Shown: positions 1-64,000 of the stretch, one piece after another
Numbering within the stretch: position 1 is the stretch's first letter
Layout of the letters: each line of letters opens with the position of its first letter
NCBI RefSeq assembly: GCF_000294775.2
Contig: NZ_CP015506.1
Span: 3,447,501-3,511,500 of the forward strand
Source of the DNA: Cytobacillus oceanisediminis 2691
GTDB lineage: Bacteria; Bacillota; Bacilli; Bacillales; Cytobacillaceae
Direction: 5' to 3'
DNA: 64,000 nt
Translations under genes and position numbers: made by a program
Notes under the pieces: model-generated
What the model saw: only the letters and a program-made list of their open reading frames with translations
Databases searched by the model: none
Told to the model about the DNA's origin: nothing

Positions 1-38
1 GATTTCCCTCCTCAATTGCAAATAATGCACTGCCTATC

Positions 39-581
39 CTATTTTCCGGCATCGTGCTTGTCGAGCATTTCCTTAAGAAATTCATCGGATTTCCCTCTCG
101 GAATACTGAGACTTTCCCACTCTTCGTTTTTTAATAGCTTGCCGATATAAACAATCTGTCCAACATGGTAAGAATAATGGGCCATCTGCCTTTCTATTGC
201 ATCCATAACTAGATGGCTCTCGCCTCGAATAGTGATATTTTTAAGCAGATCCTCCTCTTTTAAACTATCTAAAGCGGAAAACAGTACCTTCCACCCTTTT
301 TCCCAAATCAATAATAGTTCATCCTTTGTGGCTGTGGCTGTTGAAAACTCCTCATCCCTGTTTCGATAAGGCTTTTCTCCATCTGATGTCAAAAAATTGG
401 TCCACCGTGAAACCATATTGCCGCTCATATGCCTGATAATTACCGCTGTACTATTGGACTCTTCATTGCAAGCCCAATTCAATTCCTCATTGGAAAGCCG
501 CTGAATGGTTATATCCGCTAATTCCTTCACTGCCTGGAATCTTTTCTTTACGATCATTAGATAATTTGCACCTATACTCAT
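39..581 (-). CDS. DinB/DUF1572-like protein
   Basis: A 180-residue DinB-fold four-helix protein. Members of this superfamily bind a metal through three histidines and include thiol-dependent transferases. Here His51 (in RHMSGN), His135 and His139 (in AHYSYHVGQ) stand at the expected places, so the metal site looks intact. The start is set by AAGGAGG nine bases upstream of ATG. It is a single gene followed at its 5' side by the 52-bp tandem array. Substrate unknown; B. subtilis relatives are stress or damage associated only loosely. Family assignment is confident, function is not. Confidence 0.85.
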   Translation of the reverse strand: MSIGANYLMIVKKRFQAVKELADITIQRLSNEELNWACNEESNSTAVIIRHMSGNMVSRWTNFLTSDGEKPYRNRDEEFSTATATKDELLLIWEKGWKVLFSALDSLKEEDLLKNITIRGESHLVMDAIERQMAHYSYHVGQIVYIGKLLKNEEWESLSIPRGKSDEFLKEMLDKHDAGK

Positions 582-664
582 AATATGGCCTCCTTTTTAA
601 CTTCAGTAAGATTGGGACTCATTAGGACCTATACCTGTGAAATCGTTTTTTGAAGAGACGCAGG

Positions 665-1286
665 ATTAACTACCATTTCCTTCTACCCTTGTCTTTTTCG
701 TCATTATTCTTCTTGATTAACTACATTTTCCTTCGACACTCGGATTTTCGCCGTTATTCTTCTTATTACCTCCCATTTTCCTTCGGCCCTCGTCGTTTTG
801 GGCATTATTCATCTCGACTAACTACCATTTTCCTTCTACCCTTGTCTTTTTCGTCGTTATTATTCTTAATTAACCCCCATTTTCCTCCGACCTTCGTCTT
901 TTTCGTCGTTATTCCTCTCGATTAACTACCATTTTCCTCCGACCTTCGTCTTTTTCGTCGTTATTCCTCTCGATTAACTACCATTTTCCTCCGACCTTCG
1001 TCTTTTTCGTCGTTATTCCTCTCGATTAATTACCATTTTCCTTCGACCTTCGTCTTTCTCGTCGTTATTCTTCTCGATTAACTCCCATTTTCCTTCAACA
1101 CTCGTCTTTTTCGTCGTTATTCTTCTCGATTAACTCCCATTTTCCTTCGACCTTCGTCTTTTTCGTCGTTATTTTTCTCGATTAACTACCATTTTTCCTT
1201 CGACACTCGTCTTTTTCGTCGTTATTCTTCTCGATTAACTCCCATTTTCCTTCGACCTTCGTCTTTTTCGTCGTTATTAGTTCTTG
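665..1286. repeat. 52-bp tandem array, about 12 copies
   Basis: A minisatellite fills this stretch. Copies begin at 665, 716, 765, 817, 869, 921, 973, 1025, 1077, 1129, 1181 and 1234, so the period is exactly 52 in most steps. The core of each unit reads TTTTCCTTCGACCTTCGTC followed by TTTTTCGTCGTTATTC. Central copies are nearly identical while the left copies are diverged. Since 52 is not a multiple of three, the open frames across the array change at each unit and are not convincing genes. No unique spacers are present, so it is not CRISPR. Confidence 0.95.
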
Positions 1287-1379
1287 AATCATGTATTCCG
1301 CCATTCCCATGGAATCGTTACCAGGCGGCTGAATATTGAAATCCTCCTTTATCATGACAGAAAGCAAGAGGGACGCCAC
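1182..1379 (-). CDS. possible small protein running into the 52-bp array
   Basis: An open frame of about 65 codons lies just after the VOC gene on the same strand. Its first half (LLLSVMIKEDFNIQPPG and GMAEYMIQELI) looks protein-like, while the last 25 or so residues are encoded entirely by copies of the 52-bp repeat and are Lys/Glu/Asp rich. A GTG at 1379 or an ATG at 1355 could start it, but neither has a good ribosome site at normal distance. It may be a real small gene whose 3' end was replaced by repeat expansion. I do not recognise the family. Confidence 0.3.
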   Translation of the reverse strand: MASLLLSVMIKEDFNIQPPGNDSMGMAEYMIQELITTKKTKVEGKWELIEKNNDEKDECRRKNGS

Positions 1380-1392
1380 TAAAACATCACTC

Positions 1393-1746
1393 TTATCCCT
1401 TTTTCTGTATAAGCCCAAACCCAAGCCCGACCGGATCCACCAGATAGGCAAGATAGAAATCATCAAATTCCATTTTGTCCCTTACCACCGTTGCCCCATT
1501 TTCCGTTGCAAGAGAAATGGATTCGTCAATCGATTCCACTTCTATCTGAATACGGGTTCCATGAGGGTAATCTTTTGGCCCTTTACTGATGCCCCCATTT
1601 ACAGCTTGATTTTGGTCATTCCCTGTCTTGACTGGCCAATATCCCCAATTCGGTTCTTCAATCTCCCATCCGAAAACATTGGAATAAAACTCAGCTGCTT
1701 TTTCCGGTTCCTGGCTGTTTAATTCAAATCCGGTTACTTTCGCCAT
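1393..1746 (-). CDS. VOC family (glyoxalase/bleomycin-resistance fold) protein
   Basis: A 117-residue single-module vicinal-oxygen-chelate protein. It starts MAKVTGFELNSQEPEKAAEFY, the usual first beta-strand and helix of the fold, and ends with the typical DPVGLGFGLIQ strand. Proteins of this size form dimers whose paired modules bind a metal and a small ligand. AGGCGAG precedes ATG at 1746. Its start overlaps the end of the upstream nucleotidyltransferase gene by 13 bases, so the two are probably co-translated. Two resistance-like folds side by side suggest a role in modifying or binding a small toxic compound, but this is inference. Confidence 0.85.
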   Translation of the reverse strand: MAKVTGFELNSQEPEKAAEFYSNVFGWEIEEPNWGYWPVKTGNDQNQAVNGGISKGPKDYPHGTRIQIEVESIDESISLATENGATVVRDKMEFDDFYLAYLVDPVGLGFGLIQKKG

Positions 1747-2603
1747 TGGTCTCGCCTGCTTTCTTTGTCTAAATTTACCATTCCTAGTACCTTTTCCGCC
1801 AAAACATCATTTTCTTCCAGCCCAACCTTGTGACAAAGACATGCATGAACTCTTCTGAATTCCGGGAACATGCTTGTCATTACCTTCATAATTTCAGAGG
1901 GTTCCGGACTGCTGAACCATTCCTCCAGTAGTTTTAGCTGCCAGGTTTCCAGTTTGCTCCTTGTTCCCTGCAATCTGGCCCAGTCTCCAAAGGTATTTGG
2001 CTGCAGCCCTGCTTCCATATGCCATGCTGTTACTATGGATAACCGGAGATTGTCCAGGCAGTGCAGAGCATAATATATCTCCCCCCGGCTCACTCTTCTG
2101 TATATCTCATGTACATAGGCAAAAAATTTATTTCTCCAGCTTTCTACTTCCTCAAGAGCGGGCTGGTAAGTTAAACCTTTTGACTTTTCCGATAATGCAA
2201 GCATTACTCCAGCCATATCATGAACAATCTTTATATTCTGAAGCCATACAGATGGCTGGAGCTGTTGGGAACGATAATAAAATGCATCTACTTTAATAAA
2301 ATTAATATAGTGTGCAACTGTATGTGATGCGCGGGGATTATCTTCGAAGAATAATACATTTCCCCATTTTTTCGCCCTTTCCTTTTTATTAAGCCTATAT
2401 TCCTCAAATACCTTATCATTCACGATAATCCGCAGATCAATGTCTGAAAATAAATCCGTACTGTTTTCTCCTATGGAACCGCCATAAAAAACAGATAATA
2501 CATTTTGATCAAGTATCAAATCCTTTTCAATAGAATGCATGATTCTTTCTCTATGTCGCGGAAGTTCAGAATCTCTTCCTTTGTATTTAGCATATAATCC
2601 CAT
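1734..2603 (-). CDS. nucleotidyltransferase-domain protein
   Basis: A 289-residue protein with the polymerase-beta-type nucleotidyltransferase signature: YGGSIGENSTDLFSDIDLR puts the Gly-Gly-Ser at 41-43 and the two metal-binding aspartates at 54 and 56. The remaining 200 residues are helical, as in aminoglycoside and lincosamide nucleotidyltransferases. Such enzymes transfer a nucleotide onto a small molecule or protein; the substrate cannot be read from the sequence. ATG at 2603 follows GGAGGCGG. It overlaps the VOC gene downstream by 13 bases and is followed upstream by the broken cytidine deaminase. Confidence 0.8.
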   Translation of the reverse strand: MGLYAKYKGRDSELPRHRERIMHSIEKDLILDQNVLSVFYGGSIGENSTDLFSDIDLRIIVNDKVFEEYRLNKKERAKKWGNVLFFEDNPRASHTVAHYINFIKVDAFYYRSQQLQPSVWLQNIKIVHDMAGVMLALSEKSKGLTYQPALEEVESWRNKFFAYVHEIYRRVSRGEIYYALHCLDNLRLSIVTAWHMEAGLQPNTFGDWARLQGTRSKLETWQLKLLEEWFSSPEPSEIMKVMTSMFPEFRRVHACLCHKVGLEENDVLAEKVLGMVNLDKESRRDQWRK

Positions 2604-2627
2604 TCATACAAATCCGCCTCCAATATA

Positions 2628-3037
2628 CTAAATTCTTTTAGACTTATCCGGCAGCAATTCCATTACCCCAAATTTCCTAAAAACATCGCCTTTACCTGGC
2701 AGAATCACTTGTATATCTTCCCCATAATCGCTCACCAGTTCCCTGCACATTCCCATGGGGAGACCACACGGGAATCAGACCCTTCACTTTTTGATAGTAC
2801 GGCAATAATAGTCTCAAATTCCTGATCGCTTTCTGATATGGCTTTTCCAAGTACAATTGCTTCAGCACAGACAGCAGCTCTTCCAACATAAGCTTCAAGA
2901 TTCACCGCAGTATAGACCTTGCCGGAATTGGTTCTGACTGGTGCGGCAACATGATGTTTTCCTTCCTGGTATAATTTCTTCATTAATTTATTTGCTGATT
3001 CTATCATTTCCATGTCATGTGTGTTCAGTATGCTCAC
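2628..3037 (-). pseudogene. cytidine deaminase-like gene, frameshifted in the zinc motif
   Basis: The first 94 codons match the cytidine/blasticidin-S deaminase family, including the catalytic CAE (Cys57-Glu59). The second zinc motif should read PCGMCRE, but one base is missing between 2753 and 2754, so the frame becomes PWECAGNW and stops at 2732. In the +1 frame the expected end resumes at once (GMCRELVSDYGEDIQVILPG) and continues to a TAG at 2628. Restoring one base gives about 136 residues, normal for the family. It starts with GTG overlapping the stop of the upstream membrane-protein gene. Either a real recent mutation or a sequencing error. Confidence 0.85.
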
Positions 3038-3579
3038 CCTAAATTCCTGCTTTTTGCTTTTAAATTTTTCAGTCTTTTAAAGTCTTTGCTCAAGCATGAT
3101 TGTTTAAAGCGCTTTGACTGCTTGAGGCTGTTAATGTCAGAGCGATTATCATAAGATAACTGAATATGAAAATAGTTAACATACTCGAGGATGGCAAAGA
3201 TATAGATAAAGGCGGCAATAGTCAGTCCCTGAGGTGTTGATGGTTGCCACATATAATAATCTGCTATGAAGGCAGCAGGAATAATTATTATGATAGCAAT
3301 GTTCCATTTTTTTATGGCCCTTAACTGTTTAATCAGCCTTATCGGTGCAGCAGCTGTATTTTCTTTTTTTAACCTCTTCCATTTTACAAACCAATAAATG
3401 GAGCCTTGAAGGAGTAAAAATTCCAGCAGCAGAAACGATGACCAGAAAGAAAAAAGTGAATATAAATGGAGATCAGGATAAGCATAATTCACCATATAAC
3501 TAACAAAAACAAACATTATGAGACTCGTTGTTTCACCAGTAAAAAGATAGGAAAATCTCTTCAATATTCGATTCCTCAC
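3034..3579 (-). CDS. hypothetical membrane protein
   Basis: A protein of about 181 residues with roughly four hydrophobic segments, near residues 17-33, 42-62, 91-108 and 118-136, and a basic C-terminal tail (LKQSKRFKQSCLSKDFKRLKNLK). I do not recognise a named family. GTG at 3579 is preferred because GAGGAA lies seven bases upstream; a TTG one codon earlier is also possible. Its stop overlaps the GTG start of the deaminase gene (GTGA), so the two were probably translated together. It probably sits in the cytoplasmic membrane. Confidence 0.65.
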   Translation of the reverse strand: MRNRILKRFSYLFTGETTSLIMFVFVSYMVNYAYPDLHLYSLFSFWSSFLLLEFLLLQGSIYWFVKWKRLKKENTAAAPIRLIKQLRAIKKWNIAIIIIIPAAFIADYYMWQPSTPQGLTIAAFIYIFAILEYVNYFHIQLSYDNRSDINSLKQSKRFKQSCLSKDFKRLKNLKAKSRNLG

Positions 3580-3647
3580 CAAAATTCCTCACTTCCGGGT
3601 AAAGAGTACCACTTATTAGTAATACGAATTTTCTAAAAAAAGGTTTC

Positions 3648-3678
3648 AAAAAAAAACTCCAGCCAAGGCGGCTGAAGA
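3648..3678 (-). terminator. rho-independent terminator after the DUF805 gene
   Basis: Read on the minus strand, the stem CTTCAGCC/GGCTGGAG with a five-base loop is followed by a run of T. It lies eight bases past the DUF805 stop. Confidence 0.85.
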
Positions 3679-3684
3679 TTTTTA

Positions 3685-4050
3685 TTATACTGCTTTTTTA
3701 GGATATGGCCCGTATTTATTTGATCCAGGTTCACTATCCATTAGAGTAAAGATGAGGATTATAATCCCCCTGATTAAAGGAATCAAAGAAATTAGAATCC
3801 ACCAGCCGCTTTTCCCGGTGTCGTGCAGCCTTCTGACAGTTACAGAAAGACTCGGAATTAACATAATCAGAGAGAAAAGAGTTGTAAGGACTCCAATGTC
3901 CTCTGTAATCTCCCATCCAAAAATCATCTCAATAATAGTTAAAATGATTGAGATGAGAAATGTAAACAAAATAAACATCCAATATTCTCTTCGTCTGGAT
4001 CTTCCGCTGAAATTAAATGATTCTTTAACCACATTAATAAATGCATTCAT
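3685..4050 (-). CDS. DUF805 membrane protein (YhaH type)
   Basis: A 121-residue DUF805 protein. The N-terminus MNAFINVVKESFNFSGRSRR followed by REYWMF is the family hallmark, then four hydrophobic segments and the conserved VRRLHDTGKSGWW block before the C-terminal PGSNKYGP motif. The ATG at 4050 is chosen over one 30 bases upstream because GGAGGTGA sits directly before it and because family members start at MNAF. DUF805 proteins are small integral membrane proteins of unknown function. It is monocistronic with its own terminator. Confidence 0.9.
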   Translation of the reverse strand: MNAFINVVKESFNFSGRSRRREYWMFILFTFLISIILTIIEMIFGWEITEDIGVLTTLFSLIMLIPSLSVTVRRLHDTGKSGWWILISLIPLIRGIIILIFTLMDSEPGSNKYGPYPKKAV

Positions 4051-4167
4051 GCTGTTTTCACCTCCGCTGTACACATCCATCTATTATATCAATAATAAAA
4101 ACCCTTTTTCAGCAGGGGAAAATATGGATTTTATCGAAAATTGAATGTTCTCCCCCAAAAATGAAAT

Positions 4168-4206
4168 AAAAAACTCCTGCCTCTAATTAACGGAGCAGGA
4201 GTCTTT
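4168..4206. terminator. terminator hairpin after decayed membrane gene
   Basis: ACTCCTGC and GCAGGAGT form a stem with A/T-rich runs on both sides, so it can act in both directions. On the minus strand it would end the transcript of the decayed gene at 4187-4790, which supports that gene having once been expressed. Confidence 0.75.
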
Positions 4207-4790
4207 TGTTCCTCACCTTAGCAGATATAAGGACTTGCACTGAATGATTTTTGCGGCATATTTCTATAGTGGTGATAAACATGAAAATACTGACAACACT
4301 TCGAGGTTTGATAAAGCACGAGGCAAAAAAATTGTTCGATAACAGAATGGCCAGGCATAAAGATAGGCTCCCAAACAGATAATGAGCTTCCGGCACAAGC
4401 AGGAAGCTTTAATTTCACCTAATAATATGCAAATCAAACACATAAAAATAGGGGGCATGATACCACTTTTACAGGAGAAATAATTCTTGACTGTAACCCA
4501 GTCGAAAAGAAGTGAAAAAATGACCCAGGCTGCTGTATAGAAGAAAAAAGAGGCTTGCTTTCTGGCATGAAATTTAAAAAAATAATCCCAAATGATGCTT
4601 TCAAGAGTCAGTTCAATGATACGGACTCCCAGCTACGCTTCCCCGCTTTTTAGCTTATATAGGCGAAAATATAAACTTAGCATTGCATCCGTTCTTAAGT
4701 TAATTAAAGCAATGACAACCCAGCTGACGTAAATTTCTATTTTCGATAAGAGCTTTTATCAGATTATTTGGCAAGGAAAGATAAGGAAAC
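4187..4790 (-). pseudogene. decayed multi-pass membrane protein gene
   Basis: The minus strand shows protein-like hydrophobic text split over frames. A long stretch reads EIYVSWVVIALINLRTDAML, then YFRLYKLKSGEA, then an in-frame stop, then LGVRIIELTLESIIWDYFF and YTAAWVIFSLLFDWVTVKNYF in the same frame; further frames carry the C-terminal remnant near 4190-4400. The pattern resembles small membrane proteins that accompany CBO0543-type genes, though I cannot confirm homology. Frame changes plus a stop make it non-functional. The next gene upstream, also on the minus strand, is an intact CBO0543-like gene. Confidence 0.45.
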
Positions 4791-4821
4791 CAATACATAC
4801 AATGAACCGCCTTTTATTGTT

Positions 4822-5301
4822 TCAATACTTTTGATGGAAAGAACTTTTCTGCTCTAATAAAATCATAAATTTATAAAATAAAACGAGAGACAGCAGAAGA
4901 AATGGATCTACCATAATCGAATACCATATTTTCCATGTACCATAATTAAAGTAACCCCAGGGTTCAGGAAGCAGAGCCGCCATTTCATAAAGGATAATTG
5001 CCGCAACAAAGAAAAACATATAAACCATTTTTTTAATAATCCCTTTTGAAAAAGGGTATCCGTTCAAAAAAATGATGTTTACCGGCGGAATTAAAAATAA
5101 CCTCGGCAGCAAGCCTGCCCATTCAACACCTGGAGAAAAGTACCAATAATGATGATGTTTAAATTCAACAACTAAATCAAATAACATCTGAAAAGCTATT
5201 GTAAAAGTCCAGATTTGCAATACTTGGCTGGGAGTCATTTTTTTATTTATTTTGAAGGCAATCATATTAAAGGCGATTATTGAAGCTATAAGTAAGATCA
5301 T
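4822..5301 (-). CDS. CBO0543-like membrane protein, copy 1
   Basis: A 159-residue protein with about five membrane-spanning segments. It carries the block LLPEPWGYFNYGTWKIWYS, almost identical to a block in the 154-residue protein at 21799-22263, and both share the FTI-QxLFD-EFK and IPPVNIxFLN-YPF motifs. The two are clear paralogues within this window. I match them to the CBO0543 family of Firmicute membrane proteins of unknown function; that name is from memory. ATG at 5301 follows ATAAGGAATAACT. It lies upstream of the decayed membrane-protein gene. Confidence 0.75.
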   Translation of the reverse strand: MILLIASIIAFNMIAFKINKKMTPSQVLQIWTFTIAFQMLFDLVVEFKHHHYWYFSPGVEWAGLLPRLFLIPPVNIIFLNGYPFSKGIIKKMVYMFFFVAAIILYEMAALLPEPWGYFNYGTWKIWYSIMVDPFLLLSLVLFYKFMILLEQKSSFHQKY

Positions 5302-5463
5302 AGTTATTCCTTATATCTCTTTCTCGAAAGTTTATATTATTATTATTTACTAATTCGGACGTCTGCTATGCAAAGGAGGCGAAGACAATTGACCTGATAT
5401 GAAGAAGTACAAGTCCATCGGATTCGAGTCTGCTACGACACCCATGCCGGAAGGATAAATGTA

Positions 5464-5507
5464 AAAGAGAGCAAGCGGCCAATCTTATTGGCCAATTGCT
5501 CTCTTTT
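5464..5507. terminator. terminator after the sigma factor gene
   Basis: Near-perfect stem AGAGAGCAA/TTGCTCTCT with an inner GGCCAAT/ATTGGCC, flanked by T runs on both strands. It closes the sigma-factor operon (stop at 5514). Confidence 0.85.
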
Positions 5508-5513
5508 TCGTTA

Positions 5514-6014
5514 TTATGCCCCCATTTTCACCATCATTTTCAGCTGCTTTCGAGCCCTGAAGATTCTGGTTTTTACAGTTGAAGGATTTAAATTAAGCAT
5601 AGCCGCTATTTCCCTTTCCTTTAATCCCCGGTCTATTTTCAGCAAAAGAATATCTCTATAGCTGCCTGTCAGCTTCTTTACAGCCCCGGTGATTTCCTCA
5701 GCAGCAAAGCCGGATTCAACTTCCTGCTCGACATTCTGTTTTGTAGCAACACCGAGACATTCGAGCATGTCCTGCTCCATCGGCACAGCAGCCTTCCGCC
5801 TTTCTCTCCGAATAGCGTCCAGGGCAGTCCTTCGGGCAATGACAGACAGCCATGCCCCCGCTTTTTCTTCATCGATAATCGTTTCCGCTTTCTTCATGGC
5901 TTTAATAAAAGTTTCTTGAACGATATCCTCCGCAAGATAAGCGTCTCTTGTCATTGAGAAACATATATGATAAAGGCGTTTATAATGACACGTATACAGC
6001 TCGGTAATATCCAT
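5514..6014 (-). CDS. ECF (sigma-70 family) RNA polymerase sigma factor
   Basis: A 166-residue extracytoplasmic-function-type sigma factor with only regions 2 and 4. Region 2 is visible at about 5-70 (YHICFSMTRDAYLAEDIVQETF, WLSVIARRTALDAIRRERR) and region 4.2 at about 125-158 (LKEREIAAMLNLNPSTVKTR followed by IFRARKQL). It would direct core polymerase to a small set of promoters. It lies 16 bases after the histidine kinase stop, as the third gene of an operon that begins with a response regulator. No anti-sigma gene follows, which is unusual for this class; control may come from the two-component pair. ATG at 6014 follows AAGAGGATGG. Confidence 0.9.
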   Translation of the reverse strand: MDITELYTCHYKRLYHICFSMTRDAYLAEDIVQETFIKAMKKAETIIDEEKAGAWLSVIARRTALDAIRRERRKAAVPMEQDMLECLGVATKQNVEQEVESGFAAEEITGAVKKLTGSYRDILLLKIDRGLKEREIAAMLNLNPSTVKTRIFRARKQLKMMVKMGA

Positions 6015-6030
6015 AATCCATCCTCTTCCC

Positions 6031-8250
6031 TTACTCCTCTATATTCAGTGAAATGCTCACCTTGAACAAGTCACCATCTGTATCTATTTCAAGATTTCCA
6101 TCATGAAGATCAATAATCGATTTGGCTATGGCAAGCCCCAGGCCTGAACCATCTGTATGCCTTGATTTATCTCCTCGTTTGAAACGCTCGAACAGTTCTT
6201 CGCTTTGATCGTCCAATTCATATTTAGAAACATTTTTAAACGTTATAACTGCCTGGCCTTTCACTTTCGCTATCGCAATATAGACCCTTGAGTTTTCCAA
6301 TGAGTATTTCAGTATATTGCCAATTAAATTATCAAAGACTCGCCAGAGCTTTTGGCCATCTACGAATGCGATTGCCGGATGATCAGGTTTGGTTACTCTG
6401 AAATGCAGATTGGATTCATTAATAGCGTTATTATGCTCCGCGAGAGCCTGCTGCAGCAGCTGGATAAGATCCACTCTTTCCTTCCGGAGCTCAATATTGC
6501 CGCTAGCCATTTTCGAGACTTCGAATAAATCATCAATCAAAACCTTTAGACGTTTAGACTTCCGGTCAATGATTTCAAGGTAGGCAGAGCGATCGTCCTC
6601 AGAAACCTCACCTGACTTCAGCAGCTCCGTGTACGTAATAATGGAAGTTAATGGTGTTCTTAGATCGTGACTGACATTTGTTATCAGCTCCGTTTTCAGC
6701 CTTTCGCTTTTTGCCTGCTCGCTAAGGGAAGTTTTGACGCCCTGCTTCAATACATTAATATTTCCTGCGAGTGAAGCCAGAACACCTTTTCCTTTAACCG
6801 GCAAGTCCTGGCCCATGTGACCCGTTGCCAATTCATTTGCGGTCTCAACAATTCGGTTGAAATAGCCTAAGCGCCTGATTAGTGCCATAACCAGCGGAAT
6901 ACCTGCAAACGCTAAGAGCATTACATAAAACAGGGCAAATAGCGGATGGAAGAACATGACAATTGAACCCATTCCCATTCCAAAGATGATTATTAGAACA
7001 ACAAACAGCTGCGTTCCTGTACTCCGGTTTAAAAAGGCTTCCTGCAGGCTGGTTTTCAAACCGCCAGCCGTTCTATAAACCAGACTCTTTTTCAAAACTG
7101 CCTTTGCGTTTTCCAAGTCCTTAAATTCACCCGCGATATATTTGAGCTGAACAATTGTCAGACCGCATAGAACAGATGCTCCAAGTAGCACAATAATCAA
7201 TTCAATAACACGCGGCAGGATATTGTAGGAGTCTATTAGAAAATCATTTATCAGAAAAAGAGCTAAACTGCTCCCTATTACTGTCAATCCCAAGAAGATT
7301 ATTCTTAAATCAATAGGGAGCTTATTATATAAAGGCTCCCACCTTTTGATTTCAGCAGACAGGGCCTTTGACCTTCTGCCAGCAATCAATGCAGCGATAA
7401 CAGCCAAAACCGCTGAGCCGCCATAGATTAATAATACAATCTGCTTTTGTTTGAAAAGATTATTTTGGTCAATGAACATATTTGAATCAGGAAGATTTTT
7501 AGCCAGGCCAATTTGTCCTTTGAAGTAGCCTGATTGCGATTCTACCAGCGACTGTTCAAACCCCTCATACCCCCCCATAATAATATGAAGGAAGTAATTT
7601 TTGTCCATGGTGTAATCGGTATGATAAACCATCTCTTTTTTCATTACTTCATCCGGAGACTCATTTTTGGACAAAGTTAAATTGGTGTATACTTCACCAG
7701 TGGAAGTGTCCTCAAAATAATAAGTAAATGAATCCTCATAAAAGTCATACTGATCCCGCAATTGTTCTTTTTCCTTGAAAAACTCTTCTATTTTTTCTTC
7801 TTTTTCTTTTATCACTTTGGGGCGTACGTGTTCATCGCTCTCAAAGTTCTTCGTAATATCCTCGATTCTTTTGTTCATCTGATCGGTTAAAGCCTTGGCA
7901 AATTCATTATTTTCAGTGTCCTTTGCCTCTTGGATTCTATATTCATATTGGCTTCTAATATTATCTATTTGTTCAGGCAGAGTCCCATAACGATAGCGAT
8001 GTTCATGGATGTCCTCTTCCGACACCTCGATGGCTTCCTTAGCTTTTTCGAGGGTAAGGTTATTCAGTTCGAACATTTCCAGGTATCCGGCATATTGATC
8101 CAAATCACTTCTAAACTGATTTGTGTGAAAATAGTCCGGGTTTGCATATTCCCTTCCGTTTATTAGAACAGACAAAACGCCGCTCGCTCCGTAAGCAAAT
8201 AAAACCGTTATCATCGCAATGATGAATTTATTTTTCCATCTTGTATCCAA
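6031..8250 (-). CDS. large membrane sensor histidine kinase
   Basis: A 739-residue sensor kinase. One membrane helix near 10-28 is followed by an extracytoplasmic region of about 230 residues rich in charged coiled-coil-like sequence (30-260), then a cluster of about six membrane segments (275-460), a HAMP-like linker and the kinase core. The H-box is NVSHDLRTPLTSI, the N-box NLIGNILKYS and the G-box GSGLGLAIAKS, so the catalytic parts look intact. It starts with TTG at 8250, overlapping the response-regulator gene by 23 bases; the AGGTGG-type site lies inside that gene. It should phosphorylate the upstream-encoded regulator. Signal unknown. Confidence 0.9.
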   Translation of the reverse strand: MDTRWKNKFIIAMITVLFAYGASGVLSVLINGREYANPDYFHTNQFRSDLDQYAGYLEMFELNNLTLEKAKEAIEVSEEDIHEHRYRYGTLPEQIDNIRSQYEYRIQEAKDTENNEFAKALTDQMNKRIEDITKNFESDEHVRPKVIKEKEEKIEEFFKEKEQLRDQYDFYEDSFTYYFEDTSTGEVYTNLTLSKNESPDEVMKKEMVYHTDYTMDKNYFLHIIMGGYEGFEQSLVESQSGYFKGQIGLAKNLPDSNMFIDQNNLFKQKQIVLLIYGGSAVLAVIAALIAGRRSKALSAEIKRWEPLYNKLPIDLRIIFLGLTVIGSSLALFLINDFLIDSYNILPRVIELIIVLLGASVLCGLTIVQLKYIAGEFKDLENAKAVLKKSLVYRTAGGLKTSLQEAFLNRSTGTQLFVVLIIIFGMGMGSIVMFFHPLFALFYVMLLAFAGIPLVMALIRRLGYFNRIVETANELATGHMGQDLPVKGKGVLASLAGNINVLKQGVKTSLSEQAKSERLKTELITNVSHDLRTPLTSIITYTELLKSGEVSEDDRSAYLEIIDRKSKRLKVLIDDLFEVSKMASGNIELRKERVDLIQLLQQALAEHNNAINESNLHFRVTKPDHPAIAFVDGQKLWRVFDNLIGNILKYSLENSRVYIAIAKVKGQAVITFKNVSKYELDDQSEELFERFKRGDKSRHTDGSGLGLAIAKSIIDLHDGNLEIDTDGDLFKVSISLNIEE

Positions 8251-8920
8251 TTCCCCATACCACCTTTAAATATCTCGGATTTTTCGGGTCGATTTCAATC
8301 TTTTCACGGATTTTCCGAATATGGACTGCCACCGTATTTTCTGCGTTATAGTACGGCTCGTTCCATACCCGTTCATAAATTTCATTAATGGAAAAAACGC
8401 GTCCGGCATTCGTCATTAAAAGTTCCACAATTTTATACTCGATCGGAGTCATTTTCACTGGCTCTCCATTAACACTCACTTCTTTTGCTTCCTTATCCAG
8501 CATGAGACCGTTCAGATCAATCACTTTTTTGACTCCTTCAAACGTTCCGAATGTCACATATCTTCTCAGCTGTGATTTCACACGGGCAACCAATTCCATA
8601 GGATTGAAAGGCTTGGTCACATAATCATCAGCTCCAACCTGCAGCCCCAGGATTTTATCTGTATCCTCTGTTTTGGCACTCAGAATAATAATCGGGATGT
8701 TTTTCTTTTCGCGAATTTTATATGTAGCTGAAATGCCATCCAGCTTTGGCATCATGACATCCAAAATAATCAGATGCACCTGATTCTCATTCAATATCTC
8801 CAGAGCTTCGATTCCATCTTTCGCTTTTAATACAGTAATGCCTTCATTTTTAAGATAAATTTCTATAGCATCTCTTATCTCTTTTTCATCATCTACAACG
8901 AGTACATAATAGTTATCCAT
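8228..8920 (-). CDS. OmpR/PhoB-family response regulator
   Basis: A 230-residue regulator with an N-terminal receiver and a C-terminal winged helix. The acidic pair is VDDE, the phospho-acceptor lies in LDVMMPKLDG, and the receiver ends with the conserved Lys in YVTKPFNP. The effector part ends VHIRKIREKIEIDP...VWGIGYKMEK as usual. It is first in the operon with the kinase and the ECF sigma factor. Four TCTTAA motifs spaced by about whole helical turns lie 50-110 bases upstream and may be its own binding sites. ATG at 8920 follows GGGGG. Confidence 0.93.
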   Translation of the reverse strand: MDNYYVLVVDDEKEIRDAIEIYLKNEGITVLKAKDGIEALEILNENQVHLIILDVMMPKLDGISATYKIREKKNIPIIILSAKTEDTDKILGLQVGADDYVTKPFNPMELVARVKSQLRRYVTFGTFEGVKKVIDLNGLMLDKEAKEVSVNGEPVKMTPIEYKIVELLMTNAGRVFSINEIYERVWNEPYYNAENTVAVHIRKIREKIEIDPKNPRYLKVVWGIGYKMEK

Positions 8921-8972
8921 AATCCCCCTGCTTTCAAGGTGCTCTTTTCATATTTTTATACTAAACGCAAAA

Positions 8973-9034
8973 TCTTAACATTAATGTAATAGAAATCTTA
9001 AGAATTTCTTAAGATTGAATCTGCATTTCTTAAG
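8973..9034. promoter_or_regulatory. phased TCTTAA repeats, probable autoregulatory operator
   Basis: TCTTAA occurs at 8973, 8996, 9007 and 9028, that is with steps of 23, 11 and 21 bases. The middle pair forms a near-perfect 21-bp palindrome of ATCTTAAGAA and TTCTTAAGAT around one T. OmpR-family regulators bind direct repeats spaced by helical turns, so binding by the adjacent response regulator is a reasonable inference. Confidence 0.6.
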
Positions 9035-9099
9035 TTTTACATCCCTTCTATTTTATAATGGATGGAAATGGAAATATAGACTTGTAATGGTAAGTCATA

Positions 9100-9146
9100 A
9101 AAAAGCACCATCCGCCAGCTGTCCCAGCTGGTGAATGGTGCAAAAA
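9100..9146. terminator. bidirectional terminator after the sliding-clamp gene
   Basis: GCACCAT/ATGGTGC with an inner CCAGCTG/CAGCTGG forms a long stem, flanked by A and T runs. It ends the minus-strand clamp gene. Confidence 0.85.
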
Positions 9147-9186
9147 GTGATTTAGAAATGTCATTTATTCTGTAAGAAGACTGCTC

Positions 9187-10314
9187 TCAATACGAACGGA
9201 CGGGCGAAACAAGCTGAATATAAGATTCGCCGCTGACAGGCTTGATTATAACCGGCTTCATTGAACCGCTGAAGCTTAAAAGTACATGCTCTTCCTGAAT
9301 AGCTTTTAGGGCATCCATTAAAAAGTTCCCATCAAGTGATATGGATAGTTCCCGCTCGCCGGTGATTTCTAACAGAGGCTGTGTTTCTTCAATTTTTCCA
9401 ATGGCAGAGGAAACTGAAGATATTTTTAATGCCCCTTCTTTTATCTCCAGGAGGACATTGTTATTCTTCCATTCGAGGGCAAACAGGCAGGCACGGTCAA
9501 TTCCCTTTAATAGTTTTTTTGCGTCCAGTTTTATAACTGTTTTCGCTTCATTCGGGATGAGTCCAGTTACATCAGGATACTTGCCTTCAATAAGCCGTGA
9601 ACAGAGCATGATCGATTTTGTTTTGAAAACTAAATAGCTCTCTGATGAGAAGATTTGTACTTCACTTTCTTCCTGATGAGCCAATAGCTTTAAAAGTTCC
9701 TTTAGGCTCGAGCCTGGAACAATGAAAGACCCTTTGGAGGCAGAAGCGATACTTGTCTGCAGAAACGCTAAACGATGTGAGTCAGTTGCCGCACACGAAA
9801 AGTGATTTTCTTTAACAATCATATGCACTCCTGTGAGCACCGGCCTTGTATCATTCTTCGAAGCTGCAAACACGGTCTGCTTTATTATTGCTGATAATTT
9901 TACAGAAGAAATTTGGATCTCGTGCGAATTATCAAATTCAGGAAGTTTTGGATACTGTTCGGCTGGAAAACCATTTATGTATGTGATAATTTCATCTGAT
10001 ATGATTGTCACGTTATGCTTTTCATTCACTTTGATATGTATGTCACCCGGCAGCTTTTTAATTAGCTCTGTCAGGTATCTGGATGTTACTACAACACTGC
10101 CAGTCTTTACTATTTCCAGTTCAGCCCCTTCATCAGCAGCAGGAATGACTTTTTCAATCACAATATCAGAGTTGCTTCCAGTGAGTCTTAAATGGTTCTC
10201 ACAAGCAGTCAGCTTTATCCCGGTTAAAATCGGAAAAGGTGTCTTGGCAGAAATTGCACTGCTTACTTCTCCAACGGCTTTATTAAAATATTCATTCTTA
10301 ATTTTAAACTCCAT
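9187..10314 (-). CDS. second DNA polymerase III beta clamp (DnaN paralogue)
   Basis: A 375-residue sliding clamp of full family length. Three clamp domains are visible: the first ends near KLPGDIHIKV, the second contains TRPVLTGVHM and ATDSHRLAFLQ, and the third ends in MKPVIIKPVSGESYIQLVSPVRSY, where KPVIIKP is the conserved C-terminal strand. It would form a dimeric ring that tethers polymerases and repair proteins to DNA. It is not next to dnaA, recF or gyrB, so this is an accessory copy beside the chromosomal dnaN presumed elsewhere. The N-terminus MEFKIKNEYFNKAV differs from the usual one. ATG at 10314 follows GGTGGGG; a broken Nudix gene sits directly upstream. Confidence 0.9.
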   Translation of the reverse strand: MEFKIKNEYFNKAVGEVSSAISAKTPFPILTGIKLTACENHLRLTGSNSDIVIEKVIPAADEGAELEIVKTGSVVVTSRYLTELIKKLPGDIHIKVNEKHNVTIISDEIITYINGFPAEQYPKLPEFDNSHEIQISSVKLSAIIKQTVFAASKNDTRPVLTGVHMIVKENHFSCAATDSHRLAFLQTSIASASKGSFIVPGSSLKELLKLLAHQEESEVQIFSSESYLVFKTKSIMLCSRLIEGKYPDVTGLIPNEAKTVIKLDAKKLLKGIDRACLFALEWKNNNVLLEIKEGALKISSVSSAIGKIEETQPLLEITGERELSISLDGNFLMDALKAIQEEHVLLSFSGSMKPVIIKPVSGESYIQLVSPVRSY

Positions 10315-10331
10315 TCATACCCCACCTAATT

Positions 10332-10834
10332 TTATCGATAGGATATTCTTTCGACAAAATTCCTGAAAATTCCTTTTACCTTATCAGCATAACTTTGTTT
10401 GAACAGCTCCAAGGGAATAAGTTTATCAGCTTTTACGGCATGGAGGATTTGCCTTATCACTTTGGCATCGCGAAGTGCCTCGTCTTTTAAGCGATTAAGG
10501 TTTGACAGGTTCACCAAGCTATCGGCAATTTCCTCTTCCTGAAGGTTTAAAAAGCCCCCTCTTATTTGAGCAATAAAAGGGAATAAGATGACTGATGGTT
10601 TGTACTGCTGGTAAAGTTATAGATACCAGTTGTATGGGTCAGGTTTACGTCCAAGCCCGTTTCTTCTTTTACTTCTCTTCAGGCAGCCGCAAGGATATCT
10701 TCCCCTTTTTCAACACGGCCGGACGGGAAATTCCATTTATTCTTTACCATGGGTTTATTCTCTTTTATCATCAGCACTTTGCCTTCCTGTAGAATTGATG
10801 TGCTGGCAGCAAGCACGATTTCGTTCTGTGTCAT
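10332..10834 (-). pseudogene. Nudix hydrolase gene with an internal stop and a frameshift
   Basis: From ATG at 10834 the frame reads MTQNEIVLAASTSILQEGKV, then NKWNFPSGRVEKGEDILAAA, where a TGA at 10679-10681 falls inside the Nudix box just before REVKEETGLDV. Further on the frame must shift near 10595 to continue as VILFPFIAQIRGGF and a 61-codon tail that ends at 10332. The Nudix box otherwise fits GX5EX7REVXEEXG. Two independent lesions make a functional product unlikely. The normal protein would be about 165 residues. It is upstream of and close to the second clamp gene, with which it may have formed an operon. Confidence 0.85.
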
Positions 10835-10854
10835 TCGGTATCTCTTCTTTCCTA

Positions 10855-11679
10855 TTAATTCACCCAGTGCTGAGGTCTCTGTAAACCCTTTGGCAGCTTC
10901 GTATACATGTCCCCTTTTGCTGAATTAACCTGAGCCTGTGTAAGAAAAATACTTCCCATTAGATTAGCTCCGCTTAAATTCGCGTCCCTCAAGTCTGCAC
11001 CAATAAGATCCGTATATCTCAAGTCAGCTTTGCGCAGGTCAGCAGCAATAAACAGGGAACCTCTTAAATTTGCTCCGCACAACACCTCACCGCTTAATCT
11101 GGCTCCGATAAAATCTCTCCGGCCGCTATATTTTTTCGCGGATTTTTGATTCAATCCTGAATTCTTCCTGACAAGCTCACTGGCTTTCAGAAGCAGCTTA
11201 TTAACTTCACCCCTATGTGACTGGACATCAGTACCCATAATCACACCCGGTTCCATATTAGTTAAATCCTCTGTTTTGTCCAAAATTTCTCTGACTTCAC
11301 CATGAATAGGCCTAGCGGCTTCCAAATATAGAATTTCTGTTAAGTAGAAAAGCATTTCATGAAGCTGATGCATAATGGGAAACACATCAAACATCTCTTT
11401 CTTAAGTCCGGGATGTGTGCGCCAGTCTCTATTCATAAAAGTGTTTTGGGATACTTTTTGGCCTGCTCCAAAGCATTCAAATGAAGTGCATCCTCTGAAG
11501 CCTTTTCCCCTTAGGTCTGCATGTATCTGACAGCGAAAATCAGCTTGCAGATTGGGACATGGATTACCTGCTTCCTTATCAAAAGCAAAGTCAGCAGATT
11601 TTGCATATGGGAGGGCCACACAGCAAAGCCCAAAACAATTTTCACAATCGGGTATTAAATAACTCATCTGTTTAGGCAA
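10855..11679 (-). CDS. pentapeptide-repeat protein with N-terminal Cys cluster
   Basis: A protein of about 274 residues. The N-terminus has CENCFGLCC and further cysteines (PCPNL, FRCQIH, GCTSFEC) that may bind metal; the middle is helical; the C-terminal 70 residues are A(D/N)LxX repeats (SGEVLCGANLRGSLFIAADL, RKADLRYTDLIGADLRDANL) forming a right-handed beta-helix. Related Bacillus proteins have this same architecture but no known function. The start is uncertain: TTG at 11679 has AGGAAG eight bases upstream, while GTG at 11688 and ATG at 11667 are also in frame. It is read divergently from the gene at 11827. Confidence 0.8.
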   Translation of the reverse strand: MPKQMSYLIPDCENCFGLCCVALPYAKSADFAFDKEAGNPCPNLQADFRCQIHADLRGKGFRGCTSFECFGAGQKVSQNTFMNRDWRTHPGLKKEMFDVFPIMHQLHEMLFYLTEILYLEAARPIHGEVREILDKTEDLTNMEPGVIMGTDVQSHRGEVNKLLLKASELVRKNSGLNQKSAKKYSGRRDFIGARLSGEVLCGANLRGSLFIAADLRKADLRYTDLIGADLRDANLSGANLMGSIFLTQAQVNSAKGDMYTKLPKGLQRPQHWVN

Positions 11680-11747
11680 AACGCGCACTTCCTATCGTTC
11701 ATAGTACAGGAAAGATTTCAGCAATATTTTTTCAGTTGTTACTGTTC

Positions 11748-11776
11748 TTGACTTTCCTGCCGGTAATGTTTATTCT
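11748..11776 (+). promoter_or_regulatory. sigma-A-type promoter
   Basis: TTGACT, a 17-base spacer and TATTCT lie 50 bases upstream of the ATG at 11827, which itself follows AAAGGAGT. This is the best vegetative promoter match noticed in the window. Confidence 0.65.
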
Positions 11777-11826
11777 TTCTGCAAATGGAAATTATTCTTA
11801 ATATCTCATTATAAAGGAGTGACTTC

Positions 11827-12168
11827 ATGTCCAGGAATAAATATAAAGAAAAGGCAATGAGTGCCGTAGGCAAGCTAAAAGCCAGCCTTAAAGGAAGGCT
11901 TTATGAAATGGCAGAGATTCCTTCAGTTTCTGTTAAGCAGCTGTCAGAATTCATCCAGCAGCATCCCGATACGCAAATAACAAAGAAAGAACTCCTTGGA
12001 AACACCTACACTTTCTATCGTCTAAATGCGAATGATGACTTTCTGTATATGGAAACAATTAATGAAAGGATTCTTCAATTGGATGGATCCTCACACGGAA
12101 AAAGATTTGTCTCTTATCGATCTTATCGGGATTCCCATAACTTGAATACTCCAATGAGGATAACGTAA
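11827..12168 (+). CDS. hypothetical protein, 113 residues
   Basis: A small soluble, basic protein (MSRNKYKEKAMSAVGKLKAS...) with no membrane segment or motif I recognise. The middle (SVKQLSEFIQQHPDTQITKK) could be a helix-turn-helix-like pair of helices but this is not secure. It is well supported as a gene by AAAGGAGT upstream, a good promoter at 11748-11776 and a hairpin terminator right after the stop. It stands alone between two genes on the other strand. Confidence 0.7.
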   Translation: MSRNKYKEKAMSAVGKLKASLKGRLYEMAEIPSVSVKQLSEFIQQHPDTQITKKELLGNTYTFYRLNANDDFLYMETINERILQLDGSSHGKRFVSYRSYRDSHNLNTPMRIT

Positions 12169-12178
12169 CGGCCTTCAG

Positions 12179-12218
12179 TCAAGTGAGCTTCACATCAAGG
12201 GAAGCTCACTTATTTTTA
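12179..12218. terminator. bidirectional terminator between convergent genes
   Basis: AAGTGAGCTTC and GAAGCTCACTT form an 11-bp stem followed by ATTTTT on the plus strand; it also overlaps the end of the minus-strand gene that stops at 12206. Confidence 0.85.
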
Positions 12219-12994
12219 ATTGCTGCCGATTGGCTTATAAGATATTTTGACAGTTTAATAGTCTCCTCAATTCGATCACGCTTACTTGTATAATGTCTAT
12301 TTTCCTCACCTCTGCGAATATTGTTGGCATCCACTATGATTGGGTGCCATTTTTCCGGCAAATGCTTTAAGGAGTACTCCCCAGCCCCTTGCTTAGAGAT
12401 AATATCCTTCTCTCTCAATGTGTAAAACTGACGCAAAATGCCGAGCACCGTCCATTCAACTTCTTTATCAATCGCAGAGTCGGCTGTTTGTGTAAGTTCA
12501 TCAATCGATTCCTCGTATGACTGGATTCGATTTGCCCAATATGTATTCATGTTCTCATAAGTGTACGAAACCAAATCATTGGCATTTATCTCTATAACCG
12601 GAACATCCCCATAAATGACAATACCATTCTTCTTTAAAAGCCACCAGGTGACTGGATTCAGAAAATGCCCATAATTCATTATCCCGTTATTATAGTAGAA
12701 ACATTCACAAAGCGTTCCCAGGTCATTTTGAGTTAAATAAACCCCATCCATCTCAGGAAACTGATATTTGTCTGCTAGTATCCTATGGATTTCCTTAGCT
12801 TTTTTTAATTCTGATTCAGTTAAACCGCTTTGTGTAACCGCAATAAAATCAATATCGCTTGATCCTTCCACAAAAGCATTCAGTGCAAGCGACCCGTGCA
12901 AATAAAGGCCTTCAAGCTGATTGGGCATATATTCATTTACTAGATCTATGTACTCATTTAATAAATCATTAACCACTATTGGAAGTTCTCGCAT
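12206..12994 (-). CDS. AadA-like aminoglycoside nucleotidyltransferase family protein
   Basis: A 262-residue protein with an N-terminal nucleotidyltransferase domain and the C-terminal helical domain found in ANT(3'')-type enzymes (DUF4111). GLYLHGSLALNAFVEGSSDI gives the Gly-Ser at 34-35 and Asp47/Asp49 bind metal. The second half contains NPVTWWLLKKNGIVIYG and EWTVLGILRQFYTLRE, typical of the AadA group. Enzymes of the group adenylylate spectinomycin or streptomycin, but many chromosomal Bacillus relatives have no shown resistance activity. ATG at 12994 follows GGGGAGAAGTG. Divergent from the ABC exporter. Confidence 0.85.
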   Translation of the reverse strand: MRELPIVVNDLLNEYIDLVNEYMPNQLEGLYLHGSLALNAFVEGSSDIDFIAVTQSGLTESELKKAKEIHRILADKYQFPEMDGVYLTQNDLGTLCECFYYNNGIMNYGHFLNPVTWWLLKKNGIVIYGDVPVIEINANDLVSYTYENMNTYWANRIQSYEESIDELTQTADSAIDKEVEWTVLGILRQFYTLREKDIISKQGAGEYSLKHLPEKWHPIIVDANNIRRGEENRHYTSKRDRIEETIKLSKYLISQSAAIKNK

Positions 12995-13218
12995 TCACAC
13001 TTCTCCCCTAACTTCTAATAGAAAAAGCCTTCTCATATCATTTTCAAACTCAGCATTCATCTTTACTATATCGGTTTGTCCCACATTATGGTACCAGTAT
13101 CGATATTATTAAGTTTACTAAAAAAATGAATTTTTTCAAAAAAAGTAACGTATTAAATAAAAGGTTAGAATTTTGCATGATGCTGATATCCAACTTGTCA
13201 TGAAAGCGAGGAAAACGA

Positions 13219-14148
13219 ATGACTGTGTTAGAAGTAAGAAATCTGCAAAAGTCCTTTGGCCAAATAAAGGCTGTCCAGGATATAAGTTTCTCGGTTAATG
13301 CCGGGGAAGTCTTCACTATTATCGGTCCAAACGGAGCTGGCAAAACAACTACACTGGAAATGATTGAGGGCCTTGTTTCACCCGATAACGGTGAAATCCA
13401 TTTTGGCGACCTCGATTGGAATAAGCATGCAGTTTCAATAAAGAAGAAAATTGGCGTCCAGCCACAGTCAAGTGCCATGTTTGATTTATTAACACCAGAA
13501 GAAAACCTGAACCTTTTTGCATCCTTTTACGACCATGCACGGCCAGCCAAAGAAATCCTGGAAATAGTCAATCTTACGGAGCACCGGAACAATCATGTAA
13601 AAAAACTTTCAGGCGGTCAGAGGCAAAGACTTGCCATTGGACTGGCGCTGATTAGTGACCCTGAAATCATTTTTCTGGATGAACCGACTACCGGCCTTGA
13701 TCCCCAGGCCAGAAGAAATATTTGGGATATCATTCTTCACCTTAAAGAACTAGGCAAAACAACCATTCTTACCACTCATTACATGGAAGAAGCAGAGAAA
13801 TTAAGTGATCGTGTATGCATCGTGGATCAGGGGAATGTGATCACACTTGACTCCCCTTCCGCACTCATAGAGAAGCTTACAGATGAACGGGAAATAAGGT
13901 TGAGTTTTCTTGATGGCGTAAGTGCTGCAGAGGATGCTGATATGTTCTCGAAGGATCTGGAATCTGTATCCAAAACGGAACGGGAAGGGGCAACTCTAAA
14001 AATATGGGCAGCAAAGCCTGAAGAAACCCTTTTGGACTTATTTAAGTTTACAAAAGAAAAATCATTCGGGGTGGAACAGGTCTCTATACGGGAAATGAGC
14101 CTGGAAGATGTGTTTATTGCGTTTACCGGCAAAGAATGGAGGGATTAA
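13219..14148 (+). CDS. ABC-2 exporter, ATP-binding protein
   Basis: A 309-residue nucleotide-binding subunit. Walker A GPNGAGKTT is at 36-44, the signature LSGGQ at 130-134 and Walker B IIFLDEP at 150-156, then the DPQARR D-loop and the switch histidine in LTTHYMEEAE. The C-terminal 90 residues are the extension seen in drug- and lipid-type ABC-2 exporters. It pairs with the permease that begins two bases after its stop. It energises export of an unknown substrate across the cytoplasmic membrane. ATG at 13219 follows GCGAGG. Confidence 0.93.
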   Translation: MTVLEVRNLQKSFGQIKAVQDISFSVNAGEVFTIIGPNGAGKTTTLEMIEGLVSPDNGEIHFGDLDWNKHAVSIKKKIGVQPQSSAMFDLLTPEENLNLFASFYDHARPAKEILEIVNLTEHRNNHVKKLSGGQRQRLAIGLALISDPEIIFLDEPTTGLDPQARRNIWDIILHLKELGKTTILTTHYMEEAEKLSDRVCIVDQGNVITLDSPSALIEKLTDEREIRLSFLDGVSAAEDADMFSKDLESVSKTEREGATLKIWAAKPEETLLDLFKFTKEKSFGVEQVSIREMSLEDVFIAFTGKEWRD

Positions 14149-14149
14149 G

Positions 14150-15271
14150 ATTAATAGATACCATCAATTTAAAATGATGTTTTTGGCACAGCTGAAATTA
14201 ACTCTTCGCGAAAAACAGGCATGGTTCTGGGGCATCTTTTTCCCGGTTATTCTAATGGTTATCTTCATGGTCATCTTCAGCGGAAATTCAGATGAAGAGT
14301 TTAAAACCGAAGTGGCTGTTGTGGATCCAAGCCCGAATCCAGCTTCAGAGATGATGCTTTCTCAAATCAGCGGACTTCCCGTTTTGGAAGTCAAATCAGG
14401 AAAGCCTGTCACGAGGGATAAAGCGGAGGAATGGGTAAAAGATCAGGAAGTGGATGCCGCCATCATCCTGCCGGAGTCGGCAGAGGCTTCCTCTGTTTTC
14501 CTTGTAATAAACAAAGAAAATGAACAGGGTGCCGCAGCCCAGGCAGTATCCGGCATTCTGGATAAGTTTGTCCAGCAGGCCAATTTAATGGCTGCAGGTG
14601 CTTCTCCGAAATATGATTTGCAATATGAATCGATAACCTCCGGCACCAATGAATTGGATTATACAGATTTCCTATTAACTGGGATGATTGCTTTATCCAT
14701 TGCCCAGGGAGGGATGTTTGGCATGGTGGACCTGGTGGATATGCGCAGAAAGGGATTAATCAAAAGGCTGCGGATGACACCGGCCAATATGGGCATCTTC
14801 GGATTAAGTGATATGGTTATGAGGCTGTTGTTCAGTATTGTGCAGATCATCCTGCTTTCATTAATAGGTGTCCTCGTATTTGGCGCCAATCTTTATATTA
14901 ATCCTATTACCTTGATTATCGTATTCCTGATCGGTGCTTTATCCTTTAATGCACTTGGCTACTTCTTCTCATCTTTCAGCAAAACAACAGAAGCTTATAT
15001 GGGAGTAGCCAATATCTGCAGTTTTCTCATGATGTTTTTAAGCGGAGTGTTCTTCCCTATTGAAACGATGCCTGAATGGATCCAGCCAATATCCAGCATC
15101 CTGCCGCTAACCTATTTTGCTGAAGGCTTAAGGGAAAGCATGGTGTATGAAACCGGCATTGCTACAGCAGCACTTTGGGCAGGAATTGGCGTGATGGTGA
15201 TATGGGGAGCCGTTACTTTTCTTTTGGGGTCCTTGCTTTATAAGAGAAAAGCGATTGCTGCTGACAGATAA
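14150..15271 (+). CDS. ABC-2 exporter, permease protein
   Basis: An ABC-2-type permease of about 373 residues: one membrane helix near residues 20-42, a large extracellular region (45-180), then five or six helices (185-370) with the SFNALGYFFSSFSKTTEAYM and FLSGVFFPIETMPEWIQPIS motifs. No ATG, GTG or TTG is well placed for translation. GGAGGG at 14138-14143 lies six bases before ATT at 14150, giving MNRYHQFKMMFLAQ, which is how relatives start. The first in-frame ATG is at 14174 and lacks a ribosome site. AUU is a rare start codon, so 14174 remains the alternative. Confidence 0.85.
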   Translation: MNRYHQFKMMFLAQLKLTLREKQAWFWGIFFPVILMVIFMVIFSGNSDEEFKTEVAVVDPSPNPASEMMLSQISGLPVLEVKSGKPVTRDKAEEWVKDQEVDAAIILPESAEASSVFLVINKENEQGAAAQAVSGILDKFVQQANLMAAGASPKYDLQYESITSGTNELDYTDFLLTGMIALSIAQGGMFGMVDLVDMRRKGLIKRLRMTPANMGIFGLSDMVMRLLFSIVQIILLSLIGVLVFGANLYINPITLIIVFLIGALSFNALGYFFSSFSKTTEAYMGVANICSFLMMFLSGVFFPIETMPEWIQPISSILPLTYFAEGLRESMVYETGIATAALWAGIGVMVIWGAVTFLLGSLLYKRKAIAADR

Positions 15272-15274
15272 TGA

Positions 15275-15327
15275 AAGAAGTGCCAGCTGCCAAAATCGGC
15301 CATCTGGCCTTCTTCATTATTTTTTTG
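15275..15327 (+). terminator. terminator after the ABC exporter operon
   Basis: Imperfect hairpin AAGTGCCAGCTGCC/GGCCATCTGGCCTT followed by ATTATTTTTTT. Confidence 0.75.
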
Positions 15328-15352
15328 GAAGTATAAAAAATTCATTAAAATT

Positions 15353-15384
15353 GAAAAAGGATGAAATCATTTTGATTTCATCCC
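15353..15384 (-). terminator. terminator after the TraB-family gene
   Basis: GGATGAAATCA/TGATTTCATCC is a perfect 11-bp stem; on the minus strand it is followed by TTTTTC. Confidence 0.85.
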
Positions 15385-15396
15385 AGAAAAGCTTTC

Positions 15397-16563
15397 TTAT
15401 AAATTTTCAAAAAACACTCTGATTACATCGGCTCCCCCAATGAAGGTTCCCAGCGAACTGCCCAGATTGGACAGGACAACAATCAATAAAATCCGGCTCA
15501 CTTTGTTTCTCCAGAATCCTTTAACACTGAAGACATCTTCAGATAAGGTTTCAAAATCCCTTACATTCGGACGCCTTATATAAGCCTGAGTCAGTCCGGC
15601 AAACCAGCCTGCTGCAAGAAGGGGATTCAATGATGTAATTGGCGCTGCAACAAAGGCAGTTAAAATGGTGAGCGGATGTCCCATTGCAATGGCAGCCCCC
15701 AGCGCCGACAAGGAGCCATTCCAAATAATCCAGCTGATAGTCTGCGCAAGACCCGCAGAAGGATTTGCGAAGAATGTATAGGCGATTATGGCTAAAATGA
15801 ACACCGGAATACTCCAGCCAATTATCTTTGGAACATTGGATTTTGGAGGGCGCTCAGTCAATTTGGCCATGTCCTGTTCTTTTTTGATTTCCTCTTTGAT
15901 CCCCGGTACATGGGCTGCCCCAAGCACCGCTACTATTTTTTCTCCTGGTGCATCTTTAATTTTTTGTGCCAGGTACTGATCCCGTTCGTCAATGAGCGGT
16001 TTCTTTAATCGCGGAAAACTATCTGTAAATTCATTTAGAATCGCATTTATCGTATCCTGATTTTTCATTTTCTCAAGTTCTTCTTCAGTTATCGTATCCT
16101 TGCTGAAAATACTTGCTACTACTTGACTAAGAAGCAGGGATTTTCCTTTTAATCCGAGGTTACCCCAAATCCTTGCAAAGGTAATCTGGATATTCCGGTC
16201 GGCCAGAACAAGCTTTGCCCCGGCAGCCTTTGCTGATTCAATTCCCTGAATCATTTCCTGGCCGGCTTTAATGCCGAATTGGTCAGCCATGCGGTTTTGA
16301 AAGGATGAAATCGCCAGATTCATTAAAAGCAGTGATGCCTTCTTCTCCTTAATTACCTGGATGATATCCATTTCCTTCCACTTGCTGCCTTCTGTAATCG
16401 ATTGATATCTCTGTTCATCCAATTCCACACAAACAGAGTCAGGCTGTTCAGCCTCTATGACTTCCTTCACTTGTTCCGCACTGTGCTTTGAAACATGTGC
16501 TGTTCCTATCAGTATGTATTCCTTGCCGTCTAAATGAATCCTCGTTATGTTTTCCTCTGACAT
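15397..16563 (-). CDS. TraB/GumN-family membrane protein
   Basis: A 388-residue TraB-family protein. The N-terminal Tiki/EreA-like domain is visible from IGTAHVSKHSAEQV through VCVELDEQRY to VLGAAHVPGI, which are the conserved TraB motifs; the C-terminal 130 residues carry about four membrane helices. The family is named for an enterococcal protein that shuts down production of a sex pheromone and probably acts as a membrane metallopeptidase. ATG at 16563 is chosen because TAAGGAAGG stands before it and the seven codons upstream have no such site. Own terminator downstream; divergent from the YdjM-family gene. Confidence 0.88.
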   Translation of the reverse strand: MSEENITRIHLDGKEYILIGTAHVSKHSAEQVKEVIEAEQPDSVCVELDEQRYQSITEGSKWKEMDIIQVIKEKKASLLLMNLAISSFQNRMADQFGIKAGQEMIQGIESAKAAGAKLVLADRNIQITFARIWGNLGLKGKSLLLSQVVASIFSKDTITEEELEKMKNQDTINAILNEFTDSFPRLKKPLIDERDQYLAQKIKDAPGEKIVAVLGAAHVPGIKEEIKKEQDMAKLTERPPKSNVPKIIGWSIPVFILAIIAYTFFANPSAGLAQTISWIIWNGSLSALGAAIAMGHPLTILTAFVAAPITSLNPLLAAGWFAGLTQAYIRRPNVRDFETLSEDVFSVKGFWRNKVSRILLIVVLSNLGSSLGTFIGGADVIRVFFENL

Positions 16564-16714
16564 AAATACCTTCCTTAGATACAAATTCTATTTTGTATGC
16601 TTATAGCTCAATGTATTGTTCATTATACCATGAACTTTTTTAAGTATGCCCAGGATAATGAACTCTGAGGGGAATTTAGCCCTAAATAACAAAATAATCT
16701 ATTAACCCCTAAAC

Positions 16715-16736
16715 AGAACAAATGTTTTGATATAAT
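16715..16736 (+). promoter_or_regulatory. LexA/DinR-like box next to a TATAAT -10
   Basis: AGAACAAATGTTTT (16715-16728) matches the B. subtilis LexA/DinR consensus CGAACRNRYGTTYC at 12 of 14 positions, failing only at the outer bases. It is two bases upstream of TATAAT (16731-16736), so bound LexA would block the promoter of the downstream YdjM-family gene. No good -35 is visible. Confidence 0.5.
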
Positions 16737-16786
16737 ATAAGAATGCATGAAAAAAATGCAAATATATTATAAAGGTGGAAATTATA

Positions 16787-17413
16787 TTGAATGGTACCGC
16801 CCATGCAGCTATTGGAGCAGCAGCAGGATACGTGGTTGCGAACACTGTTCATGCCAGCCCATCCACAACTCTATTATTAGTAGGACTCGGCAGCGTTTCT
16901 GGATTAATTCCGGACCTCGACATTGATGGAAAACTTCGTGACCGGCTTACACTTTCACATGAAGTCGTTCGGACAGTTGCACAAATCATAGGAATTTTAA
17001 TGATCATCTATAGCTTCTATGAAGGCTCGCCGAAAGAGAAATGGCTGGGAATCGCTATAGGGATCAGTATGACTGCCATTTCTGCGAAAATCAGGCAAAA
17101 GCATATGCTGACCATTACCGGAATTGGCGTCCTGGCGGGAGGCATCTCTTTGCAGGAACTTTGGCTGATATTATTTGGGGTTTATATATTAATAGCTTCC
17201 TTCGTTTCCCACCGCAGTTATACTCATTCCATCCTGGGTGTTATTTTTTTTGGATTCATCTCTGCGAAATTTGAAGCATCACTTGGCATAGAGGGTGTAT
17301 TCTATACATGCCTTGCGGGTTATATAAGTCATTTGATAGCCGATTTTAAATTGCTTCCATTTAATAAAAGGGGCATAAAGCTCTTTCTCCCGATTTCGTC
17401 GAAAGAGATCTAA
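16787..17413 (+). CDS. YdjM-family membrane-bound metal-dependent hydrolase
   Basis: A 208-residue DUF457/YdjM-type integral membrane protein. The motifs expected for metal binding are present: SLIPDLD-like GLIPDLDID near 40, HRSYTHSI near 146 and SHLIADF near 185, within several hydrophobic segments. The TTG at 16787 is taken as start because AAAGGTGG lies eight bases before it; the GTG within that site is not a sensible start. Escherichia coli ydjM is a known LexA-regulated gene, and a LexA-like box is present here as well. The biochemical function of the family is unproven. A terminator follows directly. Confidence 0.85.
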   Translation: MNGTAHAAIGAAAGYVVANTVHASPSTTLLLVGLGSVSGLIPDLDIDGKLRDRLTLSHEVVRTVAQIIGILMIIYSFYEGSPKEKWLGIAIGISMTAISAKIRQKHMLTITGIGVLAGGISLQELWLILFGVYILIASFVSHRSYTHSILGVIFFGFISAKFEASLGIEGVFYTCLAGYISHLIADFKLLPFNKRGIKLFLPISSKEI

Positions 17414-17417
17414 GACA

Positions 17418-17452
17418 GACAACCGCTCAGAATTTGAGCGGTTAGTTTTTGA
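17418..17452. terminator. bidirectional terminator
   Basis: ACCGCTCA/TTGAGCGGT hairpin followed by TAGTTTTT on the plus strand, lying between two convergent genes. Confidence 0.85.
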
Positions 17453-17888
17453 CTGGAATGTATACTTCTACATCCTCATCCTCATTTTCAACCGGATAAT
17501 AAACTTCCAAAATATAATGATCAGCGGAATCCTGCGTATTGCCCTGCTCCTTAATCCAATTGTTAAGACGCGCATACAGGCCGCCCATGTCAGCTCCCTT
17601 TCCTCTGATTGATGCATAAGTATGCTGTACCTCTATATATTCCATCCCATCTGGCAGCGTATCAGGTTTCTCATGAACTAAGTAACCGACAAAAAATATT
17701 CCCTCTAAGTGGTCTTCCCCTCTTTTAGGTTCATAAATGGTCACTTCCAGTCCGCTGCTATGCTGTACAAGATGGCCATGCTTCAAGAAGCTCTGAGCTG
17801 CTTCAGGCACCAAGCCGGCATAATCCTTAAAAAGACCCTTGTTCTTTATGACTACTGCTTTAAACTCCTTTGAAACAACTTTACACAT
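17442..17888 (-). CDS. GyrI-like effector-binding domain protein, copy 1
   Basis: A 148-residue stand-alone SOUL/GyrI-like domain (AraC effector-binding type) without a DNA-binding part. The fold's typical strand KEFKAVVIKNKG opens the protein, and the ending DHYILEVYYPVEN...VEVYIPVK is the usual last strand. Such proteins bind small hydrophobic or cationic molecules, some hydrolyse toxins. A second, diverged copy lies at 30655-31128. ATG at 17888 follows TTGGAGGGA. Confidence 0.82.
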   Translation of the reverse strand: MCKVVSKEFKAVVIKNKGLFKDYAGLVPEAAQSFLKHGHLVQHSSGLEVTIYEPKRGEDHLEGIFFVGYLVHEKPDTLPDGMEYIEVQHTYASIRGKGADMGGLYARLNNWIKEQGNTQDSADHYILEVYYPVENEDEDVEVYIPVKN

Positions 17889-18011
17889 AGGAATCCCTCC
17901 AAACTTTTAATACTAAGAGTTTCTCTAACTATTGGAAAATTCCTCCTTTAATCTGATAGATTAAGAAGGCTTTTTCTCATAGATTGTTGTTGTTGTCTAT
18001 GAATTCTGCCC

Positions 18012-18151
18012 GTTGATTTCAGCACGGGGCACTTGCTTTCCGCAGGGCGTGCGGTGATCCCGCAGGACATTGAATAAACTCCTCGAATCAACACCGCACG
18101 AAGGAAATGCATCAGCATTTTCGAGATCAAGTGCCCACAGCGAAGATCAAC
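18012..18151. repeat. 140-bp imperfect palindromic intergenic repeat
   Basis: The element starts with GTTGAT and ends with ATCAAC. Inside, GGGCACTTG (18027-18035) pairs with CAAGTGCCC (18128-18136) and GTGCGGTG (18049-18056) with CACCGCAC (18092-18099), so the whole unit can fold into one long hairpin. Its text (GCTTTCCGCAGGGCGTGCGG) resembles an interspersed hairpin repeat common between genes in Bacillaceae, from memory. The right 16 bases recur exactly at 50808-50823. The 17889-18237 gap holds only this element. Confidence 0.85.
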
Positions 18152-18200
18152 TCAGCAAATTAAACTAAGTAATTAAAAACAACCCAAATATACGACAGCC

Positions 18201-18233
18201 AAAAAAAAGACGCGCCTCAAGAGTCGCGTCTTC
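18201..18233 (-). terminator. terminator after the HhH gene
   Basis: AAGACGCG/CGCGTCTT stem followed on the minus strand by eight T. Confidence 0.9.
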
Positions 18234-18237
18234 CATA

Positions 18238-18447
18238 CTAACCTTTAAATGACAAACCATTGTCCGCCATTGCCTTGCGAAGTTTTTCCATGGCATCCGG
18301 TCCCATTCCGTGAAGTTCCAGCAATCCTGCTTCAGTGGCAGCGGCTAGCTGTTCCAGTGAAAAATAGCCTGCCCCTTCAAGTGCACGTACTGCTGGCTTT
18401 GCCAGCTTTTCAGGGAATCTGCTCCCCTTTAGATTATTTTCTGGCAT
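18238..18447 (-). CDS. small helix-hairpin-helix protein, RNA polymerase alpha-CTD-like
   Basis: A 69-residue protein resembling the C-terminal domain of the RNA polymerase alpha subunit: FPEKLAKPAVRALEGAGYFS, LEQLAAATEAGLLELHGMGP and DAMEKLRKAMADNGLSF give the two helix-hairpin-helix elements with the GMGP turn. It probably binds DNA non-specifically. It lies 13 bases after the SNF2 helicase gene on the same strand, with AAGGAGA before ATG at 18447, and its own terminator follows, so it forms a two-gene operon with the helicase. This pairing suggests a shared role in DNA or transcription remodelling. Confidence 0.85.
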   Translation of the reverse strand: MPENNLKGSRFPEKLAKPAVRALEGAGYFSLEQLAAATEAGLLELHGMGPDAMEKLRKAMADNGLSFKG

Positions 18448-18460
18448 GGGGTCTCTCCTT

Positions 18461-21400
18461 TTAGATCATTAATATTTCGCGTATATCTTCTTCCGTCAGT
18501 CTTCCGGCTGCACTTTCATTCGAATCGATGATTTCTTCAATTAAATTTTTCTTTTTATCCTGAAGTTCATTCATCTTCTCTTCGATGGTGCCTCTCGACA
18601 ATAATTTTATTACCTGGACGGTATTTTTCTGTCCTATGCGATGAGCCCGATCGGCTGCCTGTTCCTCAACGGCGGGGTTCCACCACAAATCATATAAGAT
18701 GACTGTATCTGCACCAGTCAAATTTAGTCCCGTACCGCCTGCCTTCAATGAAATCAGGAAAAAATCGCGTTCTCCCTCATTAAATCGGCGGCAGATTTCC
18801 ACCCTTTCCGCGGAAGGTATCTGTCCATCAAGGTAGAAAAACGGCAGATCCAGAAGGGCAAGTTCTCGGCCAATAAGATCAAGCATTTTAGTGAACTGCG
18901 AAAAAATAAGTACTCTTCTTCCAGACAATCTGGATTCTTCGATAATTCTCTTGAGCTGTTCAAATTTTGCTGAACTCCCTTTATATCCATCCACAAATAA
19001 AGCAGGGTGGCAGCAAATTTGACGGAGCCGTGTCAAACCAGCAAGGATTCTTATGCGGTTTTTTCTGAGTGTATCTTTATTTAAATGCTTTAAGGTATCT
19101 TCTCTCAGTTTTGCCAGGTAAGCTGCATAAAGCTTCTTCTGATCCGGCAGCAATTCAGCAGAATCAATAAGCTCCATCTTTTCAGGCAGCTCTGAAAGAA
19201 CATCTTCTTTCAGCCTCCTGAGCATGAAGGGACGAACCCTTCTGGCAATCGTCTTCCGTGTTAAATTTCCATAATCCTTTAAGCCGCCAAACAATTCAGG
19301 GAAGACAACATGAAAAATAGACCACAGTTCTTCCGCAGAATTTTCAACGGGTGTGCCTGTTAAAGCAAAGCGATACTTGGCTTTAATTTTCTTTACTGCC
19401 CTCGCTGTTTGGGTTACCGGATTTTTAAACGCCTGTGCTTCGTCGAAAAAAACAGTGTAAAAATCCTGCATTTCATACCATTTAATATCTTTAAGCACCA
19501 AGGGGTAGGAAGTAATCACCACATCAATGCCAGATAAATCCGTTTGAAGCTCAGCCCGTTCATTTTGAGTTCCATCGATGACAATAGCCTGGATGTCCGG
19601 TGTGAACTTCGTCAGTTCGCTTAACCAGTTATATGTTAAGGATGAAGGGCACACAATAAGTGCTGGACCGGCATACTCCCGAATTTCCTTAAGGTCAGAC
19701 TGAATAAAAGCAATGCTTTGCAGCGTCTTCCCCAGTCCCATATCATCAGCCAAAATGCCGCCAAATCCATAATGCGCCATTGTCTTTAACCATTTAAAGC
19801 CGTTTTTCTGGTATTCCCTCAAAATAGGATTCAGGATTTCCGGCACAGGAGTCTGGAGGCATGATGGATTCTGAAGCTCTTCTAAAAACTCCCTGAAGGA
19901 TTCCTCATGACGGAACATCTCCTGATCACTAGCTGCCTCAAGCATTCTAAGACCAGATACAATCGGCATGTTCAAACCGCTCTCCAGATCCTCAGCCTGT
20001 TCAGGCACAGCATTCAGAAAACGCTGGATTTCCTCAAATTCTTTTGTTTCCAAAGAAAGGAGCGCGCCATTTTTCAGGCGATAGAATTTCCGTTTCTCCT
20101 CAAGTGCAAATAATACATCCCGTATCTCCTGATCAGCTATACCGGTCAATTCAAATTTGAATTCCAGCCAATTCGTCCGCTCTTTTTTCATTTTTATCCG
20201 TATCTTCGGTTTGGCATTCTCCCTGAAAATACGGTTTCTGACAGACGTAGTGGCATATATTTGCACCAGTTTTTGCAGTTTAGGGACAACATGATAAAGG
20301 AATTCATATTCCAGCTCTTCATTTTGCAGAAAGTAGCCGCCATCCGTCTTTGCAAAGGAGCTTTCCTCCATAAGCTGAAGTATTTCATCCTCTAATTCCA
20401 CATCTCTGATAATCCGCGTGCCGCCTTTCGGCTCTCTGCTTTCAAGCGGATTGATCACGATATTTTCATAGTGAAACTCAATTCCTGCCAGAAGCCGGTT
20501 CCGCAGGCGATCTAAGTATAGCTTGGCAACCAAAGGTGTTTTCATAAATTTTTGTGACATGTCTTCAGAAATATGGACATCCCCCAGCTTTCTCAGTCCA
20601 GGGACCACTTTTTCCAGAAACAGTTCCATTTGTTCAGCAGCAACCGGAATCTGGCTTCTCCCGGCTGACTCCAGCATTTGTGTTAAATCATATAAACGCT
20701 GGCAATCTTCTTTATTGAGCGTGATTAATTTGCCGCCAGATAGAACAGCATAATACGAATCCAGAATCAGCATTCGATCCAGGCCAAAAACATTTAAATA
20801 ACATTTCTCTTCTTTTTCGCTAAGCTCAAACCTTAAAGGCAGCCGTTCCTTTGAAAAAGCCATCCTTTCAAATGTTTTTCCCATTATCTCAAGCCTTACT
20901 TTCTCAGCGAGCGCCAAAACAGGCTTCAAACGTTCCCACGATGATGGAGGGATTAAGAGCATATGCTTGGTCGCAGTATAATCGAAATCATCCATTAAAG
21001 CATTTATATAAATGGATTCATCGTGTATCAGCTGTATCAGCTGGTGAAGGACTGCATCAGATTCTGGCGGGAAACAATGCAAAGCGGGGTCATAGGTAAA
21101 TGATAATGATAATAGGCTTGGTTCACCCTCTTTAACGGAGTGAAGAAATTGCCGGATATCGAGGACAGCGGTTGGGCCGATGGTACATTTTATTGCTAAC
21201 AAATAATGCCCCTTCCCCAAATGAACAGGCACACATGTGAATTCCGGATGTAGCACCTGCCTGTTTTCAAAATGAAGCTGGTGTCCGCTTGACCTTCTTG
21301 GCTGTTCACTGAAAAGTGTCATGAGACCATCCGTTAAGGCGTGTTCGGGAGAAACCCCAAGGGTGCCTGCTGAATCCTTTATCATGGGCGATCTGTGCTG

Positions 21401-21679
21401 CTGCATATCATAAATTTCCAGCAGCACAGCCGCTGCATGCTGGCATTCTTTATCAAACGAAGCTAGATTTGGACAGCTGCACAATGTCTTAAAACTGTTT
21501 CCGGATGTTTTCTCGACCGAGACGAAAAAATCCTCACCAGCAGATACTGTTGCTTCACAAATATCATCATTGTATTTCTTTATCGTTACCTTCTTATTAC
21601 GGAAAAAAGCGTCCCCTCTTTTGAAGGAGACAGTACCGCACATTTCTTTTATCAATTTGTGACTCAATTTAATATCCAC
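18461..21679 (-). CDS. SWIM/SNF2 family DEAD-like helicase
   Basis: A 1072-residue SNF2-family ATPase like B. subtilis YwqA but longer. A SWIM zinc finger is at 67-81 (CSC...CQH), followed by a long SNF2-associated region. The ATPase has motif I DDMGLGKT at about 646-653, motif II DEAQAF at about 745 and the second RecA lobe with HPALFVDG, LIFSQFTKMLDLI and GGTGLNLTGAD, then RAHRIGQ. Such enzymes move along duplex DNA to displace proteins, often RNA polymerase. GTG at 21679 follows AAGGAGAAC. Followed by a small DNA-binding protein gene. Confidence 0.92.
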   Translation of the reverse strand: MDIKLSHKLIKEMCGTVSFKRGDAFFRNKKVTIKKYNDDICEATVSAGEDFFVSVEKTSGNSFKTLCSCPNLASFDKECQHAAAVLLEIYDMQQHRSPMIKDSAGTLGVSPEHALTDGLMTLFSEQPRRSSGHQLHFENRQVLHPEFTCVPVHLGKGHYLLAIKCTIGPTAVLDIRQFLHSVKEGEPSLLSLSFTYDPALHCFPPESDAVLHQLIQLIHDESIYINALMDDFDYTATKHMLLIPPSSWERLKPVLALAEKVRLEIMGKTFERMAFSKERLPLRFELSEKEEKCYLNVFGLDRMLILDSYYAVLSGGKLITLNKEDCQRLYDLTQMLESAGRSQIPVAAEQMELFLEKVVPGLRKLGDVHISEDMSQKFMKTPLVAKLYLDRLRNRLLAGIEFHYENIVINPLESREPKGGTRIIRDVELEDEILQLMEESSFAKTDGGYFLQNEELEYEFLYHVVPKLQKLVQIYATTSVRNRIFRENAKPKIRIKMKKERTNWLEFKFELTGIADQEIRDVLFALEEKRKFYRLKNGALLSLETKEFEEIQRFLNAVPEQAEDLESGLNMPIVSGLRMLEAASDQEMFRHEESFREFLEELQNPSCLQTPVPEILNPILREYQKNGFKWLKTMAHYGFGGILADDMGLGKTLQSIAFIQSDLKEIREYAGPALIVCPSSLTYNWLSELTKFTPDIQAIVIDGTQNERAELQTDLSGIDVVITSYPLVLKDIKWYEMQDFYTVFFDEAQAFKNPVTQTARAVKKIKAKYRFALTGTPVENSAEELWSIFHVVFPELFGGLKDYGNLTRKTIARRVRPFMLRRLKEDVLSELPEKMELIDSAELLPDQKKLYAAYLAKLREDTLKHLNKDTLRKNRIRILAGLTRLRQICCHPALFVDGYKGSSAKFEQLKRIIEESRLSGRRVLIFSQFTKMLDLIGRELALLDLPFFYLDGQIPSAERVEICRRFNEGERDFFLISLKAGGTGLNLTGADTVILYDLWWNPAVEEQAADRAHRIGQKNTVQVIKLLSRGTIEEKMNELQDKKKNLIEEIIDSNESAAGRLTEEDIREILMI

Positions 21680-21752
21680 AAATGTTCTCCTTCCGGGAAT
21701 ATGTATACTTAAATTGTATCACAGTCATCTGCCATAAATCATTTCATCTAAC

Positions 21753-21780
21753 ACAAAAAGGGAGAGCACATCCCCCTTAT
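21753..21780 (-). terminator. terminator after CBO0543-like copy 2
   Basis: AAGGGGGA/TCTCCCTT hairpin, followed by TTTTG on the minus strand. Confidence 0.65.
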
Positions 21781-21798
21781 AGATCATCCTTTATACTG

Positions 21799-22263
21799 TT
21801 ATTTAAGTTCCCCTTCAAACCTCGTAATCAGCTTATAGAATTTGACCATCAATAAAAGCAGCATGGGATCAAGTAAAGCTGCATGCCATAATCTCCACCA
21901 GCCATAATTAAAATATCCCCAGGGCTCGGGCAATAAAGCGATGACTTCATACAGCAAAATGGCAACTACCCAAAAGATAATATAAGAAAATCGTTTAATG
22001 AGATCCCCTCTGAAAGGATACCAATTCAGAAACATCATGTTAACCGGGGGTACCAGAACAATATGCGCCATCAATCCTGCCCAGTTTGGCTCCTTGTCAA
22101 AGTACCAGTATCCCCAATATTTAAACTCAATCATGACATCAAATATCAGCTGAGCTGAAATTGTGAATGTCCATATATGTAAAATTTGATTTTTAGTCAG
22201 ACGCTTTTTGGTTGTAAATGCAATGAAATTAAAAAGAATGGCAGCTATTATCAGTCCAATCAT
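21799..22263 (-). CDS. CBO0543-like membrane protein, copy 2
   Basis: A 154-residue protein with about five membrane segments, a clear paralogue of the protein at 4822-5301: both have WTFTI, IEFK/VEFK, VPPVNMMFLN/IPPVNIIFLN, YPF and LLPEPWGYFNYG at matching positions. This copy has Trp-Tyr-rich loops (FKYWGYWYFDKEPNWAGL). Family function is unknown. ATG at 22263 follows AAAAGGATTCTGCTC. It is monocistronic between the helicase gene (same strand) and a UDG-like gene read the other way. Confidence 0.75.
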   Translation of the reverse strand: MIGLIIAAILFNFIAFTTKKRLTKNQILHIWTFTISAQLIFDVMIEFKYWGYWYFDKEPNWAGLMAHIVLVPPVNMMFLNWYPFRGDLIKRFSYIIFWVVAILLYEVIALLPEPWGYFNYGWWRLWHAALLDPMLLLLMVKFYKLITRFEGELK

Positions 22264-22365
22264 GAGCAGAATCCTTTTTATTTGTTAATGTCTCTTAGAT
22301 GGCTTTTATTATTCATGATTTGGTAACATTATTCATATACCAATTCATATTAGAAGGAGATCTTG

Positions 22366-23112
22366 ATGGAGTGTTCATTACTTTCAAAGTATCTTCCGGC
22401 CATTGAAAAGCTCCCAAAAGGCGAGCCGCTGACAAAGGATCAATTAATGACTGAAGAGTTCTTAATAAGTCAGGGTGGGGATTTGGACATATATTATGCT
22501 CCGCACAACGAATATATCAATAAAGACGCAAAAATTGTGATCGTCGGGATTACTCCTGGATGGAGCCAAATGAGGATTGCCTTTGAATCATTCATGAAAG
22601 GACTGGCTGCTGAAAAAGAGCTTAATGCAATCCTGAAGGAGACCAAAAAGGCAGCCAGCTTTTCAGGAGGGATGAGGAGAAATTTAATAAGCATGCTAGA
22701 TCAATGCGGTTTATATGAAGCACTGCACATTGATGGCTCTGATACACTTTTCGAGCGAAATAGACCGCTCCTTCACACCACATCTGTTCTAAAATATCCG
22801 GTTTTCTTCCGTGGCAATAATTATACCGGACACCAGCCTGATCTTTTAAAAACAGCGATGCTTGCCGAGTATGCAACAGAAGTATTCCCAGAAGAGCTGG
22901 CTCAAATCAATGGCCATGCACTCATTATCCCGCTGGGAATAACCGCCGAAAGGATCATCCGTCATCTATACACAGCCAAACAACTTACAGGACATATCAT
23001 AGTATCCGGCTTTCCGCATCCTTCTGGCGCAAATGGGCACCGGGCTAAGCAGTTTGAACAGAACAAATATGCTATGACAGATTTAATTAGAAGATGGGGA
23101 GAACAGCTATAA
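22366..23112 (+). CDS. uracil-DNA glycosylase superfamily protein
   Basis: A 248-residue protein with the two end motifs of the UDG fold: GITPGWSQM at 61-69 (the water-activating loop) and HPSGANGH at 218-225 (the minor-groove loop). Residues in between match no standard UDG family that I recognise; the usual catalytic Asp or Asn of motif 1 is not obvious after PG, which may mean it is not a classical uracil excision enzyme. ATG at 22366 is taken with AAGGAGAT before it. Single gene. Confidence 0.75.
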   Translation: MECSLLSKYLPAIEKLPKGEPLTKDQLMTEEFLISQGGDLDIYYAPHNEYINKDAKIVIVGITPGWSQMRIAFESFMKGLAAEKELNAILKETKKAASFSGGMRRNLISMLDQCGLYEALHIDGSDTLFERNRPLLHTTSVLKYPVFFRGNNYTGHQPDLLKTAMLAEYATEVFPEELAQINGHALIIPLGITAERIIRHLYTAKQLTGHIIVSGFPHPSGANGHRAKQFEQNKYAMTDLIRRWGEQL

Positions 23113-23127
23113 TCAAAGGTATAATTA

Positions 23128-23170
23128 TAAAAAAAACTGCTTTAACCTATATTAGAGGTTAAGCAGTCCC
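23128..23170 (-). terminator. terminator after the LysE gene
   Basis: GACTGCTTAACCTC hairpin with GGTTAAAGCAGT, followed on the minus strand by TTTTTT. Confidence 0.85.
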
Positions 23171-23174
23171 TTTC

Positions 23175-23795
23175 TTAAGGCTGTTTCTCAAGTGCCAATT
23201 TAATGCCAAAGCCCATTAAAACCACACCAGAAACGCCTTGGATGGCATTATTAACAGAAGGTTTTTTCAGCCAGGCCCTGAAGAAGTCAATCAAATATAC
23301 GTAGAAAAAGAACCAGATAATTGTGATAAGACTATATATTAAGCCCATCGCAAGAAACTGCGCAAAGTGATTCCCTTCCGTACTTAAAAATTGAGGAAAA
23401 AATGTTAAAAAGAATACAGCTACTTTTGGGTTGGACACACAAGTGAAAAATCCTTGAAGAAAATGGGACTTGTTCTTCTTATGCTTTCTCACCATGTCCG
23501 CTGATTCTTGTTTATTTGATAGAGACTTTAACGAAACGATGCCCAAATAAATAAGATATATCGCACCAGCATACTTAATAAAAGAAAAAATGTAAGCAGA
23601 CTTTACAATTAATGCCGATAAGCCAAATACAACGGCCATTGTATGGACCATCAGCCCGGCGACAGATCCGAACATCGTTTTAATGCCGCTTTTTTTCCCG
23701 CTCGAAATCGTGTTTTGAATTAGGATGCCAGTATCAGGTCCCGGCAAAATGACAAGCAGAAACGACATAAACAGAAATAACAGTAAATTCTCCAT
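23175..23795 (-). CDS. LysE/RhtB family translocator
   Basis: A 206-residue amino-acid exporter of the LysE/RhtB family with six hydrophobic segments. The family motif LLVILPGPDTGILIQNTISS, which contains the conserved Gly-Pro-(D/N), lies near the N-terminus, followed by GxxAGxxVHT-like SVAGLMVHTMAV and the ASNPK-type CVSNPKVAVFFLTFFPQF. It would export an amino acid or related metabolite. ATG at 23795 follows AGGTGGG; the frame is open further upstream but without a ribosome site. Own terminator. Confidence 0.88.
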   Translation of the reverse strand: MENLLLFLFMSFLLVILPGPDTGILIQNTISSGKKSGIKTMFGSVAGLMVHTMAVVFGLSALIVKSAYIFSFIKYAGAIYLIYLGIVSLKSLSNKQESADMVRKHKKNKSHFLQGFFTCVSNPKVAVFFLTFFPQFLSTEGNHFAQFLAMGLIYSLITIIWFFFYVYLIDFFRAWLKKPSVNNAIQGVSGVVLMGFGIKLALEKQP

Positions 23796-23852
23796 ATCCC
23801 ACCCACCTAAAAATTTTAAGAATATTATATCAGTTTTCATGAAATTTCCAAT

Positions 23853-23890
23853 AAAAAAAGAGCAGATTCCATAAAGGAAAATCTGCTCCA
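23853..23890 (-). terminator. terminator after trhO
   Basis: GAGCAGATT/AATCTGCTC stem, followed by a run of seven T on the minus strand. Confidence 0.9.
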
Positions 23891-23895
23891 AACAT

Positions 23896-24846
23896 TTATG
23901 CTCTTACTTCTTCTAATCTTTCTTCCACTTCTGACTCGGAAAGGCCGTGTTCAGCAACATAACGGTTCCGAGGATGCGTGCGGCATTCATCAGAACAGCT
24001 GCGCATATATTTATGCTCATTTTCTTCAGAGCATAGGATTTTTTTATTGCATGCAGGATTTGCACAGTTGACATAGCGTTCACATGGCTCGCCTGTGAAG
24101 TAGTCCCTGCCTACGATTACATGCTCCTTTTGGTTAACCGGAATGCCAATGCGATCGTCGAATACATATAGCTGGCCGTCCCAAAGCTCTCCCTGTACTT
24201 CAGGATCTTTTCCATAAGTGACAATTCCTCCGTGAAGCTGGGCTACATCTTCAAATCCTTCTTTTACAAGCCATCCGGAGAACTTTTCACAGCGGATGCC
24301 GCCTGTGCAATACGTAATGATCTTTTTATCACCAAGCAATTCTTTATTTTCACGGACCCATTCCGGCAGATCGCGGAAATTTTTGATATCCGGCCTGATC
24401 GCACCTCTAAAGTGGCCAAGATCATATTCATAATCATTTCGTGCATCTAACACAATTGTGTCTTCATCCTGAAGTCTTTCGAAGAACTCTTTTGGCTCCA
24501 GATATTTGCCTGTAACCTCGTTCGGGTTCACATCGTCTTCAAGGCGAAGAGTTACAAGCTCGGGACGGGCACGAACCTTCATCTTAGGAAATGCATGTCC
24601 ATCTGCTTCATCTATTTTGAAAACCATTTCCGCAAAGCGCGGATCCTGCTTCATTGCTTCCATATACCTGTCGGTCTGTTCCACTGGTCCGGAAACAGTC
24701 CCGTTTATGCCTTCATTCGCAACAAGAATACGCCCCTTTAGGCCCAGCTCATTGCAAAAAGCTTTATGCTCCTCTGCGAACTCCTCAGGGTCCTCAATCG
24801 GAACATACATGTAGTAAAGTAAAACTCTGTATGGTTTTTGACTCAT
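23896..24846 (-). CDS. trhO: tRNA uridine(34) hydroxylase TrhO (rhodanese-related)
   Basis: A 316-residue protein of the YceA/YbfQ family, shown in E. coli and B. subtilis to hydroxylate the wobble uridine of some tRNAs. An N-terminal acylphosphatase-like domain (1-95, with [10 protein letters not shown]) precedes a rhodanese domain with the catalytic loop [13 protein letters not shown] (Cys180, Cys186). The C-terminal [12 protein letters not shown] and SCSDEC form a zinc-binding end. ATG at 24846 follows GGTGG; the GTG four codons upstream is part of that site. Single gene with its own terminator. Confidence 0.92.
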
Positions 24847-24980
24847 TTGTATTTCCACCTATCACTTAATATTTGCAAGATATATCTGTTAATAGGTTAA
24901 AACAATATATACTTACCTAGATAAGTATAACAGATGCTGTCAAGTTTCAAAATTTTAGAGGTGCGAAATAGTAAGGAAGC

Positions 24981-26006
24981 TTAATTTAATTCCCATGTGA
25001 ACCAGTGTCCATGCCCCTCGGTTTGGCCGACCAATTTCTTATATTCTTTGGAATCCAGATAATAATCCAGATGCAAATTCCGGTCCTGGATATTGTTATA
25101 AATATGAAAGATATCCCTGCTTTGTCCGCTTGCTTTTATTTTTCCAAGCAGATTCTCCTTTACATCAGCGGGCATTTGATTCGCCACATGGGTGTGGAAA
25201 ACACAGATTGTGTGTTCATCAGGTATACCTTCAATCAGACTGGGCAAAAGCTCAACACCATCTCCTTCAAACAGGCTGATTGGATTTTCTTTCACACATT
25301 GGGCAGCTTTTTCGAATAAAGTTCTTCTCTCCTGGTGTTCTGGCCAGATAAGTGATTTCAGCCATAGAAAGTCTTCCCCATTATTCAGGTCATTTATATG
25401 CAAATCAACTCCAGTTCTTGAAGCTACCGGCGGCATTTCTGGCGGTAAAATCGGGACATGGCCTCCTTTAATTTCAGAGGATAATTGAACATTCGAGGCT
25501 GGATTTCCAAAAGTTTCTTCTGTACCATATGTGTAGCAGTATTTATCCCAAAGAAGCTGCAGGCCCGCGCTTGTTCCTATTTCAATCAAGGCCAGGGGCT
25601 TTTCGGTTTGCTGAAAGATCCAGGCAAACACAGGGTATAAGTAAGCACAGCGCCTAACTTCATTCGTCTGGACTAATTTTGCTTTTACTATTTCTTTAAT
25701 TTCCTGTGAATTTAGCCTGCAGAAATCTTTAAAGCTTTGGAAAGATTCAAGAGGGTTTCTTGGATTCTCCACTAAGCTTGAATAATATTCCTTAAGTTCA
25801 TGCTCTTTCCCGCTTAAAAGCAGATAATGAATGGCTCCAAGAAATAAATTCGGCACAGGCTGGCCTTCTCTCGCTTCAGATGCCAAAACCAGCAATTCTT
25901 CATCCTCTGCAATCTTGTAAGACAAGAACTCATAAAGCCCACTGGATCCATGACATTCATATTGTCCAAATGTTTTGAATCTGGTTGCCAGATTAGGTTT
26001 TACCAT
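24981..26006 (-). CDS. DUF2332 family protein
   Basis: A 341-residue protein of the DUF2332 family, which has a Rossmann, methyltransferase-like centre: LALIEIGTSAGLQLLWDKYC at about 137-156 resembles a SAM-binding glycine loop, and IPPEMPP...GVDLHINDL follows. The end HWFTWELN is also typical. No activity is known for the family. ATG at 26006 follows GGAGGGGAAG. It lies 15 bases after the histidine phosphatase gene (26022-26585) and is read in the same direction, so the two form an operon. Confidence 0.82.
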   Translation of the reverse strand: MVKPNLATRFKTFGQYECHGSSGLYEFLSYKIAEDEELLVLASEAREGQPVPNLFLGAIHYLLLSGKEHELKEYYSSLVENPRNPLESFQSFKDFCRLNSQEIKEIVKAKLVQTNEVRRCAYLYPVFAWIFQQTEKPLALIEIGTSAGLQLLWDKYCYTYGTEETFGNPASNVQLSSEIKGGHVPILPPEMPPVASRTGVDLHINDLNNGEDFLWLKSLIWPEHQERRTLFEKAAQCVKENPISLFEGDGVELLPSLIEGIPDEHTICVFHTHVANQMPADVKENLLGKIKASGQSRDIFHIYNNIQDRNLHLDYYLDSKEYKKLVGQTEGHGHWFTWELN

Positions 26007-26021
26007 TCTACTTCCCCTCCG

Positions 26022-26585
26022 TTAAAAGATGTAAGTATCCGCATTCCAATGCTTTGAACCTGTTTTTCTCTTCCCGATCCACCCGGCTTCTTGAAGTTCC
26101 CTCGCAATTAAATGGTTGAAAAAACCGTGACCTACGAGAACAGCAAAGTGATGTTCTTTTGCAATAGAGGTTAATGTTGATGATGCATGCTTTGCCCGTA
26201 ATTTTGCATCCCTGTATGATTCACAGCCCTGTGAATAGCCGCATAACCATAGTAGCCTTAATACCACAGCCCAGGTATTTGGCTTCAATCTCATACCCGG
26301 AAATTTATCGGCAGGTATGGGCAATTCAGTTTCCCTGAATAATGGATCTGTCTGTATCTTTGCAGAAGGATTTATGCTTTTGGCCGACTCGATTGACCTT
26401 TTTAAATCACTTGTAAGTAAAAAAGATGCTGAACTCCCTTTTTCAATTGCGTCAGAAGAACAAGTCTCACCCTCAAGAATCCCTAAGCGGTTGTATATTT
26501 CAACCCATTTTTTAAATTCACGGCTATTCATGCGGTGATTATCCATTTGCGATGACCTGCCATGTCTGATAAGTGTTATTTCCAT
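26022..26585 (-). CDS. histidine phosphatase superfamily protein
   Basis: A 187-residue branch-1 histidine phosphatase. LIRHGRSSQ at 4-12 is the RHG catalytic motif whose His is phosphorylated; the second catalytic His is in VLVGHGFFNHL near 150. The rest follows the phosphoglycerate-mutase-like fold. The substrate is unknown. ATG at 26585 has only a weak GGGG ribosome site. It is the first gene of a two-gene unit with the DUF2332 gene. Confidence 0.88.
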   Translation of the reverse strand: MEITLIRHGRSSQMDNHRMNSREFKKWVEIYNRLGILEGETCSSDAIEKGSSASFLLTSDLKRSIESAKSINPSAKIQTDPLFRETELPIPADKFPGMRLKPNTWAVVLRLLWLCGYSQGCESYRDAKLRAKHASSTLTSIAKEHHFAVLVGHGFFNHLIARELQEAGWIGKRKTGSKHWNADTYIF

Positions 26586-26651
26586 TTAAAAACCCCAAAA
26601 TTTATATTTTTTTCCTTTATGGATAATTTAATTAACATGGAGGTGAATACC

Positions 26652-26792
26652 ATGCAGGAACAAGAATATCCAAACGTAAAACTCGGCGGCAAAAAGGTAC
26701 ACGAAAAAGGAAATGGCGGAGACCAGGTCCGTGGACATGAACAGGAAAACAGAAATGGCACATTTAATACAAACTCTAAATCAGATAGATAA
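26652..26792 (+). CDS. hypothetical small hydrophilic protein, 46 residues
   Basis: A 46-residue protein starting MQEQEYPNVKLGGKKVHEKG, rich in Gly, Asn, Lys and Gln and without hydrophobic segments. A very strong site (GGAGGTGA) stands five bases before ATG at 26652, and a hairpin terminator follows the stop, so it is probably a real gene. The composition resembles small spore or stress proteins of Bacillus, but I do not recognise the family. Confidence 0.65.
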   Translation: MQEQEYPNVKLGGKKVHEKGNGGDQVRGHEQENRNGTFNTNSKSDR

Positions 26793-26802
26793 TGGAATGA
26801 CG

Positions 26803-26836
26803 GGACACCCTCACAGTGGATGGAGGGTGTCTTTGC
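26803..26836 (+). terminator. terminator after the 46-residue gene
   Basis: ACACCCTC/GAGGGTGT stem followed by CTTTGC; the T run is short, so moderate strength. Confidence 0.6.
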
Positions 26837-26849
26837 AGTTACGGCTGTT

Positions 26850-27416
26850 TTAAGAATTTGATGCCCAATCCTTTTTTCTGATGATGTAATGGAAATATCG
26901 CTCTCCGTCGATTTCCATTTCTCCAGCATGCTGAAATCCGCACTTTTGCAGAACGCGAATGGAACTGGAATTGCTTGTTAATGCAACGGCATTCAGTGTT
27001 TCAAGAACTGTTTTTTCAAAAAGAAATCCCATTAGCCCTTTTGCAGCAAGCGTGGAATATCCTTTATTTCGGTAGTGTTTTGAGATGGCATAGCCAATTT
27101 CCCTGTTCGGCTCAGGCAATTCATCTTTTATTCCTGTATTGCAAAAACCAATAAACTTTCCAGTTTCCTTTAGTATGATTCCCAAATTCAAATATCCTGC
27201 ATCTTTCAGGGCAGGCATCGAGGACCTGAATTTTTTATTCGCAGGAATTTCATAATCCTCCATCCAGTTCATACGCTGTTCAAGCGTAGCCTGTGCACCC
27301 GGAATAAACTTATATACTTCCGGCTGTAAAGTAATTTCATAGAGCTCTGGCACATCTTCCATCCTGTATTCCCTAAGGATGACCTCACCGCAATCGATCA
27401 TTATTTCTTCGTTCAT
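26850..27416 (-). CDS. GNAT N-acetyltransferase (RimJ type)
   Basis: A 188-residue acetyltransferase. It opens like RimJ/RimL proteins (VILREYRMEDVPELYEI), has the REIGYAISKHYRNKGYSTLA acetyl-CoA loop and the closing VALTSNSSSIRVLQKCGF, where Asn/Ser precede the conserved Lys-Cys-Gly-Phe. It should transfer acetyl to an amine, substrate unknown. Its ATG at 27416 overlaps the stop of the upstream Nudix gene by four bases, so both belong to the 26850-29139 operon of small enzymes. Confidence 0.88.
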   Translation of the reverse strand: MNEEIMIDCGEVILREYRMEDVPELYEITLQPEVYKFIPGAQATLEQRMNWMEDYEIPANKKFRSSMPALKDAGYLNLGIILKETGKFIGFCNTGIKDELPEPNREIGYAISKHYRNKGYSTLAAKGLMGFLFEKTVLETLNAVALTSNSSSIRVLQKCGFQHAGEMEIDGERYFHYIIRKKDWASNS

Positions 27417-27901
27417 TTTTTCATCTCCATTGCGTACACATCCAGTGTGTGTTCTTGGATCAAATCTATGTTTCTTTTATCTTTAACATATTCCAAGATG
27501 TGAGCTTTCATATTAGGATACAATACTATATTGGCCAGTTCAGAAAGCGGCACCCATCTAACTCCTGTCTGGTTAGGATCCGGGGCTGAAGGCATTTTAG
27601 GCAATGAGCCTTCCCTTAACTGACATTCAAACAGTAAGCCCAGTGAATGTATCTGCCCATACCTGAATTCATTTAAGTGAGGGGCATATTCATAAACGAA
27701 TGCCAATGGGCCGACCGTCACATCTACAGATGCCTCTTCTTTCACTTCCCTTTTCACTGCATCAATAACAGATTCTTTGGGTTCAACCCCTCCTGCAGGC
27801 AAATTGTAATGAAGGCCTCTTTCATCCTGAAACTCAATCAGCAGAATCGAATTGTTTTCTATAATGACTGCACCTGCTCTGACTCTAATATGATAGGTCA
27901 T
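27413..27901 (-). CDS. Nudix hydrolase
   Basis: A 162-residue Nudix enzyme with an intact box, GGVEPKESVIDAVKREVKEEASVDV (key residues Gly, Glu, REVKEE), that binds Mg2+ and hydrolyses nucleoside diphosphates linked to another group. It opens YHIRVRAGAVIIENNSILLIE, the typical first strands. ATG at 27901 follows GGCGGATGAGA. It is located between a methyltransferase gene and a GNAT gene with overlaps or short gaps. Substrate cannot be inferred. Confidence 0.9.
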   Translation of the reverse strand: MTYHIRVRAGAVIIENNSILLIEFQDERGLHYNLPAGGVEPKESVIDAVKREVKEEASVDVTVGPLAFVYEYAPHLNEFRYGQIHSLGLLFECQLREGSLPKMPSAPDPNQTGVRWVPLSELANIVLYPNMKAHILEYVKDKRNIDLIQEHTLDVYAMEMKK

Positions 27902-27923
27902 TCGGTCTCATCCGCCTTTTCTT

Positions 27924-28670
27924 CTATAGCTTTCTGCATTTAATAATAAAAGCAGCGGGTATAGCTTTCGTTTTTTCATAGGAATACCACCGGTTGGAAT
28001 GCCGCTGAACATCTTCTTCAGTAAGGCTGGCATCTTCAATTACCCTTTCAATCGCAAACCCGTTTTCTATTAATAAATTGATATATGTACTTAGTTTATA
28101 TTGCTGCATAATGGCAGGCTGGTTCCAGGCTATATGCTGATAGGAGCCTTCCTCATGATAGGATTTATCCATAATTAATGCTCCATTTTCAGCCTTAATC
28201 CGGTTATACATCGGATGTTCCCAGCTGAATATAAACACCCCGCCTGATTTAAGGTAATGATGAATGTTTTTAAGCGTACAGTCTAAATTCGTGGTCCAGC
28301 CAATCGCATAAATGGAAAAAACGAAATCGAAGTAATCAGCAGGGATTCCCGGATTTTGTTCCATCGGGGATTCAAACAACTTTACTCGTGAAGATGAATT
28401 TACCAGAAGTTCCTTTGCGGATTCGATTTGCCTGGAAGACAGATCCAATCCCCATAATTCACCCGCTCCGCGCTGGTCCAAATATTTTAGGGAATGCCCG
28501 CTTCCGCACCCAATCTCCAGCATCTTTAAGCTGCGCACATCTCCGAACAATTGAAGATCATCTTCAGTTGGTGCCAGCGGTCCATATTCAGGCAGCGGAT
28601 TGCGCCCATAAAACCTTTCAGCCGCTTCATCCCAGCTTTGCTTATTTATTTTTAGTGTTTCATTAATCAT
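27924..28670 (-). CDS. class I SAM-dependent methyltransferase
   Basis: A 248-residue methyltransferase. Motif I LEIGCGSGHSLKYL lies near 51-64, the acidic end of strand 2 is GLDLS, and motif IV-like DYFDFVFSIYAIGWT follows. It resembles small-molecule methyltransferases of the Methyltransf_11 type. ATG at 28670 follows AAGGAGAT and overlaps the upstream GNAT gene by eight bases. Substrate unknown. Confidence 0.88.
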   Translation of the reverse strand: MINETLKINKQSWDEAAERFYGRNPLPEYGPLAPTEDDLQLFGDVRSLKMLEIGCGSGHSLKYLDQRGAGELWGLDLSSRQIESAKELLVNSSSRVKLFESPMEQNPGIPADYFDFVFSIYAIGWTTNLDCTLKNIHHYLKSGGVFIFSWEHPMYNRIKAENGALIMDKSYHEEGSYQHIAWNQPAIMQQYKLSTYINLLIENGFAIERVIEDASLTEEDVQRHSNRWYSYEKTKAIPAAFIIKCRKL

Positions 28671-29139
28671 AAATATCTCCTTTTACAGAAAAATAGTAAA
28701 CTTCTTCCTCTCCCCAAATCTCTCCAGTCGGGGAAAATCCGAAGTTTTTATACAGATTCCTTGCGTGATGATTATCTTTATGAACAGTCAAGCGGATTTC
28801 CTCGCATTGCGGAAATTTAGTTTTTATCCAGCCGATCATCTCGGCTAATGCTGGCCGTCCATATCCCCTGCCCTGATAATTTTTGTCAATAAAAAAACCG
28901 TTAATCCAATACATGTTAGCCGTGTCCGGTTCATAGGCATGCATGATAAAACCGACCATTTGTTCATTGTCATATATAGAAAATGGGATATACTCTATTG
29001 CATCCCCATCTGGTTTAATATATACCTTTGCAAGTGAAACAGCCGCTGAAGGAACGAAGTCACGCTGCGATTCTTTTACCTTCATCTTAATGGCTTCTTC
29101 CCAGTTGTCTCTTGTGACGGGTTTTAATCTTATGTTCAT
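28663..29139 (-). CDS. GNAT N-acetyltransferase
   Basis: A 158-residue acetyltransferase that starts NIRLKPVTRDNWEEAIKMKV, has the acetyl-CoA loop as YQGRGYGRPALAEMI and ends with the usual HARNLYKNFGFSPTGE. This architecture is close to the spermidine/spermine-type SpeG/BltD relatives in Bacillus, but the exact substrate is unknown. ATG at 29139 follows AAGGTGCTGAAGA. It lies 15 bases after the hypothetical membrane-anchored protein gene and starts the block of overlapping small enzyme genes. Confidence 0.87.
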   Translation of the reverse strand: MNIRLKPVTRDNWEEAIKMKVKESQRDFVPSAAVSLAKVYIKPDGDAIEYIPFSIYDNEQMVGFIMHAYEPDTANMYWINGFFIDKNYQGRGYGRPALAEMIGWIKTKFPQCEEIRLTVHKDNHHARNLYKNFGFSPTGEIWGEEEVYYFSVKGDIYD

Positions 29140-29154
29140 TTCTTCAGCACCTTC

Positions 29155-29814
29155 TTATAATTTCCTGTTTTTATCACCTGACTTAATAATGATGCTTACA
29201 TAAGCGGCCTCTCCATTTTCAACGTGGTTTTTGATTTTTGACACATCGATCTCTTTCTCAATCCGGACAACCTTAGCTTCGTTTGGGAGCAATTTAACGT
29301 TACTAGGTTTACCGCTGTTCATCAGTGAAAGCATCTTTACATCCTCTTCAAATAAATATGTGTCATAAAAGCCGATAGTAAAAGACACTTCATCATTGCT
29401 GTAATTTTCAAATGGCAGCTCACAAGTTCCCTGCAAAGTATCTTCACCAATCATTACAAACTTACATTGACTTTCATCTTTTATATAGGAAACGGCATTG
29501 ATGCCATTTGCCAGCGTTTTTTGATAAGCCTCTGCCAGAGAAGGAGGAAGAAGGGAAACGATGATGATAACGGCAAAAAATGATCGCAAATGATATTTTT
29601 CGAGTGAACGATGAAGCAAGACCATACCCAGCAGAAGTAAAAGGAGAATAAAAATCCCTGTATAATGAAATCCATCCGCTGAATTAATTGGAATATTTAA
29701 AATCATAACCCCTGCATTACCTAGTCGATTTTCATGTGGAAAAGGAAAGTTTAATGCCATGGAAATAACGATTAACACAATTGAAGTCAGAAAGAGCTTT
29801 TTATTTTTAATCAA
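29155..29814 (-). CDS. hypothetical membrane-anchored protein
   Basis: A protein of 219 residues with three hydrophobic segments near the N-terminus (about 7-23, 44-62 and 75-95) and a C-terminal soluble beta-rich part (115-219). I do not recognise the family. The start TTG at 29814 is chosen because AAAGGAGG lies seven bases upstream; that site overlaps the TAA stop of the 50-residue gene at 29828-29980, so translation is likely coupled. The 33 codons open upstream of TTG belong to that small gene in another frame. Confidence 0.7.
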   Translation of the reverse strand: MIKNKKLFLTSIVLIVISMALNFPFPHENRLGNAGVMILNIPINSADGFHYTGIFILLLLLLGMVLLHRSLEKYHLRSFFAVIIIVSLLPPSLAEAYQKTLANGINAVSYIKDESQCKFVMIGEDTLQGTCELPFENYSNDEVSFTIGFYDTYLFEEDVKMLSLMNSGKPSNVKLLPNEAKVVRIEKEIDVSKIKNHVENGEAAYVSIIIKSGDKNRKL

Positions 29815-29827
29815 GGCAGATCCTCCT

Positions 29828-29980
29828 TTACTTCTTTTCTGAGGATCCAAAGGATGCCCCAAAGGCGACTCCCACGGCAATACCCAATGCCCAATTTTCA
29901 AATAGCATTCCAAAAACTAGTCCCAGCGACAGACCGTATGCCATTCCGCTTGTTGAAAGGGCCCAATTTTTTTTGTTCAT
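29828..29980 (-). CDS. small Gly-rich membrane protein, 50 residues
   Basis: An ORF of 50 codons that starts MNKKNWALSTSGMAYGLSLG and continues with two glycine-zipper-like hydrophobic stretches (LGLVFGMLFENWALGIAVGV, AFGASFGSSEKK). AAAGGCGG lies ahead of the ATG at 29980, and its stop overlaps the ribosome site of the next gene. It looks like a two-helix membrane peptide, perhaps working with the larger membrane protein after it. Too short for many gene finders. Confidence 0.7.
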   Translation of the reverse strand: MNKKNWALSTSGMAYGLSLGLVFGMLFENWALGIAVGVAFGASFGSSEKK

Positions 29981-30070
29981 AACTTTTAACCGCCTTTAAA
30001 TGTTTTACCTTATATACGAATAAAAGGAACTATAGTTTCATATTTTTGGAAAAACCAGACGGTCAGCTTA

Positions 30071-30607
30071 TCACCTCTGAGTTGCCAGCTGTCTTTTTAT
30101 CACCCGGATTTGTCCGCGATGGCTAATTTCATCCTCCATGACGTGATACCAGAACCAATAATTATTAAAGGCTAATCCGTTGCTCCACTTTCCTTCTTGG
30201 TATAGCCAGCTATCCTGTTTAGATGTTAAAAGTTTTAGCGTTTTCTCTCTAATTGCTGACAGTTCCTCCAAGTAAAATTCAAGAGGATGATTATTAATTT
30301 CATTCCTTGCTTTCTCACCTAATTCATAAGCGGCGGCCCATTTTGAAAGTTCTTTTTCGTTAAGATCTCTATTTTCAAAAGTAATGATTTGGTGAACATA
30401 TTCAACAAAAGCAATATGCTTCAGAAGTGCTCCTATTGAATTAATGTTTTCATCGGGAAGAAAATCCAGCTCTTTCTGTGTCAACCCAGCAACATCTTTG
30501 AGAGTCACAGACCTGGCATGTTCAAGCATTGATACAAGATTTCCTATTTTTTCATCGTAGCCCTTCATATGCTTAATTCGATAATCTATCACTTTTAAAT
30601 TCTCCAT
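30071..30607 (-). CDS. DinB family protein
   Basis: A 178-residue DinB-fold protein with DUF664-like motifs: histidines in LLKHIAFVEYVH and the C-terminal HVMEDEISHRGQIRVIKRQL, where the last two His complete a metal triad. The start ATG at 30607 is used, since the 16 codons further upstream cross a terminator hairpin at 30622-30652. The ribosome site AAAAGAAG is weak. A second DinB-type protein is at 39-581. Function unknown. Confidence 0.85.
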   Translation of the reverse strand: MENLKVIDYRIKHMKGYDEKIGNLVSMLEHARSVTLKDVAGLTQKELDFLPDENINSIGALLKHIAFVEYVHQIITFENRDLNEKELSKWAAAYELGEKARNEINNHPLEFYLEELSAIREKTLKLLTSKQDSWLYQEGKWSNGLAFNNYWFWYHVMEDEISHRGQIRVIKRQLATQR

Positions 30608-30621
30608 TCTTCTTTTTTCAG

Positions 30622-30652
30622 GGAAAAGACTGCCGGGAAGGCAGTCTTTTAA
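30622..30652 (-). terminator. terminator between the GyrI-like and DinB genes
   Basis: AAAAGACTGCC/GGCAGTCTTTT forms an 11-bp stem whose arms supply the A and T runs. It lies directly after the GyrI-like stop (30655). Confidence 0.8.
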
Positions 30653-30654
30653 CA

Positions 30655-31128
30655 TTATGATATCGTGTCCAGTAGCTCTATATCTAAATCCTCCATACTC
30701 TCCCAGCTATGATGGATTTCTATGTGCCACTTATTTTTCAGCCGCTTGTATCCCTTTTCTTCAATCCAGCTGTGCAATTCCCTATAGGTATTTCCAATCT
30801 CATCATTAGGTCCTTTGTGCCGGACAGAAGCATATTTTTGCGGTGGAATTTCTAATGAGAACATACCATCAGGTACACTTATAAATTCCTTCACCTCAAT
30901 GCCAATCCAATATCCGTCTTCTTCAGGAGAGTCTTCCTCCACTTTGAAGGCACCAACTAGCCGATTTGGATTTACAGCTCCCTTAATTTCTGTAAGGCAG
31001 CCCAATAATAGATTTATAGCCTGCGGAATTTCGGCTAGATACTGATCCGGCGGGCATAAGACGCGGATCCCTATAAGTTTCAATTCTCCAAGTTCTGTCT
31101 CAGCCGCTCGCAAAGTCAAATCAGACAT
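30655..31128 (-). CDS. GyrI-like effector-binding domain protein, copy 2
   Basis: A 157-residue stand-alone GyrI-like domain: the first strand carries ELGELKLIGIRV, the conserved PEEDGYWIGIEV and PPQKYASVRHKGPNDEIGNT follow, and the protein ends EIHHSWESMEDLDIELLDTI. It lacks a DNA-binding part. ATG at 31128 follows AAGGAGGG; the frame is open six codons upstream without a better site. It lies 14 bases downstream of the class V aminotransferase gene and is probably co-transcribed with it. Ligand unknown. Confidence 0.83.
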   Translation of the reverse strand: MSDLTLRAAETELGELKLIGIRVLCPPDQYLAEIPQAINLLLGCLTEIKGAVNPNRLVGAFKVEEDSPEEDGYWIGIEVKEFISVPDGMFSLEIPPQKYASVRHKGPNDEIGNTYRELHSWIEEKGYKRLKNKWHIEIHHSWESMEDLDIELLDTIS

Positions 31129-31142
31129 CTTTTCCCTCCTTA

Positions 31143-32303
31143 TCAAGCAACAGGCAATGCAAGTTCTCTAAACCTATCAACTGCTTTTTGGATATCTGCT
31201 TCAAATCCCGCTTCGTTCATTGTTTCACCGATCAGCACAATGGCTTTTTCAAGCATATCTTCAGACGTATTCCCCATATGGCCAATTCGGAACGCTTTTC
31301 CTGCCAGATGAGCCAGTGCTCCCGCAACAATCACACCTTTTTTCGCAAGAGATGCACGGAATTCAGCATCATCCATTCCTTCAGGGTAAAGGATACAGCT
31401 GAGAGTTGCTGCTGCTGCATTTTCATCGGCAATTGCCCTCATTCCATATTCAGCAAGTGCAGCCCTGACCGCTTTACCATATGCTTCATGGCGCTTGTAG
31501 CGATTGTCCATTCCTTCAGCCAAGACCAGTTTCATGCCCTCATCATAGGCATAAATCAGATTAACAGGCGGTGTAGCAAAGTATTTTTGGGGGTCATGCA
31601 TAATGGGAATCCAATTATAGATATCGCAATAGTAGGCAGGAACCCGTTCCATTTGTTCCCTTGCAGCCAGTGCAGTCCCATTGAATGCCACAACAGCGAG
31701 ACCTGGCGGGACACCAATCGCCTTCTGTGAACCTGTCAAAACGACATCAATTTTCCCTTCGCCATACGATTTGCTCATATCCTCCTCCATTGCCGCTGTC
31801 GCACAGACCCCATCCAAAATAACAAGAGCCCCGTGCTTTTTAATGATAGGCATTAATGTATCCAAATCTGCCGCAACACCAGTTGAAGTATCAGCATGGG
31901 TAATCGTCACAGCTTTATAGGAATGGGACGCAAGTTTTTCCTCAACAGCTGCGGGATCCACCTGCTTTCCCCATTCGGACTGAATGATATCTGCCTGGAT
32001 TCCGAACGCCTTGGCTAAGTGCTGAAAACGATCACCAAAGAAGCCCTGACTTATAATCAAAAGCCTTTCTCCAGCTGCAACCGTGTTGACCAGAGCCATT
32101 TCCATTGCTATCGTTCCTGAGCCAGAGATTACAAACACTTCCCCATCCGTCTTCAGCATCTCCCTGGTCTTCTCAATCGCACTTTTATAAATTGCAGCAA
32201 ACCTGGGATCCGTATGCCCCCGTGTCTCTTGTGCCATTGCTTCATAAATCGAATCCGCAACAGGCGTCGGCCCTGGAATCAAAAGCATTTCCTCGTTTGG
32301 CAT
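31143..32303 (-). CDS. class V aminotransferase (alanine/serine-glyoxylate type)
   Basis: A 386-residue PLP enzyme of the serine-pyruvate/alanine-glyoxylate family, which includes B. subtilis PucG (ureidoglycine-glyoxylate aminotransferase). LLIPGPTPV begins the fold, THADTSTGV carries the cofactor-contacting Asp loop, and TGSQKAIGVPPGLA holds the PLP-binding lysine. It would transfer an amino group onto glyoxylate or pyruvate. No purine genes are nearby, so the exact substrate is open. ATG at 32303 follows AAGGAGGA; AUGA-close coupling with the GyrI-like gene. Confidence 0.9.
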   Translation of the reverse strand: MPNEEMLLIPGPTPVADSIYEAMAQETRGHTDPRFAAIYKSAIEKTREMLKTDGEVFVISGSGTIAMEMALVNTVAAGERLLIISQGFFGDRFQHLAKAFGIQADIIQSEWGKQVDPAAVEEKLASHSYKAVTITHADTSTGVAADLDTLMPIIKKHGALVILDGVCATAAMEEDMSKSYGEGKIDVVLTGSQKAIGVPPGLAVVAFNGTALAAREQMERVPAYYCDIYNWIPIMHDPQKYFATPPVNLIYAYDEGMKLVLAEGMDNRYKRHEAYGKAVRAALAEYGMRAIADENAAAATLSCILYPEGMDDAEFRASLAKKGVIVAGALAHLAGKAFRIGHMGNTSEDMLEKAIVLIGETMNEAGFEADIQKAVDRFRELALPVA

Positions 32304-32356
32304 GAATATTCCTCCTTGATAGGTTTATAGATATCTAAATGTTTCGACATTTACTA

Positions 32357-33361
32357 TCAAATACCTCTTTTAATTACCTTTTGATTGGTGTTTCCTTCGG
32401 AGAAAATCAGTGTATATCTTCTATTTTTATGAGCGCCGGTTTGCGGGAGGTTGAGGGATTGGAGGAGTCGGGTTGCGGTATAGGAAGAAGGAATATGCAG
32501 AAAGTTTCTGAGCTCCTTGTTCGTGATGGTATCCCCCAGCAGAAGGCTATAGTCATGCAATGCTTTGATATGCGCTTCTTTGCTGGTTATCTTGCATTTA
32601 GGACATCTCCAGGTGCGAATCACTCTTTCAAGAGGCAGATAGGTGCAAGAAGGGCAGAATACGCCCGTAAGAATTTCAGATTGATTAATCTGGAATCTTG
32701 ATAGTATTGAACTTTCCTGTTCTGTATTTTGCTTTTTAAATAAACGAATGACCTTTTTAAGGAGTTTATCACTGATTTCTCTATTAATGGATTTTTCTAT
32801 TTGCTCAATTTTTATAGGAAGAGTATTTCGGTGTATAACTTTATGGCTGAGGTCAATATGAGGAGGAATGACTTTAATTCCTGTATGCGGATTACTTATG
32901 ACTACAAATGAATAGACCGGTAAATTTTCAATACTGACATTGGCATTAATCCAACTTCTAAGCTGCGATGCCTGTCTATTCACCTGAATTAAAGGGCAGG
33001 GAAAAACTTGCTCTTTTCCATTCTTTATACGAATCAATTGATTATATACCGTATCAAAATGCAGGATACCTGTTATATTTTTCACTTCAATTACTAGAGC
33101 AAACTTTTTTGTAAGTATAAGAGTATCGATTTGGAAAAATCGATCATTATCTGGCAGGCGGAGATCATGAAGGATAAAATATACCTTATTATCTAGAAAA
33201 TCAAGAGGAAAATCCAATGAAACTTCTCCTTTATAGCCTGCAAGTCTTTTATTCAGTTCTTCGTTAATGATAGGAATTTTTGGGTGATGAGCTGGAAGCC
33301 TGCGGAGGAGAGCTTCTGTTTTACGGATTAAAAGAGGAACTTTTCGTTCTTTGAGGATCAT
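32357..33361 (-). CDS. NERD domain protein
   Basis: A 334-residue protein with an N-terminal nuclease-related NERD domain: DFLDNKVYFILHDLRLPDND, then QIDTLILTKKFALVIEVKNI is the D...EVK core of a PD-(D/E)XK-like fold. The C-terminal part has a zinc-ribbon-like GVFCPSCTYLPLERV and TWRCPKCKI, then a helical end (LLLGDTITNKELRNFLHIPS). NERD proteins are thought to act on DNA, often with plasmid or phage links, though this one looks chromosomal and alone. ATG at 33361 follows GGAGTG. Confidence 0.87.
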   Translation of the reverse strand: MILKERKVPLLIRKTEALLRRLPAHHPKIPIINEELNKRLAGYKGEVSLDFPLDFLDNKVYFILHDLRLPDNDRFFQIDTLILTKKFALVIEVKNITGILHFDTVYNQLIRIKNGKEQVFPCPLIQVNRQASQLRSWINANVSIENLPVYSFVVISNPHTGIKVIPPHIDLSHKVIHRNTLPIKIEQIEKSINREISDKLLKKVIRLFKKQNTEQESSILSRFQINQSEILTGVFCPSCTYLPLERVIRTWRCPKCKITSKEAHIKALHDYSLLLGDTITNKELRNFLHIPSSYTATRLLQSLNLPQTGAHKNRRYTLIFSEGNTNQKVIKRGI

Positions 33362-33446
33362 TTTTTCACTCCATTCTTGTTTTATACTAAAAAATTTTGC
33401 AATACTCCTTCAAATCCTCTAAGAAAAAATCCGAAGGGAATGTTTA

Positions 33447-33540
33447 TGTGCGGATAGCCAAAATTTATGTGCGGATAGACAATTTTGTGTGCTTATAGAC
33501 AGAAAATATGTGCGGATAGAAATATTTACGTGCATTCGGC
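33447..33540. repeat. short direct-repeat array, 20/21-bp spacing
   Basis: TGTGCGGATAGAC-like motifs start at 33447, 33468, 33488, 33509 and about 33529 (steps 21, 20, 21, 20). Copies one, two and four share TGTGCGGATAG exactly, the third has TGTGCTTATAGAC, the last is degenerate. It fills the gap between the NERD gene and the end of cysI. No spacers, so not CRISPR. Confidence 0.85.
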
Positions 33541-33551
33541 CCCGCACACAA

Positions 33552-33586
33552 ACAAAAAAAGACAGGGCCCCCGCCCCATCTTTCTT
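33552..33586 (-). terminator. terminator after cysJI
   Basis: AGATGGGGC/GCCCTGTCT hairpin with a GGG-rich loop, followed by seven T on the minus strand. Confidence 0.8.
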
Positions 33587-33590
33587 CAGC

Positions 33591-35312
33591 TCAATCATGA
33601 AAATTAGTCCCGTCCGTTGTCGCTTCAATAATCCCTGCCCGGACCACGAAATCGCCAAAATGCTCGCCGTCCTGACGTTCACGGGCGTAGCGCGGCAGAA
33701 TGGCACGCAGCTCGTTCAGGATTTCTTCTTCGCCAATGTTTTCGCGGTACATTTTGCTGAGGCGGCTTCCGTCAAATGCTGCCCCGAGATACATATTGTA
33801 CTTGCCGACCGCCTTGCCGATAAAGCCGATTTCGCCGAGCGCGTGACGGGCGCAGCCGTTCGGGCAGCCCGTCATGCGGATAGTGATTTCTTCGTTCCGC
33901 AATCCTGCTTCGTCAACAATCTCATCAATTTTATCGACCAATACAGGAAGATAGCGTTCTGCCTCGGCCATCGCCAGACCGCATGTCGGAAGGGCCACGC
34001 AGGCCATGGATCCGCGGCGCAATGCACTGTAGCGGCTTCCGTCAGTTAAGCCATACTCATTAATTATCGCCTCGATCTTTGCCTTATCTTTAGTTGATAC
34101 ACTTCCGATAATGAGGTTCTGATTGGCGGTCAGCCTGAAATCGCCTTTATGAACTTTGGCAATCTCACGCAATGCTGTCTTCAATTTATATCCGTCGAAG
34201 TCTGCCACACGGCCGCCTTCTATGAACATCGTAAAATGCCATTTTCCGCGGACACCCTTTACCCATCCGTAGCGGTCTCCGTTGGAATCAAACTTGAATC
34301 CCCGAGCTTCATCCAGCTTCCAGCCCAGACGATTCTCCAGCTCTACAATAACTGTTTCCAGACCAAGGCGGTCTACCGTATATTTAAAACGGGCATTTTT
34401 CCGGACTGAGCGGTTGCCGTAATCACGCTGAATCGTTATGACCTTCTCAGCCACTTCGTAAATCTTATCAGGTGTCACAAAGCCGATCACTTTCGAAAGC
34501 TGCGGATAGGTCGCCTTATCTCCATGGGAGAAGCCCATTCCGCCGCCGATTGCCACGTTAAAGCCTGCCAGCTTGCCGTTTTCCACAATGGCAATGAAGC
34601 CGAGATCCTGGGAAAAGACATCTATGTCATTGGAAGGCGGTACAGCAATCCCGATTTTAAATTTACGGGGCAAATAAAGCGGGCCATACATCGGCTCAAC
34701 CTCTTCATCCACTTCAGGAGAGCCCGCTACTTTTTCTTCTTCCAGCCAAATTTCATGATAGGCACGTGTGCGGGGCAGGAGGTCGTCACTTAGCATCTTT
34801 GCCAGCTCATACACTTCTGAATGAATTTCCGATTGATCGGGATTTGAGATACACATTACATTACGGTTCACATCGCCGCATGCCGCTATCGTATCAAGCA
34901 TCGTCGAATGGATTGCCTGAATTGTCTTTTTCATATTCCATTTTAAGATTCCATGCATCTGGAAGGTCTGGCGTGTTGTCAGTTTTAATGTGCCGTTCCC
35001 ATATTTTTCAGCTAAATCATCCACCACAAGCCATTGTTCAGGTGTTGCGACCCCTCCAGGAAGGCGCAGCCGGAGCATAAACTGGTAGGCAGGCTCAAGC
35101 TTTTGTTTCTGGCGTTCATTCCGCAGATCCCGGTCATCCTGCAGATAGCTCCCGTGGTGCTTCATTAATCTATTATCATCATCGGGAATTCCGGCGCTGA
35201 TCCTGTCCTGCATAACTTCCGCCAGCGTTCCGCGCAAATAGTTGCTTCGATCCTTAATTCCCTCAACATCACTCGGAGGGCCATCCGGTGCTTTTAAGTT
35301 TGGGTTTACCAT
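33591..35312 (-). CDS. cysI: assimilatory sulfite reductase, hemoprotein subunit
   Basis: A 573-residue CysI that reduces sulfite to sulfide with six electrons at a siroheme/4Fe-4S centre. The cluster cysteines appear in [20 protein letters not shown] and [18 protein letters not shown] (C-X5-C and C-X3-C). The start [20 protein letters not shown] matches B. subtilis CysI, and AAGGAG stands before ATG at 35312; the 24 upstream open codons are not used. It follows cysJ by 25 bases on the same strand, forming the operon that CysL activates in B. subtilis. Electrons come from the CysJ flavoprotein. Confidence 0.96.
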
Positions 35313-35337
35313 GCTGTAAAACTCCTTTCCTTCCAAA

Positions 35338-37152
35338 TCAATATACGTCGCGCTGGTAGCGTTTATTTTTCTGCATGTCGGCAAGATATTCAGAAGCCTG
35401 GTCGCGGCTTATACCGCCTTCTTTTTCAATAATATCTATAAGTGCATTATGGACATCATGCGCCATGTTTTTCTCATCGCCGCAGATATAGACGGCTGCT
35501 CCTTCCTGAAGCCACTGGAATAATTCCTTGCTATTTTCCTGCATTCTATGCTGAACATAAACCTTCTCATCACCATCACGGGAAAAAGCGACATCCAGCT
35601 TCGTCAAGACTCCATCCTTGAGCCACTTTTGCCATTCAGTCTGATAAAGAAAATCAGTCACAAAATGCTGGTCGCCAAAGAATAGCCATGATTTCCCATC
35701 AGCGCCGCTTTCTTCACGCTCCTGCATAAATGATCGGAACGGTGCAATTCCGGTTCCAGGACCAACCATAATGATTGGTGTGTCCGGATTCTCAGGCAGT
35801 TTAAAGTTTTCGTTGTGCTGAATAAATACTGGCAGTGTATCGCCAGGCTGGAGACGCTCTGCGCATAATATGGAGCAGACACCTTTGCGTTCACGGCCAT
35901 GGGCATCATAGCGGACAGCACCGATTGTTAAATGGACTTCATCGGGATTCGCCTCGAAGCTGCTGGAAATGGAATAAAGACGCGCAGGCATCTTACGCAG
36001 TATAGAAACAAACTCCTGTGCCGAACTGTTCCATGGTTTAAAGTCACGGACTAAATCAATTAAGTCCCGCCCATCCATATAAGATTTCAGTTGATTGCTG
36101 TCTGACACTAGCTGTTGCAGTTCTTCATTTCCAGAAAACTTTGCAGCCTTTTCAACAAGCGGTTTAGTCAGGACAGTAATCTCAAAGTGAGCCGTAAGCG
36201 CTTCTTTTAACGTTACTGTTTCCTCCTTCACTCTGACTGTTTCCTCTGGATCCCAGCTCATCTCAGCTAAAAGCAGGTCAACCAATTCAGGATCGTTTTC
36301 AGGGTATACCCCAAGGCTGTCACCAGGCTGATAAGTCAGACCGGAACCTTCTAAAGAAATCTCGAGATGGCGGGTTTCTTTATTGGAGCCGCGTCCATTG
36401 AGATTCAGATTTTCCAGAACTTCTGCCCGGAAAGGATTGGACCGGGAATAGACTGACTCAGCAGGTGCTGAGGCTGAAACTGAAGCTGCTGCTGCAGGAG
36501 AAGGACTGCTGCTTTCCCCTTCGCTCAATCCGGCTAAAACTGCTTCCGTCCACTCTGCTGCAGGCTCCTCGAAATCAAGATCACAGTCCACTCTTGGCGT
36601 TATTCTTGTTCCGCCAAGTTCCTCCAGACGTTTATCAAAATCTTTTCCCGTTTGGCAGAAGAATTCATATGAGCTGTCGCCAAGTGCCAAAACTGAGTAT
36701 CGGAAGTCTTCCAGTTTGGGCGCCCTTTTTCCGTGAACAAATTCATGGAATGTCAAAGCGTTGTCAGGCGGATCTCCCTCACCATGGGTACTTACGACAA
36801 TTAACAGGTTTTTGACCTTTTTAAGATTATTGGGCTTAAAGTCACTCATTGCTGAAACCGTTACTTGAAAACCTCTCTCCTCAAGCGTTTTTCCAGCTTT
36901 CTTTGCCAGATTCTGCGCATTCCCGGTTTGTGATCCAAATAAGATGGTCACTTCTTTTTGAATTGCCCTTACCGCTGCAGGTGCGGGACGTTCTTCCACT
37001 GCCGGGGCAGCCTGTAATGATGAAGACTGTATTGCGGCAAGATACCCGCTCAGCCAGAGAGATTGTGTCTCTGTCAGAGTCGGAAGAAGACGATTAAGGA
37101 GCTCTGTCTGCTCCTGATTAAACGGACTGTTCATTACCTGAAGTTGCAACAT
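35338..37152 (-). CDS. cysJ: assimilatory sulfite reductase, NADPH flavoprotein subunit
   Basis: A 604-residue CysJ that passes electrons from NADPH through FAD and FMN to CysI. The flavodoxin domain is at about 65-205 ([35 protein letters not shown]), then the FAD domain ([20 protein letters not shown]) and the NADPH domain ([21 protein letters not shown]) with the terminal [13 protein letters not shown] at 37152 follows GAGGTGG and gives the expected start [15 protein letters not shown]; the 30 open codons upstream have no site. First gene of the cysJI operon, opposite the regulator cysL. Confidence 0.96.
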
Positions 37153-37293
37153 GATCCACCTCGCAAACCAGCGCAAAAGGCTGGTTTTATAGTATTTCTT
37201 TAAATTTCCTCTTTTCCTATAAAAAAAGTCGGTTTTATACACAAAAAATATATATCTATTACTTTACCGAATGATATTCCATTAGTAAAATAA

Positions 37294-37319
37294 ATATTAA
37301 TTATCGCAGCTATTAATAT
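37294..37319. promoter_or_regulatory. LysR-type operator between cysJ and cysL
   Basis: ATATTAAT (37294-37301) and ATTAATAT (37312-37319) form a perfect 8-bp dyad with a 10-bp spacer in the divergent promoter region, close to the T-N11-A plan of LysR sites. CysL is the natural candidate to bind it. Confidence 0.6.
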
Positions 37320-37344
37320 TATTAATTATAGAAAGGGTGATATT

Positions 37345-38244
37345 TTGTACTATGATGCGTTAAAAACATTCGTCACATTGGCTGAAGTTAAAAATTTTAC
37401 GAAGACGGCCGAGCTCCTTCTAATGTCACAGCCCAGTGTCAGCCTGCATATTAAAAATCTGGAAAAGGAATTTCAGACCAAACTATTTCAACGCTCTCCA
37501 AAATACTTGAAAATTACGCCCAGCGGTGAAATATTATATGACCGGGCCAAGCAGATGATTACCATTTACGAGCAAACCAGGCAGGAAATTTTAGAGCAGC
37601 AAAACACCATTAAAGGAGACTTGAAAATTGCGGCCAGTTTCACTATAGGGGAGTACATCCTGCCTCCCCTCCTGCTTGATTTGCAGAATCAGTATCCTGA
37701 GCTTAATCTCCAGGTGACGATTGCCAACACAGAGGAAGTTGTTCAGTCAACACGGTCCCATCATGTGGATATAGGGTTAATAGAAGGCCAGACAAATGAA
37801 AGAGAGCTTATCGTGACTCCCTTTTTAGAGGATGAATTATTTATTGTGACTTCCAACCAGCATCCATTGGTACAAAAAGAGGAAACAACCATTGCTGACC
37901 TTCAAAATCAGCAATGGATCATGAGGGAAAACGGGTCAGGGACACGTGAGTATTTTAACCATGTAGTCAGATCAAATGGCCTTAAGGTGAAATCACTTTT
38001 AACGATCAGCAGCAACCAGGGGATAAAAGAAACACTCATCAACGGGCTGGGAATAAGCATTCTTTCCGGAAGCGTCGTCGAAAGGGACGTTAAACAAAAT
38101 AACCTGTCTATAATCAAAGTGAAAAATCAGGAATTCAAACGCACTCTTTCCTATGTTCTATCCCCCATCATGCAGGAAAAAAAGAATGTCAGCATTTTTA
38201 TCGAAGCACTCGGCGAAAAATGGAAGCACCCTAAGGGAAAATAG
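37345..38244 (+). CDS. cysL: LysR-family activator of sulfite reductase genes
   Basis: A 299-residue LysR regulator matching B. subtilis CysL (YwfK). The winged-helix domain is at 1-60 (FTKTAELLLMSQPSVSLHIK is the helix-turn-helix), followed by the linker and two periplasmic-binding-like lobes. In B. subtilis CysL activates cysJI and represses itself. It is divergent from cysJ, and a perfect dyad lies between them. The start is TTG at 37345, preceded by AAAGGGTGA. Confidence 0.9.
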   Translation: MYYDALKTFVTLAEVKNFTKTAELLLMSQPSVSLHIKNLEKEFQTKLFQRSPKYLKITPSGEILYDRAKQMITIYEQTRQEILEQQNTIKGDLKIAASFTIGEYILPPLLLDLQNQYPELNLQVTIANTEEVVQSTRSHHVDIGLIEGQTNERELIVTPFLEDELFIVTSNQHPLVQKEETTIADLQNQQWIMRENGSGTREYFNHVVRSNGLKVKSLLTISSNQGIKETLINGLGISILSGSVVERDVKQNNLSIIKVKNQEFKRTLSYVLSPIMQEKKNVSIFIEALGEKWKHPKGK

Positions 38245-38365
38245 TCATTTTTAGAACAAGCTTTTTTTCACACTAGTCCCACTTTATTCATATACTATAG
38301 TACCGAAGTGTATAAAATCTGCCCATTTTATTCAAAATAAGGAAAAAATGGCTGAGGTGAAAAAG

Positions 38366-38575
38366 ATGGGATTATTGAATGCCTTTAATGAATGGCGCGA
38401 AAGCAGATATCAAAATCATGTCAATCGCATGAAGGAAGAAAACAAGTGTCCTGACTGTTACGGCAGGGGTTTTTCACTCTATCCGGGGAATGAATTCGCT
38501 TATCATGCCAACCAATTTGACTGCCAGGGCTGCAATGGAACCGGACTGTATTCAGAATGGGATAGTTTATCATAA
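38366..38575 (+). CDS. small DnaJ-type zinc-finger protein
   Basis: A 69-residue protein with one pair of CXXCXGXG motifs: CPDCYGRGF at about 28-36 and CQGCNGTGL near 54-62, the DnaJ zinc-finger repeats. It has no J domain. Small Bacillus relatives are sometimes mislabelled as methionine aminopeptidase. It may bind zinc and act as a thiol or chaperone helper, which is inference. ATG at 38366 follows GAGGTGA with normal spacing; the ATG six codons upstream lacks a site. A terminator follows the stop. Confidence 0.8.
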   Translation: MGLLNAFNEWRESRYQNHVNRMKEENKCPDCYGRGFSLYPGNEFAYHANQFDCQGCNGTGLYSEWDSLS

Positions 38576-38624
38576 TATAATGGCCATGATCCGTATGTTT
38601 CTTATGGATCATGGCCTTATTTTG
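38576..38624. terminator. bidirectional terminator
   Basis: AATGGCCATGATCC/GGATCATGGCCTT stem with T run on the plus strand; also ends the M20 peptidase transcript (stop 38629). Confidence 0.85.
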
Positions 38625-38628
38625 GATT

Positions 38629-39807
38629 TTAAGCTAATGCCTTGTTTGACTCGAATTCTTCTTTAATCTGTTTTAAAAGCTCCTGATTGGTTAACACTTC
38701 ATACCCCGTAAGTGCCATTGCCTTGGCCCCGAGGATCATGGCTTCTTTAGCCTGCTCACTCATAGCAGCTTCCCTGAATTCATGGGTGTGGCAAGCATAT
38801 GCCTCATTGCATATTTTAATATAAGGATGAATGGAAGGGGCTGCCTGGCTGACATTCCCCATGTCAAGAGAACCTGACCCATTCTTCTGTTCCAGAATTT
38901 CCTCCTCATTCACACCAAGAGAAAGCAGTTCTTTATTGAATGCTTCTGATAAAGGGCTGTTCGTAACCATATCATCATAAGAAAACTCATAAAATGACCA
39001 CTTCATTTCGGCACCAGTCTGCAAAGCTGCCCCTTCTGCACATTTCTTGACCTTTTCTACAAGTTCATTCACATACTCACGTTTGGATGCACGAACATAA
39101 AATTGGGCAACCGCATAGTCCGGAACCACGTTTGCGGCTTTGCCACCTTCCGTAATAATGCCATGGATTCTGGCATCAGGTTTGATATGCTGACGCAGAG
39201 CGTTTATGCTGTTGAACGTTTGCAGGACAGCGTCCAACGCATTAATTCCTAAATGAGGGCTGGCAGCTGCATGTGCTGATTTGCCAAAAAACTCAAACTG
39301 TATAGCATCCATTGCCAGTGATGCCCCGCTTTTCACAAAATTGTCAAGGGGATGAACCATGATCGCTGCATCCAAAACATCAAAAATACCAGCTTCAGCC
39401 ATGGTCATCTTACCGCCCTTCGTCTCCTCTGCAGGCGTGCCAAAGACAATAACCTTTCCTCCAGTTTCATGAATCACTTTACTTAGTCCTATTCCTGCAG
39501 CAATCCCCATTGTCCCGATTAGATTATGACCGCATGCATGCCCCACTTCAGGCAGTGCGTCGTATTCAGACATGTATCCAATCACAGGACCTTCTTTTCC
39601 GCTGTCATAAGTTCCGGTAAAAGCAGTCGGTAAACCGCATATGCCGATTTCTACAGAAAAGCCATGCTTTTCAAGCTCCTCTGTCAATACTTTGCATGCC
39701 TTGTACTCTTCATGGCCCAATTCGGGATTCTCGCCGATATAAGTGCTTATTCTATTAAAGTCATCCTGAAGTTCATCAATATGTTTAATAATCAGATTCT
39801 TTCCCAT
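38629..39807 (-). CDS. M20 family metallopeptidase/amidohydrolase (AbgB-like)
   Basis: A 392-residue M20D-type zinc hydrolase. The metal motifs are GHACGHNLIG (His pair), TPAEETKGGK (Glu pair) and AIMVHPLD; the dimerisation domain begins at IQFEFFGKSAHAAASPHLGI. It probably cleaves an N-acyl or peptide bond in a small molecule such as an aminobenzoyl-glutamate or N-acyl amino acid. ATG at 39807 follows AGGAGAGC. Single gene. Confidence 0.88.
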   Translation of the reverse strand: MGKNLIIKHIDELQDDFNRISTYIGENPELGHEEYKACKVLTEELEKHGFSVEIGICGLPTAFTGTYDSGKEGPVIGYMSEYDALPEVGHACGHNLIGTMGIAAGIGLSKVIHETGGKVIVFGTPAEETKGGKMTMAEAGIFDVLDAAIMVHPLDNFVKSGASLAMDAIQFEFFGKSAHAAASPHLGINALDAVLQTFNSINALRQHIKPDARIHGIITEGGKAANVVPDYAVAQFYVRASKREYVNELVEKVKKCAEGAALQTGAEMKWSFYEFSYDDMVTNSPLSEAFNKELLSLGVNEEEILEQKNGSGSLDMGNVSQAAPSIHPYIKICNEAYACHTHEFREAAMSEQAKEAMILGAKAMALTGYEVLTNQELLKQIKEEFESNKALA

Positions 39808-39904
39808 GAACTATCTGCTCTCCTAATCCGCAAATCTATATATTTATTCATTAATAATTATAATCATACAACACATTTTTGATTTCGGCACGTAAATATC
39901 ACTT

Positions 39905-40420
39905 CTATTTCGTTATTTTTTCCAGTGGCCGTTCAATGATCAGCGCCTCTTCCCAGTCCTTGCACACATCCACCCAGGCTTTTGCATCTGAATATGTATT
40001 AATTTCAGCAGGTGTCAGTTCAATGGCGGAATTGCTGCTTCCGCATGCAGGGAAAAGGGTCTCGAATCTTTTCATAGATTCATCCAGATATACATCCAGA
40101 TTATTTTTCAGTCCAAATGGACACACTCCGCCTACGGCATGGCCCGTCTGTTCGAGGACTTCCTCAGCTGAAAGCAACCGGGCTTTGAGACCGAACGTTT
40201 TCCGGAACTTCTTGTTATCCACTTTGGCGTCGCCTGCTGCCACCACAAGAATTGCTTCATCCCCATCACCCCTGAAGGAAAGAGTCTTGGCAATTTGTGC
40301 AGGGCTGACACCGATTGTTTCAGCAGCCTGTTCCACTGTTGCGCTTAAAGAATCAAACTCCATTACATCCTGTTCCCGATCCCATTTTTTGAAATGGGCT
40401 TTCACACTTTCAATTGACAT
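39905..40420 (-). CDS. YbaK/EbsC-family aminoacyl-tRNA deacylase
   Basis: A 171-residue protein of the YbaK/EbsC/ProX group that hydrolyses mischarged tRNAs such as Cys-tRNAPro. The conserved ILVVAAGDAKVDNKKF contains the catalytic lysine, followed by GHAVGGVCPFGL and DVYLDESMKRFETLFPACG. ATG at 40420 follows GAAGGGTGAG. It acts in the cytosol after translation errors. Single gene, divergent from the FUSC exporter gene. Confidence 0.9.
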   Translation of the reverse strand: MSIESVKAHFKKWDREQDVMEFDSLSATVEQAAETIGVSPAQIAKTLSFRGDGDEAILVVAAGDAKVDNKKFRKTFGLKARLLSAEEVLEQTGHAVGGVCPFGLKNNLDVYLDESMKRFETLFPACGSSNSAIELTPAEINTYSDAKAWVDVCKDWEEALIIERPLEKITK

Positions 40421-40620
40421 TCAAACTCACCCTTCCTCTAAGTCCGTAAAATCTTATATACATTCCGTATTTATACTTTATAGTTGTCTATTTTAACATA
40501 CTATCAGATGATGTCACCGGGGTAATTTCTTTTTATCAGAAGATTCGCATTTGCTCTTATTGGTTTCTTGCACTAATATAAATTTACTATTGAAACCACG
40601 GATTTAAAGAAGGATTATGT

Positions 40621-41724
40621 ATGAAACAGACTATTCCATATAATTTTATTGGAGGAAGAATCGCCAAAACCGGACTGGCTGTTTTTATAACAGCTTTTAT
40701 TTGCCATATGCTGGATTGGCCAGCCATGTTTGCTGTGATTACGGCCATCGTAACGATTGAACCTACTGTTGCGGACTCCATTCGGAAAGCATATGTCAGA
40801 TTTCCTGCGGCAGCCATTGGTGCGGGCTTTGCTGTATTATTTACGTTCATTTTCGGGGACAGCCCATACAGTTATGCTGCCGTTTCGCTTGCGACAATCA
40901 TAGTCTGCCATAAGCTGAAGCTTCATGATGGGATGCTGGTGGCTACATTAACAGGTGTCGCTATGATATCAACGGTACAGGACCATTATCTGTCCTCTTT
41001 TTTCATTCGATTGGGGACTACCACTACCGGAATTGTCGTTTCCACAGCAGTTAACTTTTTTGTCATGCCGCCCAATTACTCAACATCCATCATAAAAAAC
41101 ATACATGCCCTTTACAGACGATCCGGTGACATTTTACATAAAAGAGGACTTGAAATTTTCAAATCACAGGGATCTGACGGCACTGTCCGTTCTGATTTTC
41201 AAAGACTTATTAAAGATATCGATAAAACGGAAACTTTATGCCATTATCAAAAAGCTGAATATAGGTATCACCGATTTAGCCGTGAAGACATGCGCGACTT
41301 TCATTATGAATATAAAAAATTGACTATTTTAAGGCAGATTACCTATCACGTGGGGAACTTGATCTTTCTGCCAACTGGCCTTCCGGAGCTGGAGGAAGAC
41401 AGGAAAAAGGCTGCCGCTGCTGTTCTTGAGGATATAAAAAACAGCCTATATGACCCGGTCTTTCTTATTACAGAAAGCCATCATAAAAAAATCAGCGAGG
41501 TAACACAGTGGTTTATTGACCAAAAACAGCTGAACCCTGCGGGGGGCTTAAAACCGCGCACACACCACCATGTCCAGCCTGAAACAGCCATTCTATATGA
41601 GGTTCTCTCCATCCATGACTTAATTGAGGAATTGAATCAAATTCAGACTATGGAAATTAAGCACAGGAAGCTTTTAAAAGCCCCCCTTGAAGCAGGTGCC
41701 CAAAAAGACGGGGAACAGACATGA
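40621..41724 (+). CDS. FUSC-family aromatic-acid exporter protein
   Basis: A 367-residue protein with six hydrophobic segments in the first 150 residues (WPAMFAVITAIVTIEPTVAD is the family hallmark) and a C-terminal cytoplasmic helical domain, as in the ArAE_1 group of B. subtilis YqjA relatives. Such proteins are thought to export aromatic acids or act in cell-envelope stress. The His-rich tail (PRTHHHVQPETAI) is unusual. ATG at 40621 follows AAGAAGGA; a strong terminator follows. Confidence 0.83.
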   Translation: MKQTIPYNFIGGRIAKTGLAVFITAFICHMLDWPAMFAVITAIVTIEPTVADSIRKAYVRFPAAAIGAGFAVLFTFIFGDSPYSYAAVSLATIIVCHKLKLHDGMLVATLTGVAMISTVQDHYLSSFFIRLGTTTTGIVVSTAVNFFVMPPNYSTSIIKNIHALYRRSGDILHKRGLEIFKSQGSDGTVRSDFQRLIKDIDKTETLCHYQKAEYRYHRFSREDMRDFHYEYKKLTILRQITYHVGNLIFLPTGLPELEEDRKKAAAAVLEDIKNSLYDPVFLITESHHKKISEVTQWFIDQKQLNPAGGLKPRTHHHVQPETAILYEVLSIHDLIEELNQIQTMEIKHRKLLKAPLEAGAQKDGEQT

Positions 41725-41732
41725 ATGATAAA

Positions 41733-41767
41733 GGAAGACCGGGAATTCAATCCCCGGTCTTTCTTTC
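41733..41767 (+). terminator. terminator after the FUSC gene
   Basis: GAAGACCGGG/CCCGGTCTTTC stem followed by TTTC. Confidence 0.85.
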
Positions 41768-41768
41768 G

Positions 41769-42830
41769 TCAGGAAGGTATACCCGCTTCATCGAGCAAAT
41801 ATCCTGCTATTATTCTTGTTAATACATCACGGTCCATTTGCAGCATGTGAACTCCTGCATCTGCAAGCATCCTTTCCGTATTGTCTGATGGAAAATCAAT
41901 GGTCCGCTGGAAATAACTGTGGAAAATGCTCATTGAATTATGAAAAGCCTTTTCCTCACTAGTCATTTCTGCAGATGATCCTGGGATACACATCTCCAAT
42001 TGCGGAAAATTCAGTACCTCTCTTACTATTTCATATACATCTGATTGCAGAGGCGGATTAGGGTTTGTAATGTTGAAGATCCCGCCATTTTCTGCATGAA
42101 TCAGGGCGGCATCCAGTGTATCTATAACATAATTCACCGGCACAAAATTCTGGGCAACTTCAGGATCCAAATAGATTCTGCACGTTTGGCCGTCTTGTCT
42201 TCGCATGGCCCGTTTTTTCAAGATCTTGATGCCTTTTAGAAATCCATATAAGCCGAAGTTTGTATCAGCTTCACCTGTTCTGGAATCACCGATGATAATA
42301 CCGGGACGGAGAATAACAATATCCAGTTTATCCCGGAATGTATATACGAGGTGTTCTGCCTCGCACTTGGAAGCTTCATAGGGATTTACAAAACGCCTGT
42401 CCACAGAGTAAAGAGCCTCCGCCCCCTGAGTATCTGTCCCAACCGTATAGGCGGTACTGATATATAAAACTTTTGGACAATTTATTTCCAAAGCAAGATT
42501 CAGAACATTTTCTGTTCCTCCCACATTCACTTTATAGGTCTTATCCCGATCCTTTTCATCAAATGATAGAAGTGCTGCACTATGGTATAAGGCATCCAAC
42601 TTTCCTTTTAATGAATTCATAAGTTCTCTATTTAATCCAAGATGTTCTTCTGTAACATCGCCTTCCAATATATGAATCTGTCTGGAAAAATCGCTTCCTT
42701 TGCCTTGCATGAAGGCATCCAGCCGCTTTCTGCTCCTGACTAATAAATAAAGTTCATGCCCCTGTTCCAAAAGCTTTAATGAAAGCTTTTTCCCTAAAAA
42801 ACCGTTTGCACCTGTAATTAGTATATTCAA
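41769..42830 (-). CDS. extended SDR / NAD-dependent epimerase family protein
   Basis: A 353-residue Rossmann enzyme of the thioester-reductase-like (NAD_binding_4) type. ITGANGFLGKKL is the nucleotide loop and PYEASKCEAE is the YXXXK catalytic motif. Such enzymes reduce acyl thioesters or modify sugars; this one carries an extra C-terminal 130 residues. TTG at 42830 follows AAAGGTTGAG at somewhat long spacing. Its job here is unknown. Confidence 0.82.
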   Translation of the reverse strand: MNILITGANGFLGKKLSLKLLEQGHELYLLVRSRKRLDAFMQGKGSDFSRQIHILEGDVTEEHLGLNRELMNSLKGKLDALYHSAALLSFDEKDRDKTYKVNVGGTENVLNLALEINCPKVLYISTAYTVGTDTQGAEALYSVDRRFVNPYEASKCEAEHLVYTFRDKLDIVILRPGIIIGDSRTGEADTNFGLYGFLKGIKILKKRAMRRQDGQTCRIYLDPEVAQNFVPVNYVIDTLDAALIHAENGGIFNITNPNPPLQSDVYEIVREVLNFPQLEMCIPGSSAEMTSEEKAFHNSMSIFHSYFQRTIDFPSDNTERMLADAGVHMLQMDRDVLTRIIAGYLLDEAGIPS

Positions 42831-42943
42831 AGAAGAATCTCAACCTTTCTATCTAACATCCCTGTAAAAACTTTAGCGGGAAATTCAATTAAAAGCAATG
42901 GAAATACATTCACCCTAAATCGGTTCTGCATATTCATAAACAA

Positions 42944-42978
42944 CAAAAGCGCCTGGTTTTCCCCAGGCGCCTTTTTTA
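42944..42978 (-). terminator. terminator after the Fe-S nuclease-like gene
   Basis: GGCGCCTGG/CCAGGCGC stem followed by TTTTG on the minus strand; the gene stops at 42976. Confidence 0.88.
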
Positions 42979-43743
42979 AGATAAGTATTTTGGTTTTCTC
43001 TCATTCTTTTCATCCCTGTCACAGACTCCCTGAAAAGGACAGGCTGGACACTCATTCATATTGTACAAACCCGAAAACTGCTTTGTGTCTTCAAGAAGCG
43101 TCTTCATCATCTGCAGATAGTTTAATCCCGCTTCAAGGCTCTCTTTATTTGGATTGAATACATGCCTCTCACCATCCATTAATGTCACGACCTCAATTCT
43201 GGCCGGACTTATTCCAAATACCTTTTCTGAAAAAACCACTGTTAAGTGACAATAAAGCTCAAGCATTTGCTCATCAGCATCTACCAGGAATTTCTTCACT
43301 ATAAAAGAATCCTGCTGCCATTCCGCGACATCAAAAGTTAAAGAAAGATCTGCATTCAGTTCTTTAAGATTCATTCTGAACTTTTCATACAAAAACAGCG
43401 GCTGTGCTATTTCAGATTCACTGCTTAAGTTTCTCATTAAACCATCAGTTATAGCTGCTGCAGCCATATAATATTGGAGCTGGGAATCAAACATACGCAG
43501 CTCCAGCCTTCCCCAATATTGATCGATCAGCATCAAAACGTTTGCAGGGGTACGATGGCTTTGCGGCAGCTGAAAATAGGATGAAACAACTTTATTGATA
43601 ATATGCTGAATGGCCTGACGCCAGCCAAGAGGATGTTTTTTCTTTTCAATATGTGCGTAATAAAATTTATAAGGACACCGGATAAAATCCGTTAAATTCT
43701 GGTCAGTCATTGTGCGGACGGATACTTGAGGGTTTTTGATCAA
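42976..43743 (-). CDS. PD-(D/E)XK nuclease-like protein with a four-Cys Fe-S signature, Fur-controlled
   Basis: A 255-residue protein of the RecB-nuclease-like fold. Cys23 in FIRCPYKFYYAH plus C232-X2-C235-X5-C241 near the C-terminus (ECPACPFQGVC) reproduce the Cas4/AddB four-cysteine 4Fe-4S pattern. Asp138 (LTFDVAEW) stands at motif II, but the (D/E)XK position reads SFIVKKF (147-152), so the acidic residue seems lost while Lys150/151, Gln159 and Tyr164 remain. It may thus be a cluster-bearing, non-cleaving relative. TTG at 43743 follows GGAGGCGAGGAG. Two Fur boxes lie 50-80 bases upstream. Confidence 0.75.
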   Translation of the reverse strand: MIKNPQVSVRTMTDQNLTDFIRCPYKFYYAHIEKKKHPLGWRQAIQHIINKVVSSYFQLPQSHRTPANVLMLIDQYWGRLELRMFDSQLQYYMAAAAITDGLMRNLSSESEIAQPLFLYEKFRMNLKELNADLSLTFDVAEWQQDSFIVKKFLVDADEQMLELYCHLTVVFSEKVFGISPARIEVVTLMDGERHVFNPNKESLEAGLNYLQMMKTLLEDTKQFSGLYNMNECPACPFQGVCDRDEKNERKPKYLS

Positions 43744-43778
43744 CTCCTCGCCTCCTTAAAATCAAAACTATGTATGAT

Positions 43779-43825
43779 TGAAAACGATTATCACCTATCT
43801 TCATTTTAATTGATAATGATTATCA
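43779..43825 (-). promoter_or_regulatory. tandem Fur boxes
   Basis: TGATAATGATTATCA at 43811-43825 is a perfect Bacillus 7-1-7 Fur box (TGATAATNATTATCA). A second one, TGAAAACGATTATCA at 43779-43793, matches 13 of 15. Centres are 32 bases apart. The only gene they can control is the minus-strand nuclease-like gene starting at 43743; the neighbour on the other side ends toward them. Confidence 0.88.
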
Positions 43826-43849
43826 AAATCAATATGTTTTATAAAATAA

Positions 43850-43882
43850 ATAAAAAACACCTCCAGCTTGAAGACGTCTCCT
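43850..43882 (-). terminator. terminator of the degU-like remnant
   Basis: ACGTCTTC/GGAGGTGT hairpin with wobble pairs, then TTTTTT on the minus strand. Confidence 0.55.
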
Positions 43883-44217
43883 TATGTGTATGACTCATCC
43901 TGCTTTTCATAAGGAGAGATCATCTCTTTATCCAGGCACCCTCGTGACATAATTCTCATCATCATAAAAAAATAAACTAATGACTGTATTCATTCAGCTT
44001 ATCCACTGCTTAGATTCCATTCATAATAGGCATATCGAATATTCATAATCATAACGTCAGGCCTATAATTCTTATCAATTATGAGAGCATCACGGCCATT
44101 TTCCCCTTCAGCAGCTGCTTCAAGGTCCTCTTCCATTTCCAGTATCCGTTTGACCCCTTCTCTGAAGAGCTTATGATCATCTGCAATCGCAATTTTTATC
44201 GCCATTTCTCTGTTCAC
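43883..44217 (-). pseudogene. DegU-like response regulator remnant
   Basis: The ORF at 43999-44217 encodes a receiver N-terminus close to DegU (IAIADDHKLFREGVKRILEM, then PDVMIMNI, where the phospho-Asp is now Asn), then ends. Downstream on the same strand, DDENYVTR (near 43945) and LDKEM in a shifted frame are recognisable fragments of the DegU receiver end (DDENYVT...LLKEM). The DNA-binding domain is gone. A terminator hairpin follows at about 43850-43882. Multiple deletions rule out function. Confidence 0.75.
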
Positions 44218-44311
44218 CTGCCCGGATGTATTCTGAATCTACCAACCTATTTTATAAAATTTTTTACAAAGAATAATTTCAAATATGAGGCTTGGTGTTT
44301 CACTATAAAAA

Positions 44312-44341
44312 TTTGATGGATGCCCCCAGACACCCATCAAA
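44312..44341. promoter_or_regulatory. inverted repeat upstream of the molybdopterin oxidoreductase
   Basis: TTTGATGG (44312-44319) and CCATCAAA (44334-44341) are perfect 8-bp arms around a C-rich loop, 55-80 bases upstream of the oxidoreductase start. It could be an operator or, on the minus strand where TTTTTA follows, a terminator. Confidence 0.4.
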
Positions 44342-44394
44342 TAATCTGAATTTTATGTTATGATCGAAATACTATGATGAAGGAGTATGTGGAC

Positions 44395-46443
44395 ATGAAC
44401 TCTTACAGCAAAACATTAAATGGTGTTTTCCCATCCGTTTGCTCCCTGGATTGCCCCGATCAATGCGGCCTTCTCATTCATAAAAAAGAAGGAAGAATCG
44501 TAAAAGTTGAAGGAGATCCCAATCACCCCGTAACACAGGGGAATATATGCAATAAGGTCCGCAGCATGCCTTCAAGGATCTATGATAAGGATCGCCTAAA
44601 ATATCCAATGAAGCGTACTGGCACCAAAGGTGATGGTCATTTTGAACGGATTGGGTGGAAAGAGGCGATAGACACAATTACCTCGAGATGGAAGGAGCTA
44701 ATTGTCAATAATGGCCCTGAAAGCATCCTGCCATATAGTTTCTACGGAAATATGGGCAGATTAAACGCAGAAGGAATGGACCGCCGTTTCTTCCATAAAG
44801 TCGGAGCATCACGCCTTGAGAGGACGATTTGCCAATCTGCCGGTACAGCTGGATATACGTACACAATGGGCGGTAGCTTTGGAATAGATCCAGAAGATAC
44901 CATCCATTCAAAGCTCATTATTCTATGGGGCATTAATGCAGTCAGCACGAACATGCATCAAATGATTCTCGCACAAAAAGCAAGAAAGAGCGGTGCGAAA
45001 ATCGTTGTGATTGATGTCCATAAAAACCAGACTGGAAAAATGGCCGACTGGTTTATACCGATTACTCCCGGCACTGATGCTGCTCTGGCCCTTGGCATGA
45101 TGCATGTCTTGTTTGCCGAAAATCTGGCGGACGAGAACTTTCTGAAAAAGTATACGGTTGGCCACCAGGAACTTCGTGAACATGTGAAGGAGTATGATCC
45201 TGAAACAGTAGCCGGCATAACAGGTGTGCCCAAAGATGATATTTTGAAATTAGCCCGTATGTATGGAAAGACTTCCCCTGCTTTTATCCGAATCGGCAAC
45301 GGGCCACAGCATCACGACAATGGCGGAATGTGCATCCGCACCATTTCATGTCTTCCTGCAATTACAGGACACTGGCTCTTAAAGGGCGGCGGTGCCATCA
45401 AGGGAAACTCCGGCTATCTTGCTTTTAATAATGGAGCCCTTCAAAGGCCTGACCTCCTGCACAAAAAGGATACACGCATCATTAATATGAATCAGATCGG
45501 TTCGGCACTCCTTGAACTGGAAAAACCGATTAAATCTATGTATGTCTATGGAACCAACCCTGCTGTTGTTGCACCAGAGGGGAATAAAGTCCGTCAAGGG
45601 CTGCAGAGGGAGGATTTGTTCCTTGTTGTCCATGATCTGTTCTTAACCGAAACGGCCAAGTATGCCGATATTGTTCTGCCGGCAGCTTCTTCTTTTGAGA
45701 ATACGGACATCTATTCATCCTATTGGCACCACTACATGCAAATTCAGGAGCCAGTCATAGAACCATACGGCGAGTCAAAATCCAATGTCGAAGTGTTTCG
45801 GCTTCTTGCAGAAGGAATGGGCTTTCATGATGCCGTATTTAAAGAAACAGAAGAAGAAATGATTGATGCCGCACTAGATTTTCCAGCTAACCCCCTAATC
45901 AAAGAAATCAATGCTGAATCTCTGAAGAAAAACAAGTTTATCAAAGCGAGGGTAAAACCGCTTTTTCCTGGCAGGCTGCCTACGCCTAGTGGAAAAATAG
46001 AATTATACTCGCAGAGAATGAAAGATGATGGGTATCCTCCTCTGCCGGCATACATACCGCTGAAGGAAGAAAATAAATTCCCTTTTCTGTTTGTGCCTGC
46101 ACCGAACCATAACTTTTTGAATTCAACTTTTTCAAATAATACAAAACATGCAGCGATGGAGAAGGAACCGCGTCTTCACATAAATACAAGGGATGCTGCA
46201 AATGCTGAAATTAAAGATGGTGACTTGGTTCGTATTTGGAATGAACGAGGAGAATGCGAACTCAAAGCGGCTGTCGGAGAACTTGTCCTTCCTGGTACAG
46301 TTGTTTCACAGGGGTTATGGGCTGACGCCCCAGGAACAAAACATCTGGTCAATTCGCTGACTCCGGACCGGCTTTCCGATATGGGCGGCGGTGCCGTGTT
46401 CTTTTCAGGCCGGGTAAATGTTTCGAAATTCAGGAAAGAATAA
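44395..46443 (+). CDS. molybdopterin oxidoreductase (YoaE-like)
   Basis: A 682-residue molybdenum enzyme of the DMSO-reductase family, similar in size to B. subtilis YoaE. Four N-terminal cysteines (C16-X3-C20-X3-C24-X27-C52) bind a 4Fe-4S cluster. RTICQSAGTAGYTYTMGG holds a Cys that may coordinate molybdenum. The C-terminal molydopterin-dinucleotide-binding domain (PRLHINTRDAANAEIKDGDL, VVSQGLWADAPG) is complete. No partner electron-transfer subunit is adjacent. ATG at 44395 follows AAGGAG; the seven earlier codons are not used. A strong terminator follows. Confidence 0.92.
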   Translation: MNSYSKTLNGVFPSVCSLDCPDQCGLLIHKKEGRIVKVEGDPNHPVTQGNICNKVRSMPSRIYDKDRLKYPMKRTGTKGDGHFERIGWKEAIDTITSRWKELIVNNGPESILPYSFYGNMGRLNAEGMDRRFFHKVGASRLERTICQSAGTAGYTYTMGGSFGIDPEDTIHSKLIILWGINAVSTNMHQMILAQKARKSGAKIVVIDVHKNQTGKMADWFIPITPGTDAALALGMMHVLFAENLADENFLKKYTVGHQELREHVKEYDPETVAGITGVPKDDILKLARMYGKTSPAFIRIGNGPQHHDNGGMCIRTISCLPAITGHWLLKGGGAIKGNSGYLAFNNGALQRPDLLHKKDTRIINMNQIGSALLELEKPIKSMYVYGTNPAVVAPEGNKVRQGLQREDLFLVVHDLFLTETAKYADIVLPAASSFENTDIYSSYWHHYMQIQEPVIEPYGESKSNVEVFRLLAEGMGFHDAVFKETEEEMIDAALDFPANPLIKEINAESLKKNKFIKARVKPLFPGRLPTPSGKIELYSQRMKDDGYPPLPAYIPLKEENKFPFLFVPAPNHNFLNSTFSNNTKHAAMEKEPRLHINTRDAANAEIKDGDLVRIWNERGECELKAAVGELVLPGTVVSQGLWADAPGTKHLVNSLTPDRLSDMGGGAVFFSGRVNVSKFRKE

Positions 46444-46471
46444 CCCCTGCAAAAAATGCAGGGGTTTTTGT
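46442..46471 (+). terminator. terminator after the molybdopterin oxidoreductase
   Basis: CCCCTGC/GCAGGGG stem, then TTTTTG. Confidence 0.92.
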
Positions 46472-46473
46472 TT

Positions 46474-47007
46474 CTATGAAGCATTGTTAGTCTTAACATC
46501 AAAATCTTCTATGAATGAATCAATATCCGGTTTATTTTTCAGTACAATGACTTTTTTACCTTCTGCTGCAAATCTGTCAAGCCGTTCAGCCATTTTCTTT
46601 TTGCGGGTTCTGTATGTTGTCAGTATGAATTTAATAAATTTCCAGTCCATTTTCTCCTTGCACCCGGCTGCCATATCCGGACGTGTTTTACCAAGATTGG
46701 TCAGCCACCTCTTTAATACCCTGTACAGGCAGAGATACAGGGGAAGTTCCAGATATATAACTGTATCACAAGCAGCTGCCCTGATTTCAAAAGTATTGCT
46801 GTAATTGCCTTCAATAATCCACTGCTGTTTTTTCACAAGTTCACGCTGGGCATCCGAAAATTCCGAAAGTCGGCTTTCCACCCAGCCGGGCTTCCAGAAC
46901 ACAGCATCCAGATGATGTACCTCAATGCCTGTTTTTTCTCCCAACTTTCTGGCAAAGGTTGATTTTCCTGCGCCCGCTGAAATCCCAATCACCATAATTC
47001 TTCTCAA
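46474..47007 (-). CDS. P-loop kinase-like protein (topology modulation/FlaR type)
   Basis: A 177-residue P-loop NTPase of the adenylate-kinase-like group often called topology modulation protein or FlaR. Walker A is GISAGAGKSTFA (8-19); the lid-like segment has HHLDAVFWKPGW and IIEGNYSNTF. It likely phosphorylates a small molecule but the true substrate is unknown. TTG at 47007 follows AAGGGG; ATG four codons later is possible. Convergent with the oxidoreductase gene. Confidence 0.85.
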   Translation of the reverse strand: MRRIMVIGISAGAGKSTFARKLGEKTGIEVHHLDAVFWKPGWVESRLSEFSDAQRELVKKQQWIIEGNYSNTFEIRAAACDTVIYLELPLYLCLYRVLKRWLTNLGKTRPDMAAGCKEKMDWKFIKFILTTYRTRKKKMAERLDRFAAEGKKVIVLKNKPDIDSFIEDFDVKTNNAS

Positions 47008-47123
47008 ATAATCAGGCCCCTTTCAAAATGCTGATTGATGACTTAATCCGGAAAAAGAATAAGAACCACTTTAAAGGAAAAAATATCAACCATAGTCAAT
47101 AATCGTATAATGGAGGCAATCCA

Positions 47124-48143
47124 ATGCAAAAGAATAAGACACGTCTCACAGCCGCTGAAATTGCATCTTTGTGGACTTCCTATATGAATGACAGCATGGC
47201 TAAGTGCATTTTAGGGTTTATGCTTAAAGATCTCGATGACAAAGAAATTAAGGGAGTGGTCCAATACGCATATAATTTGACCACCACCCATTTAAAAAAA
47301 CTTGTCAAGTTTTTTCAGCAGAATGAGATGCCGGTGCCTAATGGTTTTTCTGATAACGACGTCATTATGTCTGCCCCATGGCTCTTTTCCGATATGTTCT
47401 GTTTAACGTATATTAACCATATGGCTCGGACAGGTCTTATTTCTTATGGCGGCTTTCTTTCCATGAGTTCAAGGGAAGACATGTGTGAATACTTTACAAA
47501 TGGGCTTCATGAAACTTCCGTTTTATATAATAAATCAACCCGGATTGCCCTCAGCAAAGGCCTGCTTGCAAGGCACCCTTATATTGAAACTCCGGATGTG
47601 ACTGAATATATAGATAGCAAAAATTATTTAAGCGGGCTGAATCCTTTGGCGAATAAAAGGCCGTTAAATGCAATAGAAATATCTCATTTGTATATGAATG
47701 TCATGACCAATGCCATGGGGGTAAACTTAAGCCTCAGTTTTGCTCAGACCTCATCGACAAAAGAGGTCTCAGATTTTATGCTTAGAGGTGCAGAAATAGC
47801 CAACAAACATATTAAAATCTTCTCAGATATTCTGCTGCAAAATGATATTCCAACACCCCGTCTGCCTGATGTCAGTGTCAGCAATTCGGTTACACAGACT
47901 TTTTCAGATAAGCTGATCATGTTCCATATGAGTTTAATAAGTGCAGCAGGAACCGGAAATTATGCTACGGCAGCAGCTGCCAGCCAGCGCAGCGACCTGG
48001 CCATTAATTATGAACGCTTGTCCATTGAGATTGCCAAATATGCCAAAACGGGAGCAGACATTATGATTAAACATCATTGGATGGAAAAGCCGCCCGGCAC
48101 AAAAGACCGAAAAAAATTGGCCCAGAATAAAAACGGATCATAA
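47124..48143 (+). CDS. DUF3231 family protein (duplicated ferritin-like domain)
   Basis: A 339-residue protein built from two homologous halves: residues about 8-165 and 180-325, each starting L(T/N)A(A/I)EI(A/S)xL(W/Y)xxYMN and containing a KCILGFMLK/GVNLSLSFA helix and later H/E residues. The fold is a four-helix ferritin-like bundle. DUF3231 proteins are frequent in Bacillus and of unknown function. GGAGG stands before ATG at 47124 and TATAAT lies 15 bases further upstream. Confidence 0.85.
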   Translation: MQKNKTRLTAAEIASLWTSYMNDSMAKCILGFMLKDLDDKEIKGVVQYAYNLTTTHLKKLVKFFQQNEMPVPNGFSDNDVIMSAPWLFSDMFCLTYINHMARTGLISYGGFLSMSSREDMCEYFTNGLHETSVLYNKSTRIALSKGLLARHPYIETPDVTEYIDSKNYLSGLNPLANKRPLNAIEISHLYMNVMTNAMGVNLSLSFAQTSSTKEVSDFMLRGAEIANKHIKIFSDILLQNDIPTPRLPDVSVSNSVTQTFSDKLIMFHMSLISAAGTGNYATAAAASQRSDLAINYERLSIEIAKYAKTGADIMIKHHWMEKPPGTKDRKKLAQNKNGS

Positions 48144-48145
48144 TG

Positions 48146-48170
48146 GAAAAAGGAGCAGTCATGCTCTATT
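48146..48170 (-). terminator. short terminator after the Nudix gene
   Basis: GAGCATGACTGCTC hairpin then CTTTTT on the minus strand, just past the stop at 48181. Confidence 0.55.
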
Positions 48171-48180
48171 TCGTTTTGGT

Positions 48181-48684
48181 TCATAAAATGGAGGAGCTCC
48201 TTTTCATTGCTGAGTTTAAAGCCTCAGCAAGTGTTTCATGCCATCCCTTGCAAAACTCAGTTATTTGCAGAGGATCGACCAGCTTCCTTTCTGATGACTC
48301 ATACCGGGCTTCAAAGTCATACATTCTTTCTATTTCCATATGATAAAAAACCTGATAGCCTATTTTGGGATATACGCTGCTTTCAGTCCACTGCAGATTC
48401 TCGCTATGGTCTACGATAATATATCCCAATTGTGTGCACTGCCCTTCGGCATAGCCTTCTTCCATGGCTTCTCTCTTAAAACATTGCTTCGGGCTTTCAC
48501 CCTTTTCTATGTGGCCGCCGGGAATATCCCACCCCCGGTTCTGCAAATTCACTAATAAAACCTTTCCCTCTAAAAAGCAAAACCCATGAGCGCTCGTAAT
48601 AAATTCTCTCTCCGGAAGATAGGCTGCCTCCTTCCAGGTTAATTTTATCCTTGCTCCGCCCCAATCCACGTAAGCAGCAGTCAT
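48181..48684 (-). CDS. Nudix hydrolase
   Basis: A 167-residue Nudix enzyme. The box GGHIEKGESPKQCFKREAMEEG (Gly, Glu, REAMEEG) is intact except for Ala in the REV position, which is tolerated. N-terminal SAHGFCFLEGKVLLVNLQNR and WDIPGG are the typical strands. The C-terminal 60 residues are specific to this subgroup. ATG at 48684 is chosen because GAGGTAAATAT lies before it. Single gene, divergent from YitT. Confidence 0.88.
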   Translation of the reverse strand: MTAAYVDWGGARIKLTWKEAAYLPEREFITSAHGFCFLEGKVLLVNLQNRGWDIPGGHIEKGESPKQCFKREAMEEGYAEGQCTQLGYIIVDHSENLQWTESSVYPKIGYQVFYHMEIERMYDFEARYESSERKLVDPLQITEFCKGWHETLAEALNSAMKRSSSIL

Positions 48685-48790
48685 ATATTTACCTCGCTTT
48701 TTTTTAATCCAATTAATTACATTCAACGCTTCCCGTATTATTTCCTTTTTTGCAGCTAAGTGGTTCCTGCTTAAAGATTTTTCTATATAA

Positions 48791-48800
48791 GTGCTATAAT
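48791..48800 (+). promoter_or_regulatory. extended -10 promoter of the YitT gene
   Basis: GTGCTATAAT is an extended -10 (TGN-TATAAT) about 35 bases before the YitT start; only a weak -35 (TTAAAG at 48771) is visible. Confidence 0.5.
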
Positions 48801-48834
48801 ATGAAAGTATTTAAAAAAGAAGGGCTTGATCATA

Positions 48835-49701
48835 TTGGCAATGACAAAGAAAAAACGGGTAATAAAAGAGATAAGGCAGCTCATCATGATTACGCTAGGT
48901 GCGGTGATTGCAGCGGCAGGACTTGAGTTTTTCCTTGTTCCCAATAATATTCTCGATGGCGGGGTTATCGGTCTTTCCATTATCGCTGCTGAACTGACCG
49001 GGTTAACCATGAGTATATTCCTGATTGTTTTAAATCTGCCATTTCTCTATATTGGCTTCCGTAAAATAGGAATGAAATTTACGATACATACGTTATACGG
49101 TGTTATTGTTTTATCTGCCAGTACCGCTTATCTGCATCATTTTGAGCCGGTAACCAATGATTTATTTTTAGCGACGGTCATTGGAGCTGTCATTCTCGGT
49201 ACAGGGGTCGGCCTTGTGATCAGGACTGGCGGAGCTTTGGACGGTTCAGAAATTATCGCCATCCTAGTCAGCAAGAAGCGCCCAGTGTCTGTCGGCCAAT
49301 TCATCATGATTGTCAACGTATTTATATTTATTCTTGCGGCCTTCCTCGTTTTCAGCTGGGAAACTGCCATGTACTCCATTATCACCTATTATATTGCATA
49401 TAAAATGATTGATATCGTTGTGGAAGGTATGGAAGAGCTGAAGTCGGTTACGATCATTTCCGATATGCCTGAAGAAATCTCTGCAGAGCTTATGAAGCAA
49501 TTAGGGCGGGGGATGACCTATATTCAGGGCCAGGGTGTTTTTACCGGGGAGCCGAAAAAAATCATTTATACCATCGTAACACGGATTGAATTATCTACGC
49601 TCCGTTCGATTGTGGAAGATATCGATCCGAATGCATTAGTGGCTATAGAAAATATTGCCGATGTCAGCGGCAGCAACTTTGACAAAGGCACAGCTCATTA
49701 A
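48835..49701 (+). CDS. YitT family membrane protein
   Basis: A 288-residue YitT/YpjC-type protein: five membrane helices in the first 170 residues (ITLGAVIAAAGLEFFLVPNN, GGVIGLSIIAAELTG, RTGGALDGSEIIAILVSKK) and the C-terminal cytoplasmic DUF2179 domain (MTYIQGQGVFTGEPKKIIYT), which has a small-ligand-binding ferredoxin-like fold. Function unproven; a transporter role has been proposed. TTG at 48835 fits the AAGAAGGG site; ATG at 48841 is two codons in. Confidence 0.9.
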   Translation: MAMTKKKRVIKEIRQLIMITLGAVIAAAGLEFFLVPNNILDGGVIGLSIIAAELTGLTMSIFLIVLNLPFLYIGFRKIGMKFTIHTLYGVIVLSASTAYLHHFEPVTNDLFLATVIGAVILGTGVGLVIRTGGALDGSEIIAILVSKKRPVSVGQFIMIVNVFIFILAAFLVFSWETAMYSIITYYIAYKMIDIVVEGMEELKSVTIISDMPEEISAELMKQLGRGMTYIQGQGVFTGEPKKIIYTIVTRIELSTLRSIVEDIDPNALVAIENIADVSGSNFDKGTAH

Positions 49702-49710
49702 TTGTGAAAT

Positions 49711-49753
49711 GAAGAAAGCAGCCTCCTGCACAATAGGAGACTGCTTTCTTTGT
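49711..49753. terminator. bidirectional terminator between YitT and ZIP genes
   Basis: GAAAGCAGCCTCCT/AGGAGACTGCTTTC, a long stem with T on the plus strand, in a convergent gap. Confidence 0.85.
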
Positions 49754-50562
49754 TATAAAAACAGCAGCAAGCTGAGCGCCATGACGGCCATTCCTGCCAC
49801 AAGTCCATAAATGGAAGTATGGGCTTCATCATACTTCTTGGCAGCCGGCAATAATTCATCTAGAGAAATGAACACCATTATTCCGGCAACTGCAGCAAAA
49901 ATGACTCCAAACATTACATCGTTTAAATATGGCATTAAAATCAAGTATGCGACAAATGCGCCAATTGGCTCTGAGAGCCCTGATAAAAATGAGAGCTTAA
50001 AAGCCTTCTTCTTGCTCCCAGTGGCATAATAGACAGGAACTGAGACAGCAATCCCCTCTGGGATATTATGGATCGCGATAGCCGCCGCAATGGCGATTCC
50101 AAGCGATGGGTCCTGAAGTGCAGATGTAAAAGTTGCAATTCCTTCCGGGAAGTTATGAATCGCAATCGCCAAAGCGGCAAAGGTCCCCATTTTTAAGAGG
50201 GCCGGATCTTCGACAACCTTGCCTGCATCATTCATCTCTTCAACTGTTCTTACTTCATGCGGGTTATCCTTTTTAGGAATAAACCGATCTATTAGTGCAA
50301 TAAGGACTATCCCCCCAAAAAAACCTCCAACTGTTGCCCAATTGCCGTTTACTTGACCTAATGCTCCTACAAGTGCATCTTTTGCTTTTACAAATATTTC
50401 AATCATGGAGACATAAATCATTACACCTGCCGAAAATCCAAGTGCCAATGATAAAAACTTCGTATTCGTTCTAGAAGTAAAAAAAGCCATTAAACTGCCA
50501 ATACCTGTCGCTAAGCCGGCAAACAATGTGAGACCTAATGCAAATAATACTTCCTGCGACAT
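49753..50562 (-). CDS. ZIP family metal transporter (ZupT-like)
   Basis: A 269-residue ZIP transporter with eight helices. The metal-binding helix motifs HNFPEGIATF and HNIPEGIAVS (TM4, TM5) are intact. It moves divalent cations such as zinc, manganese or iron across the membrane. ATG at 50562 with GGAGAGAGTGAA before it is used; 13 codons upstream lack a site. Two dyads resembling manganese-regulator (MntR) sites lie 30-50 and about 110-125 bases upstream of the start. Confidence 0.92.
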   Translation of the reverse strand: MSQEVLFALGLTLFAGLATGIGSLMAFFTSRTNTKFLSLALGFSAGVMIYVSMIEIFVKAKDALVGALGQVNGNWATVGGFFGGIVLIALIDRFIPKKDNPHEVRTVEEMNDAGKVVEDPALLKMGTFAALAIAIHNFPEGIATFTSALQDPSLGIAIAAAIAIHNIPEGIAVSVPVYYATGSKKKAFKLSFLSGLSEPIGAFVAYLILMPYLNDVMFGVIFAAVAGIMVFISLDELLPAAKKYDEAHTSIYGLVAGMAVMALSLLLFL

Positions 50563-50591
50563 TTCACTCTCTCCTTTTTCACTGTTGCCAA

Positions 50592-50690
50592 AAAGTTTCA
50601 CTAGGGCAACTTTTGCGTTAAAAAAATATATATCCTAGATTACTAAAAGTATATGCGCCTAACTTAAAAAGTTTACTTTGGTAAACATTT
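50592..50690 (-). promoter_or_regulatory. two MntR-like dyads upstream of the ZIP gene
   Basis: The first dyad has arms AAAGTT and AACTTT around TCACTAGGGC (50592-50613). The second is GTTTACTTTGGTAAAC (50671-50686), also flanked by AAA and ATTTT. They share the plan AAAGTTTNACTNNGGNAAAC. B. subtilis MntR boxes have a similar GTTTGC..GGGAAAC character. Assignment to MntR is inference. Confidence 0.5.
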
Positions 50691-50787
50691 TATCTCCAAC
50701 GCAAACCAAAAGCAATAAAAATGACTCTGCAATTCTTTTTTCTTCAATATTATAAGAATGATTGAGGAAAATGTGCATTAAAAAATC

Positions 50788-50823
50788 AAAAAAACCTCCG
50801 CTACTTGCCACAGCGAAGATCAA
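50788..50823 (-). terminator. terminator of the glycosyltransferase gene, made of repeat sequence
   Basis: On the minus strand CTTCGCT/AGCGGAG forms a stem with loop GTGGCAAGT, then GTTTTTTT. The bases CCACAGCGAAGATCAA (50808-50823) equal the right end of the hairpin repeat at 18135-18150, and the stop codon of the gene lies inside this match. Confidence 0.75.
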
Positions 50824-52172
50824 TCCCAGACACGCTTTAACTTGAAAAGTTCCTGAAAGTATCCGCATACAGATATGGGCGACATAATCATTTGATAAAA
50901 AAGGATAAATGCAAAAAAACCTAATATATTTTTTCTTACTTTCAAATTAAGATTTTTAAAAACATAATGCTTTTGATACATATATAAGATACCGTAACTT
51001 AGAATTGTAAGCGGCAGGACAAATAAGGTCATTGGACCAACTACCCAGAAATAACCGAAGAATGCCAGCATTAATCCAGGGATCCAGAAGAAAGTATACA
51101 CCATGTCCAGATATGGCATAACAAGGTTAACGCCCGTTAAATATTTTGTGTAAATTTGGGGCTGATTCCATGGTTTAATTTCATTCAGGCCTTCAATCAT
51201 TCCCCTTGCCCACCTGGACCTTTGCTTTGCAAAGTGTGATAGATTGGAAGGAACATCCGTAAATGCTGCAGCCAGCGGCTCAAAATACACTTTCCATTCT
51301 TTCTGAAGAAGTCTCCATGTCAAGACAATATCTTCGCCAATGGCATCGGGCCAGCCATTTACCTGGCGGACGGAATTTGTTTTGTACAAACTGAAGGCCC
51401 CTTGAGCAACCAGTGTTCCCTGATATAACCCCTGCAGCCTCTTTATTGAAGCAATCCCCAGATAATAATCCCACTCCTGTATTTTAGTCAATAGGTTTTC
51501 ACGGCTATTGCGCACAAGCATGGAGCCTGCTACGGCACACACTTCTTCAGGACTGCTTTCCATGCGTGCCACTAAAAAGCGGACCGCTGAAGGATGAAGC
51601 AGGGTATCGGCATCAAGCGAGATAACATACTCTGTTGTCACATGCTGCAGCCCTTTGTTTAACGCATGGAATTTTCCCGGCTTAGATTCCTTTAAAACCT
51701 TGATTTCAAGGTTAAGCTCTTTTTGAGCCCTTACTAATTCACAATAGGTATTGTCTGAGGAACGATTGTCTATGACAATAGCTTTAATTTTGCCTTTATA
51801 ATCCTGGCTTGCCACATAGCTTAACGTCTGAAAGATTGTATTCTCTTCATTGAAGGCAGCTACCAGCAATGTCACTTCCTTATCAGGATCCGGATTTTTA
51901 AATGAAGGCTGCCTGTCCAAAAGCAGGCTCATCACCAGAAAGGCATTCATATAGCCAGGTAAATAGGCAATACCGCCAATAATAAGAATACTGATCGGGA
52001 GTGTGACAATTTCCGATAAGTCCTTCAGCCATGGCAGCGATAGATATATAGAAAAAGTCAGCCATACTGCTGAAGAGAGGTGGCTGAGTACAAACTTTTT
52101 ATTAATGGAGACATATAATTTTTTTCTTCCGTGTCTTGCTGCCGGCTCGATGGGTGTTAGACTTGGCTTCAT
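50820..52172 (-). CDS. family 2 glycosyltransferase (PgaC/IcaA-like, membrane)
   Basis: A 450-residue processive family 2 glycosyltransferase. Membrane helices flank the catalytic domain: two near 30-85, and four after 345. The catalytic aspartates are in AFNEEN...VIDNRSSDN, SLDADTLLHP and GEDIVLTW, and the QXXRW motif is QRSRWARG. Such enzymes make poly-beta-1,6-N-acetylglucosamine or hyaluronan-like polysaccharides. No icaB/icaD-like partner genes are adjacent. ATG at 52172 follows AAGGTGAGCC. A dyad operator lies directly upstream. Confidence 0.88.
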   Translation of the reverse strand: MKPSLTPIEPAARHGRKKLYVSINKKFVLSHLSSAVWLTFSIYLSLPWLKDLSEIVTLPISILIIGGIAYLPGYMNAFLVMSLLLDRQPSFKNPDPDKEVTLLVAAFNEENTIFQTLSYVASQDYKGKIKAIVIDNRSSDNTYCELVRAQKELNLEIKVLKESKPGKFHALNKGLQHVTTEYVISLDADTLLHPSAVRFLVARMESSPEEVCAVAGSMLVRNSRENLLTKIQEWDYYLGIASIKRLQGLYQGTLVAQGAFSLYKTNSVRQVNGWPDAIGEDIVLTWRLLQKEWKVYFEPLAAAFTDVPSNLSHFAKQRSRWARGMIEGLNEIKPWNQPQIYTKYLTGVNLVMPYLDMVYTFFWIPGLMLAFFGYFWVVGPMTLFVLPLTILSYGILYMYQKHYVFKNLNLKVRKNILGFFAFILFYQMIMSPISVCGYFQELFKLKRVWD

Positions 52173-52186
52173 AGGCTCACCTTCAA

Positions 52187-52217
52187 AATGATATACTTAA
52201 TTAAAAAATATATCATT
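52187..52217 (-). promoter_or_regulatory. dyad operator before the glycosyltransferase
   Basis: AATGATATA (52187-52195) and TATATCATT (52209-52217) are perfect 9-bp arms separated by 13 A/T-rich bases, 15-45 bases before the ATG at 52172. The repressor is unknown. Confidence 0.55.
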
Positions 52218-52318
52218 CTGAGAGTCAAGTAACCTGGTAAATAACACCAGATCTCCGGGCGGATGAATAAGTGTTTCTGCCTCATGGATCCGAGAGTATT
52301 TACATACTGGACTTCCTA

Positions 52319-52738
52319 TTACTCCGGGTAAGTCTCTCTTAAAAAATCAATTGATTGAACAATTAATTCCTTTAGCACTTCTACATCGATATCTGCAATC
52401 TTATTTATGTACACACAAGCTTTTCCGGTGGTATGTTTCCCAAACCTTTCAAGCAATTCATCTCTTTTTCTATCCCCGGGTGCAAAATAAAGGCTAATTT
52501 TTGCCTTTCTTGGCGAAAAGCCAACAAGTGGTGCATCCCCTTCATGACCAGTTGCATATTTATAATGATACGAACCAAAGCCAATGATGCTTGGTCCCCA
52601 CATTTTTGCCTGATAGCCTGTCGTTTCTGTAAAGATATCCAGCAGCCTATATGCATCCTCCCTCTTTTTAGGACTCTCAACTTTTTCTATGAATTCAAAT
52701 ACACTGTTATCGTTCTCTTTGGTTTTAACTTCATACAT
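52319..52738 (-). CDS. DUF1801 domain protein
   Basis: A 139-residue YdhG-like/DUF1801 protein. The signature KMWGPSIIGFGSYHYKYATG and the ending KISLYFAPGDR...LLERFGKHTTGKACVYI are typical. These small proteins have a frataxin-like fold and unknown function; some are linked to stress. ATG at 52738 follows AAGGAGTTGG. Single gene. Confidence 0.85.
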   Translation of the reverse strand: MYEVKTKENDNSVFEFIEKVESPKKREDAYRLLDIFTETTGYQAKMWGPSIIGFGSYHYKYATGHEGDAPLVGFSPRKAKISLYFAPGDRKRDELLERFGKHTTGKACVYINKIADIDVEVLKELIVQSIDFLRETYPE

Positions 52739-52818
52739 TATAGGCCAACTCCTTATTTAGATTTGATTAGTACTTCTCTAAAATACAGGTAATGTCCTTC
52801 TGAAAACCAATACTCCCG

Positions 52819-52850
52819 GCAAAAAAAGAGCAACCATATGATTGCTCCTC
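52819..52850 (-). terminator. terminator after the pirin gene
   Basis: GAGCAATC/GGTTGCTC stem followed by seven T on the minus strand. Confidence 0.85.
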
Positions 52851-52859
52851 ACCCTCTTC

Positions 52860-53705
52860 TTATTTTAGAAAGGTACCTTCCATATACTCCTTATATGCGG
52901 TTCGTATTTCTTCTTCCGTGTTCATAACAAACGGTCCACGGGCAACAACCTGTTCTTTGACTGGCTCGCCTGCATATAGTAAAAAGCGCAAAGGCTCTTC
53001 GGCTTTGATGAAAATTTCGCTTCCAGCGTCCCCGCCATCTCCCAATTCAAGAACCTGGCCTTTTGCTGCATATGCTTCATTTTCTCCAAAAACCCCGCTG
53101 CCTTCTATAATATAGATGAAGCCCTTGTAGCTTCCAGGCAGATCTTGCGAGGCTTCCGCTCCTTTTTTCATGTTAGCTTCAACCATCGTTACAGGCACAT
53201 GATTTAAGGCAGGAGATACAACCCCCTTTGAGGATCCGGAGAAGACTTTAAAAATAACGCCATCTTCCTCTCTGACAGGAACTTCACTGCCTTTAAGATT
53301 TTGATATCTAGGCGCTGTCATTTTCTTCCCGCTGGGCAGATTGATCCACAGCTGCAGCGAATGGGCAGTTATTCCTTCTGATGGCACTTCGTTATGAACG
53401 ACACCGCTGCCTGCTGTCATCCATTGAACATCTCCTGGCCCTAACACGCCTCCTTCACCGGAATGACTATCGAAATGTTCAATAGCCCCTTCAATAACAT
53501 AAGTTACGGTTTCTATACCGCGATGGGGATGGATGTCAAACGCACCTTTTTGAAATTTATCCTCCATCATCAGAAGGAATGGGTCAAACTTCTCCCAATT
53601 CCCTGGTTCTATCACAGGGCCTGCTGCATGAATGGGGCTATGCTCCTGCAGATATACTTTCCTGATTGAAGCAATTTCCCGCTTAGTAATCTCCTCATTT
53701 TCCAT
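52860..53705 (-). CDS. pirin family protein
   Basis: A 281-residue bicupin of the pirin family. The metal-binding motif HPHRGIETVTYVIEG (three His/one Glu with QWMTAGSGVVHNE) is complete in the N-terminal cupin. Some pirins have quercetin 2,3-dioxygenase activity. It is downstream of the quinone-resistance genes mhqR-mhqO-mhqD-wrbA on the same strand, 64 bases after wrbA, so a role in aromatic or quinone detoxification is likely. ATG at 53705 follows GGGGAGAAATGG. Confidence 0.9.
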   Translation of the reverse strand: MENEEITKREIASIRKVYLQEHSPIHAAGPVIEPGNWEKFDPFLLMMEDKFQKGAFDIHPHRGIETVTYVIEGAIEHFDSHSGEGGVLGPGDVQWMTAGSGVVHNEVPSEGITAHSLQLWINLPSGKKMTAPRYQNLKGSEVPVREEDGVIFKVFSGSSKGVVSPALNHVPVTMVEANMKKGAEASQDLPGSYKGFIYIIEGSGVFGENEAYAAKGQVLELGDGGDAGSEIFIKAEEPLRFLLYAGEPVKEQVVARGPFVMNTEEEIRTAYKEYMEGTFLK

Positions 53706-53769
53706 ACGCCATTTCTCCCCTTTACATGTAAAGGGAGCAATTGAATAACAATTGCTCCATCTATTATGT

Positions 53770-54381
53770 TTACTGATTACCTTTTTTTATCCACCCGGCA
53801 ACTGTGACGGTTCTTTTCGCCTGATGCTTAACAGCTTCCTTCACATCTTCAATCATTTTTCCATCCTGGTCAACTGTTACGCTAGTTCCATACGGATTGC
53901 CTCCTGCTCCGAAGAGAACCGGATCTGTATATCCAGGAGCAGCGACAATCGCTCCCCAATGATACATTGTTGTATAAAGGGAAAGAATTGTTGCTTCCTG
54001 CCCCCCATGAGGATTTTGGGCTGATGTCATTGCACTTACTGCCTTATTCGCAAGCTTTCCTTTCGCCCAAAGACCGCCAGTTGTATCAAGGAACTGCTTC
54101 ATTTGGGAAGGCATATTGCCGAAACGGGTCGGCACGCTGAATATAATGGCATCTGCCCATTCAAGATCGTCCGGCTTGATTTCAGGCACATCCTTTGTTG
54201 CCTCGACAGTTGCTTTCCATACAGGATTGCCTTCAATTGCAGATTGCGGTGCCAATTCTGGAACCTTAAAAACCCTAACTTCCGCACCAGCTTCTTTGCC
54301 GCCTTCCTCCGCCCATTTAGACAATTGATAGTTTGTTCCGCCCATGCTGTAAAAAATTACGGCCAATTTCACATTTTCCAT
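53770..54381 (-). CDS. wrbA: NAD(P)H:quinone oxidoreductase, WrbA type
   Basis: A 203-residue flavodoxin-like quinone reductase of the WrbA group. LAVIFYSMGGTNYQLSKWAE is the FMN phosphate loop; IIFSVPTRFGNMPSQMKQFL and SAQNPHGGQEATILSLYTTM carry the FMN and NADH contacts. It reduces quinones by two electrons, avoiding semiquinones. ATG at 54381 has AAGGAGAC before it; an in-frame ATG at 54435 with AGGCGG is an alternative start that would add MGILSRLFGNSTKKETI. Lies between mhqD and the pirin gene. Confidence 0.88.
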   Translation of the reverse strand: MENVKLAVIFYSMGGTNYQLSKWAEEGGKEAGAEVRVFKVPELAPQSAIEGNPVWKATVEATKDVPEIKPDDLEWADAIIFSVPTRFGNMPSQMKQFLDTTGGLWAKGKLANKAVSAMTSAQNPHGGQEATILSLYTTMYHWGAIVAAPGYTDPVLFGAGGNPYGTSVTVDQDGKMIEDVKEAVKHQAKRTVTVAGWIKKGNQ

Positions 54382-54492
54382 ATTAATCGTCTCCTTTTTA
54401 GTTGAATTTCCAAATAACCTTGATAGGATACCCATATCAGCACCGCCTATTCTTTCATAGTCTTCCCTATTAATTCATTGCATTAACTAATT

Positions 54493-55095
54493 TTATATTT
54501 GTTTATACCAGCGGGCTGCAGCTTGAACCTCACCCATGGTTAATTGGTGTCCAAAACTTTCCCAGTGAAGCTCGACTTTCGCTCCTGCACTTTCCAATAA
54601 AGACTGTAAATCAGTAGATTCTTCTGCGGGACAAATCGGGTCATTGGTTCCTGCAGCGATAAATACTGATGTTCCGCTAAGATCAGGCAATTCAGCACCA
54701 CGCCTTGGAACCATCGGATGGTGCAGAATCGCTGCTCTTAAGGAGTTTTCATGATGGAATAATAAGCTTCCTGCAATATTAGCTCCATTGGAATAGCCAA
54801 TTGCCACTATGTTTTCACGCTTAAATTTGTATTTCTGTGCAGCTTCATCTAAATATCCGTTTAATTCTTTAGTGCGAAAAATCAAATCCTCTTCATCAAA
54901 GACACCTTCTGCCAGTCTGCGGAAAAATCTCGGCATACCATTTTCCAGCACATTTCCGCGCACACTTAGAACAGAGGCCTCCGGATCAATATGCCCTGCA
55001 AGCGGAAGCAGGTCAGTTTCTGTACCTCCTGTTCCGTGAAGCAGCAATAATACAGGTTTAGAAGGATCTTTTCCTTGTTGAAAAATATGTTTCAT
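54493..55095 (-). CDS. mhqD: carboxylesterase, MhqD-like hydrolase
   Basis: A 200-residue alpha/beta hydrolase very like B. subtilis MhqD: LLLLHGTGGTETDLLPLAG, RGNVLENGMPRFFRRLAEGV and AIGYSNGANIA, where GYSNG holds the nucleophilic serine; Asp in NDPICP and His in GHQLT complete the triad. In B. subtilis it is induced by hydroquinones and repressed by MhqR. ATG at 55095 follows GAGGGGAAG. It follows mhqO by 20 bases. Confidence 0.92.
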   Translation of the reverse strand: MKHIFQQGKDPSKPVLLLLHGTGGTETDLLPLAGHIDPEASVLSVRGNVLENGMPRFFRRLAEGVFDEEDLIFRTKELNGYLDEAAQKYKFKRENIVAIGYSNGANIAGSLLFHHENSLRAAILHHPMVPRRGAELPDLSGTSVFIAAGTNDPICPAEESTDLQSLLESAGAKVELHWESFGHQLTMGEVQAAARWYKQI

Positions 55096-55115
55096 AGTAT
55101 CTTCCCCTCTTCGTT

Positions 55116-56054
55116 TTAATCCAGTTCCCTAACTTCAATTGGGATTAATTTCCGCTCGATGCGATTTCTCATATCCTCATATTGTTCAGGAAGCATCAGC
55201 TTCTCTCCCATTTTCCCAGGTGATTCGTCATGCGCAAATCCAGGAGGGTCGGTTGCAATCTCAAACAGAATTTCCCCTTGCTCCCGAAAATAAATGGCAT
55301 TAAAATAATTCCGATCCCTGACTGGCGTCACACTATATCCATTTGACCTCACATACTCCTGCCACTCCAATTGATCCTCATCATCTTCTGCCCGCCAGGC
55401 GATATGATGGACTGTACCGACACCCATCTGGCCGCGCTTGCCGGAAACCTTTTTCAGGTCTATGACATTGCCGATTTGGGCAGTGGATTGGAACCGGATC
55501 ATTTCTTCCTCTTCCCCAATACGTTCAAGGCCCATTACCCTTTCAAGCAGGTTTGCCGTTTGTTCAGGCTGGGATGAATAAAGAGTCGCCCCAGCAAATC
55601 CCTTTATTGCAGCATCTGGAGTGATGCCTCCAAAAGACCATGTATTTATTTCTCCCTCATCTCTTTCTACCAACTCTAATACAAGGCCATGTGGATCAAG
55701 AAGCTTTATCAATTCTTCTCCGAATCTTTTTTCCCTTGTGTAAGAAATATTAAATTTCTTAAATCTGTCTTGCCAAAATCCAAGGGCACCTTTGGGAATG
55801 GCATAGGAGGTGACCCCAACCTGGCCATCCCCTATAACTCCCTGGAAAGCATTTGCCCATGGAAAGAAAGTAATGATTGTCCCCGGCTTTCCTTCTTGAT
55901 TGCCAAAGTACAGATGGTAAGTGCCGGGGTCATCAAAATTTACGGTCTGCTTGACCATTCTCAAACCTAGTACACCTGCATAAAAATCGACATTATCCTG
56001 CGGATGGCCGACGATGGCAGTGATATGATGGATCCCGCTAGTTTTTCTGCCCAC
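55116..56054 (-). CDS. mhqO: ring-cleaving dioxygenase MhqO (VOC)
   Basis: A 312-residue two-module VOC protein matching B. subtilis MhqO through most of its length (SGIHHITAIVGHPQDNVDFY, TVNFDDPGTYHLYFGN, TVHHIAWRAEDDEDQLEWQ, NYFNAIYFREQGEILFEIAT). The His and Glu metal ligands are in HHITAI, VHHIAW and GEILFE. It is an Fe-dependent dioxygenase acting on hydroquinones. GTG at 56054 has AGAGG eight bases before it and is preferred over GTG at 56063. Second gene of the mhq block. Confidence 0.92.
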   Translation of the reverse strand: MGRKTSGIHHITAIVGHPQDNVDFYAGVLGLRMVKQTVNFDDPGTYHLYFGNQEGKPGTIITFFPWANAFQGVIGDGQVGVTSYAIPKGALGFWQDRFKKFNISYTREKRFGEELIKLLDPHGLVLELVERDEGEINTWSFGGITPDAAIKGFAGATLYSSQPEQTANLLERVMGLERIGEEEEMIRFQSTAQIGNVIDLKKVSGKRGQMGVGTVHHIAWRAEDDEDQLEWQEYVRSNGYSVTPVRDRNYFNAIYFREQGEILFEIATDPPGFAHDESPGKMGEKLMLPEQYEDMRNRIERKLIPIEVRELD

Positions 56055-56141
56055 TGTAAACACCTCTTCCTATTTAATGTATCCTAAATTCAGCCAATAA
56101 AACTCATTTCAATTCAAATATTTTTAATTCAAGATATTAAT

Positions 56142-56570
56142 TTAAATCTCTGTCCGCTTTTTAACTTTTTCAAGTAAATTTATTAAATCATCCAGCTCAT
56201 CTGAAATCAGTTCTTCAAAAAAAGTATTCACCTTTTGCTGGTGTTTCGGCATAATCTCTTCCAATAACTTATTTCCTTTGTCAGTTAAACCAATATGAAT
56301 CGCCCGGCGGTCATTCGGACATGCGATTCTTTTGGCATATCCCTTTTCCACAAGCTTATCAATTACATAAGTCATCGAGCCGCTCGTAATTAATATCCTC
56401 TTTCCAATTTCGTGTATCGTCTGCATATCATTGTGGTATAGAGCTTCCAGCACTGAAAACTCGGTCATGCTAAGGCTATAATTGGTGATACTGTCCTTTA
56501 TGCATTCATGAATGGATTTGGATGTCTGCATGAGAATCAGGAATGCCGGGTTAGGGCAAGGCCTTTTCAT
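56142..56570 (-). CDS. mhqR: MarR-family repressor, MhqR-like
   Basis: A 142-residue MarR regulator with clear likeness to B. subtilis MhqR: KRILITSGSMTYVIDKLVEK is the recognition helix region and CPNDRRAIHIGLTDKG the wing. MhqR senses methylhydroquinone-type quinones and derepresses detoxification genes. A perfect palindrome of the MhqR-box type lies 30 bases before the ATG at 56570 (site GGCAGGTGA), which argues for autoregulation and for control of the mhqO-mhqD-wrbA genes that follow on the same strand. Confidence 0.85.
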   Translation of the reverse strand: MKRPCPNPAFLILMQTSKSIHECIKDSITNYSLSMTEFSVLEALYHNDMQTIHEIGKRILITSGSMTYVIDKLVEKGYAKRIACPNDRRAIHIGLTDKGNKLLEEIMPKHQQKVNTFFEELISDELDDLINLLEKVKKRTEI

Positions 56571-56599
56571 ATTATCACCTGCCAATACTTCGAATTAAT

Positions 56600-56619
56600 T
56601 TATCTCGATTTCGAGATAA
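56600..56619. promoter_or_regulatory. MhqR box
   Basis: TTATCTCGATTTCGAGATAA is a perfect palindrome except for the central TT and matches the ATCTCGA...TCGAGAT operator known for MhqR in B. subtilis. Confidence 0.88.
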
Positions 56620-56849
56620 TTATAAAATACATTTATGATTGTGTCAATCATCCGGATTGAACTCTTTCATCATTCCGCATTGAAAACGAGAAAGGCAGGG
56701 AAGAAAGCTGAATTAATTTAGCCAAGTGTTTTAACTCATTTTTAATCACTGATTATTTTACATCATTCAGCATATTGACTTCTTCTTTAACATAAAGGTA
56801 TATATGATTTATAATATTAGAATTTTCCGATAAGTTTAGGGGTGAGGGA

Positions 56850-58049
56850 ATGTATAAAATATACTGCCGAATGGTTCAAAAAACCTTCAAGCTGGGATCG
56901 CCTTTTCTGCCATGGCGGGAACCGGAATTATTAGAAGGTCCCAATAGCCTGGACAAGCTTCCTGATGTTATTAAGAAGAATGAGATCAGCAGAACTCTGA
57001 TTGTAACTGACAGCGGCATCAGTGGTCTTGGCCTAATGGATGGTTTGCTTTCAAATTTACAGAAAAAGAACATTGAGTTTTATATATATGATAAAACCAT
57101 TCCAAATCCTACAATTACGAATATAGAAGAAGCACTTGAGGTATATAAAAAGAATGACTGCCAGGGGATTATTGCTTTTGGCGGGGGTTCTCCGATGGAT
57201 TGCGCCAAAGGAGTTGGTGCAAGAGTTATGAGGCCAGAGAAAAGCATTTCACAAATGAAAGGCCAATTTAAGGTTAGAAAAGAGCTCCCTCCCATTTTTG
57301 CAGTCCCGACCACGGCAGGTACTGGAAGTGAAGCCACCGTTGCAGCGGTCATTACTGACAGCAGCTCACACGAGAAATATGCGATTATTGATTTGAACTT
57401 AATCCCGCATTATGCAGTTCTTGACCCGTTGATTACATTAAAAATGCCTCCTCATATAACAGCTGCAACCGGTATGGATGCACTAACCCATGCCATCGAA
57501 GCCTACATTGGCAGAAGCAATACAGCAGAGACTAGAAAATTCAGCATAAATGCAGTCCGCCTAATTTATGATAATCTTTATGAAACATACCAGAATGGCG
57601 AAAACCTGACGGCAAGAGCCAATATGCAGAAAGCTGCGTATCTTGCAGGATTGGCTTTCACCAGGGCCTATGTTGGCAATGTTCATGCTATTGCCCATAC
57701 ACTCGGAGGTTTTTATTCGGTCCCTCACGGTTTGGCAAATGCCGTCATCCTTCCATATGTCCTGGAGCAATATGGAGAGGCAGTATGGGACCCTTTGGCC
57801 GAGCTGGCAGTGGCCGCAGGTATCGGCAATGCGTCAGATTCGGCTGAAGAAAATGCTAAAAATTTTATTCTTAGCATAAAATCCCTAAACAGCAGAATGG
57901 GGATCCCGCCAAAAGTAAGCGGAATTCAAGACAGGGACATTCCAATCATGGCTGAACGTGCCTTAAAGGAAGCCAATCCCCTGTATCCTGTTCCGAAAAT
58001 CTTCAGCAGAGATGATATGTTTAGACTGTACCAGCTGATAAAAGATTAA
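56850..58049 (+). CDS. iron-containing alcohol dehydrogenase
   Basis: A 399-residue Fe-ADH. GGGSPMDCAKGVG is the NAD(P) loop; PTTAGTGSEATVAAVI follows; the metal ligands are Asp and His in ATGMDALTHAIEAY and the histidines of VHAIAHTLGGFYSVPHGLAN. It reduces an aldehyde or oxidises an alcohol; in this group butanol- and 1,3-propanediol-type enzymes occur. ATG at 56850 follows AGGGGTGAGG. It is divergent from mhqR, so aldehydes from aromatic breakdown are a possible substrate, by inference only. Confidence 0.92.
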   Translation: MYKIYCRMVQKTFKLGSPFLPWREPELLEGPNSLDKLPDVIKKNEISRTLIVTDSGISGLGLMDGLLSNLQKKNIEFYIYDKTIPNPTITNIEEALEVYKKNDCQGIIAFGGGSPMDCAKGVGARVMRPEKSISQMKGQFKVRKELPPIFAVPTTAGTGSEATVAAVITDSSSHEKYAIIDLNLIPHYAVLDPLITLKMPPHITAATGMDALTHAIEAYIGRSNTAETRKFSINAVRLIYDNLYETYQNGENLTARANMQKAAYLAGLAFTRAYVGNVHAIAHTLGGFYSVPHGLANAVILPYVLEQYGEAVWDPLAELAVAAGIGNASDSAEENAKNFILSIKSLNSRMGIPPKVSGIQDRDIPIMAERALKEANPLYPVPKIFSRDDMFRLYQLIKD

Positions 58050-58104
58050 AAAGGGAAATTCCTGTGCCTTTCTTTATTTAAAAATCAATTTGTTAAAAGT
58101 TTAT

Positions 58105-58239
58105 TTAAGAAATACCAGTTTCAATATACCTTCTTATAAACTGCCACTCACCAGGAGCACCTTCGCTCTGAAAAAATACATTGGCTGTTAACAGGCTTAT
58201 CCCTGTGATAATAATGCTTTCGTATATGTATGCAAGCAT
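58105..58239 (-). CDS. possible small membrane protein, 44 residues
   Basis: A 44-codon frame starting MLAYIYESIIITGISLLTAN, with one hydrophobic helix and a short hydrophilic tail. AAGGGAGAGAG stands just before ATG at 58239. No family recognised. It lies in the 530-base gap between the Fe-ADH gene and modB, next to the second 52-bp array. Confidence 0.4.
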   Translation of the reverse strand: MLAYIYESIIITGISLLTANVFFQSEGAPGEWQFIRRYIETGIS

Positions 58240-58291
58240 TTCTCTCTCCCTTAGCTTGGCTATACGATTCAAGGTTCAACAATAAAGAACG

Positions 58292-58539
58292 AATGGCTCT
58301 CTTATGATTAGATATTGCCTTTCAAGCAAAATCAGCTTGTGTGAATGGCGCTAATCTATTCCCAATAGCGCCCTTTCAGGCCGAATTAACAGCAGTCAAT
58401 GACGCTTATGAATGAGAATAATGCCTTTTGGACTGAATCATCATCAGCCAATGGCGCTTATCACTAGGAATAGTGCTTTTCAGATAGAATACTCATGAAC
58501 GAGTGGCGCTTATTGATGTGAATTAATCCAATTGCTCAC
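58292..58539. repeat. second 52-bp-period tandem array
   Basis: Five diverged copies start at 58292, 58344, 58398, 58450 and 58502 (steps 52, 54, 52, 52). Each begins AATGGCGCTTAT-like and holds an inverted repeat (perfect in copy two: GGCGCTA...TAGCGCC), then a GAAT-rich second half. It fills much of the gap between the Fe-ADH gene and modB. Confidence 0.85.
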
Positions 58540-58540
58540 A

Positions 58541-58580
58541 CTAAAAAAGGCGGTTTGCACATGACTGCATTCCGCCTTTC
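58541..58580 (-). terminator. terminator after modB
   Basis: AAAGGCGG/CCGCCTTT stem with an inner TGCA pairing, then TTTTTAG on the minus strand; overlaps the stop. Confidence 0.8.
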
Positions 58581-59248
58581 TAGAAACGTTTCTTAATAAA
58601 ATTCATGAACACAAGCATGGAAGTTGAAATAAGTAATATAATTGAAACCCACATCCAAGCCAGTTCCATATCCCCTGAATCCATAGCAACGTAGATCGCG
58701 GTGGGAAGTGTTTGTGTCTTTCCGGGAATATTGCCTGCAAACATTAATGTGGCGCCGAATTCCCCTATTGCCCTGGCAAAGCTTAATATTGCTCCTGTCA
58801 TGATGGCTTTAGAAGCCAGCGGCATCGTTACATACAGAAAAACCTTTAAATCTGATGCACCATCGACTCTTGAGGCGTCTTCAATCTCATTGTCAATGGA
58901 TTCAAAACCAGCCCTGGCAGATTGATACATCAGTGGAAATGCTACAACGGCCGCGGCAATGACAGCAGCCCACCACGTAAAAATGACTGGCCCGTTAAAC
59001 AGCGATTCAATCCCTCGTCCGACGAAAGATTGCTTTCCAAAAACCACAATAAGCAGAAATCCTACAACGGAAGGTGGAAGGACCAATGGCAAAAGCAGCA
59101 AAGTATCTATAATTGCCTGGCCTTTAAACGTCCGATTTGCCATCAGTTTTGCAGCTAAAACCCCTATCACTAAAACAGCGAGAAGCGATATAGAGGCAAT
59201 TTCCAGTGAGAGTTTAACCGGTGACCAAAAGTATTCGGATTGAATCAT
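58580..59248 (-). CDS. modB: molybdate ABC transporter permease
   Basis: A 222-residue ModB with five or six helices. LPLVLPPSVVGFLLIVVFG and the EAA motif ASRVDGASDLKVFLYVTMPL (docking site for the ATPase) are typical, as is FARAIGEFGATLMFAGN. It forms the channel for molybdate. The expected ModC ATPase gene does not follow, and the upstream modA is only a fragment, so the locus cannot supply a complete transporter. ATG at 59248 lies just after the stop of that fragment. Confidence 0.92.
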   Translation of the reverse strand: MIQSEYFWSPVKLSLEIASISLLAVLVIGVLAAKLMANRTFKGQAIIDTLLLLPLVLPPSVVGFLLIVVFGKQSFVGRGIESLFNGPVIFTWWAAVIAAAVVAFPLMYQSARAGFESIDNEIEDASRVDGASDLKVFLYVTMPLASKAIMTGAILSFARAIGEFGATLMFAGNIPGKTQTLPTAIYVAMDSGDMELAWMWVSIILLISTSMLVFMNFIKKRF

Positions 59249-59249
59249 T

Positions 59250-59381
59250 TCAGCAGGTAAGAAAAACCGTATTGCTCCATTTAGACATACCTTGTTCAGA
59301 TTGTATAAATACGTAGAAAAGCTGTTCCGTATCCCGGTTTTTACTCTCTTTTAATACTCCCAGCTGATTGAAAATAATCAT
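59250..59381 (-). pseudogene. modA remnant (C-terminal piece behind the original start)
   Basis: A 43-codon frame with a good ribosome site (AAAGGAG) before ATG. Its text GVLKESKNRDTEQLFYVFIQSEQG fits the C-terminal helix of molybdate-binding ModA proteins (GVLKxSKN...LFYxFIQSEQG), but about 200 internal residues are absent and the last strand ends abnormally (VFLTC). It stops one base before the modB start. An internal deletion of modA that kept the start region is the simplest reading. Confidence 0.7.
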
Positions 59382-59464
59382 ATAAACTCCTTTGTAAATA
59401 GAAATACATCTGTAAATATAATATACCTTATCATTATAAATGAAAAATTTAGTGAAGCATTCTA

Positions 59465-59992
59465 TTAACTTGAAGTTTTTGTGTCATAAGTCACGTTTAG
59501 ATTTTTATAATAAATCACTGTCGCCTCCAGATTGCCTTGTTCAGACTGTGCGAAGCCTGGTATGATGCCTGCTTTAACATATCCTGCTGATTGATAAAGG
59601 ATATTGGAAACATCACCTTCTCTTGTATCAAGTACAAGCAGGCTTCGGCCCTCCTGTTTCGCTTTATCTTCTGCCGCTTTTAATAGCAATCGTCCCAAAC
59701 CCTTTCTGCGGATGGAGGGGTCAGTCATTAATTTTGCAATCTCCGCACGATGGCTTCCATTTTCTTTCTGGCATAAATGGAGCTGGATTGTTCCGGCAGC
59801 TTTTCCATCCATTACAGCTAAAAACAAAACCACATCATTGTTTTTTAATAAATCCTCCCAATATTCCTCTGCCTTAGCTTGATCAAGCGGAGGCAGAAAC
59901 CCTATTGACGCTCCCTCATTTACCACCTCAATTAATAGTTTGGACAGCTCTTTTTTATATCCTTCAATGGATTTAACCTCGAAAATATCCAT
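59465..59992 (-). CDS. GNAT N-acetyltransferase
   Basis: A 175-residue acetyltransferase with the acetyl-CoA loop IRRKGLGRLLLKAAEDKAKQ near 96-115 and the final LVLDTREGDVSNILYQSAGY. The N-terminal part (SIGFLPPLDQAKAEEYWEDL) is as in many antibiotic- or amino-acid-type GNATs. Substrate unknown. ATG at 59992 follows AACGGGTGAACGGG. Single gene upstream of the mod remnant. Confidence 0.88.
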   Translation of the reverse strand: MDIFEVKSIEGYKKELSKLLIEVVNEGASIGFLPPLDQAKAEEYWEDLLKNNDVVLFLAVMDGKAAGTIQLHLCQKENGSHRAEIAKLMTDPSIRRKGLGRLLLKAAEDKAKQEGRSLLVLDTREGDVSNILYQSAGYVKAGIIPGFAQSEQGNLEATVIYYKNLNVTYDTKTSS

Positions 59993-60103
59993 ACCCGTTC
60001 ACCCGTTTCTTAATTTTTCTATCCAATCCGCCTCTGGCGAATCTATTACATTAACATTCCATATAAGTAAAAAGTTCTCCTCCCTTCCTCAAAACAAAAC
60101 CAA

Positions 60104-60143
60104 TAAAAAAAGCTCTGCCAAAAATTTCAGGCAAAGCTTTCAT
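60104..60143 (-). terminator. terminator after corA
   Basis: AAAGCTTTGCC/GGCAGAGCTTT stem followed by TTTT on the minus strand. Confidence 0.88.
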
Positions 60144-60150
60144 TATGCTT

Positions 60151-61107
60151 TTATCGAAACCAGCCCTTCTTCTTAAACCACCAAAACATGCCTAAGGCAA
60201 TAATAAACATTAAAAACAGCGTTTCAAAGTAACCATATTTCCATGTTAATTCCGGCATGTTTTCAAAATTCATTCCGTAAATGCCCGCTATGAAGGTTAA
60301 TGGCATGAATATGGTGGTTATCACGGTAAGGACTCTCATCACCCGGTTTGTCTGATGGGAGTTGATCGATAAATAACTGTCACGGATATCGGTCGTCAAT
60401 TCCCTGTTTTCATCAATCATTTCAGTCAATTTCAACAAATGGTCATGAATATCAGCAAAGTATTCGTATCTTTCCTTTACGCCTTTAAGCCTATGAGAAT
60501 TAATGACACGGTATATTAAATCCCGCATTGGAATGACTGTATATCTTATCTGCAATAAATGATGACGGATATCAAATAATTTCTCCAATAATTCTTCCAT
60601 TGTTTCATCATTTGGATTATCTTCAATGAGACTCAAACGATCTTCCAGGTGATAAACGATGGGAAAGTAATTATCCACTATTTTATCAATGATATGATAC
60701 ATGACCAAATAGGGGTCCCATTTATTGATTTTCTTACTCTGGCTCAGCCTTTCCCAAACATCATTCATTTCTTTGGAGAGCTCATGGTGGTACGATACTA
60801 TGTAATTTGAACCGATGAAAAAGTTGATTTCCTGCTTATCTTCGTTAATATGATTTAAGCTATGGGTGACAAAAAAGCTGTAGTCTTCATAATAATCCAT
60901 TTTAGGACGCTGGAGTTTAACAACACAATCCTCTATTGCCAGGGGATGAAAATGAAAAGTCTTGTCGAGTTCAGCTGTTTCCTCCTCGTTTGGCTGATCA
61001 AAATCAACCCAAAACCACTTATAACTTTCCCACTCTGCTTTCAGCCTCTCAAATGTAATATCTTTCTGCAGTTCATCTTTCTTATTTACAGCTTGTATTC
61101 TAATCAT
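60151..61107 (-). CDS. corA: CorA-family Mg2+/Co2+ transporter
   Basis: A 318-residue CorA. The signature loop AGIYGMNFENMPE (GMN) connects two C-terminal membrane helices (about 258-278 and 292-312), the large N-terminal domain is cytoplasmic. It forms pentameric magnesium channels. The C-terminal tail is basic (FKKKGW). ATG at 61107 follows AGGAGAC. Single gene with a terminator; divergent from the T-box. Confidence 0.95.
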   Translation of the reverse strand: MIRIQAVNKKDELQKDITFERLKAEWESYKWFWVDFDQPNEEETAELDKTFHFHPLAIEDCVVKLQRPKMDYYEDYSFFVTHSLNHINEDKQEINFFIGSNYIVSYHHELSKEMNDVWERLSQSKKINKWDPYLVMYHIIDKIVDNYFPIVYHLEDRLSLIEDNPNDETMEELLEKLFDIRHHLLQIRYTVIPMRDLIYRVINSHRLKGVKERYEYFADIHDHLLKLTEMIDENRELTTDIRDSYLSINSHQTNRVMRVLTVITTIFMPLTFIAGIYGMNFENMPELTWKYGYFETLFLMFIIALGMFWWFKKKGWFR

Positions 61108-61346
61108 GATTGTCTCCTAGTCTTTCCATTCTGTAAACGTATTTTTTCCACTTTTGATAACGATATCCTAATGAGCACTCTTCCAATTGAATATTTATTA
61201 TTTACCTCTTCACCTTGCACTGTTAAACAAGAAAATACTTTCTTATTCTAGTCAGTCTACTGTAATAATTCGGTAAATACCTCTATATCCGTCTACTTTA
61301 ACGCTTTTATCCAAAAAAGTAATTTTAATTAACAAAAAATATTTAC

Positions 61347-61374
61347 TTGTCAACTAATTAATTTCAAATAATAA
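61347..61374 (+). promoter_or_regulatory. promoter of the T-box leader
   Basis: TTGTCA, 16 bases, TAATAA; predicted start of transcription falls at the first bases of the T-box (about 61381). Confidence 0.6.
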
Positions 61375-61377
61375 GTC

Positions 61378-61625
61378 GCTGACGAGAAGAGTAAGACAGG
61401 AATGCTTTTCCAAAGAGAGCCGGCATATGGTGAAAGCCGGTGTCCAGTACCTGATCCGAAGATCATCTCTGAGATGCAAAGCTGAAATACAGTAAGCTTT
61501 GACGGGTTTTCCACCGTTACATTGGAACGCGTATGATTGTACGTAGCTGAGTGCTACAGTTTTGAACTGCAGAATTAGAGTGGTATCGCGAGTATAGACT
61601 CGTCCCTTTCTGGGATGGATGCAAA
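61378..61625 (+). ncRNA. T-box leader RNA, probably isoleucine, without a downstream gene
   Basis: The plus strand shows the T-box parts in order: GACGAGAAGAGTAAGACAGG (Stem I 5' side with GA motif), AAGAGAGCCGGCATATGGTG (distal loop/AG bulge), the specifier region CTGATCCGAAGATC with ATC (Ile) at 61454-61456, Stem II/III, and the T-box AGAGTGGTATCGCGAGTATA (61576-61595) whose UGGU would pair with ACCA of an uncharged tRNA. tRNAIle has the needed A discriminator. No plus-strand gene follows within the window: the next 2.3 kb is all on the minus strand. It starts with a good promoter. Confidence 0.85.
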
Positions 61626-61637
61626 AGCTTCTTTATA

Positions 61638-61673
61638 AAGAAAAACCAGGCTCTTAAACAGCCTGGTTTTCCT
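61638..61673. terminator. bidirectional terminator after the T-box
   Basis: AAAACCAGGCT/AGCCTGGTTTT stem. On the minus strand it ends the GNAT gene (stop 61699); on the plus strand it would stop the T-box transcript. Confidence 0.85.
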
Positions 61674-61698
61674 ATTCCTTCACCTCAATTCCCGCTGC

Positions 61699-62142
61699 CT
61701 AGTTGAGAGTTTTCACAAACCCAGTACTCTTTGCCTGATACCCTAAACTTAAATAAAAATGATGAGCGTCTTCACGCTCAGTCCTGTTTCCGCTATTTAG
61801 TACGATTCCGGTAGCCCCCAATTGTTCTGCAAAATCTTCCACAGCCAGCATCAGCTTCTTGCCTGCACCAATCCCTCTGTAATTACTATCAGTAACTAAA
61901 GCAATAACCCGGATATGAATGCCGTCAGTATTGTATAAAAGACCTGTATGGAATCCAGCCATGCCAATAACCTTATCTATTAGACATGCCACTAATGTGC
62001 AGTAATCAGGATGTGAGCCGATGTTATTAAGCCTTGTTTCCATTTGCTCTTGCGATACAGGATAACCCAAGTCTCCCATTAAACGGGCAAGCTTGGGAAT
62101 ATCCTCAACACCCGTTTTCCTGATATGTATCTTATGCTTCAT
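61699..62142 (-). CDS. GNAT N-acetyltransferase
   Basis: A 147-residue acetyltransferase: IRKTGVEDIPKLARLMGDLG at the start, the acetyl-CoA loop DSNYRGIGAGKKLMLAVEDF, and the closing NRTEREDAHHFYLSLGYQ. The size and order are typical of single-domain GNATs that modify amines or antibiotics. ATG at 62142 follows AGGAAGGTGC. It is 27 bases after the next GNAT gene, on the same strand, forming an operon. Substrate unknown. Confidence 0.87.
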   Translation of the reverse strand: MKHKIHIRKTGVEDIPKLARLMGDLGYPVSQEQMETRLNNIGSHPDYCTLVACLIDKVIGMAGFHTGLLYNTDGIHIRVIALVTDSNYRGIGAGKKLMLAVEDFAEQLGATGIVLNSGNRTEREDAHHFYLSLGYQAKSTGFVKTLN

Positions 62143-62169
62143 TTTGCACCTTCCTGCCTTCAAGCGCTT

Positions 62170-62979
62170 TTATTCCCTTATCCAAATTGCTTTTGTATAT
62201 CCAATTTTCAAACCTGCTTTTTCCATATTATTCTGGCTTACCGAACCAAACCTTGCCTGACCAGTCAGCAGCTCGGCATTATTTGTAATCGCTTGGCAGA
62301 TTCGGGCTTGAATAAGCGCGCTGTGGACTCCCCTGTTTCTGAAAGAAGGCAAAACAGCCGCGGCCGCAAGATTTGCCACCCCTTCTTCCATAAAAATGAC
62401 ACCTATTCCAGCTGGTTCGTTGTTTACAAATGCTAGGTAAAAGGCCCAGTTTTCATTGCCATAAAGCACCTCATTATTTTCAGCTATCCCCTGGCTAAGG
62501 AAAACAGGCATGCCAAATCCCTTTGTATACACCTCGCCGAAAAGATCAAATTCCTTTCTTTGCATCCTGCGTATATCAATGCCAGCATGAATGGGAAGAT
62601 CCACAAGATCTGAAGGCTCCGCAAACAAAGTGGTATGGAAATCACATTGATAAAATCCTTTTTGATGAAGCAGCTTCAGTAAATCTGATGATCCGTTTGA
62701 TGGTGTGATCTCCAATCGAATTGGGATTCCTTTTCCCTGGTAGAAATCAACTATTTGATCCAGAACTTCTGTATCGGCTTCCTTAAATCCTTTAACGAGA
62801 TTGAATGATGGACCCGGAATATTCCTGGCAAAAAAAGCGGTTGTCTGGCCAATTCTTTTAATCTCAACGCCCATTGGGTTTTCATCCCGATTTTTAATAG
62901 CTGTCAATCTGGAGTGCAGCACATCTGTCTCTGCCTGGTCCAGCCTCTCAGCTAAGTCACTTTTCATCACTAGATTCAT
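62170..62979 (-). CDS. GNAT N-acetyltransferase (two-domain)
   Basis: A 269-residue protein of two GNAT-like halves. The C-terminal half has the acetyl-CoA loop VLPSFRNRGVHSALIQARIC and the ending QARFGSVSQNNMEKAGLKIG; the N-terminal half looks like a degenerate GNAT domain (VDFYQGKGIPIRLEITPSNG). Such fused GNATs occur widely in Bacillus and act on unknown substrates. ATG at 62979 follows GAGGTGA. It lies 17 bases after the toroid-like protein gene. Confidence 0.82.
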   Translation of the reverse strand: MNLVMKSDLAERLDQAETDVLHSRLTAIKNRDENPMGVEIKRIGQTTAFFARNIPGPSFNLVKGFKEADTEVLDQIVDFYQGKGIPIRLEITPSNGSSDLLKLLHQKGFYQCDFHTTLFAEPSDLVDLPIHAGIDIRRMQRKEFDLFGEVYTKGFGMPVFLSQGIAENNEVLYGNENWAFYLAFVNNEPAGIGVIFMEEGVANLAAAAVLPSFRNRGVHSALIQARICQAITNNAELLTGQARFGSVSQNNMEKAGLKIGYTKAIWIRE

Positions 62980-62996
62980 AATTTTCACCTCATTTA

Positions 62997-63938
62997 TTAA
63001 ACGTCAAGCCTTCCAAAAGAATGCAATATTTTATATCGCTTAACTGCAAGTATTCCTTTCCAATGATTGCGTGCAATTTGGAATTCATTATCAAATTGTC
63101 CCCAGCTCCAGGAAATATCCCATGTTCCTTCATTTGAGATCTGCTCAATATAGAAATCAAGATTATCATCAATTAACGTTCCAAATTTCATAGAAAGAGA
63201 ATCTTCTGGATGCTCAGCAAAATCCAAGGGAGTGGCTGTATAGCCTAATCCCCAATCTCCTTTGTTCTTCCCGGCAGCTTTGTATGCAAGAGCATTCACT
63301 TTCTCAGCCGTATGCTTGAGAGAGTAATTAATTCTGGAATCAAATTCAATTTCCTGCTTAGACATTAGCTTTACCAGCTGCTGAAAATTGTTAATTTCAT
63401 GTCTATCCATCTCATCGGCTTCCATTAAGTAATCAGATGCATTCTTAATTGTTTTCCACCCTATTTCAGCAGCACGGCTTCCAGACGATGACCAATGCAA
63501 TAAGAACCCGGCAAGCTCCGCACTTGGGTTATAAGACCAATTTTCCTGGACATTCTCTGTCCAATGCCACCATGGAGCATGTGGGTACTCGTTGTTTGAA
63601 GGCGTAACTGATGGCCACATTTTCTTCTCATGCATATAGCTGTGTTCTAAATAATTGACTAGTTTTTGTACAACATTTAACTCGGGTTTTGCTTCAATGT
63701 CCATCAAAATTTGTCCGGCCGCCCATGAAGCCATCGGGGAAGAGTAAGGGGACCAGAAATCAGGTTCAATGCCATGGCCGAATCCTCCATCGTCATTCTG
63801 AAAAGCTTCAATACATTTTATTACCCCTTCATCATTACGATCCTCAAAATGGTATGACCATAAAGCTGATTCAAGCGGCCTTGCATTTCTTTTAATCCAT
63901 CTGCCTGTATTCTCAAATCTTTCTTTCGTTATCTTCAT
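62997..63938 (-). CDS. hypothetical protein with prenyltransferase/terpene-cyclase-like toroid
   Basis: A 313-residue protein rich in Trp and His. CIEAFQNDDGGFGHGIEPDF resembles the QxxDGxF/W repeats of alpha-alpha toroid folds seen in prenyltransferases, squalene cyclases and related proteins; a second repeat-like stretch is GTWDISWSWGQFDNEFQIAR near the end. No catalytic DXDD motif is visible. ATG at 63938 follows AAAGGAAATAATTT. First gene of a three-gene minus-strand unit with the two GNATs. Function unknown. Confidence 0.7.
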   Translation of the reverse strand: MKITKERFENTGRWIKRNARPLESALWSYHFEDRNDEGVIKCIEAFQNDDGGFGHGIEPDFWSPYSSPMASWAAGQILMDIEAKPELNVVQKLVNYLEHSYMHEKKMWPSVTPSNNEYPHAPWWHWTENVQENWSYNPSAELAGFLLHWSSSGSRAAEIGWKTIKNASDYLMEADEMDRHEINNFQQLVKLMSKQEIEFDSRINYSLKHTAEKVNALAYKAAGKNKGDWGLGYTATPLDFAEHPEDSLSMKFGTLIDDNLDFYIEQISNEGTWDISWSWGQFDNEFQIARNHWKGILAVKRYKILHSFGRLDV

Positions 63939-64000
63939 AAATTATTTCCTTTCATAATTAGGCGTATTTGATTTCTTATTAGTTTTCTAGCTATAATTTC

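Follow-up and report, generated by a model that had tools for sequence, protein, structure and literature searches.

The mechanism of T-box regulation is established (PMC7583486 and PMC5951919, in their available text), and LIVCS transporters under T-box control have already been described (PMC2494555, available part). T-boxes that face genes on the opposite strand are also known: PMC9943018, in its available text, describes a T-box of Bacillus thuringiensis YBT-1518 that has a target in relatives and faces another gene after a rearrangement. Among the open-access matches listed, no title or abstract start concerned the locus studied here.

We analysed a window of 64,000 nucleotides, i.e., the whole stretch of DNA shown above, whose genome is referred to as G000. 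The leader within it shares its sequence, its specifier (ATC) and its neighbour (corA) with the isoleucine-specific T-box:brnQ (LIVCS) units of Bacillales, but differs from them in that the transporter, the promoter and most of the terminator's 3′ half are missing. With high confidence, and judging from comparative sequence evidence, we regard it as the stranded, decaying leader of a former isoleucine-responsive T-box:brnQ transcription unit. Set beside the cases of PMC9943018, as far as its available text describes them, it is clearly a further stranded case, by deletion: in YBT-1518 the insertion of a transposase gene was proposed, whereas in the window the target was deleted and the promoter and expression platform are damaged as well.

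An isoleucine-type T-box leader with no same-strand gene behind it

A single match at gathering score was found in the 64-kb window by Rfam covariance search, namely a T-box (RF00230) at 61370-61610 that spans model positions 1-219 of 219, i.e., the full length, and scores 121.5 bits (gathering score 93, E = 2.2e-26). The features concerned are:

61370..61610, plus strand: T-box leader (RF00230), specifier ATC (Ile), TGGT bulge kept, five window-only substitutions
61699..62163, minus strand: GNAT acetyltransferase gene, present whole and beyond brnQ in G005 and G001 too

The specifier, ATC (Ile), is in register with the ATC of another leader of the same genome (L017), which stands before an IleS-like frame, and aligns with the ATC of related brnQ and ilvB-like leaders (ileS and ilvB being names read by eye from translations). 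The T-box bulge (TGGN) reads TGGT, and all the features checked, i.e., AGAGA, the specifier and the TGGT bulge, are intact. An earlier, sequence-only reading had called a plus-strand T-box with specifier ATC and had pointed to the Rfam model as the means of checking it; the full-length match and the aligned specifier bear it out. Its statement that all genes from 61699 onwards lie on the minus strand also held. Downstream of the leader come minus-strand genes at 61699-62163 (GNAT), 62170-62988 and 62997-63938, and no same-strand gene was found there, as the plus-strand frames sit opposite minus-strand genes. One such frame, of 103 aa and 515 bases on (62125-62436), was assigned to the leader by a mechanical rule and was dropped as its target gene because it faces the two GNAT genes. 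As for a hidden plus-strand gene after the leader, there is only a seven-codon brnQ tail (see below), plus frames opposite the minus-strand genes.

Across the genome of the window there are 27 T-box matches at E = 0.001, 23 of them over the cut-off, and the window leader is the only orphan among them. For 25 of the remaining 26, a same-strand frame of 100 aa or more begins 6-606 bases past the match (three of these 25 belong to tandem leaders, their next feature being another T-box). The 26th (L014, G000:C1:236090-236350) has a same-strand frame of 511 aa that runs to the locus end and reads, by eye, like argS; it was rejected as a second orphan because this long frame merely starts, mechanically, inside the leader. 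Names of the genes behind these other T-boxes were likewise read by eye, including those behind two tandem arrays: three T-boxes before a threonyl-tRNA synthetase-like frame (G000:C1:623054-623835; L018, L020, L021) and two before a trpE-like frame (G000:C1 3615494-3616184; L005, L007). No further free-standing leader was found among the related leaders whose downstream gene was inspected, a set that leaves aside the short matches L055, L056, L057, L066 and L067.

Comparison with congeners shows the loss of brnQ

A DNA search with window positions 61330-61700 returned a split match in five congeners (G005, G034, G001, G019 and G011). Query positions 1-285, the leader, match at 91-93%, and query positions 285 to 354-359 match 1,359 bases further on; in other words, window positions 61330-61614 and 61614 to 61683-61688 stand 1,359 bases apart in these five. 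The junction was measured base by base in four of them (G005, G034, G001 and G011). The features are:

60151..61107, minus strand: corA, the synteny anchor of the locus comparison
61596..61614, plus strand: old T-box terminator (5′ arm, loop and first 3′-arm bases), from alignment and hairpin folds
61614..61615, plus strand: deletion junction, 1,359 bp of G005, G034, G001 and G011 missing, with a 1-nt breakpoint overlap
61615..61638, plus strand: brnQ tail, last seven codons plus stop, reading MDAKASL*, from comparison with relatives
61642..61670, plus strand: intrinsic terminator formerly after brnQ, which could also serve the minus-strand GNAT gene

The junction is flanked by CTTTCTGGG, ending at 61614, and by ATGGATG from 61615. 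In G005, the intervening stretch holds a 446-aa frame (L029:1839-3179) for a LIVCS branched-chain amino-acid transporter, brnQ (TIGR00796 livcs, 422 bits against a cut-off of 243, E = 2.4e-126; PF05525, 479 bits, E = 2.2e-143), and the brnQ frames of G034, G001, G019 and G011 are 94-97% identical to it. The more distant G004, G010 and G012 also have the leader plus a brnQ, 80-82% identical to that of G005; in G012 (L076) and G010 (L077), ~140 and ~190 extra bp relative to G004, including a G+C-rich repeat-like stretch, are found after the T-box terminator and ahead of brnQ. In 8/8 congeners that have the leader at this locus, it is thus followed by a brnQ frame free of internal stops, and the window leader is 87-93% identical to theirs. 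On the right, the break lies seven codons ahead of the brnQ stop, the end of the gene reading ATGGATGTAAAAGCTTCTTTATAA in G005 and G034; no ribosome-binding site for the tail left at 61615-61638 was visible by eye.

By synteny, then, the regulated gene is shown to have been lost and the RNA left behind, the lost gene being brnQ. This was the first of the alternatives offered by the sequence-only reading, which had spoken of a lost isoleucine-related gene and had named the comparison of related genomes as the way to recognise it. The specifier ATC fits the lost brnQ, with tRNA-Ile binding predicted.

On the left, the break cuts into the T-box terminator within its 3′ arm, most of which is deleted along with the T run. 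In the eight relatives, the terminator is a 12-pair hairpin of −20.8 to −20.9 kcal/mol with a T run behind it, as against 7 pairs, −10.7 kcal/mol and no T run in the window. The weak CGTCCC/GGGATG hairpin without a T run, rightly singled out from the letters alone, is weak because the deletion cut off both the T run and the larger part of the 3′ arm. The strong terminator further down had been ascribed, tentatively, to the minus-strand gene; it could serve that gene, yet it is the old brnQ terminator, which follows brnQ in G005, G034 and G001.

The promoter conserved in the relatives is not kept

The sequence-only reading had also credited the leader with its own promoter, which we could not corroborate. 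One feature is concerned:

61342..61369, plus strand: remnant of the T-box:brnQ promoter, TTTACT for the relatives' TTGACT, from alignment and promoter scans

In all eight intact relatives the leader is preceded, at a distance of 10 bases, by TTGACT-17-TAAATT with a TG ahead of the second hexamer. The window reads TTTACT instead, after which 11 alignment columns are missing before the leader, and it has not retained TAAATT. Immediately ahead of the leader, the plus strand shows no consensus site at 9/12, and the 80 bases upstream show none at 8/12 or better in a consensus-hexamer scan, a method that may miss an unusual promoter. Single scan matches were near chance in the window stretch (6 found vs 6.1 expected; the G005 stretch gave 4 sites vs 1.3 expected), so the loss was weighed on conservation in eight species instead. 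Measured against these species, the ancestral T-box:brnQ promoter is destroyed in the window by a small deletion and a substitution.

Pair-breaking changes within the leader

We compared the leader among nine species and found five positions (61407, 61513, 61522, 61556 and 61579) at which the window alone differs while the eight others agree. Unique changes number 0 in G005, 0 in G034, 1 in G001, 2 in G019 and 1 in G011, and 5, 2 and 4 in the far more distant G010, G012 and G004, respectively. Alone, the window-only changes prove little, as G010 has five and G004 four, though both are far more distant. Two of the window positions concern base pairs: the A at 61556 faces the C at 61570, and the A at 61579 faces the C at 61605. 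Apart from these A-C oppositions, all pairs of stem III and the antiterminator are standard; because of them, neither stem III nor antiterminator helix A1 is fully paired. Under the Rfam structure, a further three non-standard pairs fall in stem I, all of them away from window-only positions. The antiterminator fold is predicted at −7.2 kcal/mol in the window vs −9.8 in six relatives and −8.4 in two. The description of the leader as complete-looking therefore holds for the aptamer and fails in stem III and in the antiterminator, each of which has one broken pair. None of this decay is visible from the Rfam score, because 121.5 bits falls inside the spread of the eight relatives (115.7-129.8; seven higher, G010 lower).

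Counting changes by branch, we obtained 6-7 in the leader on the window branch vs 12-13 elsewhere, and 21-36 vs 145-151 in corA. Under three topologies, the excess of the leader rate over corA gave one-sided Fisher p values of 0.03, 0.08 and 0.10 and two-sided values of 0.03, 0.14 and 0.12; faster change of the leader than of corA on this branch is thus a weak signal, suggestive only. All in all, of the properties of a functional transcriptional T-box, the window leader lacks a fully paired stem III and antiterminator, a terminator with a T run, a recognisable promoter and a same-strand gene.

The locus in a second strain and across the genus

A second strain of the same species (G061) is 99.1% identical to the window over 5.55 kb (45 mismatches, 3 gaps) and identical over the 371-bp leader and scar stretch. 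This identity is uninformative on selection, because G000 and G061 show no differences anywhere in 60530-61722, which includes more than half of corA. Differences between the two strains rise from none there to 42 in 61723-64000, and a single-base gap at 63264 coincides with a split G061 match of a 313-aa gene.

The search of the genus covered 36 genomes, G000 and G061 among them; 19 of the 36 have a close corA (86-100% identity). At the corA locus, eight have the leader and brnQ, and G000 and G061 the leader and the brnQ tail. G024 (L078, G024:C3:127500-134500) retains the last part (3′ end) of brnQ without a leader, and G002 (L158, G002:C6:183000-190000) only an 88-bp internal piece of brnQ. 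Seven (G003, G006, G032, G008, G027, G009 and G023) lack both leader and brnQ within 1.5 kb of corA. None of the nine leaderless corA loci gave an Rfam match up to E = 0.1, and these same nine genomes have no brnQ with >47% identity to the lost one at E = 1e-30. Under a loss-only model, a count by hand on a corA tree, a single-gene tree with some weak forks, puts the number of losses at nine. At least three loss events are directly evidenced, in sequence, by the three distinct scars. Separately, G005 carries a second T-box:brnQ unit (L084, G005:C1:2327000-2334500), and a T-box:ilvB-like unit stands head to head with it. The brnQ of this second unit is split into separate frames, and is thus another brnQ pseudogene behind a T-box.

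G000 itself keeps two other brnQ-like genes, with 46% and 44% identity to the lost one, and neither has a T-box at gathering score within ~1.5 kb. At L059, the interval from the brnQ-like gene at 3421083-3422378 (G000:C1) to the next same-strand frame contains a purine riboswitch (RF00167, 74.7 bits).

Other readings of the leader

The RNA could be imagined to act in trans. The leader would then be transcribed from a non-consensus promoter and end at 61642-61670, yielding a small RNA that binds uncharged tRNA-Ile. The intact specifier, AGAGA and TGGT bulge and the Rfam score well over the cut-off are in keeping with this, and the terminator at 61642-61670 would define a 3′ end. We consider it very unlikely, given that the promoter of the eight relatives is gone with no substitute at 8/12 or better, that pairs are broken both in stem III, said in the available text of PMC7583486 to be indispensable if the 3′ end of the tRNA is to be sensed, and in the antiterminator, and that the related leaders with an inspected downstream gene include no other free-standing one. 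A shade less probable again is that the leader has been kept since the gene loss as a free-standing small RNA whose intact stem I would bind tRNA-Ile and titrate it, or report on it, in trans.

Harder still to credit is regulation of the GNAT gene on the minus strand by a T-box that acts in antisense. The orientation fits, the 3′ end of this convergent gene lying ~90 bp after the leader, and such arrangements have been published, with 107 antisense T-boxes beside 15,851 sense ones (PMC9943018, available text). However, the terminator at 61642-61670 stands between leader and gene, no promoter was recognised for the leader, and GNAT has no evident link to isoleucine. Moreover, in G005 and G001 the same gene lies beyond brnQ; the leader-GNAT arrangement is therefore a by-product of the deletion. 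PMC9943018 itself, in its available text, finds no tendency of T-boxes towards opposite-strand arrangement (P = 1.00) and attributes one T-box case to a transposable-element insertion. With the promoter lost, damage found in this species only and a terminator before the GNAT gene, action in trans or antisense to GNAT, as the sequence-only reading had entertained, was rejected as the leading interpretation.

Least credible of all is an assembly error that collapsed brnQ out of the window sequence: a clean one-gene deletion can in principle be an artefact, but the non-identical second genome (G061) has the identical junction and scar, the breakpoints have only 1 nt in common, and a genome-wide search found no near-identical brnQ elsewhere in G000, only the two at 46% and 44%.

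A riboswitch outliving its gene

Taken together, these results favour a stranded and decaying leader. In the arrangement of the relatives, compared in eight species, a promoter-like sequence, the T-box, the terminator and brnQ follow in succession; uncharged tRNA-Ile is predicted to stabilise the antiterminator, upon which RNA polymerase would read into brnQ. In the lineage of the window, a 1,359-bp deletion with a 1-nt end overlap removed brnQ together with the greater part of the terminator's 3′ half; the promoter was lost to a small deletion plus a substitution, and changes that break pairs arose in stem III and the antiterminator. The leader would thus be transcribed little or not at all, perform no regulation and be under no selection, and may persist only because there has not been enough time for it to be erased. 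Most likely it now does nothing and is probably silent. As for the gene, brnQ would have been expendable, probably on account of the two other brnQ-like genes still present in the genome, and the repeated loss of this brnQ copy suggests that the isoleucine-controlled transporter is expendable in the genus.

The locus offers a resolved example of a riboswitch dying after its gene, in which the deletion, the promoter loss and the pair breaks can be read against intact relatives. It also carries two warnings: a covariance score well above the cut-off does not mean a working riboswitch, and T-boxes opposite minus-strand genes can be deletion scars rather than antisense regulators.
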